Positions 1-64,000 of a stretch of 64,000 nt of DNA are shown piece by piece (the stretch's first letter is position 1; every line of letters begins with the position of its first letter). The DNA is taken from positions 124,001 through 188,000 of the forward strand of contig JASBUG010000023.1 of assembly GCA_030148025.1 (NCBI GenBank), in the 5' to 3' direction. The notes below the pieces were generated by a model, which worked only from the letters and a program-made list of their open reading frames with translations, was not told the DNA's origin and did not search any database. Origin of the DNA: Flavobacteriaceae bacterium (lineage in GTDB: Bacteria; Bacteroidota; Bacteroidia; Flavobacteriales; Flavobacteriaceae). Position numbers and translations under genes: made by a program.

Positions 1-668
1 CCAATTATAAGGGCAATAATAATAAATGAGAAAATTGAAAATGCTTTCGATTTAAACGATTTGTACTTATAGGTAATTCCGTAAGAAATTAGAAAAGGTA
101 ATAATAATGCATACAGGGAAACAGGACCTTTACATAAAATTGAAAACCCAAAAAACACACCTGCAATTAGCGTGTGTTTCCAATAGTTTTTTGATTTTTC
201 AAATAATTGAAATAAGTGCAAAATAGCAACAAGCATAAAACCATGAGTAAAAATATCCCACGGAGCTTCAATAATTATTCCTACTACATAGAAAGATGTA
301 ATAGTAATTAATGCATTTATAAAGGACTGTAATTTGTTGTCAAGAAGCTGATTGCTCAAAAGGTATGAAGCAATCCCAGTGAGTATAACCATTAGTATTC
401 CTGGTAGTCTAAAAGCAAAAACACTTTTGGCTCCAAATATAATGCTGGAAAATGCCGCTAGCCAAGTAGGTAAAGGAGGTTTTTGATAACGGGGTTCGCC
501 ATTCATTGTAGTAAGAAGCCAGTTACCATCATTTATCATTTCTCTTGCTGTAATAAAATTACGAGCTTCCATGATAGTAACATCTAGCGTACTAATATTA
601 ATGCATAGCATTAATAGAACTATTATTATAATAGAAATTACAGGATGTTCCTCAATTTTCCTCAGCAT
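1..668 (-). CDS. GT39 (ArnT/PMT-like) membrane glycosyltransferase, partial
   Basis: Integral-membrane glycosyltransferase of the GT39/ArnT type, which moves a sugar from a polyprenyl-phosphate carrier to an acceptor on the periplasmic side. The gene runs off the left edge, so only about the first 222 residues are visible. A first membrane segment (about 8-25) is followed by a periplasmic loop with an acidic LDVTIMEAR stretch and the QKPPLPTWL motif typical of the family, then more hydrophobic segments including a CKGPVSLYALLLPF stretch. I chose the ATG at 668, which lies 17 bases inside the end of the LAB_N gene, so the two are probably co-transcribed with the GT2 gene upstream. The sugar and the acceptor cannot be told from sequence; lipid A or another envelope lipid is a guess. 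Confidence 0.8.
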   Translation of the reverse strand, partial: MLRKIEEHPVISIIIIVLLMLCINISTLDVTIMEARNFITAREMINDGNWLLTTMNGEPRYQKPPLPTWLAAFSSIIFGAKSVFAFRLPGILMVILTGIASYLLSNQLLDNKLQSFINALITITSFYVVGIIIEAPWDIFTHGFMLVAILHLFQLFEKSKNYWKHTLIAGVFFGFSILCKGPVSLYALLLPFLISYGITYKYKSFKSKAFSIFSFIIIALII

Positions 669-1284
669 CTTGTTTATGTAAAAGAATTAGATTTCTAATA
701 TAAATAATCGAACCTAAAAGATGTCCGATAAATAGCACAGGATCCTTTCTGTTTATGGCATAAATTAGAATCAATAATGATCCTACAAGGCTTAATAACC
801 AAAAACCTAAAGGCAATGAGGATGTTTTTTTATACTCAGAATAGATCCATTGATATACAAAGCGTAAGGTGAAAACTACTTGCGAAATAATTCCTAACCA
901 AAGTAACCATGAAGGGATAGCTTCATTTCTGAAAAGTACATCTCTGTCGATGACATTATTGTTAAAATAATAAATGGCAATTAAGGTTGGTATACTATAA
1001 AGGAATAACCTTAAAGACCAATGGAGCTTTTGCCATTCATTTTGTAATTGAAGATTTCTAATATAAATAAAGTACGTCAAGGTTTGCCCTAGCATAATAG
1101 CGAAATCGTCTCTTAAATACCCATAAATAAATAATAAAAAAGAAGCAATTAAACTAAGCGTCCAGAATAGAGTTGGGGTAATTACTTTGCGCTGCTTTTC
1201 GGAAGTAATCCACTGTATAATTAACCTTGATGAAAACAGAATTTGAGCAATAAACCCAATAGTATATATTAACCAGTTACTCAT
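652..1284 (-). CDS. Tandem LAB_N (lipid A biosynthesis N-terminal domain) membrane protein
   Basis: Small polytopic inner-membrane protein built from two copies of the LAB_N domain (lipid-A-disaccharide synthase N-terminal domain family). Copy one covers about residues 5-82 and copy two about 127-205. Each has the same order: a helix with QxxFxxRxxxQWxxSE (FSSRLIIQWITSE; FTLRFVYQWIYSE), a helix of FW-LSL type, a helix ending in a charged turn, and a final GQTLTYFIYIRNL / GHLLGSIIYIRNL helix. It lies between a GT2 polyprenyl-phosphate sugar synthase and a GT39 transferase, overlapping both by a few bases. That order suggests it helps move or present the lipid-linked sugar, perhaps as a flippase-like partner; this is inference. 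It is not LpxB, because no catalytic GT19 domain is present. Confidence 0.8.
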   Translation of the reverse strand: MSNWLIYTIGFIAQILFSSRLIIQWITSEKQRKVITPTLFWTLSLIASFLLFIYGYLRDDFAIMLGQTLTYFIYIRNLQLQNEWQKLHWSLRLFLYSIPTLIAIYYFNNNVIDRDVLFRNEAIPSWLLWLGIISQVVFTLRFVYQWIYSEYKKTSSLPLGFWLLSLVGSLLILIYAINRKDPVLFIGHLLGSIIYIRNLILLHKQDAEEN

Positions 1285-1997
1285 TAACTTTGTTTAGCTA
1301 CTTCGTAATTTATATACTTTCGTTTCATCCATAAATATGCAAAACAATCACTTAAAGGACCTAAAAGCCTGTTCCATAAACCAAATTTTGCTTGTCCAGC
1401 GATGCGTGGAAAATGTTGTACAGGAATTTGAATGATCTTTCCATTTTGAAGCAATATCATTGCAGGAAGAAACCTATGAAGTCCTTTAAACATAGGAATA
1501 CGTTTAGCATAATCTGTTTTAATAACCTTTAAAGGACAACCAGTATCGTCCATACCATCATGAGTGAAGGCACGTCTAATACCATTTGCAATTTTTGAAG
1601 ACATATTTTTTACAAACGAGTCTTTTCTATTAGCACGAACTCCAGTTACTAGATCATACTCTCCAATATGTTCTAATAACAGGTTGAAATCTTCCGGAGC
1701 TGTTTGTAGATCAGAATCAATATAACCAACAAGTTCGGTTTTAGTATGATCAAAACCAGCTTTTATTGCAGCACTCAACCCTCGATTTTCTTTAAAAGAA
1801 ATAAAATTAAAGTTCTCATGTCGTTCACAAATACCTTCAATTAAATTTTGGCTATTGTCTTTAGAACCATCATTTACAAACAAAATACATGTTGGAACTA
1901 GTGCTGTTTTAGAGTAGGTAAGTAGCTCGTTTTCTACGCGTTGCAGATTGTCTTCTTCGTTATAAACGGGTACTACAATAGTAAATTGGTAATTCAT
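1284..1997 (-). CDS. GT2 polyprenyl-phosphate sugar synthase (ArnC/DPM1-like)
   Basis: Family 2 glycosyltransferase of the dolichol-/undecaprenyl-phosphate sugar synthase kind, which charges a polyprenyl phosphate with a sugar on the cytoplasmic side. The 237-residue protein opens with the GT-A nucleotide-binding strand FTIVVPVYNEEDNL, has the FVNDGSKDNS motif near residue 43 and the metal-binding YIDSDLQTAPED motif near 92. It lacks the C-terminal membrane helices of full ArnC; the membrane part may be supplied by the neighbouring LAB_N protein. Its stop overlaps the LAB_N start, and the GT39 transferase follows, giving a synthase, membrane protein, transferase order. Donor sugar unknown. 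Confidence 0.82.
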   Translation of the reverse strand: MNYQFTIVVPVYNEEDNLQRVENELLTYSKTALVPTCILFVNDGSKDNSQNLIEGICERHENFNFISFKENRGLSAAIKAGFDHTKTELVGYIDSDLQTAPEDFNLLLEHIGEYDLVTGVRANRKDSFVKNMSSKIANGIRRAFTHDGMDDTGCPLKVIKTDYAKRIPMFKGLHRFLPAMILLQNGKIIQIPVQHFPRIAGQAKFGLWNRLLGPLSDCFAYLWMKRKYINYEVAKQS

Positions 1998-2017
1998 CCA
2001 AATTTTATTTTGTGCTA

Positions 2018-2025
2018 CAAAAGTA
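2018..2025 (-). promoter_or_regulatory. Candidate -7 element for the GT2/LAB_N/GT39 operon
   Basis: On the minus strand this reads TACTTTTG, a match to the Bacteroidota -7 consensus TAnnTTTG, 21 bases upstream of the GT2 start at 1997. No clear -33 TTG/TTTG is visible, so this is suggestive only. Confidence 0.35.
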
Positions 2026-2101
2026 TTCTTTTTTAGATTAACTCATTAGCATACTGTTCTAAATATAAAAAAGGTAGTAAATTGCATCAAAATTGAAATT
2101 A

Positions 2102-3040
2102 ATGAAAGTATTAGTTACAGGTGTAGCAGGTTTTATTGGATCTCATACAGCAGAACGACTAACGAAAATGGGGCACGATGTTTTAGGTGTAGACAATTTT
2201 TGTGATTATTATAGTCTAGAATTAAAACAAATGAATGCTGATGCTGTAAAGGATAGTGGAGTAGAGATAATTAATTTAGATCTGAGAACATCCAACTTAA
2301 AAGAATTGTTACCACTAGATATAGACTATATTTTTCATTTTGCTGCGCAACCAGGAATTTCGGCTAGTTCTAGTTTTGAGGATTACTTTACAAATAATAT
2401 TATTGCTACAAAAAATCTTATAGACTATGCTTTGGCATGTGAAGATTTTAAAATGTTTGCAAACATAGGTACCTCGTCTATTTATGGCCTTGAAGCTACG
2501 TTTCCAGAAGATGTGGCACCAAAGCCAGCATCTCATTATGGTGTAACAAAACTAGCAGCAGAACAGCTGGTGCTTCAAAAAAGTAGAGAGCAACAAATGC
2601 AATCCTGCTCATTACGTTTGTATTCGGTAATAGGTCCTAGGGAACGTCCAGAGAAAATGTATACAAAACTAATTGCCTGCGGTTTAAACGATGAAGCATT
2701 TCCATTATATGAAGGTAGTAATACACATTTACGTAGCTTTACCTATGTAGGAGATATTGTTGACGGAGTTGTGAGTGTTATAGGTAATGAAGAAAAAGTA
2801 AATGGTGAAATTATAAATCTTGGTACTGAAGTAGAACATACGACACAAGAAGGAATTGAAGCTGTAGAAGCTGTATTAGGGAAACAAATTGCTATGAATA
2901 TTATTCCTAAAAGAGCTGGAGATCAACTACGTACTAAGGCTAATATTGATAAAGCGAGGCGTTTGCTTAACTATAATCCACAAACTTCATTGATGGATAG
3001 TGTACGTTCTCAGGTAGAATGGTATAAAGCCAATTTTTAG
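2102..3040 (+). CDS. NAD-dependent epimerase/dehydratase, UDP-glucuronate 4-epimerase-like
   Basis: Extended short-chain dehydrogenase that interconverts or modifies nucleotide sugars in the cytoplasm; the nearest recognisable type is UDP-glucuronate 4-epimerase. The protein starts MKVLVTGVAGFIGSH, giving the GxxGxxG NAD-binding motif. It has the HFAAQPG motif, TSSIYG with the catalytic Ser/Thr region, and SHYGVTK containing the YxxxK pair. A TTG codon nine bases upstream (2093) would add three residues, but I prefer the ATG at 2102 because it opens directly on the Rossmann strand. It stands alone on the plus strand between two minus-strand membrane glycosyltransferase groups, whose donor sugar it may supply. 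Exact substrate is not proven. Confidence 0.8.
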   Translation: MKVLVTGVAGFIGSHTAERLTKMGHDVLGVDNFCDYYSLELKQMNADAVKDSGVEIINLDLRTSNLKELLPLDIDYIFHFAAQPGISASSSFEDYFTNNIIATKNLIDYALACEDFKMFANIGTSSIYGLEATFPEDVAPKPASHYGVTKLAAEQLVLQKSREQQMQSCSLRLYSVIGPRERPEKMYTKLIACGLNDEAFPLYEGSNTHLRSFTYVGDIVDGVVSVIGNEEKVNGEIINLGTEVEHTTQEGIEAVEAVLGKQIAMNIIPKRAGDQLRTKANIDKARRLLNYNPQTSLMDSVRSQVEWYKANF

Positions 3041-3044
3041 GTCT

Positions 3045-4466
3045 CTACTTTTTATATTTAAAAACCGACGTTTTTTTGCTAGAATCAATGCGAACCATCT
3101 TTTCTAAATAGATATTTGGTATTTGTTTCAGGCGTTTATTTTTTACCATCATAATAAATGATTCATCATTTTTAAATATTGAATCTAACTGATTTTTTTC
3201 AATAGCTTTGGCTTTGCCTTTAGTATAAAACTGTCCGGAGTGCGATTTACTATGCCAGTAATAAATTGGTGTTCCTAGATATAAATCATCAGGGTTTAAA
3301 TTATCTATGACATATTTATCGGTATTTAGTGTAGGACTTATAGAGTTCTGTATAATTGGAAACACTAAGGTGGCTACTATAACTAGAACAGGAAAAATAG
3401 AACCTAGGGTTAGTATCAGTTTTTTTCTTTTCAGGTCATTCCAATAGTGAATTACCAACAAAGCTATTGGGATAGTTACAGGCAGCGTATACGTATGTAA
3501 AATGTTTTTGGAAGCTGTAAAAAAGAAAGGTGTCCAGAGAAGCCATAGTAACAAAAAACTAACCCATTTATGCTTAAAAATATGTTTACGTTCTTTCCAT
3601 AATTTTATAATAACTATTTGTATCCAAGGAAACGCAAACAGTAATAGAAATACCCAGATCATACCAAGAGGTTGTCTGTGACCGCTACCATATAAGTCGC
3701 CTTCCCATCCAGAGACTAGAAAACGCTTAAAATGCTCGCCAACAATAAAATAATCAATAAACCCAGGGGTTTTATTTTCTGCCATTAAATACCATGGAAT
3801 AGATATAAGTGCTGTGATAATAGTTCCTGAAATCCATGGAAGTCGCGACCATAAGTCTTTTATTTTTATTCTGTGTATTATTAACCAAATAAAAATTGGT
3901 GGTCCAGTAAGTACTATAACCAGAGGGCCTTTTGATAATAATCCTAATCCTAATCCAATAAAAAATAAATAATTCCAATAAGAGGAAGTTTCGTTCTGTA
4001 TGGATTTCCAAAATGATAGCATTATTAAAGTAATGCTAAAGCATAAAGCGGTATCTGTTGATACTACACCAGCATGCAATAAAAATTCTGGAGTGGTTAA
4101 TAAAATAAAAGCAGGTAAATAGAAATCAATATTTAATTTTTTTACCCATTTAGTGATCATTATAACAAGAAACAAGCAAATCAAGAAATAAGGTAATCTT
4201 GCAGCAATTTCGTTAACACCAAATAACTGATAACTTGCTGCAGACAACCAAGTTGAAAGTGGTGGTTTTGCCCAGAAAGGAACACCATAGTCAATTTGAG
4301 GAACCACCCATTGATTGGTCTCGTGCATTATCCTTGCTATTTCAGCATATCGAGATTCTGTTTTGTCGAGCAAAGGAATAATTCCTGTTAAAACAAATCG
4401 AGCAATGATCACCAAAATGACTGTATAGAATATGTAGGCTGAGTTGTTTTTATTGTTGCTTGACAT
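3045..4466 (-). CDS. GT39 (ArnT/PMT-like) membrane glycosyltransferase
   Basis: Complete relative of the transferase at the left edge: an integral-membrane protein that would transfer a sugar from a polyprenyl-phosphate donor. With the ATG at 4466 it has 473 residues and opens with a hydrophobic helix. The first periplasmic loop carries LDKTESRYAEIARIM, with the acidic and Arg residues of the GT39 active site, and WAKPPLSTWL. A further SKGPLVIVLTGPP loop and about ten membrane helices follow, then a soluble C-terminal tail of about 90 residues. A longer reading from 4529 would overlap the GT2 gene by 50 bases and add a charged stretch before the first helix, so I reject it. The GT2 gene ends 13 bases upstream, forming a synthase-transferase pair. 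Confidence 0.83.
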   Translation of the reverse strand: MSSNNKNNSAYIFYTVILVIIARFVLTGIIPLLDKTESRYAEIARIMHETNQWVVPQIDYGVPFWAKPPLSTWLSAASYQLFGVNEIAARLPYFLICLFLVIMITKWVKKLNIDFYLPAFILLTTPEFLLHAGVVSTDTALCFSITLIMLSFWKSIQNETSSYWNYLFFIGLGLGLLSKGPLVIVLTGPPIFIWLIIHRIKIKDLWSRLPWISGTIITALISIPWYLMAENKTPGFIDYFIVGEHFKRFLVSGWEGDLYGSGHRQPLGMIWVFLLLFAFPWIQIVIIKLWKERKHIFKHKWVSFLLLWLLWTPFFFTASKNILHTYTLPVTIPIALLVIHYWNDLKRKKLILTLGSIFPVLVIVATLVFPIIQNSISPTLNTDKYVIDNLNPDDLYLGTPIYYWHSKSHSGQFYTKGKAKAIEKNQLDSIFKNDESFIMMVKNKRLKQIPNIYLEKMVRIDSSKKTSVFKYKK

Positions 4467-4479
4467 AAGTGTTGGTCTC

Positions 4480-5244
4480 TTAATTTTTATAGTTAGACTT
4501 GCAAACTTTATTGATTCTATACAAATCAATCCAAAGTTTAAAGAAGTATGTTAGTTTTACTTTAGAGTCCCCTTGATCTACCCATCTTTTTAGTGGAATC
4601 TCTAGCATATGGTTCTTTGCATCTTCTTTTCCATAATACACCATTATCCTATTAAAAATTTCAACATCAAATAACCATTTTGATATAAAAGGATCTTTAA
4701 ATGCAATTTCGGCTAGCTCTTTTGTGAATAATTTACAACCACATTGTGTATCATAAACCTTTAAATCTAGAATGTTAGAAATAGCGGTAGCTATAATACG
4801 TCCGATTAAAAATCTTGATTTACTTCGTTCTATGGTCGATCCAACTTTCATAATTCTAGAGCCAAAAACAAAGCTAGTAGTTTCATTGAAGTATGACGTA
4901 AGTGAGTAGCATTCTTCTAACGAGGTGGCTAAATCGGCATCTAAATAAGCTATGAATTGATATTTGTACGTGTTGTTGCAGTGAGCAAAAGCAGTTCTTA
5001 TGGCTTCAGCTTTCCCCTGATTATTTTCGCAGGCTACAACCGTAACATTGTTTGGGTATTCTTTTTTAAAAGAGTTTAAAATTTCAAGGGTTTTATCTGT
5101 AGAACCATCATCAACAAAACAAAGAATGACATCTTGATGGTGTTTTATGAAGTTAAAATATGCTTCTTTTGAAAGCCCTTTTTCTTCATTATAGCAAGGT
5201 ATAATGATGCATAAATTAAAATCAGCGTTCAACAAATGATTCAT
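4480..5244 (-). CDS. GT2 dolichyl/undecaprenyl-phosphate glucosyltransferase-like
   Basis: Soluble family 2 glycosyltransferase of the dolichyl-phosphate beta-glucosyltransferase/DPM kind, 254 residues. Visible motifs are CIIIPCYNEEKGL at the start, CFVDDGSTDKT near residue 41, YLDADLATS near 98 as the metal-binding site, and VYDTQCGCKLFT near 158, which is typical of this subgroup. It is followed after 13 bases by the GT39 transferase that could use its lipid-linked product. Together they form a second synthase/transferase pair next to the 1-2 kb group, separated only by the epimerase gene. Donor sugar and acceptor unknown. Confidence 0.83.
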   Translation of the reverse strand: MNHLLNADFNLCIIIPCYNEEKGLSKEAYFNFIKHHQDVILCFVDDGSTDKTLEILNSFKKEYPNNVTVVACENNQGKAEAIRTAFAHCNNTYKYQFIAYLDADLATSLEECYSLTSYFNETTSFVFGSRIMKVGSTIERSKSRFLIGRIIATAISNILDLKVYDTQCGCKLFTKELAEIAFKDPFISKWLFDVEIFNRIMVYYGKEDAKNHMLEIPLKRWVDQGDSKVKLTYFFKLWIDLYRINKVCKSNYKN

Positions 5245-5284
5245 GTATTACAGCATTTAAAGGGCGCAAGGTAATCAAAAATGC

Positions 5285-6364
5285 TCATATCATTTTTAAT
5301 AAGATATCGGCAGCAGCAAACGGTGTAGTTTTAGCTTCTTCAATTCGTTTTAATTGCTCTTTTAATTCTTTCTTTATAGTTGTATTGTTGTAGAAATCAT
5401 GTTTTAACCGAGATTCAATTGTTTGAAGTAGCCAAAATTTGTTTTGTTCATTTCGCTTTTCATTAAAATACGAATTGTTCTTAGTTAAACTAATATAGTC
5501 TGTTATCATATTCCAAACAGTATCTATACCAGTATTGTCTAAAGCACTGCATAAAGAAACTTTTGGCGTCCATGAAGATTCTTTTTCCGGATATAAATGT
5601 AAAGCTCTGTTAAACTCAACTTTTGCAAGTTTGGCTCTTTTTAGGTTGTCACCATCAGCTTTATTAATTACAATAGCATCAGCCATTTCAATAATGCCTC
5701 TTTTAATACCTTGTAATTCATCACCAGCACCAGCAAGTTTTAGCAGTAGGAAAAAATCGACCATACTATGTACTGTAGTTTCACTTTGCCCAACGCCAAC
5801 GGTTTCAATAATTATGGTATCAAATCCAGCGGCTTCACAAAGTATGATGGTTTCACGTGTTTTTCTAGCAACTCCTCCTAAAGAATCTCCAGATGCAGAA
5901 GGTCTTATAAAAGCATTTGGCGTTTTTACCAAATCTTCCATTCTAGTTTTATCGCCTAAAATACTTCCTTTAGAGATAGAACTACTCGGGTCGACCGCTA
6001 ATATTGCAACTTTTTTATTAAGAGCAATTACGTGTTTACCCAGAGCTTCAATAAAAGTGCTTTTTCCAACTCCCGGAACTCCAGTAACTCCAATCCTTAC
6101 CGATTTATTTGCATGTGGTAAGCAAGCTTTAATTATGGTATTGGCTTTTTCTAAATGTTTAGCGTTTTTGCTTTCAATTAAGGTTATAGCTCTACTTAAA
6201 GACGTTATATTACCTTTTAAAATACCATCAATTAATTCTTGAGCAGAAGGTTGTTTTCTTCGTTTGGTTACAATTTTTGAAATGGCTTCATTGTCTGTGG
6301 TTTGTGGTGGAACAATTCCATCCTTTTCGTGAAGCGCTGTTTTATGTTTTTTTTGATTTTGCAA
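5285..6364 (-). CDS. meaB: Methylmalonyl-CoA mutase-associated GTPase MeaB (ArgK)
   Basis: G3E-family GTPase that guards and helps load adenosylcobalamin onto methylmalonyl-CoA mutase; the family was once called ArgK. The 359-residue protein has the P-loop GVPGVGKST at about 95-103, AVDPSSSISKGSILGDKTRM and FIRPSASGDSLGG as the conserved MeaB loops, ETVGVGQSE (switch/Walker B) and the guanine-specificity motif NKADGDN. A TTG codon is the start that fits; no ATG lies nearby in frame. It lies 4 bases downstream of the DUF2911 gene and may be read with it. The mutase itself is not in the window, but a PduO-type cobalamin adenosyltransferase is about 8 kb away. Confidence 0.95.
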   Translation of the reverse strand: MQNQKKHKTALHEKDGIVPPQTTDNEAISKIVTKRRKQPSAQELIDGILKGNITSLSRAITLIESKNAKHLEKANTIIKACLPHANKSVRIGVTGVPGVGKSTFIEALGKHVIALNKKVAILAVDPSSSISKGSILGDKTRMEDLVKTPNAFIRPSASGDSLGGVARKTRETIILCEAAGFDTIIIETVGVGQSETTVHSMVDFFLLLKLAGAGDELQGIKRGIIEMADAIVINKADGDNLKRAKLAKVEFNRALHLYPEKESSWTPKVSLCSALDNTGIDTVWNMITDYISLTKNNSYFNEKRNEQNKFWLLQTIESRLKHDFYNNTTIKKELKEQLKRIEEAKTTPFAAADILLKMI

Positions 6365-6368
6365 AGTA

Positions 6369-6923
6369 CTATTTTAAAGGAACAACAATTTTAACATCGT
6401 CCCAAGCCATAGTTAAAGATAAGTTATCTGTAGAATTATCAAAAGCTATTGTGAATTGTTCTACGGTATTGGTTAATTTTTCTACAGGAACTTTAATGTT
6501 TATAACATCAAATTTTGGATCACGCATGGGTTTCATAGCATCATCAACTCCCCATTCATATTGCTTTGAATTAAAAATAACTTCCCAGAAGTTTTCTCCA
6601 GGAACCGTCCAGAGTGTATATTTTCCAACAGCAAGATAATCATCGCCAATTTTTAAAGGCTGGTTGGTTTCGAACGTAGTAGCTTCGTTTGCACCTGTTC
6701 TCCAAACTTTGTTATAAGCAACTAGACCGCCAAAAATATCTCGGTCTCTTTTAGAAGGTCTGTTATAAAAAACTTCAAGTTTTAAATCATTTAAAGAAAA
6801 CTCAACAGTATCTTTCGGACTTAAAGGTTTCTTTAAAATATCGCCGTTAGCATAGGCGTATAAAAATACTGCAATAGCTACGCCTAGTAGAAGAAAAATG
6901 ACAATTTTTAAAAACTTATTCAT
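6369..6923 (-). CDS. DUF2911 family exported/membrane-anchored protein
   Basis: Member of the DUF2911 family, common in Bacteroidota and without a known function. An N-terminal hydrophobic stretch (about residues 5-24) acts as a signal or anchor, followed by a beta-rich domain with the family's FYNRPSKRDRDIFGG, VWRTGANEATTFET and GKYTLWTVPGENFWEVIFN motifs and a C-terminal FTIAFDNSTDNLSLTMAWDD segment. Length of 184 residues is normal. It probably faces the periplasm. MeaB starts 4 bases downstream, but no functional link is evident. Confidence 0.85.
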   Translation of the reverse strand: MNKFLKIVIFLLLGVAIAVFLYAYANGDILKKPLSPKDTVEFSLNDLKLEVFYNRPSKRDRDIFGGLVAYNKVWRTGANEATTFETNQPLKIGDDYLAVGKYTLWTVPGENFWEVIFNSKQYEWGVDDAMKPMRDPKFDVINIKVPVEKLTNTVEQFTIAFDNSTDNLSLTMAWDDVKIVVPLK

Positions 6924-6969
6924 GAATTGTTTGTTATAAATTTAAGTAATTTGCTGTGTTAGTTGAACG

Positions 6970-6977
6970 CAAAATTA
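6970..6977 (-). promoter_or_regulatory. Candidate -7 element for the DUF2911-meaB unit
   Basis: Reads TAATTTTG on the minus strand, matching TAnnTTTG, 47 bases upstream of the DUF2911 start. No convincing -33 TTG is present at the usual spacing, so confidence is low. Confidence 0.35.
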
Positions 6978-7020
6978 TCACACTTTGTTTTATTAATTTA
7001 AAAAATTAGTAACTTTTTGC

Positions 7021-7043
7021 AACATCTTAATTTTTGCATCGTC
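7021..7043 (+). promoter_or_regulatory. Candidate ECF-type promoter of the sigma factor operon
   Basis: The sequence holds GCAAC (AAC at 7021-7023) and CGTC at 7040-7043 with 16 bases between AAC and CGTC. An AAC -35 core with a CGTC -10 core at about this spacing is the classic layout for promoters read by ECF sigma factors. It lies about 80 bases upstream of the ECF gene, with no good housekeeping TAnnTTTG element between, which suggests autoregulation. Confidence 0.5.
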
Positions 7044-7121
7044 TTTATGTTGAATTCTAATTAGAAAAATGATCTTTTTAAATTAAGAGATTATGAATAG
7101 AGCTAACCAAAACACCAATTA

Positions 7122-7679
7122 GTGAGTACATTAACAATAGATATTGTTGAGCAATGTAAACAAAACGACCGTAAGGCGCAGTTAAAGTTGTATAATCAAT
7201 ACTGCGATGGCATGTATATTGTAGCGAAGCGTTTTGTAAAGGATTCTTTTGAAGCCGAAGATATCGTGCAGGAGTCTTTTATAAAAGCTTTTCAAAAGTT
7301 ACATCAATATAAAGCTGAGGTTACATTTGGTGCTTGGTTAAAACGAATCGTCATTAATAAAAGTATCGATTTGCTAAAATCTAAAAAACAACAAATGTTG
7401 GAATTAGATGAGGTGCACCTAAAAGTAGTCGATTTAAATTATCAAGACGAATGGTTGGTAGACGACGCAATTACTTTAGACGAAGTAAAAGAAGCAATTA
7501 ACAAATTACCTGATAAGTATAGGTATGTGGTGATGCTATTTTTAATAGAAGGTTATGACCATCAAGAAATAGCTGAAATATTGAAGATTACTGAAGTAGC
7601 TTCAAGAACACAATTATCCAGAGGTAAAAATAAATTAAGAGAATTATTAACGCTTAAGCAAAATGGCACAAGATATTAG
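7122..7679 (+). CDS. ECF-family RNA polymerase sigma factor
   Basis: Group 4 (extracytoplasmic function) sigma factor that directs RNA polymerase to a stress or envelope regulon. In 185 residues it has sigma region 2 (about 20-90) with DSFEAEDIVQESFIKAF and the WLKRIVINKSIDLL -10-binding helix, and region 4 (about 125-178) with LPDKYRYVVMLFLIEGYDHQEIAEIL and the recognition helix ASRTQLSRGKNKLRELL. The start is a GTG; an in-frame TAA shortly upstream rules out any longer reading. A nine-codon reading frame (ATG 7093) ends in a TAG that overlaps this GTG. The next gene overlaps its 3' end by 17 bases and encodes a single-pass protein likely to be its anti-sigma factor. Confidence 0.92.
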   Translation: MSTLTIDIVEQCKQNDRKAQLKLYNQYCDGMYIVAKRFVKDSFEAEDIVQESFIKAFQKLHQYKAEVTFGAWLKRIVINKSIDLLKSKKQQMLELDEVHLKVVDLNYQDEWLVDDAITLDEVKEAINKLPDKYRYVVMLFLIEGYDHQEIAEILKITEVASRTQLSRGKNKLRELLTLKQNGTRY

Positions 7680-8259
7680 AAAACTATTTGAAGAAGAACA
7701 AAAGGTATTTAACGATAAAATGCCTAAAGGTCATGAAGCAAGATTTCTGGAAAAACTAGATGTAGAGCTACCTGTAAATGAAAAGCCTGTAAGAAAGCTG
7801 TTTTCATTTATCAATATAGCAGCAAGCGTTGTGCTTTTAATTGGCTTAGGTTATGGAGCGTTACAGTTTATAGGGAAAGAAACACCTGTTGATCCAGAAG
7901 GAACAGAAGTAGTAACAAATAACCCTGCAACTGAAACAGAAACGCCATTAGGAAAGCTATCGCCAGAATTAAAAAAAGTAGAAGATTATTATATAGCGAG
8001 TATCAATTTAGAATTGTCTAAAATGAAAATCACTCCTGAAAATAAAGAACTTTTTGATGGTTATTTAGCGCGATTGGAAGAACTTAATAAAGAATATGAA
8101 GTCCTTTCAAAAGAATTAACAGAATCTGGGCCATCAGAGCGTATTATTAATGCTTCTATAGAAAACTTAAAACTTCGTTTAAACTTAATGTATCGTCTTA
8201 AAGAAAAATTAAGTGAACTAAACAATGAAACAAATGGACTTGAACAAACTCAAGCCTAA
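7663..8259 (+). CDS. Putative single-pass anti-sigma factor
   Basis: I see no strong family motif, but the layout fits an anti-sigma factor. A short cytoplasmic part (about 1-44, MAQDIRKLFEEEQKVFNDK onward) is followed by one membrane helix (about 47-66) and a 130-residue periplasmic part that is mostly charged and probably coiled coil (SPELKKVEDYYIASINLEL; LKLRLNLMYRLKEKL). The 198-residue gene overlaps the ECF sigma gene and precedes the repeat protein by 21 bases. No HxxxCxxC zinc anti-sigma motif is present. Role is inferred from position and topology. Confidence 0.6.
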   Translation: MAQDIRKLFEEEQKVFNDKMPKGHEARFLEKLDVELPVNEKPVRKLFSFINIAASVVLLIGLGYGALQFIGKETPVDPEGTEVVTNNPATETETPLGKLSPELKKVEDYYIASINLELSKMKITPENKELFDGYLARLEELNKEYEVLSKELTESGPSERIINASIENLKLRLNLMYRLKEKLSELNNETNGLEQTQA

Positions 8260-8280
8260 CTATTAAAAGATAATCAAAAA

Positions 8281-9828
8281 ATGAAACAGTTTAAATATAT
8301 AGCACTAGCAGTTGTTTTTTTAAGTGCCTTTGGTTTAAACGCACAGCAAAGACTTGAAAAGCTGTCAAAAACTGTAAATGCTAATAAGGATGTTACTTTA
8401 AATTTAGATACTAACTACACAAATATCGAGATCGATACCTGGGATAAAAACCAAATTAAGGTTGAAGCTTATGTAGAAAGTAAAAAATTAAGTAAAGATG
8501 AGTTAAAAGAAATTTTAGACTCATGGGAAGTAGATGTAGAAGGATCTGGAAGCAATGTTTCAATAGAAACAAGCGGAGGTATAGGATCTAAATTCAATTT
8601 TAATTTTGATTTTAGTGAATTGGAAATTCTTAAGGATATCAATATTGACTTGGGAGACATGCCAGAAATTCCAATAATGCCAGAAATGAATATTATTATT
8701 CCAGAATTACCTGTAATGCCAGAAATGGATATTAAAATTCCTAAAATGCCGGATTTTCCAAAATTACCAAAATTACCAGGTGGTGTGCATAACGTAAACT
8801 TCGACTTTGAAGCTTATAAAAAAGATGGAGAAGCATATTTGGAGAAGTGGAGCCAAAAGTATGAGGATTTGTACGGAAAAGAATATAAAACCAAAATGAA
8901 AGAGTGGGGAAGAGAATTTGGAAAAACAGATTTCGATGAGTACTCTAAAAAGATGGAAGACTGGGGTGAAAAGTTTGGTGAAAAGTTTGGTAAAGATTAC
9001 GAAGTAAAGATGGAAAAATGGAGTAAGGAATTTAGCGAAAAATTTGATAAAGACTGGGCTAAAAAATGGGAAGAATGGGGTAAGAAATTTGAAGAGAAGT
9101 ATGATAAAGAATGGGAAGCTAAAATAGAAAAAAAGTATGGTAAAGATTGGGAAGAGCGTGTTGAAGAACGTGCTAAGAAAATGGAAGACCATTACGAAAA
9201 ATTAGCAGATGATATTGAAAAACGTTTTGAAAAGTATGAAAATGGAGATATCATTAAAACCATAAAAATTAAAATGCCTAAGGATACTAAACTAAAAGTG
9301 AATGTACGTCATGGTGAACTTAAGTTCGCATCTGTAATTCACAACTTGAAAGCAGATTTATCACATTCAAGTTTATTGGCAACGAACATTGATGGAAGTA
9401 AAACTTCCATCAGTGCTTCTTATACGCCAGTGTTGGTTGATAATTGGTTGGCTGGAGAATTAAAATTGAATTATGTAGAAAATGCTGTTCTAAAAAAAGT
9501 AAAGCATTTAATGCTAACCTCTAACTCATCTAATATTGCAGTAGGTGAACTAGGTGGAAATGCAATGATAAATGGAAGTTTTGGTGATCTTGAAATTAAT
9601 TCAATAACAAACGCTTTCAATAATTTAAACTTAGTTTTAGAAAACAGTGATGCAGTAGTTTCTTTGCCTAAAACAGATTATAACCTACAATTTCAAGGAA
9701 AACGTACACGCTTGCAGCACCCTGAAAAAAGTGGTAGCGACGTAGTATCTACTTTTTCTACAGGCAACTTGTCTAGTAATAAAACCATCGTTGTTAATGC
9801 AAAATACAGTAATGTAGTTATGCAATAA
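8281..9828 (+). CDS. Exported repeat protein with Trp/Lys/Glu 19-residue repeats, ECF operon
   Basis: Unrecognised 515-residue exported protein. A signal peptide (about 1-21, ending LNAQQ) precedes a beta-rich part (about 25-120) that resembles DUF4097-type putative adhesin strands. A Pro/Met-rich linker (about 125-168) has repeated MPEM and IPxMP units. Residues about 186-280 are five tandem 19-residue repeats with Trp at position 5, for example KMEDWGEKFGEKFGKDYEV. A degenerate helical stretch follows to about 325, then a second beta-strand region to the end with adhesin-like short strands. It is the last gene of the ECF sigma operon and is followed by a hairpin terminator. It probably sits in the periplasm or at the outer membrane, perhaps as a sensor or target of the sigma system; no function is assigned. 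Confidence 0.7.
   Translation: MKQFKYIALAVVFLSAFGLNAQQRLEKLSKTVNANKDVTLNLDTNYTNIEIDTWDKNQIKVEAYVESKKLSKDELKEILDSWEVDVEGSGSNVSIETSGGIGSKFNFNFDFSELEILKDINIDLGDMPEIPIMPEMNIIIPELPVMPEMDIKIPKMPDFPKLPKLPGGVHNVNFDFEAYKKDGEAYLEKWSQKYEDLYGKEYKTKMKEWGREFGKTDFDEYSKKMEDWGEKFGEKFGKDYEVKMEKWSKEFSEKFDKDWAKKWEEWGKKFEEKYDKEWEAKIEKKYGKDWEERVEERAKKMEDHYEKLADDIEKRFEKYENGDIIKTIKIKMPKDTKLKVNVRHGELKFASVIHNLKADLSHSSLLATNIDGSKTSISASYTPVLVDNWLAGELKLNYVENAVLKKVKHLMLTSNSSNIAVGELGGNAMINGSFGDLEINSITNAFNNLNLVLENSDAVVSLPKTDYNLQFQGKRTRLQHPEKSGSDVVSTFSTGNLSSNKTIVVNAKYSNVVMQ
8836..9120 (+). repeat. Five in-frame 57-bp repeats encoding 19-residue Trp-rich units
   Basis: Five consecutive 19-codon units each start with a [KY]-x-[EK]-x-W pattern and continue x-x-[KE]-[FY]. 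The DNA copies have diverged but keep the exact 57-base period. The protein pattern is strongly charged and helical, with aromatic residues at fixed positions. Confidence 0.75.
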
Positions 9829-9862
9829 AAAATCTGAACTTGAGAAAGTCCAGATTTTCTTC
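9829..9862 (+). terminator. Hairpin terminator after the ECF operon
   Basis: Near-perfect inverted repeat: AAAATCTGAACTT, loop GAGA, then AAGTCCAGATTTT, followed by a T-rich stretch. It starts immediately after the stop codon of the repeat protein. Confidence 0.7.
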
Positions 9863-9995
9863 ATTTATATTATTCTGTAACTAAACCATGTTTAGTTATG
9901 TCAATCTTTTTTATTTTAGGGTAAGGTTACCATATTATTACACTTCTAGTTAAGACAATTCAAACTAACTTTAGGCTAACCTTATAGACTATCTT

Positions 9996-10397
9996 TCAAT
10001 TACTTGCCTTTTTGAATTTATAAGAACATCCTTCAACACAATTCATATATTTTGGAGTTAGGATAAGATGTTTTTTGTCAAAATTATAAGTTTCAACAAA
10101 TGTTCCTGGTGGTGATTCTATTCCAGCACTAAAACCTAGACAATCATAAATTAAGGATAATTCATTTTCATTATAAGTGAAAGTTCCTGTCTCACATTCT
10201 TGAAATTTTGTTGAAGTAAAACTTCCGTCAGTATTAAGTACAAGTGTATAGCTGTGTTCTGCAGATTTCCATTCGCTTGGAAACCCCTTTTTTACTTCTA
10301 CTAATCGCCATTGTCCAAATAGAGAATTACTGTCATGACTAGTGTCACTTGAACAACTTAAGCAAATAAAAATTAAAATCAATGTTAGTCGCTTCAT
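9996..10397 (-). CDS. Small lipoprotein, lipocalin-like
   Basis: Exported 133-residue lipoprotein. The signal peptide ends in the lipobox LSCS at about residues 13-16, so Cys15 is the likely lipidation site. The mature part starts with SLFGQWRLVEV and has alternating short strands with GSFTSTKFQECETGTFTYNENELSLIYDC, as in lipocalin-like small lipoproteins of Bacteroidota. Four cysteines in the mature domain (in ECETG, IYDCLG, MNCVEGC) could form disulfides. It stands alone, downstream of the secA terminator. Ligand and role unknown. Confidence 0.65.
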   Translation of the reverse strand: MKRLTLILIFICLSCSSDTSHDSNSLFGQWRLVEVKKGFPSEWKSAEHSYTLVLNTDGSFTSTKFQECETGTFTYNENELSLIYDCLGFSAGIESPPGTFVETYNFDKKHLILTPKYMNCVEGCSYKFKKASN

Positions 10398-10437
10398 AGA
10401 GATGATATCTTTTTGAAAGATAAAATATATGAAAAAT

Positions 10438-10472
10438 GTAAAAAAAATCCTAACATTATAATAATGCTAGGA
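10438..10472 (-). terminator. Terminator downstream of secA
   Basis: Inverted repeat ATCCTAaCATTA / TAATGcTAGGAT with a short loop. On the minus strand the stem is followed by a run of eight T, so it should end the secA transcript about 30 bases past its stop. Confidence 0.7.
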
Positions 10473-10501
10473 TCTTATATAGTTATCATATGTTATATGA
10501 A

Positions 10502-13500
10502 TTAATCGTCAGTTAAAACCCAATCACCTTTTGCAATTAAAGGTTCTGCTTGTTTGTACTTTAAGGTTTTATTTTCACCACTCATAACATTTTTAATCGT
10601 CACGCGATCATTACGACCAATTTTTGGTTTATCTCTAACAATAGTTTCAACTACTTGTTGTTGACGACTAGCACCTGCTCCAGCTTCTCTATTTTGAGCA
10701 GCACGTTCGTCCATATTTTGAATTTCTTCTTTAGTAGTTTCAAGCTTTTCTCTTTTACGCGTTTTTGCTTCTTGAATCGTATCAGCAGTTTCTTGGGGTA
10801 TTTCACCTTTAAATAAGAATGAAATAACATCTTTATTCACCTGATCTATCATGGCTTTAAACAACTCGAACGATTCAAACTTGTAGATCAATAATGGGTC
10901 TTTCTGCTCATGTACTGCTAACTGAACCGATTGTTTTAACTCATCCATTTTACGAAGATGTGTTTTCCAAGCATCATCAATAATGGCTAATGAAATATTC
11001 TTTTCAAAGTCAGTGATTAATTGCTTACCATTAGTTTCGTAAGCTTTTTCTAGATCTGTAACTACCTGCAAGTTTTTAATACCATCGGTAAATGGTACGA
11101 CTATACGTTTAAATCTGTCACGTTGTGTTTGGTAAACATTTTTAATTACAGGGAATGCTAAGTCAGCATTACGTTCCATTTTTTCCTTATAATGGTCAAA
11201 AGCTGCTTTGTATATGGTTGATGATATTTCTTTTGCTGAAAGCTTTCCAAACTCTTCCTGCGTAATAGGAGAGCTCATTGAGAAGTAACGAATCAATTCA
11301 AATTCGAAATTCTTAAAATCGTTAGCATCTTTATTAGTCTCAGCAATGATCTCGGAAGTGTCAAAAATCATATTAGCCAAATCAACTCTTAAACGCTCAC
11401 CAAATAGTGCATGGAAACGACGTTTGTATACAACTTCACGTTGTGCGTTCATAACATCATCATACTCTAACAGTCGCTTACGCACACCAAAGTTGTTTTC
11501 TTCTACTTTTTTCTGGGCACGTTCAATAGATTTTGAGATCATTGAATGCTGAATTACTTCGCCTTCTTTTAATCCCATTCTATCCATCATTTTGGCAATA
11601 CGTTCACTACCAAATAGGCGCATTAAATTGTCTTCTAATGACACATAAAATTGTGAACTTCCTGGATCTCCTTGACGACCAGCACGACCACGTAGCTGTC
11701 TGTCTACACGTCTGGAATCATGACGTTCTGTACCAACAATAGCTAAACCACCTGCGGCTTTTACTTCGTCTGATAATTTAATATCTGTACCACGACCAGC
11801 CATATTAGTTGCTATAGTAACCTGTCCTGGTTTACCAGCTTCGGCTACAATATCTGCCTCTTTTTTATGAAGTTTTGCATTTAATACATTATGAGGTACT
11901 TTGCGAATACTTAACATTTTACCAAGTAATTCACTAATTTCTACATTGGTTGTACCAATAAGTACAGGACGACCTGCTTGCGATAATTGAGTTACTTCAT
12001 CAATTACAGCATTATATTTTTCACGTTTAGTTTTATAAACTAAATCTTCTCTATCATCACGTGCTATTGGGCGATTAGTAGGAATCTCTACAACATCCAA
12101 TTTATAGATCTCCCAAAACTCACCAGCTTCTGTTACCGCAGTACCTGTCATACCAGATAATTTACGATACATTCTGAAGTAATTTTGAAGTGTTACCGTT
12201 GCAAATGTTTGTGTAGCAGCTTCAATTTTTACATTTTCCTTAGCTTCAATCGCTTGGTGCAATCCATCACTATAACGTCGGCCATCCATTATACGACCAG
12301 TTTGCTCATCAACAATCATAACTTTATTGTCCATAACAACATATTGGTTGTCTTTTTCAAATAAAGCGTATGCTTTTAATAATTGGTTAAGTGTGTGAAT
12401 ACGTTCTGATTTTACGCCAAAATCTCTAAATAACTCTTCCTTTAAGTTGGCTTCTTCTTCAACAGGTAACCCTTTAGCTTCAATTTTTGCAATTTCCGTT
12501 CCCATTTCTGGCATTACAAAAAAGTCTGGGTCATCTTTACCAGAAAGATATTCAACCCCTTTATCACTAAGTTCTATTTGATTGTTCTTCTCGTCAATTA
12601 CATAGTATAGTTCGGCATCAACTTTAGGCATTTCCCTATTGTTGTCTTGCATATAAAAATTCTCGGTTTTTTGAAGTAGCATTTTTACACCTTCTTCACT
12701 TAAGAATTTTATAAGTGCCTTATTTTTTGGGATACCTCTATACACACGTAGTAGTTGAAAACCACCTTCTTTGGTATCGCCAGCAGCAATTAGTTTTTTA
12801 GCTTCGGCTAAAACGCCAGTTAAATACTTACGTTGAACACTTACAATATCATCAACTTTTGGTTTAAGTTCATTAAATTCATGTCTGTCTCCTTGAGGAA
12901 TTGGTCCAGAAATAATCAACGGAGTTCTAGCATCATCAACTAATACAGAATCTACCTCATCAACAATAGCATAATGGTGTGGACGTTGTACTAAATCGTC
13001 TGGCGAGTGTGCCATATTATCACGTAAATAATCGAAACCAAACTCATTGTTTGTTCCATAGGTAATATCAGCATTATATGCTTTTTTACGCGATGCAGAA
13101 TTTGGTTGATGATAATCAATACAATCAACACTTAGCCCATGAAATTCAAAAATAGGAGCCATCCACGCACTATCACGTTTTGCCAAATAGTCATTTACAG
13201 TTACTAAATGTACACCTCTACCAGTTAAAGCATTTAAATAAACAGGAAGGGTTGCTACCAATGTTTTACCTTCACCAGTTTGCATTTCTGCAATTTTACC
13301 TTGGTGCATTGCAATACCACCAATTAACTGAACATCGTAATGTATCATAGCCCAAGTGATGGCTTTTCCAGCAGCATCCCAAGAGTTTGCCCAAATAGCA
13401 TTTTCGCCATCTAGCGTTACATAGTCGTTGTCTCCAGAAATTTCACGGTCAAATGCTGTGGCTTTTACAGTAATATTTGTATTGTTTACAAAACGTTTGG

Positions 13501-13858
13501 CAGTTTCTTTTACAACTGCAAATGCTTCGGGAAGTATCTCGTTTAAAACATCTTCAGTAACTTGATACGATTCGTCTTTAAGTTTATCTATTTCTTGATA
13601 GATATCTTCTTTTCTGTCAATATCCTCAGTTGTATCTGCCTCTTCTTGAAGTTTATCTATGTTTTCTTCAATGCTTTTACGTGCATCGGCAATTTTAGAT
13701 TTAAACTCAATTGTTTTATTACGTAACTCATCATGCGAGAGTTTTTCCAATTGAGGTTCAACAGCTTTTATTTTATTAACTATAGGCATGATCGCCTTTA
13801 CGTCTTGTTTGGATTTATCTCCAACAAATACTTTAAGTACTGAATTTAAAATACTCAT
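10502..13858 (-). CDS. secA: Preprotein translocase ATPase SecA
   Basis: Motor ATPase that drives unfolded preproteins through SecYEG at the inner membrane. At 1,118 residues it has the long form found in Bacteroidota rather than the about 900 of E. coli; an extra charged, helical segment lies at about 55-105. Visible motifs are the Walker A MQTGEGKTLVATLP near 192-204, DEVDSVLVDDARTPLIISG (DEAD-type box), GMTGTA, and ATNMAGRGTDIKL plus RQLRGRAGRQGDPG in the second motor domain. The C-terminus keeps the GRND sequence that normally precedes a Cys-rich zinc site, but the cysteines are absent and the tail ends GDWVLTDD. A TATCTTTG -7 element lies 40 bases upstream, and terminators lie on both sides, so it is a single-gene unit. 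Confidence 0.97.
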   Translation of the reverse strand: MSILNSVLKVFVGDKSKQDVKAIMPIVNKIKAVEPQLEKLSHDELRNKTIEFKSKIADARKSIEENIDKLQEEADTTEDIDRKEDIYQEIDKLKDESYQVTEDVLNEILPEAFAVVKETAKRFVNNTNITVKATAFDREISGDNDYVTLDGENAIWANSWDAAGKAITWAMIHYDVQLIGGIAMHQGKIAEMQTGEGKTLVATLPVYLNALTGRGVHLVTVNDYLAKRDSAWMAPIFEFHGLSVDCIDYHQPNSASRKKAYNADITYGTNNEFGFDYLRDNMAHSPDDLVQRPHHYAIVDEVDSVLVDDARTPLIISGPIPQGDRHEFNELKPKVDDIVSVQRKYLTGVLAEAKKLIAAGDTKEGGFQLLRVYRGIPKNKALIKFLSEEGVKMLLQKTENFYMQDNNREMPKVDAELYYVIDEKNNQIELSDKGVEYLSGKDDPDFFVMPEMGTEIAKIEAKGLPVEEEANLKEELFRDFGVKSERIHTLNQLLKAYALFEKDNQYVVMDNKVMIVDEQTGRIMDGRRYSDGLHQAIEAKENVKIEAATQTFATVTLQNYFRMYRKLSGMTGTAVTEAGEFWEIYKLDVVEIPTNRPIARDDREDLVYKTKREKYNAVIDEVTQLSQAGRPVLIGTTNVEISELLGKMLSIRKVPHNVLNAKLHKKEADIVAEAGKPGQVTIATNMAGRGTDIKLSDEVKAAGGLAIVGTERHDSRRVDRQLRGRAGRQGDPGSSQFYVSLEDNLMRLFGSERIAKMMDRMGLKEGEVIQHSMISKSIERAQKKVEENNFGVRKRLLEYDDVMNAQREVVYKRRFHALFGERLRVDLANMIFDTSEIIAETNKDANDFKNFEFELIRYFSMSSPITQEEFGKLSAKEISSTIYKAAFDHYKEKMERNADLAFPVIKNVYQTQRDRFKRIVVPFTDGIKNLQVVTDLEKAYETNGKQLITDFEKNISLAIIDDAWKTHLRKMDELKQSVQLAVHEQKDPLLIYKFESFELFKAMIDQVNKDVISFLFKGEIPQETADTIQEAKTRKREKLETTKEEIQNMDERAAQNREAGAGASRQQQVVETIVRDKPKIGRNDRVTIKNVMSGENKTLKYKQAEPLIAKGDWVLTDD

Positions 13859-13897
13859 TTATATTGTTTTATTTTTAGTCTTTGACCAATAGGTAGC

Positions 13898-13905
13898 CAA
13901 AGATA
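13898..13905 (-). promoter_or_regulatory. Candidate -7 element for secA
   Basis: Reads TATCTTTG on the minus strand, an exact TAnnTTTG match, 40 bases upstream of the secA start. No clear -33 element accompanies it. Confidence 0.5.
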
Positions 13906-13941
13906 CTACTTGTTGTTATGTTTAATGAAAAAATAGCGCAT

Positions 13942-13969
13942 AAAAAAAGTCTCTTAAGAGACTTTTTAA
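13942..13969 (-). terminator. Palindromic terminator between the DUF2795 gene and secA
   Basis: Perfect palindrome: AAAAAGTCTCTT followed directly by AAGAGACTTTTT. It is flanked by A and T runs so it could act on either strand; in context it ends the minus-strand DUF2795 transcript before secA. Confidence 0.7.
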
Positions 13970-13989
13970 CTATTTTTTATGGTTTGTGT

Positions 13990-14211
13990 TTAATATTCAT
14001 CCTCATTCCAAAGATAATCTTCGTCTGTAGGATAATCAGGCCATATTTCTTGAATAGAATCATAAGAATCTCCCTCGTCTTCGATAGATTGTAAATTCTC
14101 TACAACTTCTAATGGAGCTCCTGTTCTAATAGAGTAATCTATTAATTCATCTTTTGTCGCTGGCCAAGGTGCATCACTTAAATAAGATGCTAATTCTAAT
14201 GTCCAATACAT
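13990..14211 (-). CDS. DUF2795 family small acidic protein
   Basis: Short cytoplasmic protein of 73 residues, matching the DUF2795 family: MYWTLELASYLSDAPWPATKDELIDYSIRTG followed by an LEVVENLQSIEDEG segment. The N-terminal 45 residues form the small helical domain; the rest is strongly acidic and aromatic (SIQEIWPDYPTDEDYLW). No catalytic motif is visible and the family's role is not known. It is its own transcription unit, closed by a palindromic terminator. Confidence 0.85.
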   Translation of the reverse strand: MYWTLELASYLSDAPWPATKDELIDYSIRTGAPLEVVENLQSIEDEGDSYDSIQEIWPDYPTDEDYLWNEDEY

Positions 14212-14503
14212 TTCTTACAGATTTAATTTTTGCAAAAATAATTTTTTAGTTGAAAAAGTCAAGTAAAAAAAGAATTATTTCATGTTTATTTAAACTTTTA
14301 TTTAAAAAATGATAAATAAAAGCATAAAATAAACATCAAGCGCAAAATGTTTTTGTTTTAAAAATCTTATTAATAAGTCTCAAATATATTTATAAGATTC
14401 TTAAAACTCATTTCATCATTAATTTTAAGAACGTCTATTTTTTTTACTGTAAACTTTTAGGGCTAAAGTACTTTTACAGTGTTACTTTTTTAAGAAGAAA
14501 CAA

Positions 14504-15079
14504 TCAAGAATTTTTTTCAGGAATCCACTTTATTTCTTCTGCTTGTAGGTCTTTGGACAATTTTCGTGCCAACACAAAAAGGTAGTCAGATAGACGGTTT
14601 AAGTACATTAATGTTTCAGGTTGAAAGGGTTCAAGGTCATTAAGTGCTGCTGCTAAACGTTCGGCTCTACGGCAAACACAACGCGCTATGTGACAGAATG
14701 ACACCGTTTGATGACCTCCTGGAAGCACAAAGTGTGTCATAATAGGTAATTCTTCATTCATTGTATCAATTTCCTGTTCTAGGAGTTCGATGTCTTCATT
14801 TGATATTTTAGGAATGTTTAAGCGTTCCTTTCCACTTTTTAACATTGCTTTTTCAGGATCGGTAGCTAAAATTGCTCCAACCGTAAATAATTTATTTTGA
14901 ATGATAGATAACACGTTTTTTAAATGCATGTCAATATCCTGATCTCTAACTAAACCTATATGAGAGTTTAATTCGTCAACAGTTCCATAGCTTTCAATAC
15001 GAATATGGTGTTTTGGTACTTTTGTGCCTCCAAATAAAGCAGTTTTTCCTTTGTCTCCTGTTTTTGTATAAATTTTCAT
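14504..15079 (-). CDS. PduO-type ATP:cob(I)alamin adenosyltransferase
   Basis: Cytoplasmic enzyme that makes adenosylcobalamin from cob(I)alamin and ATP. The 191-residue protein opens with the PduO/MMAB ATP-binding signature MKIYTKTGDKGKTALFGG, then IESYGTVDELNSHIGL, and in the second half the helical core FVLPGG and RCVCRRAERLAAAL with the cofactor-site Arg residues, ending YLNRLSDYLFVLARKL. Length is normal. Its product is the cofactor for methylmalonyl-CoA mutase, whose chaperone meaB lies upstream in this window. The gene is flanked by non-coding stretches of 292 and 235 bases in which I see no gene. Confidence 0.93.
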   Translation of the reverse strand: MKIYTKTGDKGKTALFGGTKVPKHHIRIESYGTVDELNSHIGLVRDQDIDMHLKNVLSIIQNKLFTVGAILATDPEKAMLKSGKERLNIPKISNEDIELLEQEIDTMNEELPIMTHFVLPGGHQTVSFCHIARCVCRRAERLAAALNDLEPFQPETLMYLNRLSDYLFVLARKLSKDLQAEEIKWIPEKNS

Positions 15080-15171
15080 CTGATATGTGTTATTGTTTTA
15101 GAGGACAGATGTAATTCGCTATGCAACAATTTTTAACGACATAAATCTCGTTCGCTCATTTCATACTACGA

Positions 15172-15220
15172 AGTTAATGGTTAATAGTGAAAAGCTAATA
15201 GTAAATATTGAAAAGTTGTA
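15172..15220. repeat. Degenerate heptamer-like repeat (GTTAATRGTGAAAAG type)
   Basis: The intergenic segment has irregular copies of GGTTAATAGTGAAAAG-like words (AGTTAATGGTTAATAGTGAA, GCTAATAGTAAATATTGAAA). They resemble the cleaner 7-base repeats next to the four-helix-bundle gene at 25112-25195. No gene is present here. Confidence 0.35.
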
Positions 15221-15314
15221 AGAGGATATATGTTATGATAATGATATCAATAATTTATAATCAAAGCTATTTGTAAAGTCTAAAAATCTATTAGTAACTA
15301 AGATTTTAATTGAT

Positions 15315-16088
15315 CTAGAATCTAATTGTAAAATGCTCTTTTTGCTGTTCTTTTCTAAAGAAAACTAGTCCCCAAAAAAAAGTATCTATAGTAACGGTAA
15401 CTTTTGGGTGGTTTTTAATTGTTTCCCAAGCTTCAGTCATACCTTTAGACCAATAGATGTCATCAAAAATAAATACTGTATCATTATTAACTGATGGGAG
15501 CATTGTTTCAAAATAATTTAAAGTTGCTTCTTTTTGATGATTGCCATCGAAGAAAACAAGATCGAAGGTGTTTTTTGAAAGTTCTGGTATAAACTCGTTA
15601 AAATTGCCAGTTAATTGATCGATATTTTTTAAATCTAGTGATGTAAATTGTTGCTTACTAAAAGCAGAAATAGTTGGACAGCCTTCTATAGTGATAATTT
15701 TAGCAGTTGAGTTCCCTAATGCCATGGCTTGTGTAGCAATGCCTAGAGAGGTGCCAAATTCTAATATGGAGTTTGGTTTAAAATAGTTAGCTAAACGATA
15801 TAATAGCTTACTTCTTTTAAATGTCGTTCCTGAATGTTTTGCGATATTAGAAATTGCTCTTGTAGAATTTTTAGTAGTTCTTGAGCCAGCTCCTAAATCA
15901 GTAATTTTTATTCGTGTATGATTGCTTAAAAGCTCTTTTCGATACTTCTTTAGTTTAGAATATTCAGGGAAGTTCTCTTTGTTATAAAAACACTCAGTAA
16001 CTAAATTAAATACGAAAGGTGAATGAACACCATGTTGATTGGTTGATCTATATAAGAATTTTAAATATGACTTAATTTGATAAATCAT
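15315..16088 (-). CDS. Class I SAM-dependent (O-)methyltransferase
   Basis: Cytoplasmic methyltransferase of 257 residues with a Rossmann fold. Motif I is SILEFGTSLGIATQAMAL (about 111-128), followed by IITIEGCPTI as the acidic strand and FDLVFFDGNHQKEATLNYFE (about 178-197) as the post-I/metal-type motif seen in O-methyltransferase-like proteins. The first 75 residues are family-specific, with HGVHSPFVFNLVTECFY. Its start is 4 bases after the ABC-F gene's stop, so the two are co-transcribed. Substrate unknown. Confidence 0.8.
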   Translation of the reverse strand: MIYQIKSYLKFLYRSTNQHGVHSPFVFNLVTECFYNKENFPEYSKLKKYRKELLSNHTRIKITDLGAGSRTTKNSTRAISNIAKHSGTTFKRSKLLYRLANYFKPNSILEFGTSLGIATQAMALGNSTAKIITIEGCPTISAFSKQQFTSLDLKNIDQLTGNFNEFIPELSKNTFDLVFFDGNHQKEATLNYFETMLPSVNNDTVFIFDDIYWSKGMTEAWETIKNHPKVTVTIDTFFWGLVFFRKEQQKEHFTIRF

Positions 16089-16091
16089 AGT

Positions 16092-17951
16092 TTATCCTTC
16101 AAGTTTTTCAAGTAATTCCATCCAGCGCATTTCTTTTTCTTCAATGGTTTCAATAATTTGTTGGAGTTCAGTAGATAACTCGTTTATTTTTTCGGTAGAC
16201 AGTGTTTCATCATTAAATTTAGCCTCAAGTTCTTTTTTGTCAAACTCTAAAGATTTGATCTTGCTTTCAATGTTCTTCAACTCTTTTTGCTCGTTATAAG
16301 AAAGTGTTGTGTTATTGTCTTTTTTCCATTGTTTTTTTTCAGTTTTCTTTTCTGTATTTGATGTTTTAGGCGCGCTGTCTTCATAAGCTCTAAAGTCGCT
16401 ATAATTACCTGGGAAATCATCAATGATTCCTTGTCCTCTAAATACAAATAAATGGTCTACTATTTTGTCCATAAAATAGCGATCGTGAGTTACAACAATT
16501 AGGCATCCAGGGAAATCTAATAGAAAATTTTCTAGTACATTAAGCGTAACAATATCCAGATCATTGGTAGGCTCATCAAGAATTAAAAAGTTTGGGTTTT
16601 GAATTAAAACGGTACATAAGTACAAACGTTTGCGTTCACCGCCACTTAATTTTTCAACAAAATCATATTGTTTTTTTCTATCAAATAAAAAGCGTTCCAG
16701 TAATTGTTGTGCACTTATTTGCCGTCCTTTTTTAAGTGGAATATAATCACCAAATTCTCTAACAACATCAATAACTTTTTGATCTGGTTTAACGTGAATC
16801 CCTTTTTGAGTATAGTATCCAAATTTAACTGTTTCTCCTAAGATTATTTTTCCTGAATCAGGTTGAATGCTATTGGTTATTAGGTTCAAAAAAGTTGATT
16901 TTCCTGTACCGTTTTTGCCAATAATGCCAATACGTTCGCCTTTTTGAAAAACATATTCAAATTTATTGAGCATTATCTTGTCATCAAAAGCTTTTGAAAC
17001 TTTGTGAAGTTCCAGAATTTTACTTCCCAAGCGTTCCATGTTTATCTCTAATTGTACTACATGGTCTTTTCTACGTTGATGTGCTTTTTGTTTGATTTCA
17101 AAAAAATCATCAATTCGCGATTTAGATTTTGTGGTTCTAGCTTTAGGTTGCCTACGCATCCAGTCTAACTCTTTTTTGTAGAGTTGTTTTGATTTGTTTA
17201 GCTCGACAGCTTCACGCTCTATTCGTGCATCTTTTTTGTCTAAGTAGTAGGAGTAGTTGCCTTTATAACCATAAATTACGCCTTGATCTAATTCAATAAT
17301 TTCATTACACACACGCTCTAGAAAGTAACGATCGTGTGTAATCATGAAAAGTGTAATGTTTTCTTTTGCAAAAAATAGTTCTAACCATTCTATCATTTCA
17401 AGGTCTAAATGGTTAGTTGGCTCATCAAGTATTAGTAGATCTGGTTTATTGATAAGAGCATTGGCCAATGCCAGACGTTTTTTTTGACCACCAGAGAGTA
17501 AACTTACTTTTTGATTTAAGTCTTCAAGCTTTAGTTTAAAAAGAATTTGCTTGTATTGTGTTTCAAAGTCCCAAGCATTAAATCGGTCCATATCATCGAA
17601 AGCTTTTTGGTAAACTTCAACGTCTTCTGGATTATTTAGCGCATCATGGTATGTATTAATAACTTTTAGAATTGTATTATCTGAGTCGAAAATTGTTTCT
17701 TCAATAGTAAGATTTGGATTTAGGTCTGGTTCCTGAGATAGAAAAGAAACTTTCAATCCTTTTCTATAAACAACCTTGCCAGTATCTGCCTCGTCTTTTC
17801 CTGATAAGATATTTAGAATGGTCGTTTTACCAGAACCATTTTTAGCAACAAAAGCAATTTTTTGATCTTTATGGATGCTAAACGACACGTTTTCAAAAAG
17901 TGTCACTTCCCCATAAGACTTTGATATATTTTCAACCGTTAGATAGTTCAA
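16092..17951 (-). CDS. ABC-F family ATPase (Uup/EttA-like)
   Basis: Soluble ATPase with two ABC domains and no membrane part, of the ABC-F group that acts on ribosomes or DNA structures. The first domain has Walker A AKNGSGKTT and signature LSGGQKKR with Walker B LLILDEPTNHLD; the second has GKNGTGKST, LSGGERKR and FLILDEPTNDLD. The linker between them is basic and helical, and a C-terminal coiled coil (about the last 80 residues, Uup-type) is present. I prefer the TTG at 17951, giving MNYLTVENISKSYG as in relatives; an ATG at 17987 would add 12 residues without family support. The methyltransferase gene follows at once. Confidence 0.9.
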   Translation of the reverse strand: MNYLTVENISKSYGEVTLFENVSFSIHKDQKIAFVAKNGSGKTTILNILSGKDEADTGKVVYRKGLKVSFLSQEPDLNPNLTIEETIFDSDNTILKVINTYHDALNNPEDVEVYQKAFDDMDRFNAWDFETQYKQILFKLKLEDLNQKVSLLSGGQKKRLALANALINKPDLLILDEPTNHLDLEMIEWLELFFAKENITLFMITHDRYFLERVCNEIIELDQGVIYGYKGNYSYYLDKKDARIEREAVELNKSKQLYKKELDWMRRQPKARTTKSKSRIDDFFEIKQKAHQRRKDHVVQLEINMERLGSKILELHKVSKAFDDKIMLNKFEYVFQKGERIGIIGKNGTGKSTFLNLITNSIQPDSGKIILGETVKFGYYTQKGIHVKPDQKVIDVVREFGDYIPLKKGRQISAQQLLERFLFDRKKQYDFVEKLSGGERKRLYLCTVLIQNPNFLILDEPTNDLDIVTLNVLENFLLDFPGCLIVVTHDRYFMDKIVDHLFVFRGQGIIDDFPGNYSDFRAYEDSAPKTSNTEKKTEKKQWKKDNNTTLSYNEQKELKNIESKIKSLEFDKKELEAKFNDETLSTEKINELSTELQQIIETIEEKEMRWMELLEKLEG

Positions 17952-18025
17952 ATCTGTTTTTTCTGCAAATAACGCATAAAAAACCAAAAAACGCGTTAGC
18001 TGTTTTTATTTTGACTGCTAAAAGT

Positions 18026-18033
18026 TATATTTG
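18026..18033 (+). promoter_or_regulatory. Candidate -7 element at the head of the polysaccharide locus
   Basis: TATATTTG matches TAnnTTTG 22 bases before the ATG of the Wza-like gene. A TTTTG sits only 12 bases upstream, too close for a normal -33, so the assignment rests on the -7 match and position. Confidence 0.45.
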
Positions 18034-18055
18034 TGAATAAGCAATCAGCCTCAGT

Positions 18056-18847
18056 ATGAAGAAATTTCTCGTTCTTACTTTATTAACCTTTAATGTTTTA
18101 GTGACATCTTGTATTTCTCAAAAGGATACTATTTACCTTCAAAATAAAGGTAATGCTTTAAATGAACCAGCTGAATTATTAGAAAAACAGCAGCCGTATA
18201 GAATTCAAATACACGATATTCTTAATATTCGAGTTAAATCATTGGACCAGGAAGCGGTTCAAATATTTAACCCAACAGGAGATGAAAATTTAAATGCAGG
18301 GAGTGCTGAAAGAGCGTACTTTGATGGATTTACCGTTGATCTACATGGGGAAATTAGAATTCCAACATTAGGAAAAGTAAGTGTTTTAGGTTATACAACA
18401 GAAGAGATTGAAAAAATTATTGAAGAAAAACTTTTAAAGGAACAGTTTAAAGAAACAGCCAATATTTTTGTGACTGTAAAACTATCAGGATTGCGTTTTA
18501 CAGCCAATGGAGAAGTAGGAAGCCCAGGAACAATTACTTTATTTCAAGAGCGCGTTAACATTTTTGAAGCAATTGCAAATGTGGGAGAAATTCCTATAAC
18601 TGGAGATAAAAAAGATGTGTTGATTATTAGGCAATACCCACAAGGTCAAAAAATTCATCATTTGGATTTAACAGATGTTGCAGTCATGAATTCGCCTTAT
18701 TATTATATTCAGCCTAATGATATTATTTATGTAAAACCGTTAAAACAAAAGTCTTGGGGAACTGGTACAACAGGAACTCAAACTCTAACGACAATAATTT
18801 CAGTATTGTCTTTGGTTACAACGGGTATTATATTGTTAAGAATCTAA
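18056..18847 (+). CDS. wza: Wza-like polysaccharide export lipoprotein
   Basis: Outer-membrane polysaccharide export protein of the Wza/OMA family, forming the exit channel or its periplasmic part. The 263-residue precursor has a lipoprotein signal ending VTSC (Cys19), then IYLQNKG and the poly_export motif YRIQIHDILNIRVKSLD at about 48-64. SLBB-type segments follow: VDLHGEIRIPTLGKVSVLGYTTEEIE and FTANGEVGSPGTITL. The end is hydrophobic (about 238-262) and may be a membrane helix, as in other Bacteroidota members. It opens the locus and is followed after 12 bases by the Wzc-like kinase. Confidence 0.9.
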   Translation: MKKFLVLTLLTFNVLVTSCISQKDTIYLQNKGNALNEPAELLEKQQPYRIQIHDILNIRVKSLDQEAVQIFNPTGDENLNAGSAERAYFDGFTVDLHGEIRIPTLGKVSVLGYTTEEIEKIIEEKLLKEQFKETANIFVTVKLSGLRFTANGEVGSPGTITLFQERVNIFEAIANVGEIPITGDKKDVLIIRQYPQGQKIHHLDLTDVAVMNSPYYYIQPNDIIYVKPLKQKSWGTGTTGTQTLTTIISVLSLVTTGIILLRI

Positions 18848-18859
18848 GATAGACCGATA

Positions 18860-21304
18860 ATGATAGAAGATTTAAATATAGGTGAATCACATTCTAATTT
18901 TGATATTAAGGACTTTATATTTAAAGTCATTGGTCATTGGAAATTGATACTTGTTTCTGTTGCTATCGCATTTGGAATTGCATACTATAGTAATGCAAGA
19001 AAACAAAATGTTTATGCTTTAGATTCGTTAATTTCTGTTGAGAATGATCAAAACCCTTTTTTTACAGCAAATACAAGTATTTCATTTAATTGGGGAGGTG
19101 TAACAAGTAAAGTTCAAACTGTTATAACAACTCTAAAAACAAGAACACATAATGAGATTGTTGTAGATTCGCTTCAGTATTATGTGCAATATCTTATTGA
19201 AGGTAAATACAGAAAGAACGACATTTATTCGCAAGCACCATTTATTTTTGAAGTCGACAAGTTAAAACCTCAAGTATTAGGTAAGCCAATTTCTATAAGG
19301 TTTATAAGTGAAGACCAGTTTGAAATAACTGCCAATTTTGAAACAGAAAGAGGGACAGGTCAGATTTATGAGAGTAAAGAAAAATTACAAGTGTTATTAC
19401 CTCAAGGAGAATTTAAAAAGGTATATAAATTAGGCGATCCGATAAATTCTACTTTTTTAAATGGTAGTGTGCAGCTAAGAGGCTTTTCGCCAGTAAAAGT
19501 TGGTCAAACATATTTTATTAATTTTTTAAACTTTGATACTGTAGTTAATGGGTTTAAAAACGGGTTAAATGTAAGGCCTAATTCCAAGGGATCATCAATT
19601 TTAATTCTAAGGCTAACAGGAACCAATAAAGCTAAAATAGTAGATTATTTAAATACAACAGTTGAAATTCTTGAAAGAACTCAACTTGAACGTAAAAACT
19701 TATATGCTACTAATACAATAAGATTTATAGATAGTAGCTTGCAGGCTGTTTCTACTAATTTGAAAGCAGTTGAAAATGAAATGAACAATTTTCGAGCACA
19801 AAATAAATTGTTTAATGTAGATGAAGAGAGTGGTAGAATATCAGAGACTTTAGGTAATTATGAATCGCAGAAAACACAAATAGACTCAAAAATAGCCTAC
19901 TTAAACTCATTACAGAACTATCTAGAGACAAAGACAGACTATACTAAAATAGCTGCCCCAACAAGTGTTGGTATAGACGAAATGAATATTGTAACATCTG
20001 TTCAACGAATTATTGACTTGTCTGTTACCAGGCAAAAGTTAGAATATACAATTAAGGAAAACTCACCACAATTTCGAAACATAGATAGGCAAATAGATGC
20101 AGAAAAGAGTGTGTTACTTGAAACTCTAAAAGAGACGAAAAAGACATTTGGGTTTCAATTGAATTCGCTTAACAAAACGATAAATACTTTAGGTGCTAAA
20201 TTAAGTGAACTACCTAAAGATCAGCAAGAATTTTTAAAGATACAACGTCGCTTCAATATTAGTGAAGAAGTATACAATGTATTTCAAACAAAGAAAAGTG
20301 AAGCCGAGGTTGTAAAAGCTGCAAATGTTTCAGATATAAATGTTATTGATAATGCTAAAGACATTGGAGGCGGATTAATTGGTCCAAATAAACGATTAAA
20401 TTATCTTATTGCATTGTTTGCTGGAGTATTAATACCACTAATGATTATAATAGTGGTAACATTTTTAGATAATAATATTCACACAGTAACAGAGATTGAG
20501 CGCTTGTCTAAAATTCCAGTGCTTGGTATTATAGGTAAGTATAAAAGCGAAGGAAGTTTAGCTGTATATAATAATCCAAAATCAGCTATTGCAGAAGCTT
20601 TTAGAGCTATACGATCAAGTCTAAAGTTTATTTATAAATCTCAAAAAGTTAAAGGCCCTAAAACGGTTTTAGTAACGTCTTCAATTAGTGGTGAAGGTAA
20701 AACGTTTTGTTCTATAAACATAGCTACAGTATTTGCTTTAACAGAAAAGAAAACAGTACTTGTTGGACTGGATTTGCGTAAGCCAAAAATATCCAAAGAT
20801 TTTGATGTTACTAATGATGTAGGTGTTGTAGATTACCTTATTGGGGCGAGAAGCTTAGGAGATGTCGTGCAGAAAACCCATATAGAAAACCTTGATCTTA
20901 TTCTGTCAGGATCTGTACCTCCAAATCCTTCAGAATTATTGATGAGTGAAAAAATGGATGCGTTAATAGAAGAATTAAAACAAACCTATGATATTATTGT
21001 TCTTGATACACCGCCACTAGGGTTAGTTACAGATGCTATTGAATTGGTAGAATATGCAGATGCCACTATTTATATGATCAGGCAAAACTATTCGAAAAAG
21101 GATATGTTAACTGTTATTAATGATAAATACAAAAAAGGTGAAGTAAAGAATATTAGTTTTGTATTAAACTATTACGCCCATAAAAAGCGACAAGGTTATG
21201 GCTATGGCTATGGTTATGGATACGGTTATGGGTATCACGACAATGAAGAAGATAATAGGTCTATATTTAAACGAGTACTTTCTTTTTTTAAACGTAAATC
21301 GTAA
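18860..21304 (+). CDS. wzc: Wzc-like polysaccharide co-polymerase / tyrosine autokinase
   Basis: Inner-membrane protein that sets chain length and couples synthesis to export, with a C-terminal bacterial tyrosine kinase. An N-terminal Wzz segment with a membrane helix (about 25-45) is followed by a long periplasmic, partly coiled-coil part and a second helix (about 512-535). The kinase has Walker A SSISGEGKTFCSINIA, Walker A' VLVGLDLRKPK and Walker B IIVLDTPPLG. The tail is Tyr-rich: seven consecutive Gly-Tyr pairs after RQ at 21194-21235, the likely autophosphorylation cluster. 814 residues is normal. No matching phosphatase gene is in the window. Confidence 0.93.
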   Translation: MIEDLNIGESHSNFDIKDFIFKVIGHWKLILVSVAIAFGIAYYSNARKQNVYALDSLISVENDQNPFFTANTSISFNWGGVTSKVQTVITTLKTRTHNEIVVDSLQYYVQYLIEGKYRKNDIYSQAPFIFEVDKLKPQVLGKPISIRFISEDQFEITANFETERGTGQIYESKEKLQVLLPQGEFKKVYKLGDPINSTFLNGSVQLRGFSPVKVGQTYFINFLNFDTVVNGFKNGLNVRPNSKGSSILILRLTGTNKAKIVDYLNTTVEILERTQLERKNLYATNTIRFIDSSLQAVSTNLKAVENEMNNFRAQNKLFNVDEESGRISETLGNYESQKTQIDSKIAYLNSLQNYLETKTDYTKIAAPTSVGIDEMNIVTSVQRIIDLSVTRQKLEYTIKENSPQFRNIDRQIDAEKSVLLETLKETKKTFGFQLNSLNKTINTLGAKLSELPKDQQEFLKIQRRFNISEEVYNVFQTKKSEAEVVKAANVSDINVIDNAKDIGGGLIGPNKRLNYLIALFAGVLIPLMIIIVVTFLDNNIHTVTEIERLSKIPVLGIIGKYKSEGSLAVYNNPKSAIAEAFRAIRSSLKFIYKSQKVKGPKTVLVTSSISGEGKTFCSINIATVFALTEKKTVLVGLDLRKPKISKDFDVTNDVGVVDYLIGARSLGDVVQKTHIENLDLILSGSVPPNPSELLMSEKMDALIEELKQTYDIIVLDTPPLGLVTDAIELVEYADATIYMIRQNYSKKDMLTVINDKYKKGEVKNISFVLNYYAHKKRQGYGYGYGYGYGYGYHDNEEDNRSIFKRVLSFFKRKS
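21194..21235 (+). repeat. Seven Gly-Tyr codon pairs (hexanucleotide repeat) in the Wzc tail
   Basis: Seven successive GGN-TAY pairs encode a (Gly-Tyr)7 run. All four Gly codons and both Tyr codons are used, so the repeat is kept at protein level rather than being a fresh slippage product. Confidence 0.85.
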
Positions 21305-21307
21305 TTT

Positions 21308-21898
21308 TTGATATCTGAAAACCAAATAAGGTATAAACGAATTTTCGATTTTCTACTGTCTCTATTGCTAATTCCTTTTGCGATTATTCCAATGCTCATT
21401 TTTGTGATTATTGCTACTATCGATACTGGACAAAATGGAATCTTCATACAAGATAGGGTAGGTCAACATGCTAGAGTTTTTAAAATTTTTAAAATAAGAA
21501 CTTTAAAAATAGGAAAACATAGCTTGGGGCATTTAGATAAACATGCAACTGTTTTTGGTAAATTTTTGCGAAAATATAAATTAGACGAACTACCTCAATT
21601 ATTTAATGTGCTATTTGGTGATATGAGTTTCGTAGGACCTAGACCCGATGTTGTAGGTTTCGCAGATGAATTAGAGGGAGAGGATAGGATTATTTTAAAA
21701 ATCAAACCAGGGGTAACTGGTCCAGCGACAATAAAATATAAAGATGAAGAAGCACTATTAGCCTTACAGGATGACCCAGAAAAATACAATAGAACGATAA
21801 TTTGGAAAGATAAAGTTGAAATCAATAAAAAATACGTGCAAAATTGGAGTTTTTACTTAGATTTGAAGTGTATTTTAAAATCAATCGTTAATAAGTAA
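21308..21898 (+). CDS. Small initiating sugar transferase (PglC-type phosphoglycosyltransferase)
   Basis: Monotopic phosphoglycosyltransferase that starts a glycan by moving a sugar-phosphate to undecaprenyl phosphate. The 196-residue protein has one hydrophobic membrane-entering segment (about 14-38), the basic QDRVGQHARVFKIFKIRTL motif, the LRKYKLDELPQLFNVLFGDMSFVGPRPD motif with the catalytic Asp-Glu pair, and KPGVTGPATIKY. This is the minimal PglC-like catalytic domain, without the extra domain of WcaJ. The TTG at 21308, 4 bases after the kinase stop, is the only start that keeps the membrane segment. A larger enzyme of the same superfamily closes the locus. Confidence 0.9.
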   Translation: MISENQIRYKRIFDFLLSLLLIPFAIIPMLIFVIIATIDTGQNGIFIQDRVGQHARVFKIFKIRTLKIGKHSLGHLDKHATVFGKFLRKYKLDELPQLFNVLFGDMSFVGPRPDVVGFADELEGEDRIILKIKPGVTGPATIKYKDEEALLALQDDPEKYNRTIIWKDKVEINKKYVQNWSFYLDLKCILKSIVNK

Positions 21899-23191
21899 AT
21901 GAAGTATAAAGATAAAATTACCATAATAGGCTTGGGATATGTAGGACTTCCATTAGCTGTAGAATTTGCTAAGAAGTACCATGTTGTTGGATTTGATATT
22001 AATGAAGAGAGAATTTCTGAGTTAAAATCAGGAACGGATAAAACCTTAGAAGTAGAAGATGATCATTTAAAAGAGGTTCTTGTTGATGATTTGTCTTATG
22101 ATAAAGGGCTTTTTATTACTTCTGACATAGATGATCTATCGAGTTCAAATATTTATGTAGTAACAGTTCCAACTCCAACAGATGATCTTCATAAACCAAT
22201 TTTAACACCTTTAGTAAAAGCTAGTGAAACAGTAGGAAGCGTTTTAAATGAAGGTGATATTGTAATCTATGAATCAACTGTATATCCAGGTGTAACAGAA
22301 GATGTTTGTGTGCCAATACTTGAAAAAGTTTCAGGATTAAGGTTTAATGAAAATTTCTTTGCTGGATATTCACCTGAGCGTATTAATCCAGGAGATAAAA
22401 AGCATACAGTTACGAAAATTTTAAAGGTGACGTCGGGCTCTACTCCAGAAATAGCTAAAAAAATTGATGACTTATATAAATCGGTAATTACGGCTGGAAC
22501 CCATTTAGCGCCTTCAATAAAAGTAGCTGAAGCTGCTAAAGTGATTGAGAATTCACAACGTGATATTAATATTGCTTTTGTGAATGAACTTTCAAAAATA
22601 TTCAGATTATTAGATATCGATACCAAAGCAGTTTTAGAGGCTGCAGGAACTAAGTGGAACTTCATAAAATTCACGCCAGGTTTGGTTGGTGGCCACTGTA
22701 TAGGTGTTGACCCTTATTATCTGGCACAAAAAGCAATTGAATCTGGATACAATCCAGAGATTATACTTGCTGGGAGAAAGATGAATGATAGTATGGGGAG
22801 TTATGTTGCACAGGAAACCGTAAAGATGATGATCAGTAATGGAGCAACTATAAAAGGCGCTAACGCTTTGGTTTTAGGTATTACGTTCAAAGAAAATTGT
22901 CCAGATATAAGAAACTCAAGAGTTATAGATATAATTCGTGAATTTGAAACATATCATGTTAATGTAGACGTTTACGACCCTTGGGCTTCAAAAGAAGAAG
23001 TTAAGCATGAGTATGGTTTAGATTTGTTGACTTCAAAAGAGCAGCTAGGAGATAATTATGATGCTGTTATTTTAGCTGTATCTCATAAAGAGTTTTTAGA
23101 GTTAAATATTCAAGAATTAAAATCAGAAATAGGAGTAATATTTGATGTGAAATCATTACTGCCTAAAGAACAAGTAGACGCAAGATTATAA
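21899..23191 (+). CDS. tviB: TviB-like UDP-N-acetylglucosamine 6-dehydrogenase
   Basis: Cytoplasmic NAD-dependent nucleotide-sugar dehydrogenase that oxidises UDP-GlcNAc to UDP-GlcNAcA. The 430-residue protein has the dinucleotide motif IIGLGYVGLPLAVEF, VTVPTPTD, YESTVYPGVTEDVCVP, SPERINPGDKKHTV, the substrate-binding KVAEAAKVIENSQRDINIAF and the active-site cysteine in GGHCIGVDPYYL (about residue 265), then GITFKENCPDIRNSRV. This pattern fits Salmonella TviB (Vi antigen) closely. It abuts the sugar transferase stop and overlaps the TviC gene by one base. The pair predicts UDP-GalNAcA as product. Confidence 0.92.
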   Translation: MKYKDKITIIGLGYVGLPLAVEFAKKYHVVGFDINEERISELKSGTDKTLEVEDDHLKEVLVDDLSYDKGLFITSDIDDLSSSNIYVVTVPTPTDDLHKPILTPLVKASETVGSVLNEGDIVIYESTVYPGVTEDVCVPILEKVSGLRFNENFFAGYSPERINPGDKKHTVTKILKVTSGSTPEIAKKIDDLYKSVITAGTHLAPSIKVAEAAKVIENSQRDINIAFVNELSKIFRLLDIDTKAVLEAAGTKWNFIKFTPGLVGGHCIGVDPYYLAQKAIESGYNPEIILAGRKMNDSMGSYVAQETVKMMISNGATIKGANALVLGITFKENCPDIRNSRVIDIIREFETYHVNVDVYDPWASKEEVKHEYGLDLLTSKEQLGDNYDAVILAVSHKEFLELNIQELKSEIGVIFDVKSLLPKEQVDARL

Positions 23192-24174
23192 TGTATACAA
23201 ATAAATACCATAACGAAGACCTGTCAAATTACACATTTTTAATTACTGGCGGAGCAGGTTTTATAGGATCAAACATAGTAGAATACTTATTAAAGAACAA
23301 CGCTAAATTAGTAAGGGTTTTAGATGATTTTTCAAACGGTTATAGAGAAAATTTAGAAGAATTTCACACTAATCCAAATTTTGAACTTCTAGAGGGGGAT
23401 ATTCGTGATTTACAAACGTGTAAAGACGCAATGAATGGTATTGATTATGTGAGCCATCAAGCAGCTTTAGGTTCGGTTCCACGTTCTATTAATGATCCAG
23501 CGACAACCAACGAAGTAAATATCACAGGCTTTTTGAATATGATGATTGCTTTAAAGGAGAGTGACTCTGTGAAGCGTATGGTATATGCGGCTTCTAGTTC
23601 TACTTATGGAGATAGTTTGACTTTACCTAAAGTAGAAGCAAATATTGGTAATCCACTGTCGCCTTATGCAGTAACTAAGTATGTAAATGAGTTATATGCC
23701 GATGTGTTTGGTAAAACCTATAATACGGATGTTATTGGGTTGAGATATTTCAATATTTTCGGTCCAAAGCAAAGTCCAAGAGGCGCTTATGCAGCAGTTA
23801 TTCCGTTATTTATGGAGGCAGTTAAAAATAAGGAAGCAGCAACAATAAATGGCGATGGTGATCAAACCAGAGACTTTACTTTTGTTGAAAATGCAGTTCA
23901 AGCCAACATAAAAGGGTTTTTTGCAGGAAAAGATGCGGCTAACGAAGTGTATAATATTGCTTGCGGAGAACGTATAAGCGTCAACTATTTATGGAATCAT
24001 ATAAATCAAGCAGCTGGAAGTAATGTTGTTGCTAATTATGGGCCTTCACGACAAGGCGATGTGCGTGATTCTTTGGCTGATATTTCCAAAGCTGTACGAT
24101 TACTTGACTATAATCCTAGATTTACTGTTAAAGAAGGTCTTAAAATTACCTGGGATAATTTTATAAAATCCTAA
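23191..24174 (+). CDS. tviC: TviC-like UDP-GlcNAc(A) 4-epimerase
   Basis: Extended SDR epimerase converting UDP-GlcNAcA to UDP-GalNAcA (TviC/WbpP type). It has 327 residues with TGGAGFIGSNIVEYLL, HQAALGSVPRSINDP, the catalytic AASSSTYGDS and SPYAVTKYVNELYADVF (YxxxK), then LRYFNIFGPKQSPRGAYAAVIPLF, all characteristic of this subgroup. The start overlaps the dehydrogenase stop, so the two are translated together. The product is a negatively charged amino-sugar acid for the surface polymer. Confidence 0.92.
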   Translation: MYTNKYHNEDLSNYTFLITGGAGFIGSNIVEYLLKNNAKLVRVLDDFSNGYRENLEEFHTNPNFELLEGDIRDLQTCKDAMNGIDYVSHQAALGSVPRSINDPATTNEVNITGFLNMMIALKESDSVKRMVYAASSSTYGDSLTLPKVEANIGNPLSPYAVTKYVNELYADVFGKTYNTDVIGLRYFNIFGPKQSPRGAYAAVIPLFMEAVKNKEAATINGDGDQTRDFTFVENAVQANIKGFFAGKDAANEVYNIACGERISVNYLWNHINQAAGSNVVANYGPSRQGDVRDSLADISKAVRLLDYNPRFTVKEGLKITWDNFIKS

Positions 24175-24187
24175 TAAGTTTGTTATT

Positions 24188-24225
24188 TTTGATACAGCTA
24201 ATTCCCTCGAGTTAACCGTATCAAA
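24188..24225 (+). promoter_or_regulatory. Hairpin in the wzm leader
   Basis: Inverted repeat in the 61-base gap before wzm: TTTGATACAGCTAA (24188-24201) and TTAACCGTATCAAA (24212-24225), 12 of 14 positions pairing around a 10-base loop. No T run follows, so it is not a standard terminator. Its left arm overlaps a TATTTTTG (24184-24191) that matches the -7 consensus, so it may be an operator, an RNA processing site or a leader element. Confidence 0.5.
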
Positions 24226-24235
24226 TACATAAAAC

Positions 24236-25102
24236 TTGAAAGAAAACTTAGACGATAAGTGGTTATATACCATATCCTCAAAGCAATCGCTGTTTCAACT
24301 AAATTTTAAAGAAATTTGGCGCTACAGAGACCTTTTGCTTTTGTTTGTAAAACGTGATATTGTTACGGTTTATAAGCAAACTATTTTAGGGCCTTTGTGG
24401 TATGTTATTCAGCCGTTATTTACCTCAGTTATTTTTACATTGATATTTAATAATCTAGGACAGATCAAAACGGGAGGTATTCCACCTTTTTTGTTTAACC
24501 TTGCTGGTATTACTTTATGGAACTACTTTAAAGAATGCCTTACAGGAACGTCAAATACCTTTACTAAAAATCAGAATATTTTTGGAAAAGTATATTTTCC
24601 AAGAGTAATCATGCCAATGTCCGTAACTATTTCAAATTTGTTAAAGTTTGTAATACAATTAGGAATATTTGCAGCTTTTTATGTGTATTTCGTTGCAATG
24701 GGCCATGATATAACTCCAAATGTTAATGTGTTACTTTTTCCGCTTTATGTATTAATGATGGCTTTGTTAGGTTTAGGCTTAGGAATGTTGTTGTCTGCAA
24801 TGACTACCAAATATCGTGACCTAAATATATTAGTTGGTTTTGGTGTACAATTGTTAATGTATGTATCTGCTGTTCCTTATCCATTGGAAGAAGCAAAACT
24901 TAAATTTCCAAAAGTCGTAGCCAATTTGGTAGAGTATAATCCGCTTTCACAAATTATAGAAGGTTTTAGGAATATGTTACTTGATACAGGGATGTTTAGT
25001 TTGGAAAAGTTGTTATACACCTTTTTTATTAGCTTAATAATATTCTTGTTTGGATTGCTTATTTTTAATAAAACCGAGAAATCGTTTATTGATACTGTTT
25101 AG
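24236..25102 (+). CDS. wzm: Wzm-like polysaccharide ABC exporter permease
   Basis: Membrane half of an ABC-2 type exporter that flips a completed lipid-linked polysaccharide to the periplasm. The 288-residue protein has a cytoplasmic start (FKEIWRYRDLLLLFVKRDI, then TVYKQTILGPLWYVIQP) and about six membrane helices, ending LSQIIEGFRNMLLDTG and a final helix, as in Wzm/RfbA. A TTG at 24236 is the apparent start. Its ATPase partner is not directly adjacent: a four-helix-bundle gene with repeats lies in the 490 bases between them. Confidence 0.93.
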   Translation: MKENLDDKWLYTISSKQSLFQLNFKEIWRYRDLLLLFVKRDIVTVYKQTILGPLWYVIQPLFTSVIFTLIFNNLGQIKTGGIPPFLFNLAGITLWNYFKECLTGTSNTFTKNQNIFGKVYFPRVIMPMSVTISNLLKFVIQLGIFAAFYVYFVAMGHDITPNVNVLLFPLYVLMMALLGLGLGMLLSAMTTKYRDLNILVGFGVQLLMYVSAVPYPLEEAKLKFPKVVANLVEYNPLSQIIEGFRNMLLDTGMFSLEKLLYTFFISLIIFLFGLLIFNKTEKSFIDTV

Positions 25103-25111
25103 GTTGGTGAA

Positions 25112-25195
25112 AGGTTAAGAGTGAGAGGTGAAGGGTTAAGGGTGAGAAGTGAACGGTGAAGGGTGAGAAGTGAAGGGTGAAGGGTTAAGAGTGAA
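25112..25195 (+). repeat. Four 21-bp tandem units (12 heptamers, GGTGAAG type) before the four-helix-bundle gene
   Basis: Exactly four 21-base units fill this stretch, each made of three 7-base words such as GGTGAAG, GGTTAAG, GGTGAGA and AGTGAAC. The array ends two bases before the ATG at 25198. An inverted copy of the same words (CTCACAGTTCACC, 25566-25578) lies just behind the gene. Confidence 0.85.
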
Positions 25196-25197
25196 AA

Positions 25198-25554
25198 ATG
25201 ATTATGGATCATAAAAAGTTAGATGCATGGAAATATAGTATGGATTTGGTAGAGAAGGTTTATCAAATAACATCGGTATTTCCAGATATTGAAGCTTATG
25301 GTTTAACAAGTCAGATAAGAAGAAGTGCTGTTTCTATTCCTTCTAATATTGCAGAAGGTGCTGCTAGAGATTCTAATAAAGAGTATATTCGATTTTTAAA
25401 TATATCAATAGGTTCTTTAAGCGAATTAGAAACACAGATTATAATTGCAAAGCGATTGGATTACCTTTCAGGAAATAATGAAGTGTTAGTGGATATCATT
25501 AAATTAAGAAAAGTAATTATTGGTTTAAAAAAGTATTTAAAAAACAACAGTTAA
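25198..25554 (+). CDS. Four-helix-bundle protein (23S rRNA intervening-sequence / S23 family)
   Basis: Small helical protein of 118 residues in the family named after proteins encoded inside 23S rRNA intervening sequences. Family motifs are clear: HKKLDAWKYSMDLVEKVY, YGLTSQIRRSAVSIPSNIAEG, and the LNISIGSLSELETQIIIAKRL helix. Function is unknown; relatives occur scattered in genomes and distant ones assist diversity-generating retroelements. An ATG two codons further in is an alternative start. It interrupts the wzm-wzt pair and is bounded by heptamer direct repeats in front and an inverted copy behind, which looks like an inserted cassette. No reverse transcriptase or template repeat is nearby. 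Confidence 0.9.
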   Translation: MIMDHKKLDAWKYSMDLVEKVYQITSVFPDIEAYGLTSQIRRSAVSIPSNIAEGAARDSNKEYIRFLNISIGSLSELETQIIIAKRLDYLSGNNEVLVDIIKLRKVIIGLKKYLKNNS

Positions 25555-25565
25555 CTTAAAAACAG

Positions 25566-25578
25566 CTCACAGTTCACC
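25566..25578 (-). repeat. Inverted copy of the heptamer repeat behind the four-helix-bundle gene
   Basis: CTCACAGTTCACC is the reverse complement of GGTGAACTGTGAG, close to the GGTGAAG-GGTGAG words in front of the gene. It lies 11 bases after the stop codon and 15 before wzt. Confidence 0.55.
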
Positions 25579-25592
25579 AAAAACTATTCTCT

Positions 25593-26864
25593 ATGGTACA
25601 AAGTGATATAATCTTAAAAGCCGAAAATATATCAAAACAGTATCGTCTTGGTGTTATTGGAACAGGTACGTTGAGTCATGATCTAAACAGGTGGTGGCAT
25701 ACCATTAGAGGAAAACAAGATCCTTATCTAAAAGTAGGTGAAACTAACGATAGAGGTACTAAAGGAGAAAGTCAATATGTTTGGGCACTACGCAATATAA
25801 CTTTTGAAGTAAAACGTGGGGAAGTTCTAGGAATCATAGGAAAAAATGGAGCAGGAAAATCTACTTTGTTAAAAATATTGTCTAGAGTTACTGGTCCAAC
25901 TACAGGAGAAATAAAAACTAAAGGACGCATTGCTTCGTTATTAGAGGTTGGAACAGGATTTCACCCTGAAATGACAGGGCGAGAAAATATTTTCTTGAAC
26001 GGTGCTATTTTAGGAATGACTAAAAAAGAGATTGCGTCTAAACTTGATGAAATTATTGAGTTTAGTGGTTGTGAACGCTATATAGACACACCAGTTAAGC
26101 GCTATTCGTCAGGGATGAAAGTTAGATTGGCATTTGCTGTAGCAGCACATTTAGAGCCAGATATTTTGGTAGTTGATGAGGTTTTGGCAGTTGGTGATGC
26201 TGAATTTCAAAAAAAAGCAGTAGGAAAGATACAAGACATTTCTAGAGGTGAAGGCAGGACCGTTCTTTTTGTAAGTCATAATATGGCGGCAGTAAAAAAC
26301 TTATGTTCTAAAGGAATGGTGCTTGATAATGGTGAAATAAGTTTTACAGGAGGTATAGAAGATTGTATAAATCATTACTTAAAAAAATATTCTTACTCTG
26401 GGGTTAATAAAAATTGCATAAAAAAAGGAGCGAAAAATATAATTGTAGATAATGTTAAGTTCATGTCTAATAAAAAAACAATGATTGCTACAGGAGAACC
26501 TTTAGAGATTATGTTTTATTTGAAGGGAGATATGAATTTGTTAAAGAATAATTTACGATTAGACTTTAAAATTGATGACATTTATAAAAATAGAATTGCT
26601 TGGTTTAGCTCTTCAATTAATGTTGTTAAAAAGAATATAGGTGATTCTCAGGAGAACAAAATTGTTTTTAAGCTAAAAAAGATGCCATTAAATGTTGGCC
26701 AGTATAGCTTATCGTATGTTCTCTATGCAAATCAAGAGATTCAAGAAAATGCTCAGGAATATTTGAATTTTGATGTTTTAGAAGGGGTGTATTATAATAA
26801 CTCTACAATTAATATAACACCTAAGCATTCGCAAATATTATTGGATTATGAGGTATATTGTTAG
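25593..26864 (+). CDS. wzt: Wzt-like polysaccharide ABC exporter ATPase with C-terminal glycan-binding domain
   Basis: ATPase of the exporter whose permease is the Wzm gene upstream. Residues about 1-250 form the nucleotide-binding domain: Walker A GKNGAGKST (83-91), the YSSGMKVRLAF signature, Walker B DILVVDEVLAVGD and the switch histidine in FVSHNM. The region about 255-423 is an extra beta-rich domain of the Wzt C-terminal type, which in characterised exporters recognises the modified non-reducing end of the chain. The 423-residue length fits this two-domain form. It implies that the exported chain carries a terminal modification; a putative methyltransferase gene lies two genes downstream. 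Confidence 0.92.
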   Translation: MVQSDIILKAENISKQYRLGVIGTGTLSHDLNRWWHTIRGKQDPYLKVGETNDRGTKGESQYVWALRNITFEVKRGEVLGIIGKNGAGKSTLLKILSRVTGPTTGEIKTKGRIASLLEVGTGFHPEMTGRENIFLNGAILGMTKKEIASKLDEIIEFSGCERYIDTPVKRYSSGMKVRLAFAVAAHLEPDILVVDEVLAVGDAEFQKKAVGKIQDISRGEGRTVLFVSHNMAAVKNLCSKGMVLDNGEISFTGGIEDCINHYLKKYSYSGVNKNCIKKGAKNIIVDNVKFMSNKKTMIATGEPLEIMFYLKGDMNLLKNNLRLDFKIDDIYKNRIAWFSSSINVVKKNIGDSQENKIVFKLKKMPLNVGQYSLSYVLYANQEIQENAQEYLNFDVLEGVYYNNSTINITPKHSQILLDYEVYC

Positions 26865-26877
26865 CAATTGAGTTTGT

Positions 26878-27693
26878 ATGAGTCTTAAAAATGTTAGTTT
26901 TAAACATATAATAGTTACTAGGTTCAACCTGTCTCAAAGATGGGACAAAGATAAGCTGGGTAAAAAGGTATTGGATGAAGATTGGTTGAATGAACGTTAT
27001 GAGCTTTTTGAAAAATTTTGTATTCCTTCACTAAGAACACAAACTAACCAAAATTTCGAATGGTGGGTATATTTTGATGAAACACTTCCTGAGGAATATA
27101 AAAACATCAACAAAAGAATTAATAAGGAGTTTAAAAATTTTAAACCAAAATATGAAGAATCATATACTAGTTTTGAAAATAATATGCCTGATGATATCAA
27201 AAAGAATCTTATTAATACCAATACAAAGTATTTAATTACAACAAGATTGGATAATGATGATATGCTGGCAAAAAATACTATAGAACTTATACAAGGTATA
27301 AATGTAAATGATGAAAAGAATAAAATTTTAGAACTTCCAGTTGGGTTTACGTTAGGAATTAATAATCAAAAAATTATTAAAAAAATGACATCTAAATTAA
27401 ACCCGTTCATAAGTCTTCTAGAAAAGGTAAATAAGGATAGTCCAGTTAAAACAGTATATTTTAAACAGCATAATAAGTGGTCTGAAGTAGAATGCTTAGA
27501 ATTATCTTCTAAGCCTCAATGGATTCAAATTATTCACGATAGCAATGTGTTGAATTCATTAAATGGTGATTTTACCCTAGCACTTGGAGTATACAGGAGA
27601 TTTGAAATTGAAAAAACTAACGAAATTAATATTTATTGGAAAGGCTTAGTCCCTTTGTTTAAAAGGAAAGTTAAACGAATTCTGAAAATGTAA
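26878..27693 (+). CDS. Putative rhamnosyltransferase-family glycosyltransferase
   Basis: Cytoplasmic glycosyltransferase of 271 residues resembling the putative rhamnosyltransferase family (Rhamno_transf). Visible features: VTRFNLSQRW near the start, FEKFCIPSLRTQTNQNFEWWVYFDE (about 43-67) and the TTRLDNDDMLA motif (about 120-130), which takes the place of the GT-A metal-binding DxD. It follows wzt by 13 bases and is followed after 3 bases by the putative methyltransferase. Rhamnose as donor is not shown: no dTDP-rhamnose genes lie in the window. Confidence 0.75.
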   Translation: MSLKNVSFKHIIVTRFNLSQRWDKDKLGKKVLDEDWLNERYELFEKFCIPSLRTQTNQNFEWWVYFDETLPEEYKNINKRINKEFKNFKPKYEESYTSFENNMPDDIKKNLINTNTKYLITTRLDNDDMLAKNTIELIQGINVNDEKNKILELPVGFTLGINNQKIIKKMTSKLNPFISLLEKVNKDSPVKTVYFKQHNKWSEVECLELSSKPQWIQIIHDSNVLNSLNGDFTLALGVYRRFEIEKTNEINIYWKGLVPLFKRKVKRILKM

Positions 27694-27696
27694 ATT

Positions 27697-28422
27697 ATGA
27701 TAATTAAAAAATTAAAACGAATCATAAAGGAAAATAAACGATTACATAAATCTAATTTACTATACTTAAAAGAACTAGATTGGGCAAATGTATATCATGA
27801 CAGTATTCGAGGGCAAAAATGGTTAACCAATATGTCATTAAATATTGGAAGATGGGCTGGGAACTATGCCTTTTTTTATGTGCTAAATAGAGTTTTACTT
27901 GATTACAAGCCCAAGAAGATATTAGAATTTGGATTGGGAGAATCTACAAAATTTGTTTCGGCATTTCTTGAAAATTATTTGTTAGAATCCAAGCATGTAG
28001 TTATAGAGCAGGATGAAGCTTGGTTTGAAAGTTTTAAAAATAGATTTTCACTTAGCGCAAATTCGAAGGTAATTATTTGTCCTATAGAGAAAAGAGTCAT
28101 TAATAATTACGAAGCAAATTTTTATAAAGGACTAAATCAGCAATTAGATCAAAAGTTTGATTTATATATAGTTGATGGCCCTTTTGGTAGTAATAGGTAT
28201 TCTAGGTACGATATTGTTGAGATAATAGAAAAGTGTTCGAATGAGGATGAATTCATCATAATATTTGATGATTATAATAGAGTAGGTGAACAGGACACAG
28301 TAAATGAGCTGGTTAACGTTTTGAAACGAAAGGGAATAGATTTTCATAAGGGAATCTACCAAGGAGTTAAAAGTGTTTGCGTAATAGGAACATCTAAGTA
28401 TAGATTTATTACATCATTATAA
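27697..28422 (+). CDS. SAM-methyltransferase-like protein in the polysaccharide locus
   Basis: Cytoplasmic 241-residue protein with a likely Rossmann methyltransferase fold. A basic helical lead (1-50) is followed by a glycine-rich motif KILEFGLGESTKFVSAFL (about 69-86), an acidic HVVIEQDEAWFESF strand and KFDLYIVDGPFGSNRYSR (about 153-170). I do not recognise a named family. Its position next to wzt and the first transferases suggests glycan methylation, possibly capping the chain end that the Wzt C-terminal domain would read. That role is inference. Confidence 0.55.
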   Translation: MIIKKLKRIIKENKRLHKSNLLYLKELDWANVYHDSIRGQKWLTNMSLNIGRWAGNYAFFYVLNRVLLDYKPKKILEFGLGESTKFVSAFLENYLLESKHVVIEQDEAWFESFKNRFSLSANSKVIICPIEKRVINNYEANFYKGLNQQLDQKFDLYIVDGPFGSNRYSRYDIVEIIEKCSNEDEFIIIFDDYNRVGEQDTVNELVNVLKRKGIDFHKGIYQGVKSVCVIGTSKYRFITSL

Positions 28423-28429
28423 GGTTGAT

Positions 28430-29413
28430 ATGATTCATAGCGATAAACCATTAGTTTCGATCATAATTCCAACATTCAATAGAGCAAGAATTATTCAACG
28501 AACACTAGATTCTATTATATCTCAAACTTATAAAAATTGGGAATGCTTTGTAGTTGATGATGGTTCAACAGATGATACCAAAGAGGTTATTGATTCTTAC
28601 ATTAAACAAGATAAACGATTTAAATATCTTATAAGACCTCAGGATAGATCAAAAGGGGCTAATGCGTGCAGGAATTACGGATTTGAAGTTTCAAAAGGAG
28701 AGCTAATAAATTGGTTTGATAGCGATGATATAATGCATGAGAATAAGATTGAAGAACAGGTGAATCTATTAAATGAATCATCTAGTAATTATGTTATATG
28801 CCAATCAAAACGAGTTCTTTTAAATAAAAACAATGAAGAGTATCTTTGGAATAAAAAGATATTTTCAGAGAATATTTTAGAAGATTATATCTGCTTTAAA
28901 GCGTCTTGGGGAATAGGATCGGTGCTTTATAAAAGAAGTTTTTTAGAAAAGTTGAATTTAAAATTTGACGAAGAGCTTCAACAGTCTCAAGAGTACGATT
29001 TTCATATTAGATTGTTGTCTAAATCGTCAATTTATGCTTTTGACGAAGCGCCACTCATTACTGTATTTAATCACGAAGATAGTATTTCCTATTCTAAAAC
29101 AAATTTGTATGCTAAGGCAAAGTCAAGCCTTAAGTTAAAGATAAAACTATTAAAAAATGCGAATTTAAATCTTTCAAGAGAGGTAAAAGTGTTTTTATTG
29201 AAAGATATGTATAGAGTATTTTTTCAAAGCACGCTAGAGAAGCATTTTAAAACAGCTTTTTTGGCATATAGGTACTTTCTCAAAGCGCATTTTTACATCG
29301 ATTTAAAAATGAGTTTTAAAGTGATTAAACATTTTATAATAACTTCTTTAGCACTCACAAGTTATGTGTTGTTTGGTAAAGGGTATAGGCTTTTAAGATT
29401 GTCAATTAATTAG
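28430..29413 (+). CDS. GT2 glycosyltransferase (tandem paralogue 1)
   Basis: GT-A fold family 2 glycosyltransferase of 327 residues. Motifs: VSIIIPTFNRARII, QTYKNWECFVVDDGSTDDT, SKGANACRNYGF and the metal-binding INWFDSDDIM (about 94-103), with a catalytic-region QSQEYDFHIRLL. The C-terminal 100 residues are basic and partly hydrophobic, typical for peripheral membrane attachment. The next gene encodes a close paralogue with the same motif spacing. Linkage and sugar unknown. Confidence 0.87.
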   Translation: MIHSDKPLVSIIIPTFNRARIIQRTLDSIISQTYKNWECFVVDDGSTDDTKEVIDSYIKQDKRFKYLIRPQDRSKGANACRNYGFEVSKGELINWFDSDDIMHENKIEEQVNLLNESSSNYVICQSKRVLLNKNNEEYLWNKKIFSENILEDYICFKASWGIGSVLYKRSFLEKLNLKFDEELQQSQEYDFHIRLLSKSSIYAFDEAPLITVFNHEDSISYSKTNLYAKAKSSLKLKIKLLKNANLNLSREVKVFLLKDMYRVFFQSTLEKHFKTAFLAYRYFLKAHFYIDLKMSFKVIKHFIITSLALTSYVLFGKGYRLLRLSIN

Positions 29414-29419
29414 TAAGTT

Positions 29420-30412
29420 ATGGAAGATCAATTGGTTTCTATAATAATACCAACGTTTAATAGGGTAGAACTCTTGACCGATACATTGGAAAGTATTGCA
29501 AAACAAACTTACAAAAATTGGGAATGCTTATTAATTGATGATGGTTCAACTAAAGAGGTAGAGAATTTAGTGAACCAATTTGCTGAAAAAGACCAACGAT
29601 TTAAGTTCTATAATAGACCCAAGAATAAGGCTAAAGGCGCAAATGCATGTAGAAACTATGGTTTTAAACAAAGTCAAGGAGAATTTATAAAATTCTTTGA
29701 CAGTGATGATATTATGAAACCAGAGCTTATCGAGAAACAAACAAAATTTCTATTAAATAATACTGAACTAGATTTTTGCGCTACATTTTGGATTCATCTG
29801 TACGAAGATGGTAGTACAATGAAGAATAAACAAAATACTATTAATTATAAAGATAACCCCATAAGGAGTTATTTACTAGAAGATCATATTTTTCCAACGC
29901 CGTCACCTTTATGGCGTAAAAGCTTTTTGGATAATAAAGAGCTATTCGATGAAGAATTGCACAGAAGCCAAGAAGCAGATTTTCATTTTAAAATGCTTAT
30001 GCATCAACCCAAATATGATTTTCTGAATGATTTTTTAATGTATATAAGAATAGGGCATGAAAGCATAAAAACAAATATTTCTTCAAAAAGTAGAATGTCT
30101 GTTTTTAAATACTTTGATAACGTGTTTAATAGTTTGAGTAATAGCAATAATCAAGATAAAAATATGCTTTTAGAGTATGTTTTTTATAGGCAATCGGTTA
30201 ACTATTATAATTTAATTAGTAATACTAAAGGTTTGTCTAACAAACAAGAGATTTCTAGAGCTATATTTCCTAGTTTAATTAATTATGCCGAAAAGGCTGG
30301 TGTAAATAAAAAAACTAACTTGTTAATTGGAAAGTTGTTATTGTTATTTTTTAATAAAGGGTATTATTTCTTTTATTATCCTAAGTTTAATTATAGAAAG
30401 AGAAAGGAATGA
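29420..30412 (+). CDS. GT2 glycosyltransferase (tandem paralogue 2)
   Basis: Second of two neighbouring, clearly related GT2 enzymes, 330 residues. It shares QTYKNWECLLIDDGST, KGANACRNYGF, FKFFDSDDIM and HRSQEADFHFKML with the gene in front, so a local duplication is likely, followed by divergence of the C-terminal half. It starts 6 bases after its paralogue and its stop overlaps the next start in an ATGA. It should add a related residue in the same repeat unit. Confidence 0.87.
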   Translation: MEDQLVSIIIPTFNRVELLTDTLESIAKQTYKNWECLLIDDGSTKEVENLVNQFAEKDQRFKFYNRPKNKAKGANACRNYGFKQSQGEFIKFFDSDDIMKPELIEKQTKFLLNNTELDFCATFWIHLYEDGSTMKNKQNTINYKDNPIRSYLLEDHIFPTPSPLWRKSFLDNKELFDEELHRSQEADFHFKMLMHQPKYDFLNDFLMYIRIGHESIKTNISSKSRMSVFKYFDNVFNSLSNSNNQDKNMLLEYVFYRQSVNYYNLISNTKGLSNKQEISRAIFPSLINYAEKAGVNKKTNLLIGKLLLLFFNKGYYFFYYPKFNYRKRKE

Positions 30413-31467
30413 AAAGAATATTCTTTGTATGCCCAGAAATAAGTTCTCCATCTGGTGGGATAAAACAAATATATAGACAAGTAGATATACTTAACAAGAA
30501 TAATTTTTCTGCATTCATCCTTCATGAAAATAAAGGTTTTAAATGTTCCTGGTTTGATAATGACACGCAAATTGCGTATAGTAAAAAATTGTTTGAAGAG
30601 CTAAATTCAATTAAGCAAATAAAAAAGCATACTTTAAAGAGTAGAATAAAGAGTGCGTTAAAAAAAGTCAGATCATTTAAGTTAATTAAGCAAAAAGATG
30701 TTCTTATAAATAGGAATGATATCATTGTTTTTCCAGAGGTTTACGGACCAAGAATGATGGAAGTATTTGAAGGGATTCCTAAAGTAATTTATAATCAAGG
30801 TTGTTATCAGACATTTTTTGGTTATCAAATTAATTCTAAAGAAGAAAAAACAGCCTATAAACATAAAGATTTAATCGGAGTAATAGTAAACTCTGAAGAC
30901 GGTAAAAAATACTTAGAACATGCATTTCCTGAACTAATAGTACATAGAATTCATTATGGATTCGATTCCAAAAAATTTGAATATTCGAAACAAAAGAAGT
31001 TACAAATTTGCCTGATGCCAAGAAGACTCAAGTCAGATATTATTCAAGTCGTAAACATTTTAAAGTTCAGGGGTGTTTTAAGTAAATGGAATATTAAGTT
31101 AATTGAAGGAATGAATGAAGAGCAAGTAGCTACTTGCATGAAAGAAAGTGCCATTTTTTTAAGTTTCAACATTAATGAAGGGTTTGGTATGCCGCCAGCA
31201 GAGGCCATGGCATGTGGTTGTATTGTAATTGGTTATACTGGAAAAGGTGGTACAGAAATATTCAAGAATGAGTTTAGTTACCCAATTCCAGATAGAGATG
31301 TGCAAACGTTTTCAAAAATATTAGAGAAAGTATTAATGGAATATGAAACAAATGCTCTTCCTTTCTTAGAAAAGGGAAGGAAAGCTTCAAATTTTATTCT
31401 ATCTAATTATTCGCTTTTGGTTGAGGAAGATGATATTGTTAATACCTGGAGAAAACTTATACAATAA
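30409..31467 (+). CDS. GT-B glycosyltransferase (GT4-like)
   Basis: GT-B fold glycosyltransferase of 352 residues. The N-terminal domain begins RIFFVCPEISSPSGGIKQIYRQVDIL, the usual GT4 glycine-rich loop. The C-terminal domain has LMPRRLKSDI and the nucleotide-sugar-binding NEGFGMPPAEAMACGCIVIGY with the E-x7-E pattern, then the GTEIF loop. The start overlaps the preceding stop (ATGA), so translation is coupled. Donor and acceptor unknown. Confidence 0.82.
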   Translation: MKRIFFVCPEISSPSGGIKQIYRQVDILNKNNFSAFILHENKGFKCSWFDNDTQIAYSKKLFEELNSIKQIKKHTLKSRIKSALKKVRSFKLIKQKDVLINRNDIIVFPEVYGPRMMEVFEGIPKVIYNQGCYQTFFGYQINSKEEKTAYKHKDLIGVIVNSEDGKKYLEHAFPELIVHRIHYGFDSKKFEYSKQKKLQICLMPRRLKSDIIQVVNILKFRGVLSKWNIKLIEGMNEEQVATCMKESAIFLSFNINEGFGMPPAEAMACGCIVIGYTGKGGTEIFKNEFSYPIPDRDVQTFSKILEKVLMEYETNALPFLEKGRKASNFILSNYSLLVEEDDIVNTWRKLIQ

Positions 31468-31475
31468 AATGATTT

Positions 31476-32420
31476 ATGCCTAAAGTTTCAATAATACTGC
31501 CTAGTTATAATCATAATCAATTTCTGGAGAAAAGGCTTAGTTCAATATTAAATCAGTCTTATTCTAATTGGGAACTAATAATAATTGATGATGCTTCAAC
31601 AGACGGGAGTATAAAAACATTAAAAGAATTTTCCAACACTTACAAGAATAAGATTGCCAACTTAGTATTAAAAAAAGAAAATTCTGGAAGCGGTTATAAT
31701 TCATGGAGAGAAGGAATCGAATTGGCTAAGTCTGAATACATTTGGATAGCAGAAACAGATGACTATTCACATAGTAGTTTTTTAGAGGAACAGATAAATA
31801 TCTTAGAAAACAATAAAAATGTTAGTTTATCATTTTCAGCCAGTAATTATGTAGATGTTGACGAAAATTTTTTATACGATTCAAGTAAAAGAACTCGAGA
31901 TTTAAGCGTAAATCTCGACGATTATGGAGTGTTTACTTCTTCTCATATTATTAGCAAAATGCCATTTGATACTTATATCACCAATGGCAGTAGTGTGCTT
32001 TTTAGAAATCCTAATAAAGCTCTACCAGAAGCGTTGTTTAGATATAAACAAATTTCAGATCAGTTTTTATGGACATACCTAATAGAATCGAAGTCGGTAG
32101 CTTTTTTAAATAAAAACCTCAACTATTTTAGAAGGCATGAAGATTCGACAACACATAAAGTTAATGTTCATGATAATATAAATTTGTATAAAGAAATTAT
32201 AGCTTTTTTAAATTTCTTTCAATTAAGTAACAGAACAACAGATTTTTTAGATTATTATATTAAACATTATGTTTGGAGTAATAAAAAACAAATGTTTAAT
32301 ACCAGTTTACTTATTGATTTTGAAGATGTAAAAAGAGTAAAAAGGAAATATTACTCAAGGCTTCTCAACTTTATTTTTAGCAAAGTATTTAAAAAAAAAT
32401 GTCAAATAATAAACCGTTAG
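31476..32420 (+). CDS. GT2 glycosyltransferase
   Basis: Family 2 glycosyltransferase of 314 residues. It has VSIILPSYNHNQFLEKRL, WELIIIDDASTDGSI, a GSGYNSWREGIELAKSEYIWIAE segment and the metal-binding ETDDY motif (about 89-93). The NGSSVLFRN and HEDSTTHKVN segments mark the acceptor side. Its 3' end overlaps the next gene by 22 bases, an unusually long coupling overlap for this locus. Sugar not predictable. Confidence 0.86.
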   Translation: MPKVSIILPSYNHNQFLEKRLSSILNQSYSNWELIIIDDASTDGSIKTLKEFSNTYKNKIANLVLKKENSGSGYNSWREGIELAKSEYIWIAETDDYSHSSFLEEQINILENNKNVSLSFSASNYVDVDENFLYDSSKRTRDLSVNLDDYGVFTSSHIISKMPFDTYITNGSSVLFRNPNKALPEALFRYKQISDQFLWTYLIESKSVAFLNKNLNYFRRHEDSTTHKVNVHDNINLYKEIIAFLNFFQLSNRTTDFLDYYIKHYVWSNKKQMFNTSLLIDFEDVKRVKRKYYSRLLNFIFSKVFKKKCQIINR

Positions 32421-33292
32421 TTAGCGTCATAGTTCCAACTTATAATAGAGGGCATTATTTAGAACTTACTTTAAAAAGTATTGTACAGCAGACATACACA
32501 AATATTGAAATTATAGTTGTAGATGATGGTTCTGTTGGAATTGAGAATCAAGATATTTGCAATAAGTTTACCAATGTCAAATATGTTAAGATAGATAATA
32601 GCGGAGGACCTTGTAGACCTAGAAATATTGGTATTTCAAAATCAAAAGGAACATACGTCGCTTTCGTTGACGATGACGATATTTGGCACCCCGAAAAGAT
32701 TGATTTACAAGTCGATATTCTTGAGAATAATCCTGATTTTGGGTTAGTACATAACTACTGTAATGTTATAGATGAACACGGAGAAGAAACAAATGAAACT
32801 GTAGGTAGACCAGGTAAACCAAAAGATAAACATGGGAATGTTTTAAATAGAATGATTGGAAACTGGACATTAATGATGCCTACACCATTATTAAGAAAAT
32901 CTGTAATAGATGAAGTAGGTTTTTTTAATGAAGATATCCCTCAAACCTTTGCAGATGTAGAGTATTGGAGTCGTTGTGCCTTTCATACTAAGTTTTATTA
33001 TTTAGATGAAGCTTTAGTAAACTATAGAAAGCATTCAAATAATATGTCTGCTAATAACAAAGTGTACATAGATTTACCTATATACTTATTCAATGTTGTA
33101 GATAGATATTATAGAAAAGGAGCAGTAAATAAAGAGATTTATAAAAAGTTACAAGTAAATCTTTGCTTGTCACAAAGCAAAAATATTAAGAGAGGTTTTT
33201 TGAAAACTATTAAAAACTTATTTAGGATAGATACCTTTTGGTTTTTTAATTTTAGAGTTCATAAAACCATATTAAAAAAAATGATTTCATGA
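32399..33292 (+). CDS. GT2 glycosyltransferase
   Basis: Family 2 glycosyltransferase of 297 residues with VSVIVPTYNRGHYL, TNIEIIVVDDGS, GGPCRPRNIGISKSKGTYVAFVDDDDIWHPEK (metal-binding DDDD at about 90-93) and the FADVEYWSRCAFHTKF acceptor-side motif. It starts inside the previous gene and ends in an ATGA overlap with the following SDR gene. It is closest in motif style to hexosyl- or N-acetylhexosaminyltransferases, but this does not settle the donor. Confidence 0.86.
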   Translation: MSNNKPLVSVIVPTYNRGHYLELTLKSIVQQTYTNIEIIVVDDGSVGIENQDICNKFTNVKYVKIDNSGGPCRPRNIGISKSKGTYVAFVDDDDIWHPEKIDLQVDILENNPDFGLVHNYCNVIDEHGEETNETVGRPGKPKDKHGNVLNRMIGNWTLMMPTPLLRKSVIDEVGFFNEDIPQTFADVEYWSRCAFHTKFYYLDEALVNYRKHSNNMSANNKVYIDLPIYLFNVVDRYYRKGAVNKEIYKKLQVNLCLSQSKNIKRGFLKTIKNLFRIDTFWFFNFRVHKTILKKMIS

Positions 33293-34224
33293 GTAAAACA
33301 ACCTACCTAATTACTGGAGGCGCTGGAAACATTGGAAGCGCATTGGCACAAAAACTAGTAGAGGATACTTCGAATCATGTTGTGATTGTTGATAGCCTTT
33401 TAACGGGAAGTATGGAGAAAATTCCTAAAAAAGATAATATCACTTTTATAAAGGCAAATGTTAATGTGTATAATGACGTAGTACCTGTTTTTGGACGATT
33501 TAATTTTGATTATGTTTTTCATTTAGCTGCAGTAGTTGGTGTAAAGAGAACTTTAGAAAACCCAATGATGGTACTCGAAGATATAGAAGGAATTAAAAAC
33601 ATTCTATCACTTTCAAAAAGTACCTGTGTTAAGAGAGTGTTTTATTCGAGTTCTTCTGAAGTTTATGGAGAGCCGTTCGAAATTCCTCAAAACGAACAAA
33701 CAACCCCTTTAAATTCTAGATTGCCTTATGCTATAGTAAAAAATGTAGGTGAAGCATTTTTTAGGTCCTATTATCAGGAGTATAATTTAGAATATACCAT
33801 TTTTAGATTTTTTAATACTTATGGGCCAAATCAAAGCGAAGACTTTGTGGTTCCTAAATTTTTAAAAGCTGCTTTAAAGAATGAACCTATTTATATTTAT
33901 GGCGATGGTAAGCAAACACGATCTTTCTGTTTTGTAGATGATAATATAGAAACATGCATAAAAGCTTTAAAAGACTCAAATAGTCATAATGAAGTGATTA
34001 ATATTGGTAGTGATAAAGAAATCACTATTTTAGAATTAGCAGAAACCATTATAAAAGTATCTAATTCAAAATCAGACATAGTTTTTGTTCCTGCTCTAGA
34101 AGAAGGTGATATGGCAAGAAGATGTCCTGATACTTCAAAAATGAAAGCACTTTTAGGTAAAGAACAGATATCTTTAGAAGAAGGGTTGAAGCTGCTTATA
34201 GATTTTTATGAGAATAGGAAATAA
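33289..34224 (+). CDS. NAD-dependent sugar epimerase/dehydratase (SDR)
   Basis: Extended SDR enzyme of 311 residues for a nucleotide sugar. It has YLITGGAGNIGSALAQKL, where Asn replaces the common Phe in GGAGFIGS, then VFHLAAVVGVKRTLENP, the catalytic YSSSSEVYGEP and LPYAIVKNVGEAFF (YxxxK), and FRFFNTYGPNQSEDFVVPKFL. This resembles UDP-glucuronate decarboxylase or UDP-glucose 4-epimerase relatives; I cannot decide between them. It overlaps the genes on both sides and is therefore part of the same translation unit, supplying a donor for neighbouring transferases. Confidence 0.8.
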   Translation: MSKTTYLITGGAGNIGSALAQKLVEDTSNHVVIVDSLLTGSMEKIPKKDNITFIKANVNVYNDVVPVFGRFNFDYVFHLAAVVGVKRTLENPMMVLEDIEGIKNILSLSKSTCVKRVFYSSSSEVYGEPFEIPQNEQTTPLNSRLPYAIVKNVGEAFFRSYYQEYNLEYTIFRFFNTYGPNQSEDFVVPKFLKAALKNEPIYIYGDGKQTRSFCFVDDNIETCIKALKDSNSHNEVINIGSDKEITILELAETIIKVSNSKSDIVFVPALEEGDMARRCPDTSKMKALLGKEQISLEEGLKLLIDFYENRK

Positions 34225-35221
34225 CCCAGAAAAAGAACAGAATATTTTAGAAGTTGATGCTTATCATAGAGTTGTCATTCCTGTCTATATTCCTAATTTA
34301 ACTGAGGCATATTTTCAAGATGGTTTAAAGATTTTGAAGTTATGTTTTAGCTCTTTATTAAAAACTATTCACCCTAAAACCAAAGTTTCAATAATTAATA
34401 ATGCTTCATGTGAAGAAGTAGTTGTTTATTTAGAAAGCTTGTATCAACAAAATGAAGTAATTGATCAGCTATTTAACTCTAAAATTAACCTAGGTAAGGT
34501 TAATGCGCTATATGCAGCTATTAAGAGCAATTTAGAACCAATAATAACGATTGCTGATGCAGATGTTATGTTTTTACCAAATTGGCAACAAGAAGTAGAG
34601 AATACCATGTTAGCTTTTCCGGAATGTGGTATGGTTTCTCCTGTACCAAGTAGTATTGCTTATAGAGGCAAATACTTAAATAGCACTGTTTTTTATGCTT
34701 TTTTTAAAGGAAAATTAAGATTTGAGAATGTTAAGAGTCCTGAGGGATTAGTGAAATTTCAAGAAAGCGTAGGTCGAGAGATGTATAATAAAAATCATTT
34801 AGAAAAATATCTTGTTGTATCTAACAAAAAGGGAGAGGCGGTAATAGGTTGTGGCCATTTTATGGCAACTTTTAGGGCAGAAGTGTTTCAGAAAGCACCA
34901 AATGACATCTGTAAATTTAAAATAGTAGGCGGAAGTGAAAATAACTACTTAGATAAACCAAATGATGTAGGAGGTTATTTAAGGCTAGCAACTTTAAGAA
35001 ATTATGGCTACCATCTAGGAAATAAAAAAGAAGACTGGATGGACGATAAGCTTGATGAAATTAATACTTCAAAAATAACTCATCACACTATTAAAAGCCT
35101 CCCCGAATTAAAATCTATTGGATCTTTTAACCATAAAATAGGCCGAATAATACATGAAATCTTCTTCAAAAGGTTAAAAAAAAGGTACTTTAGGTATAAA
35201 GGAATGAAAAGCCATTATTAA
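34208..35221 (+). CDS. GT-A type glycosyltransferase, divergent GT2
   Basis: Probable GT2-like glycosyltransferase of 337 residues, more divergent than its neighbours. It has RVVIPVYIPNLTEAYFQDG, KVSIINNASCEEV in place of the usual DDGS motif, NLGKVNALYAAI, and TIADADVMFLPNW (about 115-127) as the DxD metal site. A VIGCGHFMATFRAEVF segment lies on the acceptor side. The N-terminal 20 residues overlap the end of the SDR gene by 17 bases, and its TAATG stop-start overlap couples it to the next gene. Function within the repeat unit unknown. Confidence 0.75.
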   Translation: MRIGNNPEKEQNILEVDAYHRVVIPVYIPNLTEAYFQDGLKILKLCFSSLLKTIHPKTKVSIINNASCEEVVVYLESLYQQNEVIDQLFNSKINLGKVNALYAAIKSNLEPIITIADADVMFLPNWQQEVENTMLAFPECGMVSPVPSSIAYRGKYLNSTVFYAFFKGKLRFENVKSPEGLVKFQESVGREMYNKNHLEKYLVVSNKKGEAVIGCGHFMATFRAEVFQKAPNDICKFKIVGGSENNYLDKPNDVGGYLRLATLRNYGYHLGNKKEDWMDDKLDEINTSKITHHTIKSLPELKSIGSFNHKIGRIIHEIFFKRLKKRYFRYKGMKSHY

Positions 35222-36306
35222 TGAAACAATCGTTAAAGATATTGGTTAGTAATAGAGCGTTACCAACAAAAGAAATTGGAAGTTGGACAACTCGACTATC
35301 TCAACTAAATTCAAATATTGATCTTTTCGATTACATATTATCACCCTCTTGTTATAATGAGAAATATTTAGATTGTAGAAAGCGTAAGTTTATAACTTGG
35401 AGAAAAGAAGTAAGAACACTAAATTTAAAATATTGGGTAGCTAGAGATTATATTAAAAGAATTAAGTATTTAGCAAAAACGGCAAATAAGATTAGTGTTG
35501 TTGTAATGGACGATATTCATTTATTAGAAGCACTTACTTTAACAAAAAACAGTTATAAATGCCCTTTAGAAATAATTTTTTCGTTCCATGGGTTTGAGGT
35601 GGATTTAAAAAAAGATGTATTATCTAGAATAGATAAAATACTGTTTTTATCTCATAAGGGTTCAGAGTTTAATAAGCAAAAATATTCAAATTTTTTTCCA
35701 GAAACTGTAGTAGTTGGTAATGGGGTAGATTCAAGTACTTTTTTTCCTTTAGAGGAGAAAGAATTTTATAAACAAAGACAGGAATATAATTATTTAGAAA
35801 ATGATGAAATATTAATTTGGGTAGCAAATGATAGACCCAAAAAAGGAATTCAACTTTTTTATCAAGTAATTGAAATATTATTAAAAGAAATCCCAACTTT
35901 AAAAGTTATAATTATTGGAAGTGATAGAGTGTATAATCACCCTAGAGTCAATAATATTGGGCGAATTAGCAATAAAGATGTTGCCAAATATTTAAAGATT
36001 AGTAATTATTATATGTTTACTACGTTTTATCAGGAAGGATTTGGTCTTTCTATGATAGAGGCTTTAAAATGTGGAAATGCGGTTATAGCTTCCAGTCGTG
36101 GTGCTATTGTAGAAGTACTTAATGGTTTAGATAATGTTTATTTGATTGAAAAAATAAATGATCCAGAAAAATGGATAGAGGCATTTAACTTAGCAAGAAA
36201 AGATACTAACTTTGGAAAGATTAGACCTAATAAGATTCTTACTGATCAAATATGGGATTATAAAAATTGGGAGCGAAAATTTGTTAATGCAATAAATGGA
36301 GATTAA
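35221..36306 (+). CDS. GT4 glycosyltransferase
   Basis: GT-B fold family 4 glycosyltransferase of 361 residues. The N-terminal domain is divergent (KILVSNRALPTKEIGSWTTRL); the C-terminal domain is typical, with ILIWVANDRPKKGIQLFYQVIEIL, VIIIGSDRVYNHPRV and YQEGFGLSMIEALKCGNAVIASSRGAIVEVL containing the E-x7-E donor motif. The start shares a base with the previous stop, and the end overlaps neuA by 11 bases. It directly precedes the sialic acid genes, so it could act on the sugar before or after sialylation. Confidence 0.83.
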   Translation: MKQSLKILVSNRALPTKEIGSWTTRLSQLNSNIDLFDYILSPSCYNEKYLDCRKRKFITWRKEVRTLNLKYWVARDYIKRIKYLAKTANKISVVVMDDIHLLEALTLTKNSYKCPLEIIFSFHGFEVDLKKDVLSRIDKILFLSHKGSEFNKQKYSNFFPETVVVGNGVDSSTFFPLEEKEFYKQRQEYNYLENDEILIWVANDRPKKGIQLFYQVIEILLKEIPTLKVIIIGSDRVYNHPRVNNIGRISNKDVAKYLKISNYYMFTTFYQEGFGLSMIEALKCGNAVIASSRGAIVEVLNGLDNVYLIEKINDPEKWIEAFNLARKDTNFGKIRPNKILTDQIWDYKNWERKFVNAINGD

Positions 36307-36970
36307 AAATATTGCCATCATACCAGCTAGAGGAGGATCTAAAAGATTGCCAAATAAGAATATGCTTAAGCTTAATGGCGTGCCTTTAATAGAGCATAGC
36401 ATCAATTTTGCTATGGCTAATAAATCCATAATTAACGATGTTTATGTTTCAACAAACGATAAAAATATAAAGGAGATAGCACTAAATCTTGGAGCAAAAG
36501 TAATTGATAGACCAGAAGAAATTTCTGGGGATTATGCAACCACTGTTTCAGCTTTGAAGCATGTTATTAATACTATTGAAGAAACTATAGATAATGTAAT
36601 ACTTCTTCAACCAACAAATCCGTTACGGCAAAAAAATCTATTGACAGACGCTTATACAAAATATATTGATGGTGATTTTGATAGCCTAATGACGGTGTCT
36701 TCTAGCGAAAAAAAATTAGGGAAGATTAAGAACGATAATTTTATCCCATATAATTATATAATGGGACAACGAAGTCAGGATTTAGAACCATTATACTTTG
36801 AAAACGGATTGTTATACATAACAAGAACTTCGTTAATACTAGATAATAGTATTTTAGGAAGTAATAACTATCCATATATAGTTAATCATCCATATGCATT
36901 GGTAGATATTGATTTAGAGGAAGATTTAAAGTATGCACAGTTTATATTAGATAATTACCCAAATGAGTAA
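36296..36970 (+). CDS. neuA: CMP-sialic acid synthetase-like cytidylyltransferase
   Basis: Cytoplasmic acylneuraminate cytidylyltransferase that activates a nonulosonic acid with CTP. The 224-residue protein has the signature [21 protein letters not shown] near the start, [23 protein letters not shown] and [12 protein letters not shown], the usual CTP- and sugar-site motifs, and ends [20 protein letters not shown]. It forms a tight three-gene unit with neuB (8-base overlap) and neuC. This points to CMP-Neu5Ac; a related acid such as legionaminic acid is possible but its extra dehydratase and aminotransferase genes are not seen. Confidence 0.88.
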
Positions 36971-38006
36971 CCCGTTTATACAAATAGGAAATAGAAAAAT
37001 AGGATTGGATTATCCTCCATTGGTGATAGCCGAGATAGGTATAAATCACGAAGGATCTTTAAAAGTGGCAAAAGAAATGGTAGATGCAGCTGCAAGATCT
37101 GGTGTTGAGGTGGTGAAGCACCAAACTCATATTGTAGAAGATGAAATGAGTTCTGAAGCAAAAAAGGTTATTCCAGGTAATGCAGATATATCAATTTATG
37201 AAATTATGGAACGCTGTGCTTTGAATGAAGATGATGAAAACGCATTAAAGATATATGTAGAAAGCAAAGGGATGATATTTTTGTCGACTCCTTTTTCACG
37301 AGCTGCAGCAAATAGGCTTGAAAGTATGAATGTTTCAGCATATAAAATAGGGTCGGGAGAGTGCAATAATTATCCACTTCTAGAACACATTGCAAAATTT
37401 AAAAAACCAGTAATATTGAGTACTGGTATGAATACTTTAGAAAGTGTAGAGAAGGCCATAGCGATTTTTGATAAACACAATGTTCCTGTTGCTGTATTAC
37501 ATACAACTAATTTATATCCAACACCACCTGAATTAGTGAGATTTGGAGCTATGAAACAATTACATGAAGCCTTTCCCGATAAGGTCTTCGGGTTAAGCGA
37601 TCACACATTAAACAATAATGCTTGTTTGGGAGCTGTAGCTTTAGGAGCTTCGATTTTAGAACGCCATTTTACAGATCATAAACAACGTACTGGTCCAGAT
37701 ATAATTTGTAGTATGGATGAGCAAGAATGTCAACATTTAATTAAAAGTAGTAGAGAGATTGCACTAATGAGAGGAGGAATTAAAGCGCCTGTGAAAGAAG
37801 AGCAAGTAACTATTGATTTTGCTTTTGCAACTGTTTGTGCAATTGAAGGTATAAAAAAAGGAGAAAAATTAACTAAACATAATATTTGGGTGAAACGTCC
37901 AGGAACAGGAGAAATACCTGCAGAAAATTTTAGTGAGATTCTTAATAAAAAAGCTAAAATTGATATAGAAAAAGATGTTCAATTAAAATGGACAGATTTT
38001 GAGTAA
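36963..38006 (+). CDS. neuB: N-acetylneuraminate synthase family protein NeuB
   Basis: Cytoplasmic aldolase-type synthase condensing ManNAc (or a related sugar) with phosphoenolpyruvate to a nonulosonic acid. The 347-residue protein shows the NeuB TIM barrel with [93 protein letters not shown] and [16 protein letters not shown]-terminal SAF (antifreeze-like) domain covers about 285-347 with [19 protein letters not shown]. It overlaps neuA and neuC. The motifs suit Neu5Ac synthases, though close relatives make legionaminic or pseudaminic acid. Confidence 0.92.
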
Positions 38007-39132
38007 AACACATAAAAAGATTGCATTTTTATCTGGAACTAGAGCAGATTTTGGAAAAATCAAGTCTTTAATTCAAATTCTTGAAGATAATTCGCATTTT
38101 GAACCTTTCGTATTCGTTACTGGAATGCACTTAATGGAAACCTATGGTTACACCATTATAGAAATTGAACGCTGTAATTTTTCTAACCTTCATGCATTTA
38201 AAAATCACACAAGTGAAACCACGATGGATTTAACACTAGCAAAGACCATTGAAGGGTTTTCAAATTATGTGAAAAAAATTCAGCCAGACCTTATAGTAGT
38301 TCATGGAGATAGAGTAGAAGCAATGGCTGGCGCAATTGTTGGAGCATTAAATAATATTTTAGTAGCTCATATAGAAGGTGGTGAGTTATCTGGTACAGTA
38401 GATGAGCTTATTAGACATTCTGTTAGTAAAATGAGCCATATACATTACGTATCAAATGAAAATGCTAAGAAAAGATTAATTCAAATGGGTGAGCTGGAAA
38501 AGAGTATTAAGATAATTGGTTCGCCAGATGTCGATATCATGTTTTCACAAAATCTTCCAGAAATAAATGAGGTAAAAACATATTACGAAATCTTATTTAA
38601 TGATTACGCGTTGGCAATGTTTCATCCAGTTACAACAGAATATGAAAGTATGGGTGAATATGCGCAAAGTTTTGTTGAAGCATTATTACAAAGTGATAGA
38701 AATTATGTTGTTATATTTCCGAATAATGATTTGGGCTCAGAAAAAATAATCAAAGCTTATAGTCAATTAAAATCAGATCCAAGATTTAGAATTTTTCCAT
38801 CTATAAGGTTTGAGTACTTCTTAACACTTTTAAAAAATAGTAGCTTAATAGTAGGGAATTCTAGTGCAGGGATTAGAGAAGCTCCTTATTATGGAATACC
38901 AACAATAAACATTGGTAGTAGACAAAAGAATAGATCTCAACATTCGCACATAATAAATGTGACATACAAAAGCGAAGAGATATTACACGCTTTAAATTCA
39001 GAATATGAATTAATTAAAAAGGATAACAAAACCTATGGAAAAGGTAATAGTTCAGAATTGTTTTTAGAGTCTTTGCTAGAAGAATCCTTATGGACTTTGA
39101 ATACACAAAAGAGTTTTGTTGATATTTATTAA
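37999..39132 (+). CDS. neuC: UDP-N-acetylglucosamine 2-epimerase (hydrolysing) NeuC
   Basis: Cytoplasmic hydrolysing epimerase that turns UDP-GlcNAc into ManNAc plus UDP, the first step to sialic acid. The 377-residue protein has [76 protein letters not shown] and [26 protein letters not shown], all classic for NeuC. A TTG at 37999, inside the last codons of neuB, is the apparent start. Because NeuC works on UDP-GlcNAc directly, it supports Neu5Ac as the product of this A-B-C set. Confidence 0.92.
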
Positions 39133-39146
39133 AGAAAATAGTATAG

Positions 39147-40520
39147 TTGATTAACAAAAAAATAATAATAGTAGTCCCAGATGGAACAGGAATAAGAAAT
39201 TATTTGTTTTCCAAAATTATACCTGATTTGATGACTCAAAACTGTGAGTTACTCATTTATCATGCATTGTCCAATGAAGCGATTAAGGAAGTTGAAAAGC
39301 TTCATGATATAAAACTTAATAAAAAACTAATTCCTAAGTACAAAGAAACAGTTAGGCAAAAATTTTTAAGAGAGGCTATTTGTTATGGTAGATTGAATTA
39401 TAATTCAAAACTCGAAAATAATTTAACAGTTTTGACTAACTGGAAACGAAACCATAAAGGACTAAAAAAATGGTTTTATAAAATTGTTGAGCCATTTGGT
39501 AAATATATAGGAAGGAACTATCAAAGGATTTTAAAATTTGAAAGAAAATATCAGAATACACTCCTAAAGAGTATTGACGAAGAGCTGTCTTTTTTAAAAT
39601 CGTATAATCCTGATGTTGTTTTTTGTACACATCAAAGAGCAATTAATGCAATTCCAATATTCAAAGCAGCTGAAGTATTAAACATTAAAACTATAGGCGC
39701 TATATACTCTTGGGATAACCTTGTTAAGGCTAGATTATCTATAAGAACCAATATGTATATTGTGTGGTCAAAATATATGAATGATGAGCTGGTAAGATAC
39801 TACAATGAAATAAACAGAGCAGACATTTTTATAACAGGAACTCCGCAATTTGAATTATATAAAGAGGTTAATAATACTAGTAAAGAAGATTTCTTTAAAA
39901 AATATCATTTAGATTCAAGTAAGTTTACAGTTTGCTTTTCTGGAGATGATGTTTTAACATCTCCTCACGATCCAAAGTATTTAGAAGATTTTGTTTCAGT
40001 TATTAAGGAAAGTCATTTAAACGATAAAATTCAAATTATTTTTAGACGTAGCCCAGTAGATCTATCTGGAAGATATGACTATGTTATCAATAACAATAAT
40101 GATGTTATTACGCCTATAGAACCAAAATGGAGTAATACTCAAAAACAATGGACACAATTATTTCCCTATTATGAAGATGTTGAATTGCTGGCGAATTTAT
40201 GTAAACATTGTGATTTAGTAATTAATGTTGGCTCAACAATGGCACATGATTTTGCAATATTTGATAACCCAGCGGCATATATTAATTATGACACTGTTTT
40301 AGATGAAAAATGGTCAACAAAAACTATCTATAATTATCAGCATTTTAGATCTATGCCGGAAAAAGATGTTGTATATTGGATAAACAAGAAGGAAGATTAT
40401 ATTACGGTTATTGATGAGTGCATTGTAAACAAACATTCTTTAGGAAAACAATGGCTCAATACAATTAATTGTTTTGATAAAAATAGTACCCAAGAAATAA
40501 CAAAACTACTTATAGACTAA
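39147..40520 (+). CDS. GT-B-like protein of unknown type, candidate sialyltransferase
   Basis: Unclassified 457-residue protein with the look of a GT-B glycosyltransferase or glycerophosphotransferase-like enzyme. Features are an N-terminal IIIVVPDGTGIRNYLFSKI strand-loop, a basic helical insert (about 60-135), DVVFCTHQRAINAIPIF, AIYSWDNLVKARLSI, FITGTPQFELYKE, VCFSGDDVLTS and, near the end, VINVGSTMAHDFAIFDNPAAYINYD, resembling a donor-site loop. Start is a TTG 14 bases after neuC. It directly follows neuABC, so a role as the enzyme using CMP-sialic acid is attractive, but none of the known sialyltransferase signatures is obvious to me. Confidence 0.6.
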   Translation: MINKKIIIVVPDGTGIRNYLFSKIIPDLMTQNCELLIYHALSNEAIKEVEKLHDIKLNKKLIPKYKETVRQKFLREAICYGRLNYNSKLENNLTVLTNWKRNHKGLKKWFYKIVEPFGKYIGRNYQRILKFERKYQNTLLKSIDEELSFLKSYNPDVVFCTHQRAINAIPIFKAAEVLNIKTIGAIYSWDNLVKARLSIRTNMYIVWSKYMNDELVRYYNEINRADIFITGTPQFELYKEVNNTSKEDFFKKYHLDSSKFTVCFSGDDVLTSPHDPKYLEDFVSVIKESHLNDKIQIIFRRSPVDLSGRYDYVINNNNDVITPIEPKWSNTQKQWTQLFPYYEDVELLANLCKHCDLVINVGSTMAHDFAIFDNPAAYINYDTVLDEKWSTKTIYNYQHFRSMPEKDVVYWINKKEDYITVIDECIVNKHSLGKQWLNTINCFDKNSTQEITKLLID

Positions 40521-40525
40521 TTAAC

Positions 40526-41671
40526 ATGCATATTTGTTTTTTTACACATGAATTTCCAAAAGAAGGTTTTCCACATGGAGGTGTCGGAACATTTATAAAA
40601 ACCATTAGTAAAGCTTACGTAAATAATGGACATAAAGTAAGCGTTGTTGGAGTTAATAATTATACCAATGAAGAGGAAGTTTTAGTACTTGATGGAGTGA
40701 CAGTTCATCGCTTAAAGGCAGTAAAAATTAGGGGACTTAATTGGATGTTTAATAGTAATGCAATAAACAATCGTATAAAGAAAATACATCAAGATACACC
40801 AATTGACATTGTAGAAACACCCGAGTTGGGACTTGCTTTTTTTAAAAAAATACCTGAGATTAAGTATATAATTAGACTTCATGGTGGACATCATTTTTTT
40901 TCTGAAGCTGAAAATAGAAAAGTTAATTGGTGGAAAGGCTTTCAAGAAAAGAGATCTTTTAAAAAAGCTGATGGGTTTATTGCTGTTTCAAAATACGTTA
41001 AAGAACATACTGCTAAATATTTAAGCTATAACAATAAACGCATACAGATTATTAAGTACCCTATTGATTTAGGAGTGTTTTATCCACGACCAAATATTGC
41101 TGTTTCACCAAATACTATTTTGTTCGCTGGAACAGTTTGTGAAAAAAAAGGGATTGACCAATTAATTTTGGCCATGAAAAAGGTAATAGAGCTATTTCCT
41201 GAGATGAAACTTGAGATTTATGGAAGAGATTGGTATTTCAAGAATGGAAAATCTTATATAGATTATTTAAAGCAAAAAGTAATTCCAAAATTGGAAGAAG
41301 CCTCTAAGAATATAATATTTAAAGGTCCAGTTCCTATTAATGAATTGGCAGAAAAGTATGCATCATCAAGGCTATGTGTATTCCCTTCTTTAATGGAAAC
41401 ACAAGGGTTAGTAGCTCCAGAAGCAATGGCAATGGAGAAACTAGTTGTTTTTTCTAAATGTGGACCTGGCCCAGAAACTATTTATGATAAGAAAACAGGA
41501 TTATTATGTGATCCGTATTCTGTAGATAATATTGCTGAAGCTATTATTTGGGCTTTAAACAATGATGAGAAGTCTAAGTTAATTGCTAAAGAAGCAAGAA
41601 AATTTGTTCTTGATAATTATAATATAGAAGTTTTACTAAAACAAAATATTGAATTTTATAAGTCAGTTTGA
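40526..41671 (+). CDS. GT4 glycosyltransferase
   Basis: GT-B family 4 glycosyltransferase, 381 residues. N-terminal domain: ICFFTHEFPKEGFPHGGVGTFIKTI, the glycine-rich acceptor loop. Then YIIRLHGGHHFF and ADGFIAVSKYVKEHTAKYL at the domain interface. C-terminal domain: ILFAGTVCEKKGIDQLILAM and FPSLMETQGLVAPEAMAMEKLVVFSK, which holds the E-x7-E donor motif. It lies 5 bases after the candidate sialyltransferase and its TGATG stop-start overlap couples it to the next GT4 gene. Confidence 0.88.
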   Translation: MHICFFTHEFPKEGFPHGGVGTFIKTISKAYVNNGHKVSVVGVNNYTNEEEVLVLDGVTVHRLKAVKIRGLNWMFNSNAINNRIKKIHQDTPIDIVETPELGLAFFKKIPEIKYIIRLHGGHHFFSEAENRKVNWWKGFQEKRSFKKADGFIAVSKYVKEHTAKYLSYNNKRIQIIKYPIDLGVFYPRPNIAVSPNTILFAGTVCEKKGIDQLILAMKKVIELFPEMKLEIYGRDWYFKNGKSYIDYLKQKVIPKLEEASKNIIFKGPVPINELAEKYASSRLCVFPSLMETQGLVAPEAMAMEKLVVFSKCGPGPETIYDKKTGLLCDPYSVDNIAEAIIWALNNDEKSKLIAKEARKFVLDNYNIEVLLKQNIEFYKSV

Positions 41672-42783
41672 TGAAATTTCTAATAATTACAAATGTTAGT
41701 CATACTAAAATTGCAGATCAGTATTTAGCCTATGCACCATATGTTCAAGAAATGAATCTATGGCTAAAACATGTTGATGAGGTTGAGGTTGTAGCTCATT
41801 TACATAAACGACAGATTACAGATATAGACTTGCCATATAAGCACAAAAGTGTACGATTTACTAATATACCAACAATTCAATTTACATCTTTAGGAAAGAG
41901 TTTTGCCTCTTTATTAAGTCTTCCAATTATTTTGTTTACATTGTTTAAAGCTTGTAAAAGAGCAGATCACATCCATTTACGCTGTCCTGGAAATATTGGG
42001 TTATTAGGTTGTATTGTACAAATTTTATTTCGTAAAAAGACTAAAACTGCCAAATACGCTGGAAATTGGGATCCAAACTCTAAGCAACCATTATCTTATA
42101 GATTGCAGAAACGAATTTTAAGAAATACATTTTTCACCAAAAATATGACTGCTTTAGTTTATGGTAGTTGGAAAGACAGAACTAAAAACATAAAGCCATT
42201 TTTTACAGCATCTTATGATGAATCTGAAAAAACAGAAGTAGATAATAAACCATTAAATAACAGAATTAAACTTTTATTTGTTGGAACATTAAGTAAAGGG
42301 AAGCAACCGTTAATTTCAGTAAAAGCAACCGAAGCATTAATTAATAAAGGATATAATGTTGAATTAAATCTATATGGGGAGGGCTCAGAAAAAGAAACTT
42401 TAATGAGCTATATTGGAGAGAATAGTTTAGAAGAAAAGGTGATTTTAAGCGGAAATAAAGACAAAGAAACTATTAAAAATGCTTATAAAAGTTCTCACTT
42501 TTTAGTATTTATATCTAAATCTGAAGGATGGCCAAAAGTTGTTGCAGAAGCTATGTTCTGGAAGTGTCTACCAATAAGTACAGCTGTGTCGTGCATTCCT
42601 GAAATGTTAGATAATGGAGGAAGAGGAAGTATTGTTTCAGCTAATATAGATGAAATTGTCTCAGATATTGAAAATTATATTAATGATGAATCGTTATACC
42701 AAGATAAAATTGATAAGGCATTTCATTGGTCTAGAAACTATACTTTAGATAAATTTGAGGAAGAAATAAAAGACCTATTATAG
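41671..42783 (+). CDS. GT4 glycosyltransferase
   Basis: GT-B glycosyltransferase, 370 residues from the ATG at 41671; a TTG one codon earlier is possible but less likely. Features: KFLIITNVSHTKIADQYLAYAPYVQEMNLWL, HLRCPGNIGLLG, KTAKYAGNWDPNSKQPLSYRLQ, then the donor domain with LLFVGTLSKGKQPLISVKATEAL, LYGEGSEKETL and FVFISKSEGWPKVVAEAMFWKCLPI. Hydrophobic residues near 80-100 suggest peripheral membrane contact. Sugar not predictable. Confidence 0.85.
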   Translation: MKFLIITNVSHTKIADQYLAYAPYVQEMNLWLKHVDEVEVVAHLHKRQITDIDLPYKHKSVRFTNIPTIQFTSLGKSFASLLSLPIILFTLFKACKRADHIHLRCPGNIGLLGCIVQILFRKKTKTAKYAGNWDPNSKQPLSYRLQKRILRNTFFTKNMTALVYGSWKDRTKNIKPFFTASYDESEKTEVDNKPLNNRIKLLFVGTLSKGKQPLISVKATEALINKGYNVELNLYGEGSEKETLMSYIGENSLEEKVILSGNKDKETIKNAYKSSHFLVFISKSEGWPKVVAEAMFWKCLPISTAVSCIPEMLDNGGRGSIVSANIDEIVSDIENYINDESLYQDKIDKAFHWSRNYTLDKFEEEIKDLL

Positions 42784-42787
42784 AGAT

Positions 42788-43858
42788 ATGAGAGTTTTGC
42801 AATTAATAGATTCATTAGAAGCAGGAGGTGCTGAGAGGGTTTCTGTTAATCTTGCAAATGCACTTACCAATGAAATTGAAGCATCTTTTTTATGTGCAAC
42901 ACGTAAGGAAGGTGATTTAAAGGGAAGTATAAATACTTCAGTTAAGTATTTGTATTTAAATAAAAAACGAACAATTGATGTTATGGCACTAATTAAATTG
43001 TATCGTTTTATCAGGGAAAATAAGATCAATGTTATTCATGCACATTCAACTTCTTATTTTTTAGCTACTTTAATAAAATTTTTGTTGCCTAAACTAAGAC
43101 TCGTAGCTCATTTTCATTTAGGTAGCATGGATACATTATCTACTAAGAAATTAAAGCCTTTAAAAATGGCTTCTAGGTATTTTGATGCTATAATATGTGT
43201 GAATGAAAAGTTACTTAAATGGGCAAGAAAAAATGTAAAGAATGAAAATGTTGCGTGTCTAGTTAATTTTGCTGAAAAAGATAGCTTTCAGCCAGAAACA
43301 TTTTTAAAAGGAAAAAAAGGAAAGCGAATATTACATGTATCTAATTTAAGGCCTGAAAAAGATCATTTTAACATGTTAAATGCGTTTAATCTGGTTGTAA
43401 AAGAAGATGATGAAGTTACTTTACATTGTGTTGGTAAGAATTTTAACGATGAATATGCAGAAAGTGTTTTAGAGTTCTGTAGTGATTTAGGTTTAGACAA
43501 GAATGTTTTCTTCTATGGCAGTAGAAAAGATGTTTCAAATATTATATCACAAAGTGATATTTGTGTGTTGTCATCAAAATCTGAAGGCTTACCTGTATCT
43601 TTAATTGAGTATGGTTTGCACGAAAAACCTGTTGTGGTAACTAATGTAGGCGATTGTGACAAAATAGTGTTTAATAAACAAACTGGAATTGTTGTGAATG
43701 CTAAAAATGGTGATGACTTAGCTTCTGGATTAAGATTTTTACTTAGTAATAAAGTGGAGGCTTTGCAATATGGAGTAAATTTGAAAAAAAATATAGAAAA
43801 ACAATTTTCAAAGGATAAATACATTGATGATTTATTGAAAATTTATGATTCGTTATAA
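42788..43858 (+). CDS. GT4 glycosyltransferase
   Basis: GT-B family 4 glycosyltransferase, 356 residues. It opens RVLQLIDSLEAGGAERVSVNLANAL, the standard acceptor-domain GGAE loop, followed by VIHAHSTSYFLATLI, RILHVSNLRPEKDHFNML, LHCVGKNFNDEYAE and CVLSSKSEGLPVSLIEYGLHEKPVVVTNVGDCDKIV with the donor-binding Glu residues. It resembles galactosyl- or N-acetylgalactosaminyltransferases of polysaccharide loci only in general form. It shares a base (TAATG) with the polymerase gene. Confidence 0.88.
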   Translation: MRVLQLIDSLEAGGAERVSVNLANALTNEIEASFLCATRKEGDLKGSINTSVKYLYLNKKRTIDVMALIKLYRFIRENKINVIHAHSTSYFLATLIKFLLPKLRLVAHFHLGSMDTLSTKKLKPLKMASRYFDAIICVNEKLLKWARKNVKNENVACLVNFAEKDSFQPETFLKGKKGKRILHVSNLRPEKDHFNMLNAFNLVVKEDDEVTLHCVGKNFNDEYAESVLEFCSDLGLDKNVFFYGSRKDVSNIISQSDICVLSSKSEGLPVSLIEYGLHEKPVVVTNVGDCDKIVFNKQTGIVVNAKNGDDLASGLRFLLSNKVEALQYGVNLKKNIEKQFSKDKYIDDLLKIYDSL

Positions 43859-45207
43859 TGAGGTTTTCTAAAACAAATAATATAGAGCTTGCTTTAATTC
43901 TATTCCATATTTTTTTAGGAGTAGCAGTTTTCTTTGTGCCTTTATTGTCCAAGCTCTATAACTTAATAGTATTTTCTTTATTTCTATATTTCATTGTCGC
44001 TTCTAAAAATAAAGTAGTAGCAGTTTTAATAGCTACTTCTTATATGGCGACTAGTGATGTGTTTTTTAGAATGACCAATGGCTTATTTTTTTATGAGCTT
44101 CATAAATATTCTCTTATTTTATTTGTGCTCATAGGAGTAGTTCTAGATGGTGTAAAATTAAAGGGGTACGTTTACTTGATATATGTTTCTTTACTCTTAT
44201 TAACCATTGTTTTTACTAGTTATGATTTTACAGAAGAAGTTAGAAAAATGATTGCCTTTAATTTGGCTGGACCTGTATCCTTAGGCTTAGTGGCTTTCTA
44301 TTTTTATAAAAAGAAAGTAAGTGTAAAACAGTTGCATAATGTTTTATTCTATGGATTACTGCCTATAATATCTATGGTAATTTATATGTTCCTTTATACG
44401 CCAAGTATTAAAGAGGTTGTAACAGGAACAGCTTCAAACTTTGCAACGTCTGGAGGGTTTGGGCCAAATCAAGTAGCTACAATTTTAGGAGTAGGGATTT
44501 TTATTTTGTTTGCACGTCTACTCTTAAATACGGGAAGAGGGTTACAACAAATAATTGAGCTTATTCTTTTAAGTGTTATGTTGTTTAGAGGCTTGGTTAC
44601 CTTTTCAAGAGGAGGCATACTAACTGCCTTTGGAGCTATACTTGTTTTGTTGGCGATAACTTACTTTAGAGGCAAGCAGCAATTTAAAATTAAACTTTTT
44701 AAACTGTTGATTTTATCAGTAATTCTTGGTTTAGGTATATGGTTTTACGCCGTAAATAGAACATCAGGACTTTTAGATAATCGTTATGCTAATGAAAACG
44801 CTTTTGGAGAAAAAAAAGAAGACATATCTACTGGAAGAAAAGATCTATTTTTAATTGAAGTTCAAGCATTTTTTGAAAACCCTGTTTTAGGAATTGGAGT
44901 AGGGAGAAATAAAGGTTACAGATATGAAAGAACAGGTCACATGGCTGCTTCTCATAATGAGATAAGTCGCTTGTTAGCCGAGCATGGGTCATTAGGCATT
45001 ATGGCATTTTTTATTCTTGTTAGTGTTCCCCTTTTATTTCGTTTAGAAAATAAAAAGAATATTTACTTCTATTCCTTCTTTTTATTTTGGTTGTTAACTA
45101 TCAATCATTCGGCAATGCGAATTGCTTTTCCTTCATTTATATATGGTTTATGTTTACTCGACATAGTTTATGTGCCTAGACAACAAAAGAAACAAATAAG
45201 CGCATGA
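43858..45207 (+). CDS. O-antigen ligase / polymerase (Wzy/WaaL) family membrane protein
   Basis: Polytopic inner-membrane protein of 449 residues with about 11-12 helices. It has the O-antigen ligase domain in the second half: LFRGLVTFSRGGILTAFG and, after a loop with ISTGRKDLF, ENPVLGIGVGRNKGY and HMAASHNEISRLLAEHGSLGIMAF, with the His and Arg residues typical of the large periplasmic loop. The family holds both Wzy polymerases and WaaL ligases, which sequence alone does not separate. In a locus that also has Wzm/Wzt, a ligase or a second-polymer polymerase are both possible. It overlaps the following GT4 gene by four bases. Confidence 0.85.
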   Translation: MRFSKTNNIELALILFHIFLGVAVFFVPLLSKLYNLIVFSLFLYFIVASKNKVVAVLIATSYMATSDVFFRMTNGLFFYELHKYSLILFVLIGVVLDGVKLKGYVYLIYVSLLLLTIVFTSYDFTEEVRKMIAFNLAGPVSLGLVAFYFYKKKVSVKQLHNVLFYGLLPIISMVIYMFLYTPSIKEVVTGTASNFATSGGFGPNQVATILGVGIFILFARLLLNTGRGLQQIIELILLSVMLFRGLVTFSRGGILTAFGAILVLLAITYFRGKQQFKIKLFKLLILSVILGLGIWFYAVNRTSGLLDNRYANENAFGEKKEDISTGRKDLFLIEVQAFFENPVLGIGVGRNKGYRYERTGHMAASHNEISRLLAEHGSLGIMAFFILVSVPLLFRLENKKNIYFYSFFLFWLLTINHSAMRIAFPSFIYGLCLLDIVYVPRQQKKQISA

Positions 45208-46211
45208 TTTTATATTTAGGTAATAATTTAAAATCTAAGTCTGTTACAGAAACTACAATGGTAGTATTGAGTAGATTTTTAATAACAGAAGGATATACGG
45301 TAAAGTTAGCATCTTCTCGAAAGAATAAGCTATTTCGGTTACTTTCAATGTTAAATGCAATTGTAAAGTATAGAAAGAAAATAGACTATGTTTTAATTGA
45401 TACATATAGTACACAAAACTTTTTTTATGCTTATTTGTCTAGTCAATTATGTAGGGTTTTAAATTTAAAATATATCCCAATTTTACATGGGGGAAATTTA
45501 CCAGAACGATTAAAAAGATCACCTAGAAGAAGTCATGCTCTTTTCGCAAATTCTCATAAAAATGTAGCTCCTTCAAATTATCTTAAAAGTGTATTTACAG
45601 ATCATGGATTTAAAGTAGAGTACATTCCTAATATTTTGGAAATTGATAATTATAAATTCTTGCAAAGGGGAGTTTCTACACCAAAATTGTTATATGTACG
45701 AGCATTTGCAAATATCTATAATCCAACAATGGCTATAAGAACATTAAATGAGATAAAAAAAGATTACCCAGATGCAATGTTATGTATGATTGGTCCTGTG
45801 AAAGATCGATCATATAATGAATGTTTAGATTTGACCAGCGAATTAGGTTTAACAGATCAGGTAGAATTTACCGGTAAATTATCAAAGTCTGAATGGCATA
45901 AAAAATCTGAAGACTATAATATTTTTATTAACACCACAAGAGTTGATAATATGCCAGTTAGTATTTTAGAAGCTATGGCTTTGGGCTTACCTGTTGTGTC
46001 GACTAATGTTGGTGGTTTACCTTATATTATTTCAGATAGGAAGAATGGTCTATTAGTTAAAGGTAATGATGAAGTAGAAATGGCAGCAGCTGTTACACTG
46101 CTATGCGAGGACCAAGAATTGGTTGCTGATATTACAAATACCGCTAGAAAAGAAGTTGAGAGATATGATTGGGAATATGTTAAAAAGAATTGGAAAGAGA
46201 TATTACAATAG
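45204..46211 (+). CDS. GT4 glycosyltransferase
   Basis: GT-B family 4 glycosyltransferase, 335 residues. The N-terminal part starts MILYLGNNLKSKSVTETTMVVLSRFL, with KYIPILHGGNLPERLKRSPR in the acceptor domain; the donor domain has LLYVRAFANIYNPTMAIRTL, MIGPVKDRSYNECL and TTRVDNMPVSILEAMALGLPVVSTNVGGLPYI with the conserved Glu and GG loop. It is the last transferase before the closing phosphoglycosyltransferase, from which it is separated by 51 bases containing a TATCTTTA close to a -7 element. Confidence 0.87.
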   Translation: MILYLGNNLKSKSVTETTMVVLSRFLITEGYTVKLASSRKNKLFRLLSMLNAIVKYRKKIDYVLIDTYSTQNFFYAYLSSQLCRVLNLKYIPILHGGNLPERLKRSPRRSHALFANSHKNVAPSNYLKSVFTDHGFKVEYIPNILEIDNYKFLQRGVSTPKLLYVRAFANIYNPTMAIRTLNEIKKDYPDAMLCMIGPVKDRSYNECLDLTSELGLTDQVEFTGKLSKSEWHKKSEDYNIFINTTRVDNMPVSILEAMALGLPVVSTNVGGLPYIISDRKNGLLVKGNDEVEMAAAVTLLCEDQELVADITNTARKEVERYDWEYVKKNWKEILQ

Positions 46212-46262
46212 TTACATACCAGTATGGTTTAACTTAGTATCTTTATACCATCAAATCTTACG

Positions 46263-47657
46263 ATGACTAAAAAGAAGGGAATACATTTTGAAATATCTGA
46301 GCGCAAAGTGCTGTTGCGTGTATTCGATCTTTTTATGGTGTTCATCACACTATATGCCATAGGATCAATTTTTAAGTTTGACTATTTTACATTTACTAGC
46401 GAACACTGGATATGGTCTTTGGTACTAGGTGTTTATTTAATGGTGTTTGGAACTATTTTCGAGTTATACGATTTAAAACAATCAAGTAAGCTTGATACCA
46501 CTTTTAAGAGTTTAATTTTTACCGCTTCTGTAACGGTTCTGTTTTATTTACTAACACCAATAATTACTCCTTTTTTACCAATTCAACGTATGCAAATTGT
46601 CTATTTCTTTTTGGCAATTATAGCTGCTATTTTTTTATGGCGTATAGCATATACTACATTTATTGCATCTCCAAGATTCTATAAAAGAGTACTGGTTTTA
46701 GGTGAAATTGCTAATGTTGAAAATTTGGTAAAGACCTTTAGTAAAGCAGACCCCAATTACAAGATTGTTGGTTTCATGAATAGCGATGCTACAAATGGTG
46801 AGGGTATAAAGTTTAAAGGACTAAAAGAATATAAAACAGAAAATATTAGTCAAATTATTAGGGATGAGCATATTTCTGAAGTAGTAGTAGCTATTAATAA
46901 TTCAGAAAATATTACACCACAAATATATAATGAGTTAACAACACTGCTAGAACAAGGTTTTGCCATAAGAGAATATACACAAGTATTTGAAGAAATAATG
47001 AGGCGAGTTCCTGTACAATTTGTTGGTAAAGACTTTTATAAATACTTCCCGTTTAGCAGGAGTAATCAAAATAGATTGTATATGCTTTATCATAGACTTA
47101 TGGATATTGTGTGTGCTGTTTTAGGTGTTTTGTGTGGTATTGTGTTGTTGCCTTTTATAATAATTGGGAATACTATAGGAAATAAAGGAAAGTTGTTTTA
47201 CATACAAACCAGAATAGGTAAGAATGGTAAGCCATTTAGAATTGTAAAGTTTAGAACAATGGTTGCCAATGCCGAAGAAAACGGTGCTAAATGGGCAGAG
47301 AAAAATGACAGAAGGGTTACCTCATTTGGGCGTTTTTTAAGAAATACTAGACTTGATGAGATTCCTCAATTTATAAATGTTCTTAAAGGAGAGATGAGCA
47401 TTATTGGTCCTAGACCAGAACGTCCATTTTTTGTAAAGGAACTATCTAAAGTTATTCCCTTTTATGAAACCAGACATACCATAAAACCAGGTCTTTCAGG
47501 TTGGGCACAGGTTAATACCAGATACGGATCCTCAATTGAAGATAGTTTAATTAAGCTTCAGTATGATCTGTACTATATTAAGCATAGAAGTTTCTTTTTA
47601 GATGTAAACATTATTGTAAAAACCTTGAATACAATGATCTATTATCGAGGGCAATAA
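46263..47657 (+). CDS. WcaJ-like polyprenyl glycosylphosphotransferase
   Basis: Large initiating phosphoglycosyltransferase, 464 residues, adding a sugar-1-phosphate (often Glc or Gal) to undecaprenyl phosphate. The N-terminal half has four membrane helices (about 12-125) and a CoA_binding_3-type Rossmann segment (KRVLVLGEIANVENLVKTF). The catalytic part has a membrane hairpin (about 278-300), IQTRIGKNGKPFRIVKFRTM, LRNTRLDEIPQFINVLKGEMSIIGPRPERP with the Asp-Glu catalytic pair, and KPGLSGWAQVNTRYG. It closes the locus. With the small PglC-type enzyme near the front, the locus has two initiation enzymes. Confidence 0.92.
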   Translation: MTKKKGIHFEISERKVLLRVFDLFMVFITLYAIGSIFKFDYFTFTSEHWIWSLVLGVYLMVFGTIFELYDLKQSSKLDTTFKSLIFTASVTVLFYLLTPIITPFLPIQRMQIVYFFLAIIAAIFLWRIAYTTFIASPRFYKRVLVLGEIANVENLVKTFSKADPNYKIVGFMNSDATNGEGIKFKGLKEYKTENISQIIRDEHISEVVVAINNSENITPQIYNELTTLLEQGFAIREYTQVFEEIMRRVPVQFVGKDFYKYFPFSRSNQNRLYMLYHRLMDIVCAVLGVLCGIVLLPFIIIGNTIGNKGKLFYIQTRIGKNGKPFRIVKFRTMVANAEENGAKWAEKNDRRVTSFGRFLRNTRLDEIPQFINVLKGEMSIIGPRPERPFFVKELSKVIPFYETRHTIKPGLSGWAQVNTRYGSSIEDSLIKLQYDLYYIKHRSFFLDVNIIVKTLNTMIYYRGQ

Positions 47658-47661
47658 TTAT

Positions 47662-48828
47662 TTATTTAGTATAAAATTTTATCAAATAGATATACCTTAC
47701 TAATAACGCTATAAATAGCGGAATTAATCCAATTGCAAATACTTGTACACCAATTACCCAATGCATGGTTAATAGGCAAAACATAATTACCAAGAATTTA
47801 AGATACTTTATAATCCACGGTTTTGGAGTAGTTTTTACTAATTGGCCTAAAACCAAAAGGTTTAATGGGAAAGCCCATAATAAGTTATAATTATTTGCCG
47901 TAGTAGTATGGTCGGTAGCAAACCAAAGAAGCAACAAGAATACACCAATAAGACCAGTGATCGAGAACAAAACAAGATCTAGTTTTTTATTGCGCGTATT
48001 GTTTTTATAGTCCTTATAAGTAAGCCATAAAATAAATAGTCCGATTAAACTTAAAATCAAAAAAGGACTAGTGAAAAAAGAATTTGATTGCGGTTTATCT
48101 ACTTTCTCATATAATAAACGAGACTGTTTTACTAATGGTTTATTTGAGTTTGGGAAAGAAGCTTTTTCAAAAAACGAATAAATGTACTTTGGTAAGAACA
48201 TATGCTGTTCTGGAGTTGCTTTTTTATCAATAACAGAGCCTAGTGCAACATCAATTCCTAGACTACCCCAGGAATTTTTATTAACGCATTCATATATTAG
48301 TTCTCTAAAAGTTTTAGCTTCAAAATTGTTAGGGTTTCTAAAGTTCAGGTCTGTATTTAGTGACACCTCGGTAACTTCTTTCATTTTTGTAGCACAATTA
48401 TCAAAAAAGAAGTCATAGAGGTAATACTGATTTTCTGGTTTTGCGTTATTCAATAAAAAATTAAAAACCTGCTGTTTTTGCTCCTTAGTTAAGTTTAGTA
48501 TTTGTTCTTCTATGGTTCTGTTTTGTGCTACATACGACTGAAAGAAATTATCATAGGGACCGTATGATAGTTTGTAGTTAAGTTTTCCTTGAGCAAACTT
48601 TAAATAGAAGTTAGGCTCATCAAACTCAAAAGTACCATAGTTATAGACTACATCAATTCTTCTAAGTTTATCTTTTACTCTAAAACCACTATGTCCAAAC
48701 GAATCCATTAAAAGTGATCCTGAACCTATAGTAAGTATACTTATTTCTGCTTGGTCAGAAAGTGTATAACGTTGCGATTGAACTGTGATAGATAGAAATA
48801 AAAGGAATAGAGTGAGTTTTAGCTTCAT
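47662..48828 (-). CDS. DUF4105 / Lnb-type N-terminal periplasmic domain membrane protein
   Basis: Exported membrane protein of 388 residues. A signal peptide (about 1-18) leads into a periplasmic domain with ISILTIGSGSLLMDSFGHSGFRV, VYNYGTFEFDEPNFYLKFAQGKLNY, and YDFFFDNCATKMKEV, where a conserved His and Cys resemble the papain-like arrangement described for DUF4105. Five hydrophobic segments fill about residues 255-385. Function unknown. It is read after the PorV/PorQ-family gene with a stop-start overlap, so the two are one unit, convergent with the polysaccharide locus only four bases away. Confidence 0.82.
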   Translation of the reverse strand: MKLKLTLFLLFLSITVQSQRYTLSDQAEISILTIGSGSLLMDSFGHSGFRVKDKLRRIDVVYNYGTFEFDEPNFYLKFAQGKLNYKLSYGPYDNFFQSYVAQNRTIEEQILNLTKEQKQQVFNFLLNNAKPENQYYLYDFFFDNCATKMKEVTEVSLNTDLNFRNPNNFEAKTFRELIYECVNKNSWGSLGIDVALGSVIDKKATPEQHMFLPKYIYSFFEKASFPNSNKPLVKQSRLLYEKVDKPQSNSFFTSPFLILSLIGLFILWLTYKDYKNNTRNKKLDLVLFSITGLIGVFLLLLWFATDHTTTANNYNLLWAFPLNLLVLGQLVKTTPKPWIIKYLKFLVIMFCLLTMHWVIGVQVFAIGLIPLFIALLVRYIYLIKFYTK

Positions 48829-49901
48829 TATCTAAAAATACTAAAATCTAATTTTAATGAAAATACATTAGAGTATAAGGCAGCACTTTGATCTCCAATA
48901 TCGGTAAATGCATAATCTACCTGAATGCCTCTATATTTAAAGCCGACTCCAAAATTTGGTTGAAAACTTAAGTTTTCGGTATTATCAATTTGTAATTCGT
49001 TTTGAAAATTTCCTAAACCACCACGTAAAAACACAAGATCTGTATACCCAAACTCAAAGCCCAAGGCAGGATTTATACTAGCAAATGAAGTAGAAATAAT
49101 ATCGTTAGTTTCAGCAAATCTTACATTCAAATCTATTTCAGCTCTTAGTGTATAATCATAATTAAACTCAAACTGTTTAGACACTCCAATTTGCATTTTT
49201 GGTAATGTAAGTTCGGTACCTTCAGGAGCTTCTTGGTTTTGTCCAGGAATAGCATTTTGAATATCGGTTAATTTATCTTCATCAATGGCCCATGCATTAA
49301 ATGTTGTAGTGATATCTCTCACCATGATACCAAACTGCCAATCGTTACGTTCAAATTGAATACCAAGATCCAGTCCAAAACCCCAAGACGAGGCAAAGTC
49401 TCCAATAATACGTCGTATTACTTTAGCATTTACTCCATAATTAAGTCCTTCTACTGGTAATTTACGAGCATAAGAAAAGGTTATTCCATAATCGGCAGCA
49501 GAAAACAAATTAATGTTATCATAGTTAACATTTCCTTGAGCGTCTATTAATTGAGTTGTATCTAAAATATCATCAACACCAAATCGAATAACTGAAATAC
49601 CAACAGCACTTCGGTCATCCAAAGGTTTTGCGTAAGCTATATAATTGTAATTTGCAATGTTTGCAAAATAACTGGAGTGCATTAGTGCTATCTGGCTATC
49701 TTCCAATTGAATTAAACCAGCAGGATTCCAATACCCTGAATTTACATCGCCAGTTGTTGCTACTACAGAATTACTCATTCCTAATGCAGCTGCATCTACA
49801 CCAATGTTCATAAATTCATTAGAGTATTTTCTTGTAGTTTGCGCTAAAGCTGAAGTTACAATGCACAATAGGATAATAGCTAGGCGTGTTTTCAAAGGCA
49901 A
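48828..49901 (-). CDS. PorV/PorQ-family outer-membrane beta-barrel protein
   Basis: Outer-membrane barrel of 357 residues in the PorV/PorQ family, whose characterised members are type IX secretion system parts that guide cargo to the cell surface. A signal peptide ends ...TSALAQ (about 21), then FMNIGVDAAALGMSNSVVA and NSGYWNPAGL, the family's N-terminal signature, then regular amphipathic strands ending in an FSLKLDFSIFR barrel terminus. Start is a TTG at 49901 or a second TTG two codons later (MKTRLAII); both give a good signal peptide. Which of PorV, PorQ or a general member it is cannot be decided. No other T9SS gene lies in the window. Confidence 0.8.
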   Translation of the reverse strand: MPLKTRLAIILLCIVTSALAQTTRKYSNEFMNIGVDAAALGMSNSVVATTGDVNSGYWNPAGLIQLEDSQIALMHSSYFANIANYNYIAYAKPLDDRSAVGISVIRFGVDDILDTTQLIDAQGNVNYDNINLFSAADYGITFSYARKLPVEGLNYGVNAKVIRRIIGDFASSWGFGLDLGIQFERNDWQFGIMVRDITTTFNAWAIDEDKLTDIQNAIPGQNQEAPEGTELTLPKMQIGVSKQFEFNYDYTLRAEIDLNVRFAETNDIISTSFASINPALGFEFGYTDLVFLRGGLGNFQNELQIDNTENLSFQPNFGVGFKYRGIQVDYAFTDIGDQSAALYSNVFSLKLDFSIFR

Positions 49902-50027
49902 ATTCTTTTATGCAAATATGCATATTATTTTCCAACCATTTAAACTCTAAATTGAAAGAGATATTGTTCTTTACTTGTGTTAGACGTAAATAGTTTATTA
50001 TTTTTACTTCACTAAATTCTTTATAGT

Positions 50028-50765
50028 TTGATTAAACATATTCCAAACCTTGTAACACTTTTAAACTTGCTTTGTGGAAGTGTTGCAGTACTTTTTGCTG
50101 TAAATGGTAATTTATTAGCGACTGCTTTTTTTACATTTTTAGGAATCTTTTTTGACTTTTTTGATGGTTTATTGGCTAGAAAACTAAATGCACAAAGTGA
50201 GTTAGGATTGCAACTCGATTCTTTGGCAGATATGGTAACTAGCGGATTAGTGCCTGGAATTGTGATGTTTCAATTACTTGACATGAGTTCAAATTCTTGG
50301 AATTCATTAGGAATAAACAAAACTGTTGGATTTGCTTTTGATTTACCTGAGATAGTATCATTTTTACCTTTTTTTGGTCTTTTAATAACACTAGCATCTG
50401 CCTATCGTTTGGCAAATTTTAATATAGACGAAAATCAAACCGACAGTTTTATCGGCTTGCCAACACCAGCAAACACCTTACTTATTTTGTCATTTCCGTT
50501 AATTCTGGAATTTCAGAATAACGACATGATGAATGCTATTATATTGAATAAATGGTTTTTAATAGTAATTACTATATTAAGCTGTTATTTATTAAATGCT
50601 AACATTAAACTATTAGCACTAAAGTTTAAAACCTGGAATTTTAAGGATAATGCAGCGCGTTATTTACTTATTATTTTGGCTGCTGTTTTGTTAATTGTGT
50701 TCCAATTTGCAGCTATTCCTTTAATCATTTTATCATACATTAGTATTTCACTTTTAAATAAGTAA
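50028..50765 (+). CDS. pssA: CDP-diacylglycerol-serine O-phosphatidyltransferase-like
   Basis: Membrane CDP-alcohol phosphatidyltransferase of 245 residues, probably making phosphatidylserine on the way to phosphatidylethanolamine. It begins IKHIPNLVTLLNLLCGSVAVLFA and carries the family's catalytic D-x2-D-G-x2-A-R-x8-G-x3-D-x3-D pattern in FFDFFDGLLARKLNAQ and LGLQLDSLADMVTSGLVPG, then FIGLPTPANTL and several helices. A TTG at 50028 is the start that fits relatives. TerC follows after two bases. Confidence 0.9.
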   Translation: MIKHIPNLVTLLNLLCGSVAVLFAVNGNLLATAFFTFLGIFFDFFDGLLARKLNAQSELGLQLDSLADMVTSGLVPGIVMFQLLDMSSNSWNSLGINKTVGFAFDLPEIVSFLPFFGLLITLASAYRLANFNIDENQTDSFIGLPTPANTLLILSFPLILEFQNNDMMNAIILNKWFLIVITILSCYLLNANIKLLALKFKTWNFKDNAARYLLIILAAVLLIVFQFAAIPLIILSYISISLLNK

Positions 50766-50767
50766 CC

Positions 50768-51559
50768 ATGGCCGAAAATATATTCACACTGTTAATGCTT
50801 ATTCTATTGCAGGCAGTTTTAGGTTTAGATAACCTACTATACATTTCATTAGAGAGTAAAAATGCCCCAAAAGAAAAGCAAGCATTTGTACGTAAAACAG
50901 GTATATTATTGGCTATAGTATTTCGTATTGGCTTGTTGTTTTTATTGATAAAAGTTATCGGCTATTTTCAGGACCCGATAATACATTTACCGTGGGAAGG
51001 TATTGCCGAAGGGCATTTTAATATTCATAGCCTTATTGTTTTAGGTGGTGGTATTTTTATAGTGTATATGGCTACCAAAGAAATTTGGCATATGGTAGGT
51101 GTACATGAAGTTGACACTGATGTAGAAAAGCATGGGAAAGGCTCGCTAGCACGCGTTGTAACAATGATAGTGATTATGAATATTGTGTTTTCATTTGATT
51201 CTATTTTAAGTGCCATGGCTCTAACCGATGTATTTTGGGTAATGGCTTCAGCTATTATTATTGGAGGTTTGTTAATGATTTGGTTAGCAGATAGGGTTGC
51301 TAACTTTTTGCAGCGTAACCGTATGTATGAGGTTTTAGGATTGTTTATTCTTTTTATAGTTGGAATAATGCTATTAACAGAAGGCGGACATCTAGCACAT
51401 TTAAAACTATTTGGCGGCGAAATAACACCAATGAGTAAAACGACGTTCTATTTTGTAATAGGAATTTTAGTGATTACAGATATCGTTCAAGGGCGTTATC
51501 AAAAAAAGTTACTTGCAGAGCAAGAAAAGGTTAAAGACAAAAAACCAAATAACGTTTAG
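50768..51559 (+). CDS. TerC family integral membrane protein
   Basis: Inner-membrane protein of 263 residues of the TerC family, linked in other bacteria to tellurite resistance and manganese or other metal export. Conserved acidic motifs in helices are present: LLQAVLGLDNLLYISL near the start and IVMNIVFSFDSILSAMAL near residue 140, plus DIVQGRYQKK at the end. About seven helices. It follows the pssA-like gene by two bases, so they share a transcript. The substrate is unproven. Confidence 0.88.
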   Translation: MAENIFTLLMLILLQAVLGLDNLLYISLESKNAPKEKQAFVRKTGILLAIVFRIGLLFLLIKVIGYFQDPIIHLPWEGIAEGHFNIHSLIVLGGGIFIVYMATKEIWHMVGVHEVDTDVEKHGKGSLARVVTMIVIMNIVFSFDSILSAMALTDVFWVMASAIIIGGLLMIWLADRVANFLQRNRMYEVLGLFILFIVGIMLLTEGGHLAHLKLFGGEITPMSKTTFYFVIGILVITDIVQGRYQKKLLAEQEKVKDKKPNNV

Positions 51560-51575
51560 GGTTTAAAACGCTGGC

Positions 51576-51600
51576 TTCTTTTTACCTAGCTCAAGGTTTT
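51576..51600. repeat. Duplicated fragment of the lptB 3' end (copy outside the gene)
   Basis: These 25 bases match 51699-51723, within the last codons of lptB, at 23 of 25 positions (TTCTTTTTAC, one mismatch, TAGCTCAA, one mismatch, GTTTT). The two copies bracket the palindromic repeat at 51605-51677. It looks like a remnant left by a local duplication when the palindrome was inserted, or by an older gene end. Confidence 0.7.
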
Positions 51601-51604
51601 AATT

Positions 51605-51677
51605 TGTCATTCTGAATGAAATATTATGAAGTGAAGAATCTCAATATTTTGGATTCTTCGTTAAACTCAGAATGACA
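51605..51677. repeat. 73-bp palindromic intergenic repeat
   Basis: Outer arms TGTCATTCTGA and TCAGAATGACA pair perfectly over 11 bases; inner arms GAAGAATC and GATTCTTC pair over 8. The sequence style (GTCATTCTGA ... GAAGAATCTC) is a familiar dispersed palindromic repeat in Bacteroidota genomes. Here it lies between convergent genes (TerC and lptB) and may also serve both as a terminator. Confidence 0.75.
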
Positions 51678-51685
51678 GAAATATT

Positions 51686-52426
51686 TTAGAATTCCAATTT
51701 CTTTTTACGTAGCTCAAAGTTTTGGCCTAAATATACTTTACGTACCATTTCATCGGCAGCAAGTTCTTCAGGTTTTCCAGCTTTAAGGATACTACCTTCA
51801 AACATTAAATATGTTCTATCAGTAATAGCCAAAGTTTCTTGTACGTTATGATCGGTAATTAAAATACCAATATTCTTTTTGGTTAGTTTTGCAACAATAC
51901 GTTGTATGTCTTCAACAGCTACTGGGTCAACTCCTGCAAAAGGTTCATCTAACAAAATAAAACTAGGATCGGTTGCTAACGCACGTGCAATCTCCGTACG
52001 ACGACGCTCACCACCAGATAGTAAATCACCACGACTTTTACGAATATGACCTAAACCAAATTCTTCTATAAGCGATTCCATTTTATCGTGCTGCTCTTTT
52101 TTAGATAACTTGGTAAGTTGTAACACACTTAAAATATTGTCTTCAATACTTAATTTTCTAAAAACTGAAGCTTCTTGCGCCAGATACCCAATACCATTTT
52201 GTGCACGTTTGTACATTGGGTATTTTGTAATTTCGGTATTGTCTAAAAATATATGTCCGCCGTTAGGTTTTATCAGTCCAACAATCATGTAAAAAGAAGT
52301 GGTTTTACCAGCACCGTTAGGCCCTAGTAATCCAACAATTTCTCCTTGATTTACTTCAAGAGAGACATCTTTCACAACTTTTCGTCCGCTATAGGACTTC
52401 ATTAAATTATTGGCTTTTAAAATCAT
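51686..52426 (-). CDS. lptB: LPS export ABC transporter ATPase LptB
   Basis: Cytoplasmic ATPase driving LPS extraction from the inner membrane by LptFGC. The 246-residue protein has Walker [18 protein letters not shown], the Q-loop in [15 protein letters not shown], signature [16 protein letters not shown], Walker [21 protein letters not shown] and the switch His in [10 protein letters not shown], all in the LptB pattern. It lies 69 bases after the carboxymuconolactone-decarboxylase-like gene and may belong to the kdsD-tatC operon. Its end is followed by a palindromic repeat and a partial copy of its own last codons. Confidence 0.95.
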
Positions 52427-52495
52427 ATACTTGTAATGAACGCTAAAAATAGTAAAATCATATAGACTACTAAAAGCGCTTTGTGTTTTTATAAA

Positions 52496-52846
52496 TTATT
52501 TAACCTGTGCTTCTAAAGCGTCCCAAAACTCATAAGCTCTTCGTAAATGCGGTATAACTATGGTGCCTCCAACCAAAGTAGCAATGCTTAAAGCTTCAAC
52601 AACTTCTTCTTTTTTTAAACCTTCTTTATGGCAGGTTTCCATATGGTATCTAATACAATCGTCACATCGCAATACAGTTGAAGCAACTAAACCAAGTAAC
52701 TCTTTTGTTTTAACATCTAAAGCTCCTGCTTGATAGGCATTAGTGTCCAGATTAAAAATTCGTTTAATTATTTTGTTGTTATCGCCTAGAATTTTTTCAT
52801 TCATTCTTTCACGATAGTCGTTAAATTCTTCAACTATATTAGACAT
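52496..52846 (-). CDS. Carboxymuconolactone decarboxylase / AhpD-like protein
   Basis: Small cytoplasmic helical protein of 116 residues in the CMD/AhpD-like family. The redox-type CxxC-x3-H is present in VLRCDDCIRYHMETC, followed by LKKEEVVEALSIATLVGGTIVIPHLRRAYEFW, the typical second helix pair. This suggests a thiol-dependent hydroperoxide or disulfide activity rather than a decarboxylase. It overlaps the tatC end by 8 bases, so it is co-translated with it. Confidence 0.88.
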   Translation of the reverse strand: MSNIVEEFNDYRERMNEKILGDNNKIIKRIFNLDTNAYQAGALDVKTKELLGLVASTVLRCDDCIRYHMETCHKEGLKKEEVVEALSIATLVGGTIVIPHLRRAYEFWDALEAQVK

Positions 52847-53663
52847 GTTGTTTTTCTTTACGTTTTTGGTTTCTAACTACAATTTTAGAAATATAAATAC
52901 TTACTTGGTATAATATTAAAATAGGAATCGCAACAATAATCTGACTTGCAATATCTGGTGGTGTAATTATTGCCGATAATATTAAAACAATTACTAAAGC
53001 ATATTTTCGATATTTCTTTAAGAATTCTGGAGTTACCAAACCAATTTTTGTTAAGAAATAAATGATTATAGGTAGCTCAAATACCAATCCAGAGGCTAAC
53101 GCTGCCGATCGTACTAATGCTATATAAGAACTAATATCAATTTGATTCTCCACAATTTCTGAAATACTATAATTTGCTAAGAAATTTATGGATAAGGGTG
53201 TTACTATATAATATCCAAAAAGTACTCCTAGGAAGAATAAAAATGACGAAATAATAATAAATCCGCGTGAATGTTTACGTTCATTAGGATGCATTCCTGG
53301 ACTAATAAATTTCCAAAACTGGTAGATTACATAAGGAAACGCTATAATAAACCCTGCTAAAATTGCTGTCCAAATATCGGCAGAGAATTGTCCAGCCATT
53401 GTTCTGTTTTGGATCATCATAGGTAACTCGTCCCCACAAAATGTGGTGTCTACATTAATAAATTGCGCCGCTTTACATAAAAGTTTATATGTTGGGAAAC
53501 TCATTTCCTTAGGAGCAAAAATAATATGCTTAAAAATAGAACGACTAAAAATAAAAGCTAGAGTAGCTACGATCATTATAGCAGAGGTAGCACGTATTAA
53601 ATGCCATCTTAGGTCTTCAAGATGATCTAAAAAAGACATCTCATTTACATTTTTCTTTGCCAT
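52839..53663 (-). CDS. tatC: Sec-independent protein translocase TatC
   Basis: Inner-membrane receptor for twin-arginine signal peptides. It has 274 residues with six helices and the family's MSFLDHLEDLRWHLIRA start (conserved Glu and Arg of the signal-binding site), FPYVIYQFWKFISPGMHPNERK and FELPIIIYFLTKIGLVTPEFLKKYRKYALV. An insert of about 40 residues in the first periplasmic loop (KLLCKAAQFINVDTTFCGDE) is longer than in E. coli TatC and contains two Cys. The start overlaps the kdsD stop. No TatA/B gene is in the window. Confidence 0.95.
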   Translation of the reverse strand: MAKKNVNEMSFLDHLEDLRWHLIRATSAIMIVATLAFIFSRSIFKHIIFAPKEMSFPTYKLLCKAAQFINVDTTFCGDELPMMIQNRTMAGQFSADIWTAILAGFIIAFPYVIYQFWKFISPGMHPNERKHSRGFIIISSFLFFLGVLFGYYIVTPLSINFLANYSISEIVENQIDISSYIALVRSAALASGLVFELPIIIYFLTKIGLVTPEFLKKYRKYALVIVLILSAIITPPDIASQIIVAIPILILYQVSIYISKIVVRNQKRKEKQHV

Positions 53664-54628
53664 TATATAATACCTTCTTTTATTAGATCATGTAAATGGA
53701 CAACGCCAGCGTATATACCGTTTTCTTCAACTAGTAATTGAGAAATATCATTAGTCTCCATAAGCTCCATAGCATCTACTGCCATTGCATTGTTGTCTAT
53801 TGTCTTAGGGTTAGCTCCCATGATATCTTTTGCGGTTAAGTTTCCAAAATCTTCCGATTTACTTAACATACGCCTTAAATCACCATCGGTAATAATACCT
53901 ACAACTTTATTATTCTCTACTACAGCTGTAACTCCTAACATTTTTTCAGAGATCTCAATAATTACATCTTTAATGGTTGTATCTTTTGTTACTTGTGGTT
54001 TTTGATTAATGGCAGACAGGTCACTAACTCTTAAATATAATTTTTTACCTAAAGCACCACCAGGATGATATTTCGCAAAGTCGTTACTAGAAAACCCTCT
54101 TAATTCTAATAAACATACAGCAAGGGCATCTCCCATTACCAATTGTGCCGTAGTACTTGTAGTTGGTGCAAGATTATTAGGGCAGGCTTCTTTTTCAACA
54201 AAAGTATTTAGAACATAATCGGCATTTTGCCCTAAAAATGAATCTTTATTCCCAGTAATAGCAATCATTTTGTTTGAACCATTTTTAATAAGTGGAACCA
54301 GAACTTTAATTTCGGGAGTATTTCCACTTTTAGAAATACAAATAACAACATCGTCTTTTAAAATTAAACCAAGATCACCATGAATAGCATCAGCAGCATG
54401 CATAAATACAGAAGGAGTTCCGGTAGAATTTAATGTTGCTACAATTTTATTAGCTATTATAGCACTTTTACCAATTCCAGTTATGATAACACGCCCTTTA
54501 GAGTTATAGATTAAATCTACAGACTTAGAAAAGTCGTCACTCAATAAATTAGAGAGATTAGCAATGGCTTGACTCTCCATGTTTATGGTGTCTTTCGCTA
54601 TTTTTATAATAGAATTTGAAGTAGTCAA
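53663..54628 (-). CDS. kdsD: Arabinose-5-phosphate isomerase (KdsD/KpsF family)
   Basis: Cytoplasmic isomerase making D-arabinose 5-phosphate, the first Kdo precursor for LPS or capsule. The 321-residue protein has an SIS domain with VIITGIGKSAIIANKIVATLNSTGTPSVFMHAADAIHGDLGLI, VICISKSGNTPEIKVLV and the catalytic His-containing FAKYHPGGALGKKL, then two CBS domains (about 205-321). It heads the kdsD-tatC-AhpD-like-lptB run, divergent from recQ across 202 bases. Confidence 0.93.
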   Translation of the reverse strand: MTTSNSIIKIAKDTINMESQAIANLSNLLSDDFSKSVDLIYNSKGRVIITGIGKSAIIANKIVATLNSTGTPSVFMHAADAIHGDLGLILKDDVVICISKSGNTPEIKVLVPLIKNGSNKMIAITGNKDSFLGQNADYVLNTFVEKEACPNNLAPTTSTTAQLVMGDALAVCLLELRGFSSNDFAKYHPGGALGKKLYLRVSDLSAINQKPQVTKDTTIKDVIIEISEKMLGVTAVVENNKVVGIITDGDLRRMLSKSEDFGNLTAKDIMGANPKTIDNNAMAVDAMELMETNDISQLLVEENGIYAGVVHLHDLIKEGII

Positions 54629-54791
54629 AATTTATATTTTTTGGTTTGACGTATTTTAAAGATTTTACTATCTTTAAAAGTCGTTTAAATGTAATTATTG
54701 TTGATTATAGAATAACCAGTACAAAAAAACGAAAAAAAATAATGGGAGTTCTCTAATTACAATAGAATTTAGATATTAACGACTCTTTTTT

Positions 54792-54799
54792 TAATTTTG
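54792..54799 (+). promoter_or_regulatory. Candidate -7 element for recQ
   Basis: TAATTTTG matches TAnnTTTG, 32 bases before the recQ ATG. No TTG stands 17-23 bases further upstream, so the call is tentative. Confidence 0.35.
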
Positions 54800-54830
54800 A
54801 TTTATAGAAAATATACCAATTGAGGGATTA

Positions 54831-57032
54831 ATGAGTATTGACGAAAACGGTTTAAACCAAGCCTTGAAAAAATATTTCGGGTTTGGAACTTTTAAAGGAC
54901 TCCAAGAAGATGTTATAAATAGTGTAGTGGCTGGCAATGACACATTTGTTATTATGCCAACAGGTGGAGGTAAATCACTCTGCTACCAACTACCTGCGTT
55001 AATGAAAGAAGGTACTGCTATTGTAGTGTCTCCATTAATTGCACTAATGAAAAATCAGGTAGATGCCATTCGTGGTGTTTCGAATGAAGAAGGCGTTGCT
55101 CATGTATTAAATTCTTCTTTGAATAAAACAGAAGTAAAACGAGTTAAGTCTGATATTGAAAAAGGAATCACCAAACTTCTATATGTTGCTCCAGAATCTT
55201 TGACTAAAGAGGAAAATGTAGAATTCTTAAAGTCGCAAAAAATTTCATTCATGGCAATTGACGAAGCACATTGTATTAGTGAATGGGGACATGACTTTAG
55301 ACCAGAATACAGAAATTTAAGGCACATTATAAAGCGTATTGGCGATAATATACCAATGATTGGCCTAACAGCTACAGCCACACCTAAAGTACAAGAAGAT
55401 ATCTTAAAGAATCTTGGTATTACAGGCGCAAAAACTTTTAAGGCATCATTTAACAGACCAAACTTATTTTACGAAGTACGCCCTAAAACAAAAAATGTAG
55501 ATGCCGATATTATTCGTTTTATTCGTCAAAACGAAGGAAAGTCTGGAATTGTCTACTGTTTAAGTCGTAAGCGTGTTGAAGAGTTGGCACAAGTACTTCA
55601 GGTAAATGGCATAAACGCAGTTCCTTATCATGCTGGTTTAGATGCAAAAACTAGGGCAAAGCACCAAGATATGTTCCTGATGGAAGATGCAGATGTCGTG
55701 GTAGCTACTATAGCATTTGGAATGGGAATAGATAAGCCAGATGTTCGCTTTGTAATTCACCATGACATACCAAAGAGTATAGAAAGTTATTATCAAGAAA
55801 CTGGTCGTGCTGGACGAGATGGAGGCGAAGGACATTGTTTGGCATATTATGCCTATAAGGATATTGAAAAGTTAGAAAAGTTCATGTCTGGAAAACCAGT
55901 AGCTGAACAAGAAATTGGTCATGCATTATTGCAGGAAGTAGTGGCATTTGCTGAAACATCTATTTCAAGACGGAAATTTATTTTGCATTATTTCGGAGAG
56001 GAATTCGACAATGAAACTGGAGAAGGAGGCGATATGGACGATAATGTTAGAAATCCTAAAAAGAAAACCGAAGCTAAAGATCAAGTGGCAACCTTAATTG
56101 ATACGGTTTCCAGAACAAATGAGAAATACAAGAGTAAGGACTTGGTGAATGTGATAATAGGCAAAGAGAATGCTCTTATAAAATCGCATAAAACAGATAC
56201 ACAGCCATTCTTTGGACAAGGTAAGGAGCATCCAGATAAGTTTTGGATGGCTTTAATTAGGCAAGTATTGGTAGCAGGGTTACTTAGAAAAGATATTGAA
56301 ACCTATGGTGTATTAAAGGTGACTGATGCTGGAAAGGCATTTTTAAAAGAACCTAGTTCTTTTTTAATGGCGGAAGATCATGTGTATGATAAAGGAGATG
56401 ACTCAGGTATAATTACTGCGACTAAAGGTGGTGGTGGAACAGCCGACGAAGCTTTAATGAAAATGTTAAAGGATCTTCGTAAACGAAATGCTAAAAAACT
56501 TGGGGTACCGCCGTTTGTAATATTTCAAGATCCTTCTTTAGAAGATATGGCTTTAAAGTATCCTACTAATTTGGCTGAACTATCTAATGTACATGGTGTA
56601 GGAGAGGGAAAGGCAAAAAAATACGGGAGAGATTTTGTAGAACTTATAGCCAAATATGTTGAAGAGAACGATATTGTGAGACCAGAAGACATGGTTGTAA
56701 AATCTACAGGATCTAATTCAGCATTAAAATTGTATATCATTCAAAACATTGACAGAAAACTACCATTAGATGATATTGCTTCGGCCAAAGGAATGGAGAT
56801 GGTAGATTTTGTTAAGGAAATGGAAGCCATTGTCTATTCAGGTACCAAACTTAATATTAATTATTGGATAGATGAGATTCTTGATGAAGATCAACAAGAA
56901 GAGATTCACGATTATTTTATGGAATCTGAAACCGATAAAATAAGTGAAGCTATTGAAGAGTTTGATGGCGATTATGACGATGATGAACTACGTTTGTATC
57001 GTATCAAGTTTATTAGTGAGATGGCTAATTAA
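54831..57032 (+). CDS. recQ: ATP-dependent DNA helicase RecQ
   Basis: 3'-5' DNA helicase for recombination and fork repair. The 733-residue protein has Walker A IMPTGGGKSLCYQLPAL (about 41-57), the DEAHCISEWGHDFRPEY box, GLTATATP, SGIVYCLSRKRVE and YYQETGRAGRDG. A winged-helix region and an HRDC domain (about 535-610) follow, with an acidic C-terminal extension of about 100 residues. The zinc-binding part is altered: the CRR...C..CD.C cysteines of E. coli RecQ are replaced (SRRKFILHYFGEEFD, then an acidic Gly/Asp stretch). That version appears typical for flavobacteria but I could not check. Confidence 0.95.
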   Translation: MSIDENGLNQALKKYFGFGTFKGLQEDVINSVVAGNDTFVIMPTGGGKSLCYQLPALMKEGTAIVVSPLIALMKNQVDAIRGVSNEEGVAHVLNSSLNKTEVKRVKSDIEKGITKLLYVAPESLTKEENVEFLKSQKISFMAIDEAHCISEWGHDFRPEYRNLRHIIKRIGDNIPMIGLTATATPKVQEDILKNLGITGAKTFKASFNRPNLFYEVRPKTKNVDADIIRFIRQNEGKSGIVYCLSRKRVEELAQVLQVNGINAVPYHAGLDAKTRAKHQDMFLMEDADVVVATIAFGMGIDKPDVRFVIHHDIPKSIESYYQETGRAGRDGGEGHCLAYYAYKDIEKLEKFMSGKPVAEQEIGHALLQEVVAFAETSISRRKFILHYFGEEFDNETGEGGDMDDNVRNPKKKTEAKDQVATLIDTVSRTNEKYKSKDLVNVIIGKENALIKSHKTDTQPFFGQGKEHPDKFWMALIRQVLVAGLLRKDIETYGVLKVTDAGKAFLKEPSSFLMAEDHVYDKGDDSGIITATKGGGGTADEALMKMLKDLRKRNAKKLGVPPFVIFQDPSLEDMALKYPTNLAELSNVHGVGEGKAKKYGRDFVELIAKYVEENDIVRPEDMVVKSTGSNSALKLYIIQNIDRKLPLDDIASAKGMEMVDFVKEMEAIVYSGTKLNINYWIDEILDEDQQEEIHDYFMESETDKISEAIEEFDGDYDDDELRLYRIKFISEMAN

Positions 57033-57095
57033 AATCTAAAATTACATCATAGTTAAAATTAATAGATGGTTGATTAAAAATCGTAAATCTATTTA

Positions 57096-57103
57096 TATCT
57101 TTG
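57096..57103 (+). promoter_or_regulatory. Candidate -7 element for the dual immunophilin gene
   Basis: TATCTTTG matches TAnnTTTG 22 bases before the ATG, and a TTG stands 23 bases upstream (57070-57072), at the far end of the accepted -33/-7 spacing. Confidence 0.5.
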
Positions 57104-57125
57104 CACTTTCTTAAAAATTAGAATA

Positions 57126-58058
57126 ATGCAAGACGGTTTATACGCAAAATTTAATACAAGCAAAGGCGAGATTTTAGTCGCTTTAGAATACCAAAAAACA
57201 CCGGGGACGGTTGGTAATTTTGTTGCTTTAGCAGAAGGAAATCTTGAGAATTCTGCAAAACCTCAAGGAACACCATATTATGATGGGCTGAAATTTCATA
57301 GAGTGATTTCAGATTTTATGATTCAAGGAGGTTGCCCTCAAGGAACTGGGACAGGTAACCCAGGATATCAATTTGATGATGAGATTCATCCAGATCTAAA
57401 ACACGATGGTCCTGGTGTGTTATCTATGGCCAACGCTGGTCCTGGAACAAATGGGAGCCAGTTTTTTATTACGCATGTTGAAACAGCTTGGTTAGATGGA
57501 AAACATACTGTTTTTGGAAAGGTGTCTGAAGGTCAGGATATTGTTAATGCTATTGCACAAGGTGATACAATAGACAGTTTAGAAATTGTAAGAGTTGGTA
57601 CAGATGCTGAAGCTTTTAATGCTGTAGAATCATTTAGAGTCTTTGAAGGTGCTAGAGAAAAGCGTATTGCTGAGGCTAAGGCCAAGGCTGAAGCCGAAAT
57701 GGAAAAGCTTGCTGCTGGATTTAGTAAAACAAATAGTGGCTTACGTTACCAAATATTACAAGATGGAAGTGGTGTGAAAGCAGAAAAAGGAAAAATGGTT
57801 TCTGTACATTATAAAGGCCAACTAGCAGACGGAACTGTATTTGATTCGTCATATAAACGAAATCAGCCTATTGACTTTGCTTTAGGCGTTGGACAAGTAA
57901 TTCCTGGTTGGGATGAAGGTATACAATTATTGAAAGTTGGTGATAAGGCCAGATTTGTAATACCAAGTGATCTTGCCTATGGAAGTGCAGGTGCAGGAGG
58001 TGTTATTCCGCCAGATGCCACGTTGATATTTGATGTAGAACTAATGAACGTTAAATAA
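57126..58058 (+). CDS. Cyclophilin-FKBP fused peptidyl-prolyl isomerase
   Basis: Dual-domain peptidyl-prolyl cis-trans isomerase of 310 residues. Residues about 1-165 are a cyclophilin with [40 protein letters not shown] and [13 protein letters not shown] helical, charged linker ([18 protein letters not shown]) leads to an FKBP domain (about 210-310) with [38 protein letters not shown] and [17 protein letters not shown]. No signal peptide is present, so it acts in the cytoplasm. Dual-family immunophilins with this order have been described from Flavobacterium. A terminator follows at once. Confidence 0.95.
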
Positions 58059-58061
58059 ACC

Positions 58062-58090
58062 AAAAGCACTTCTTACCGAAGTGCTTTTTT
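58062..58090 (+). terminator. Terminator after the dual immunophilin gene
   Basis: Stem AAAAGCACTTC / GAAGTGCTTTT with loop TTACC, followed by further T residues; a standard rho-independent terminator four bases after the stop codon. Confidence 0.85.
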
Positions 58091-58203
58091 AGTTTTAAAT
58101 GTAAAGTGGTAACTTATAAGGGCAATTATCGTCTCATTTAGTAAAACCAAACAATCACATTAAAATGCTTTTTTTTATTAGACAATACCCGAGAGAGACT
58201 GAA

Positions 58204-58911
58204 GTGAGAAAACTTACCTCTGTAGTAGTGATGCTATTAATGGTGTTTTTTGTTTTAAGTTGTACCAAGAGTGTGAAGTATACAAAAGAGTATGTAGAAC
58301 AGACTTCAGGTAGATATTTGTTTGATCAAGATAATATTATTGACGTATTCTATGAAAATGAAAAATTGTTTGTGACATTGGGAGGTGTAAAAACCATTGA
58401 GCCAGTAATTCTGGATGAAGAAACGTTTTTTGTTGCAGATATATATAAAAAGTTTCGCTTTGTTGAACATCCTGAAACAAAGAAAAGATATTTATCTATT
58501 ATATCTGATGCAAATGATAATCTTATTTCTTATGATTATTTAAAAGTCGATGACACTTATAAAACACCAAGAATGCATTTAGAAAGTGGTAATTATGATA
58601 AAGCTTTAGAAGGGTATTTAGAAATTAAGGCTCAAGATTCTACTAATGTTTTGATAGATGAAGCTGAGCTGAATAGTCTTGGTTATAGATTATTACGTAA
58701 AAAGGAGTATGATAACGCAATTGAAGTTTTTAATATGAATGTGCTATTATATCCAGAAAGTGCTAATGTTTATGATAGTTTAGCAGATGGATATCTGGCA
58801 CAGGGAGATAGCTTGCAGGCTTTTGAAAACTTTAAAAAGACCTTAGAATTAAATGAACATAATCGTAAAGCAAACAAATTTGTAACCGAATACCAAAAGA
58901 AAAAAAATTAA
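58204..58911 (+). CDS. TPR-repeat lipoprotein
   Basis: Exported lipoprotein of about 235 residues. I prefer the GTG at 58204, which gives a clean signal MRKLTSVVVMLLMVFFVLSC with lipobox; an ATG at 58165 would add 13 residues with charges before the signal. The mature part has about 90 residues of beta character (YLFDQDNIIDVFYENEKLF), then tetratricopeptide-type helices: YDKALEGYLEIKAQD, YDNAIEVFNMNVLLYPESANVYDSLADGYLAQGDSLQAFENFKKTLELN. It probably scaffolds partners in the periplasm or at the outer membrane. Partners unknown. The DinB-like gene follows after 21 bases. Confidence 0.75.
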   Translation: MRKLTSVVVMLLMVFFVLSCTKSVKYTKEYVEQTSGRYLFDQDNIIDVFYENEKLFVTLGGVKTIEPVILDEETFFVADIYKKFRFVEHPETKKRYLSIISDANDNLISYDYLKVDDTYKTPRMHLESGNYDKALEGYLEIKAQDSTNVLIDEAELNSLGYRLLRKKEYDNAIEVFNMNVLLYPESANVYDSLADGYLAQGDSLQAFENFKKTLELNEHNRKANKFVTEYQKKKN

Positions 58912-58932
58912 AAATATAGCTTATTTAAACAA

Positions 58933-59478
58933 ATGAAAGCAGAAGAGCTAGAACAGTTAAAATATCCAATAGGTGAATTTAAATGCCCTAAAATCATCAC
59001 TCAAGAGTATATTTCTCAATGGATCGAGGTATTAGAACAGTTTCCGTCAAAATTATCAAACCTTGTCGTTGATCTATCCGATGCACAACTAGATACGGCC
59101 TACCGTCCTGGTGGTTGGACTGTTCGTCAAGTGGTACATCATGTGTCAGATAGCCACCATCATAGCTATATTAGGTTTAAATGGGCTCTAACCGAAGATA
59201 AGCCTGTGATTAAGTATTATTTTGAAGCACTTTGGGCTGAATTATCAGATGCAAAGCATGCTCCAATACAAATGTCGCTCGATCATTTAAAAGCAGTACA
59301 CTTTAAATTAGTATATCTTCTTAAAAGCTTAAGCGATGAAGCCCTTAATAAGAGTTTTATTCATCCTGAGCATAATGAAGAAGTGGTTTTAAAAAAGAAT
59401 ATTGGTATTTATGCCTGGCATTGCAATCACCATTACGCGCATATTGAAAACTTACTAATAAGAGAAGGGTGGAGGTAG
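58933..59478 (+). CDS. DinB/YfiT-family putative metal-dependent thiol transferase
   Basis: Cytoplasmic four-helix protein of 181 residues in the DinB/YfiT group. Metal-ligand histidines are placed as in YfiT: GGWTVRQVVHHVSDSHHHSY (about 56-75) and IYAWHCNHHYAHIENLL near the end. YfiT-type proteins in Bacillus act as bacillithiol S-transferases, and the opening KYPIGEFKCP fits that subfamily. Bacteroidota can make bacillithiol, so a detoxifying role is reasonable but unproven here. Confidence 0.85.
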   Translation: MKAEELEQLKYPIGEFKCPKIITQEYISQWIEVLEQFPSKLSNLVVDLSDAQLDTAYRPGGWTVRQVVHHVSDSHHHSYIRFKWALTEDKPVIKYYFEALWAELSDAKHAPIQMSLDHLKAVHFKLVYLLKSLSDEALNKSFIHPEHNEEVVLKKNIGIYAWHCNHHYAHIENLLIREGWR

Positions 59479-59501
59479 TGATACTAAATTATGGCGCCTT
59501 T

Positions 59502-60995
59502 TTATTTTAAGATATCCTTTGTTTTATGAGGGGTTCTTATATAAGATCTTGACTTACGCTTTTCCATTTTAGCGAGATCAGCTTTACCAAATTTTGCTTT
59601 ATCCCCATTAAAGAGTATTCTCCAGATCTTTCCTTGTGTTGATTCGGAGATGTATAAAGAACCGTCAGGGCCTTCTGCAAGACCCATAGGTCTAAACTGT
59701 GCATCTTTCATTAATGGAATGATATCTGCTCCAGCAAATCCATCTGCAAAGACCTCCCATTTTCCTGTTGGTTTTCCGTTTTTAAAAGGGATAAAAGCTA
59801 CTATATAGCCAGCTTGAGGGTATGGTGCTCTATTTGTAGAGCCATGAAAGGCTACAAAAGCCCCATTTTTATAGCGTTCAGGGAACTGCTCGCCTTTATA
59901 AAATAATAGGTCGTTAGGTGCCCAATGGGCTGGCATTCCCATTAAAGGATCGGTATAGCTAGTAGCAACTTTTTTACCATCACCACCGTATTCGGGAGCT
60001 AACATTCTTTTGTTTTTAAAATGATCGTAATAGGTATACGGCCAACCAAAATCATCTCCTTCTTGAATTTTCATAAACTCTTCTGCAGGCAATACAGCAT
60101 TATCCCATTCACTAAAATATTGAGGAGCGTGGTTATGTAAATAATCACGACCATGATTTAATGCATATAAACTATTGTCTTCTTGATTCCATGATAGTGC
60201 AACAATACTTCTTAAACCAGTAGCATAACGTTGTCCTTGTTGTTGAGTTTGTCTGAGTTTGTTTTGATCAAATCTCCAAATTCCAGCGAGAATTCTCAAT
60301 TGAGAACATGGATTTTCACCTTTCACATTTGCTGTAGATTCACCTTCACTAGACTCCCAATCTTCACAGGCATTTGTAGGTGCACTGAAAGTAACATATA
60401 ACCCTCCATCGTTATCAAATGCTAATGATTTTGCATTATGCCATCTAATAGGGAAGCGGTCAATAACTATAACTTCTGGTTTTCCATCTGGAATTAATTT
60501 ATTGGGAGTTAATTTTTGTCTATAAACCACTAATTCTGAACTAAAGTATAGGTAGCCATTATGTATCCTCATTTCAGTAGCAAAAGTTCCATCATTAGGA
60601 TAATCTCCAAAACGTTTAATTATATCACCCTTCCCATCTCCGTTAGTATCTCGTATGGCTACATTTCCATTTCTTCCTTTATCAGTACGTAACTTAATAT
60701 AGATATCACCATTATCACGAACAGCTAAATGACGTGATGGACCTATACTGTCTACTACAACTATAGCATTAAAATTATCTGGTAAGGTCAATCCTCCATT
60801 ATCAGTATCTGGAACGAGATTTTCAACAATTTTTGATGTCGTATTTGTGATACTATCTTTTACTTCATCCTTTTCAGAAGATTCTTCGGGTGCTGTTTTT
60901 TGATTTGCCTTAACATCACTTTTCTTTGAAGTTGTTTCATTACAAGCGGAAATAGATACTACCAATAATAGTAATACAAAAAAGAATTTTTTCAT
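59502..60995 (-). CDS. PQQ-dependent sugar (sorbosone) dehydrogenase-like lipoprotein
   Basis: Exported beta-propeller protein of the PQQ-dependent glucose/sorbosone dehydrogenase family. From the ATG at 60995 (497 residues) it has a lipoprotein signal MKKFFFVLLLLVVSISAC. A low-complexity Ser/Lys/Glu linker of about 50 residues precedes the propeller: RHLAVRDNGDIYIKL, NGYLYFSSELVVYRQ, RWHNAKSLAFDNDGGLYVTF, ATGLRSIVALSWNQ, NHGRDYLHNHAPQ, EGDDFGWPYTYYDH, MGLAEGPDGSLYISES. The longer start at 61037 would bury the signal and is rejected. It lies 45 bases after the TonB-dependent receptor gene. A covalent haem or cytochrome c domain is not present. Confidence 0.82.
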   Translation of the reverse strand: MKKFFFVLLLLVVSISACNETTSKKSDVKANQKTAPEESSEKDEVKDSITNTTSKIVENLVPDTDNGGLTLPDNFNAIVVVDSIGPSRHLAVRDNGDIYIKLRTDKGRNGNVAIRDTNGDGKGDIIKRFGDYPNDGTFATEMRIHNGYLYFSSELVVYRQKLTPNKLIPDGKPEVIVIDRFPIRWHNAKSLAFDNDGGLYVTFSAPTNACEDWESSEGESTANVKGENPCSQLRILAGIWRFDQNKLRQTQQQGQRYATGLRSIVALSWNQEDNSLYALNHGRDYLHNHAPQYFSEWDNAVLPAEEFMKIQEGDDFGWPYTYYDHFKNKRMLAPEYGGDGKKVATSYTDPLMGMPAHWAPNDLLFYKGEQFPERYKNGAFVAFHGSTNRAPYPQAGYIVAFIPFKNGKPTGKWEVFADGFAGADIIPLMKDAQFRPMGLAEGPDGSLYISESTQGKIWRILFNGDKAKFGKADLAKMEKRKSRSYIRTPHKTKDILK

Positions 60996-61040
60996 GTTAA
61001 GCAACGTCGTTGGTTTAATAATTTTGTGAAAATACAAAAA

Positions 61041-63323
61041 TTAAAAAACGTATTTTAAATTTCCTCCAGAATAAAAGTTTACAGGTTCTCCTGGATAATA
61101 ATACCGTGGTGCATTTCCTCCAAAACTCCCTGCATTGATTAATAGCATTGAAGCATACTTTTCATCAAATACATTATTTAATCCTATAAAAATGTCAAAC
61201 TGTATTTTTTTTGAATTACCATTTTTATAACCAAGTTTAAGGTTGGTTAACTGGTATTTTTCTGAATATACAGTGTTGTCATCTCTTATGGGCATTTTAC
61301 CAACATAATTATAGTTAATAGAGCCGTAAAGTCCCTTAGTTGTTGTAATATCGATGTTTGAGTTGAACGTAAATTTTGGTACTCCTGTTAATTCATTGCC
61401 AGAATAGTCCTCTTGATCATCAATGAAGTCTTTAAATTTAAAGTCATTAATGGCAGTTGCATTCAAGAGACTAATATTAATCTTATTGTTAGCGAATAAT
61501 AAATAATTAGCCATTAGTTCGATACCGTTATATCTGGTTTTTCCAGCATTAATACCTATGTACTCATCACTGTCAGTACGTCTTGCAACGAGTAGATTTT
61601 TTACATCCATTCTATAAATAGCACCATCATAATATAGTCTGTCGTTAAATAGGTTCCCTCTAAAGCCGAATTCATAGTTCCATCCGCTTTCAGGTTTTAT
61701 TGTTGTATTAATCAAGCCATCAGGAAGTAATGTTTCTTCCAAAGAAGGAGGTGAAAAACCATGGCTAGCGGTAATATAAGCCATAGTATTTCGAGAAATT
61801 TGATGTGTGACTCCTAGTTTAGGAGAGATCATTGCTTTAAAATTATAATCCCCGGAAAAATCGGAGCCGTTTCCTGTAAATTTATCTTTAAGCGTATATT
61901 TAGTATAATTATAATTGATACCAAGTGTTACGTTGGTGTTATTTGAAATTTGGTATTTTGAATCGAAAAATAAATTGTAATAACTGCGTTTTTCTTTAAA
62001 ATCACTAAGTTTTTCCCCTTCTACGCTTCCTGTTTCTGGAGGAAAATCATTGTATAGATTTCTATGGGTTTGATAAGAGTTATTGTCTTTAAAAAATTCA
62101 CCTCCAAGAGTCCATTCAAATGATTTTTCAAATAGACTAGTTTTTTTAATAATACGTGTTCGAATTCCTAAACCGTAAGTGTTCTCTTTTAATATGTTAA
62201 ATGGTCTTGCCTCATAAGAATCTATAAACGATCCAAAGACACTTGTTTTATGTTGTGTTTTTGAGTTGTAATCATGTTGCCATGTCAAACCAAAAAGACC
62301 TTTTTTATAATCTTCAAATCCTTTAGCTCGTCCCCAAGTGAAAGCTGCTTTTTTAGGATTGTTTTTATAATCATCTTCATTAAGAGAGCTTGGGATGTAT
62401 GCTTTTAGATCGACATAATTTCCAATAATTGTTAGTTTGTCGTTATCCCCAATAAAATGATTTGTTGCTAGTGTTAATACCTGTCTGTCTGTTTCATTAT
62501 TATTTCTATAACCATCGCTATGAAGATTTGAATAGGATAATCGCGCTGTGTTTTTATGATTTCCAAAGTTTGACTGAAGCAGATATTTTTGTAATCCAAA
62601 AGACCCAAATGTAACGCCCGAATTACTTGATACTTCATTATACATTCCTTTATTAGGAATTAATTGAATGGTTCCACCTAATCCAGCACCATACATACTA
62701 GACGAAGGCCCTTTTAAAATTTCAATTCTACCAAGGGTACTTAATTCAATATCTTCAATTGTTGAAGCACCAGAGCCATTAGTAAGAGGAATATCTTGAT
62801 AATAGATTTTTATTTTACTTGTTCCAAATAAGTTTCTAGATCCAATACCTCTGGTTGTTATTCTATTGGTACATAGCGTGCCACTGTGCATAAAAACTCC
62901 AGGAATATTATTTAATATTGGAGCAATATTAACAGTGTTATTTTGTTCTATTTGTTTTGCTGAAATAGTTGCAATAGAAGTAGGTAAGGTTTTTAACTTG
63001 CTTTGAAAATTATTGGAGGTAATAGTGATCTCATCAATTTTTTGAGGAATGATCTTTAATTCTACAATTTTGTTAGAAGCATCAATTATTATTGATTTTG
63101 ATTCATATCCAGATAACTCAAAAATATATGTGCCTTTTTTGGGCACAATAAAAATACCACTAAAATTTGTTGATGTAGAATAACTGCCATCTACACTTTT
63201 TATTTGAACATTAGCAAGTTCGAAGGTGTTTTGTAGATCAATTACTTTACCTTTTATCTCTTGAGAAAAAGATTGCAAGGTAATTAGTAAAGAAAATATA
63301 ACAGTAGCAAAAGAAAGTTTCAT
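61041..63323 (-). CDS. TonB-dependent outer-membrane receptor with CarboxypepD_reg-like domain
   Basis: Outer-membrane active transporter of 760 residues. Signal peptide (1-20, ending SFSQ), carboxypeptidase-D regulatory-like domain (about 22-95), plug (about 105-215) with PTSIATISAKQIEQNN, RITTRGIGSRNLFG, KIKIYYQDIPLTNG and LGRIEILKGPSSSMYGAGLGGTIQL, then a 22-strand barrel with many aromatic ends. No SusD partner is adjacent, so it is of the FecA/YncD kind for a small ligand rather than a SusCD glycan importer. The gene directly downstream encodes a PQQ-type dehydrogenase, making PQQ or its sugar substrate possible ligands. Confidence 0.9.
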   Translation of the reverse strand: MKLSFATVIFSLLITLQSFSQEIKGKVIDLQNTFELANVQIKSVDGSYSTSTNFSGIFIVPKKGTYIFELSGYESKSIIIDASNKIVELKIIPQKIDEITITSNNFQSKLKTLPTSIATISAKQIEQNNTVNIAPILNNIPGVFMHSGTLCTNRITTRGIGSRNLFGTSKIKIYYQDIPLTNGSGASTIEDIELSTLGRIEILKGPSSSMYGAGLGGTIQLIPNKGMYNEVSSNSGVTFGSFGLQKYLLQSNFGNHKNTARLSYSNLHSDGYRNNNETDRQVLTLATNHFIGDNDKLTIIGNYVDLKAYIPSSLNEDDYKNNPKKAAFTWGRAKGFEDYKKGLFGLTWQHDYNSKTQHKTSVFGSFIDSYEARPFNILKENTYGLGIRTRIIKKTSLFEKSFEWTLGGEFFKDNNSYQTHRNLYNDFPPETGSVEGEKLSDFKEKRSYYNLFFDSKYQISNNTNVTLGINYNYTKYTLKDKFTGNGSDFSGDYNFKAMISPKLGVTHQISRNTMAYITASHGFSPPSLEETLLPDGLINTTIKPESGWNYEFGFRGNLFNDRLYYDGAIYRMDVKNLLVARRTDSDEYIGINAGKTRYNGIELMANYLLFANNKINISLLNATAINDFKFKDFIDDQEDYSGNELTGVPKFTFNSNIDITTTKGLYGSINYNYVGKMPIRDDNTVYSEKYQLTNLKLGYKNGNSKKIQFDIFIGLNNVFDEKYASMLLINAGSFGGNAPRYYYPGEPVNFYSGGNLKYVF

Positions 63324-63347
63324 TGTTAATATAAGTGGAAGATTATT

Positions 63348-63797
63348 TTAAAGTAGTTTTTCAAAGCATACACTATTATCTATGCCAACATACTGGTCGT
63401 AATTAGGAATTATAGTATATCCAGTTTTATGATAGAGAGCAATAGCATAAGGTTGCTTTTTACCAGTTTCCAAAATACAACGTGTATTCCCTAACTCTTT
63501 TGCCCATGCCTCTAACTCGTCAAGAACTTTGGTAGCCAAACCTTTTCCACGTGCTTGTGGTAGTGTGTACATACGTTTTATTTCAACAGTATTATCATTG
63601 TATTTTTTGATAGCACCAATTGCAACAGGCCTGTTGCCGTCATAAACAACAATGGTATGCTTAATCAGGTCTATGCCATTATACTGGTGGTAAAAATCGT
63701 GTTCATCTCCATCAGATACCGCAAGATCTTTATCAAGCATTTCTACAAGTGAAACAAAATCGGGATCTTGAGAATTGGTTCTTTTTAGACGTAACAT
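63348..63797 (-). CDS. GNAT family N-acetyltransferase
   Basis: Cytoplasmic acetyltransferase of 149 residues with the GNAT fold. The acetyl-CoA motif is RMYTLPQARGKGLATKVLDELEAWAKELG (about 90-118, Q/RxxGxG/A), preceded by VAIGAIKKYNDNTVEIK and followed by LETGKKQPYAIALYHKTGYTII. It is close to small GNATs acting on amino acids or small amines. It lies 24 bases upstream of the TonB receptor gene on the same strand, so it might share a promoter with it, without an obvious functional link. Confidence 0.88.
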   Translation of the reverse strand: MLRLKRTNSQDPDFVSLVEMLDKDLAVSDGDEHDFYHQYNGIDLIKHTIVVYDGNRPVAIGAIKKYNDNTVEIKRMYTLPQARGKGLATKVLDELEAWAKELGNTRCILETGKKQPYAIALYHKTGYTIIPNYDQYVGIDNSVCFEKLL

Positions 63798-63861
63798 GAC
63801 TGGTATTGTTTTTAATCTGCTAGCAAGGTATTAATTAGTTTTTGTATAACCATGATAAAAG

Positions 63862-63893
63862 AAGAGGCTGTTTCTTATAAAACAGCCTCTTTT
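63862..63893 (-). terminator. Terminator between two GNAT genes
   Basis: Stem AAGAGGCTGTTT / AAACAGCCTCTT with a six-base loop, with T runs on both sides. It ends the minus-strand transcript of the partial gene at the right edge; it could also work on the plus strand. Confidence 0.75.
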
Positions 63894-63897
63894 TAAA

Positions 63898-64000
63898 TTA
63901 TTTGTCAAACTTTAAGCGTAACACTTCTTGTTGGGCTGCTTCAAAGAAATAGGATTTAATTTGCTTAAAGCCGTATTTCTTATAAAATGCGTTCCCAATA
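63898..64000 (-). CDS. C-terminus of a GNAT-like acetyltransferase, partial
   Basis: Only the last 33 residues are inside the window; the gene continues past the right edge. The visible part reads GNAFYKKYGFKQIKSYFFE and ends VLRLKFDK. The AFYKKYGFK pattern is the usual last helix and strand of a GNAT acetyltransferase, where the conserved Tyr acts near the CoA thiol. Followed at once by a terminator hairpin. Confidence 0.6.
   Translation of the reverse strand, partial: IGNAFYKKYGFKQIKSYFFEAAQQEVLRLKFDK

Follow-up and report, generated by a model that had tools for sequence, protein, structure and literature searches.

Matched inverted heptamer arms around a four-helix-bundle gene between wzm and wzt point to a slowly mobile operon cassette

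In the window—a 64,000-nucleotide stretch of Flavobacteriaceae DNA—two genes of a polysaccharide exporter enclose a third. The left neighbour, wzm (24236–25102, forward strand), encodes an ABC-2 type polysaccharide exporter permease (PF01061, E 3e-18) with homologues in 29 other genomes and ends in a stop codon at 25100–25102. The right neighbour, wzt (25593–26864, forward strand), has its ATG at 25593 and encodes an ABC transporter ATPase with a Wzt_C-like tail (PF00005, E 5e-23; PF14524, weak). Wedged between these host genes, as the original prediction had recognized, is a four-helix-bundle gene of the S23 or 23S rRNA intervening-sequence family (25198–25554, forward strand; PF05635, E 6e-36), which encodes 118 amino acids and for which an alternative ATG at 25204 is possible. 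An array of 12–13 heptamers of the types GGTGAAG, GGTTAAG and AGTGAGA (25106–25195, forward strand) sets in 4 nt past the wzm stop codon, extends up to the ATG at 25198 and is read as GGTGAAA GGTTAAG AGTGAGA GGTGAAG GGTTAAG GGTGAGA AGTGAAC GGTGAAG GGTGAGA AGTGAAG GGTGAAG GGTTAAG AGTGAAA. TRF resolves it either as 12.9 copies of a 7-mer (67% match) or as 3.8 copies of a 21-mer (89% match). The array had been described as twelve heptamers arranged in four exact 21-bp units; the array itself is real, but its units, being 89% alike, are near-copies rather than exact ones. Its lag-7 signal lies beyond chance (p ~0.005 in dinucleotide shuffles), and it constitutes the sole non-coding lag-7 run at strict threshold in 400 kb of the window's genome. 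Behind the gene, inverted heptamers were read on the reverse strand (25566–25578; CTCACAGTTCACC, reverse complement GGTGAACTGTGAG), with a best match to the upstream arm of 10/11 bases. Three further PF05635 genes of the same genome also lie between operon genes—a fadJ-like gene and a thiolase gene, two metH halves, and moaE and moaCB—and their heptamer-like arms are composed of other words. Elsewhere in the window, a solo heptamer array without a four-helix gene (15171–15214; TTAATGG TTAATAG TGAAAAG CTAATAG TAAATAT TGAAAAG) stands directly ahead of the start of a minus-strand gene and resembles a gene-less arm.

The 118-residue protein belongs to the family, its PF05635 match scoring 123 bits against a curated cut-off of 33.8. 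A match to PDB entry 2gsc (E 7e-33) is accompanied by an AlphaFold2 model of four helices (pLDDT 96) that Foldseek superimposes on the same entry with a TM-score of 0.94. The closest solved structures, 2gsc and 2rld, contain five chains per entry, and a Xanthomonas relative has been described as a ring-like homopentamer (PMC4990558). No integrase, transposase or nuclease motif was found in the protein by a Pfam search, in which PF05635 was the sole match. Comparison of congeners shows purifying selection on the protein (dN/dS 0.02–0.13 in most pairs). Avd, the accessory protein of diversity-generating retroelements, shares the fold (4dwl and 8ube chains, TM up to 0.79), albeit with weak E-values; a relation between Avd and PF05635 has already been noted (PMC10053308). 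A retroelement reading with a reverse transcriptase acting in trans was rejected, as no reverse transcriptase domain (RVT_1) was found in the window's genome, which is 88% complete.

A family survey was based on 243 PF05635 loci, 230 of which were testable for arms; the collection scan relied on alignment A2, the divergent alignment A1 having no conserved stretch. Across the 230 loci, lag-7 identity reaches 0.404 upstream (z about 33) and 0.401 downstream of the gene (z about 29), with echoes at lags 14, 21 and 28. Moreover, the upstream arm of a locus recurs in inverted form downstream of the gene, the match scoring 12.3 as compared to 6.8 for permuted partners (z 54). The inverted copy that had been proposed behind the gene in the window is thereby borne out at the level of the family; the 10/11 match by itself ranks no higher than the 87th percentile among cross-locus matches. 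The pattern is also present in a phylum sample. In addition, 37 non-Bacteroidota loci, including Proteobacteria, Chloroflexi, Acidobacteria and one CPR genome, yield z values of 15, 12 and 18 for upstream periodicity, downstream periodicity and inverted match. No 7-periodicity was detected at PF05635 loci inside the gene or 600 bases away from it, nor in PF13366 genes used for comparison, and the lag-7 identity at 264 other gene starts of the same loci is 0.282 as opposed to 0.404. Period 7 alone is enriched, periods 5, 6 and 8–12 are not. The word varies from locus to locus around a loose common core, T-N-A-R, and the detectable length of an arm is typically about 5 units. Heptamers are the rule in the flanks of homologues, at least one arm feature being present at the 5% level in 196 of 230 loci; the remaining 34 (about 15%) have no detectable arms.

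The placement of these units within operons is strongly biased. In 199 of 243 loci the unit is co-directional with both neighbouring genes, both neighbours being opposite in only 9, and the gaps to the neighbours are short (median 59 and 49 nt, 243 loci). The stop codon falls in phase with the array in 38 of 131 cases, with 19 expected; an origin of the words by copying from the target stop codon was considered and discarded, since this excess, though real, is too weak to account for them. In pairs of loci at different sites, similarity between the proteins predicts the words only weakly, and only for the closest pairs (9.0 versus 7.1). When genomes are compared at one and the same site, the upstream arm fits its own downstream arm better than that of the relative (12.0 versus 9.8, p 4e-7). 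The two arms thus change together, as exemplified by two congeners, L248 and L262, whose genes are 91% identical and in which several bases are altered alike in both arms; at the same site, a third congener (L257) has a four-helix gene that is more distantly related, and its words differ. The process by which two inverted arms separated by about 400 bp drift in concert is itself unexplained.

One explanation for this symmetry is an RNA element resembling the 23S rRNA intervening sequences, in which base pairing between the arms within the operon's RNA builds a long stem around the gene, RNase III cuts this stem so that the insert is tolerated, and selection on the pairing maintains the match between the arms. 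The sense-orientation bias (199 versus 9) accords with such an element, as does the fact that the gene family is common to 23S rRNA intervening sequences, one of which, that of Coxiella, is excised by RNase III and has heptamers upstream of its S23 gene (PMC4990558). Selection through pairing predicts that differences between arms compatible with G-U pairs on the sense strand outnumber those producing A-C, but no such excess was observed; the counts are reversed (139 versus 221), and no G-U excess emerged where A-richness is not a confounding factor (T/C 55 versus C/T 69). Selection for transcript pairing is therefore not supported, and the explanation appears rather unlikely. A process acting at the DNA level is the favoured inference for the matching of the arms.

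Empty and filled sites were found at the locus itself as well as elsewhere. In 16 other genomes, wzm and wzt are adjacent without the four-helix gene, separated by a gap of at most 65 nt, and a four-helix gene is present in two other wzm–wzt loci. In one of these, L108 (2310–2985), it is damaged by an in-frame stop and followed in tandem by an incomplete second copy (187 nt, 97%), which takes in the end of wzm; the other is L122. In L095, which has the nearest wzm relative, the wzm–wzt gap spans 405 nt and holds the heptamer array AGAGACATGAGACTAGAGATAAGAGAATAGAG along with additional repeats, without a four-helix gene. Clean empty/filled pairs occur within one family and within one genus. At the PhoH site of family f35, some genera carry the cassette, and G158 and G170 have a clean junction; G127 and G143 bear a solo array although their congeners G115 and G188 are filled, and G150 has a gene-less heptamer hairpin. 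The FixC site is filled in G115, G127, G143, G188 and G135, consists of overlapping stop and start codons (ATGA) in G154, G166 and G178, and in G150 harbors a gene-less hairpin whose word is identical to that of its PhoH-site hairpin. At the rluD site, an insert of 541 nt with a now frameshifted cassette in G150 corresponds to 18 nt in its congener G178; no clear target-site duplication was recognized at this pair. This rluD cassette and a second one in G150 are 84% identical from the left end TTTTGTAAGG through the end of the right arm and are unlike outside. With similarity bounded by the arms, these two copies establish that the cassette moved as a unit. In 93 of 116 cases the best match occupies the corresponding site; most same-site pairs therefore look vertically inherited, and movement is rare. 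Taken together, the empty wzm–wzt sites and the empty/filled pairs with cassette-limited ends lend good support to the small mobile cassette inferred in the original prediction.

TRAP binds spaced GAG/UAG repeats, and by analogy the arrays might serve as an autoregulatory leader: a ring-shaped protein would bind heptamers in its own mRNA and thereby control translation, the cassette being immobile. In favour of this mechanism, the arrays occupy the 5′ leader and repeat a shared T-N-A-R core at 7-nt spacing; their typical detectable length is about 5 units, and the entries of solved relatives hold five chains each. A leader does not account for inverted arms past the stop codon that are just as strong, and the same-site gene-less hairpins, clean empty sites and whole-unit movement speak against immobility, leaving this mechanism rather improbable.

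Arrays lacking a gene are abundant in G150, where 400 kb contain 41 non-coding 7-periodic runs as compared to 0–6 at other periods, 37 of them away from any PF05635 gene. These 37 arrays resemble the arms of the 12 cassettes resident in the same genome (16.5) more than those of 12 random cassettes (10.9 ± 0.6; 0 of 5000 draws as high). Gene-less arrays are rare in the window's genome and in G154, and those of G154 share no words with its resident cassettes; the satellite relation consequently rests on a single genome. Within that limit, the satellites of G150 appear analogous to the REPIN/RAYT pattern. Neutral simple-sequence slippage in non-coding gaps, to which the gene would be irrelevant, is compatible with variable array lengths, locus-specific words and the existence of gene-less arrays, but it can hardly be sustained, because it offers no reason for period 7 alone to be enriched, cannot yield matched inverted arms flanking one gene family in many phyla, and is refuted in the main by control genes devoid of the pattern.

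On balance, the feature between wzm and wzt is best read, with some doubt remaining, as a single copy of a cassette that hitchhikes in operons and moves slowly, its ring-shaped protein probably working on the arms of the cassette itself. Movement and arm structure are observed; binding and catalysis are inferred. The cassette consists of a left arm of locus-specific heptamers, the PF05635 gene and, as right arm, the same heptamers inverted; on this reading it inserts as a whole into short gaps between co-directional operon genes, presumably depending on host transcription. By inference from the solved relatives, the protein would form a pentameric ring. Its targets may be the arms as DNA, where sites with the consensus T-N-A-R recur every 7 nt, and it might bring both arms together. 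Such bridging could give rise to new copies of the cassette, as well as of gene-less hairpins bearing the same word, much as RAYT serves REPINs. The activity that would cut and join DNA has not been identified and may be supplied by the host. The data, including the words that gene-less arrays and resident cassettes share in G150, are compatible with the suggested repeat-binding protein that would act on its own flanks, binding itself remaining an inference.

Intervening sequences with an S23 ORF are known from the 23S rRNA genes of, e.g., Coxiella and Leptospira. They share with the cassettes the protein family and an ORF between inverted repeats, a trait met in the window by a short inverted arm and in the family at z 54. 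In contrast to them, the window's cassette does not lie in a 23S rRNA gene but between wzm and wzt, and cassettes generally sit in protein-coding operons, have heptamers on both sides with a locus-specific word, give rise to gene-less derivatives and encode a protein under strong purifying selection. In the Coxiella intervening sequence, tandem GACAGAT heptamers precede the S23 ORF in a copy number that varies between strains (PMC4990558). REPIN/RAYT systems combine a gene with inverted repeats and scattered gene-less hairpins of the same repeat (Bertels and Rainey 2011, PMC3116915). The likeness lies in gene-less hairpins that share the repeat of the resident gene, seen in G150 only; unlike RAYTs, the cassette protein has no Y1 (HUH) tyrosine transposase domain (PF05635 being its only Pfam match), and the cassette carries tandem arrays of 7-nt units in place of REP palindromes. 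IS elements and MITEs are marked by defined ends, empty sites and target-site duplication; empty sites and cassette-limited ends were found for the cassettes, and no target duplication was recognized. These likenesses and differences support the statement that the cassette works like REPIN/RAYT or an intervening sequence; they do not support the statement that it is a RAYT, an rRNA intervening sequence or a diversity-generating retroelement.

Intergenic heptamer repeats have been reported as GGGNATC in Xanthomonas and in Nostoc, with many inverted GGGAATC pairs between aligned ORFs in Xanthomonas (Rehm 2015, PMC4692102), and as TAACTGA arrays (MacGregor 2015, PMC4679880). Term searches of both papers found no link between the repeats and the S23 family; the PF05635 cassettes of Xanthomonas and Luteimonas (L194 and L179) have GGGAATC-type arms like the Xanthomonas repeats. 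In the literature searched, subscription papers excluded, prior knowledge comprises fragments only, from Coxiella and Xanthomonas, which neither PMC4990558 nor PMC4692102 generalizes, and no paper tying S23 genes in general to heptamers was found. It is conceivable, though the evidence falls short of making it the expected outcome, that a single class of mobile element spread across the bacteria unites S23/IVP cassettes with 23S rRNA intervening sequences, the heptamer hairpins of Xanthomonas and perhaps further heptamer repeats. Its ring-shaped protein, lacking a known nuclease domain, would act on inverted heptamer arms that match each other and change fast, and would keep satellite hairpins going. 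What the S23/IVP family does and how it moves have been open questions since intervening sequences were first described. A two-sided hallmark found across phyla provides the concrete hypothesis that the arms are the substrate, may account for the scattered reports of heptamer repeats, and brings the question within reach of experiments on a 118-residue protein and 90 bases of DNA.

L030 and L058 have an upstream arm of the 6-mer AGTCTC instead of a 7-mer; the downstream arm of L030 consists of heptamers, an apparent switch of period in one arm. Some cassettes, 9 of 243 as compared to 0.3 in shuffles, share a conserved GTAAG(G)...CTTAC leader; it is located upstream of the gene in L241, L256, L264, L145, L196 and L348, and at the left end of the moved unit in L348/L349. 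At PF13366 loci (PDDEXK_3, GxxExxY; L369, L370, L373 and L385 among them), small genes are flanked by inverted arms (z 6.9) with the near-constant word CACAGAG/CTCTGTG and without a 7-nt period; these genes make up a second family of cassettes, parallel to the first, in which the fold is that of a nuclease.
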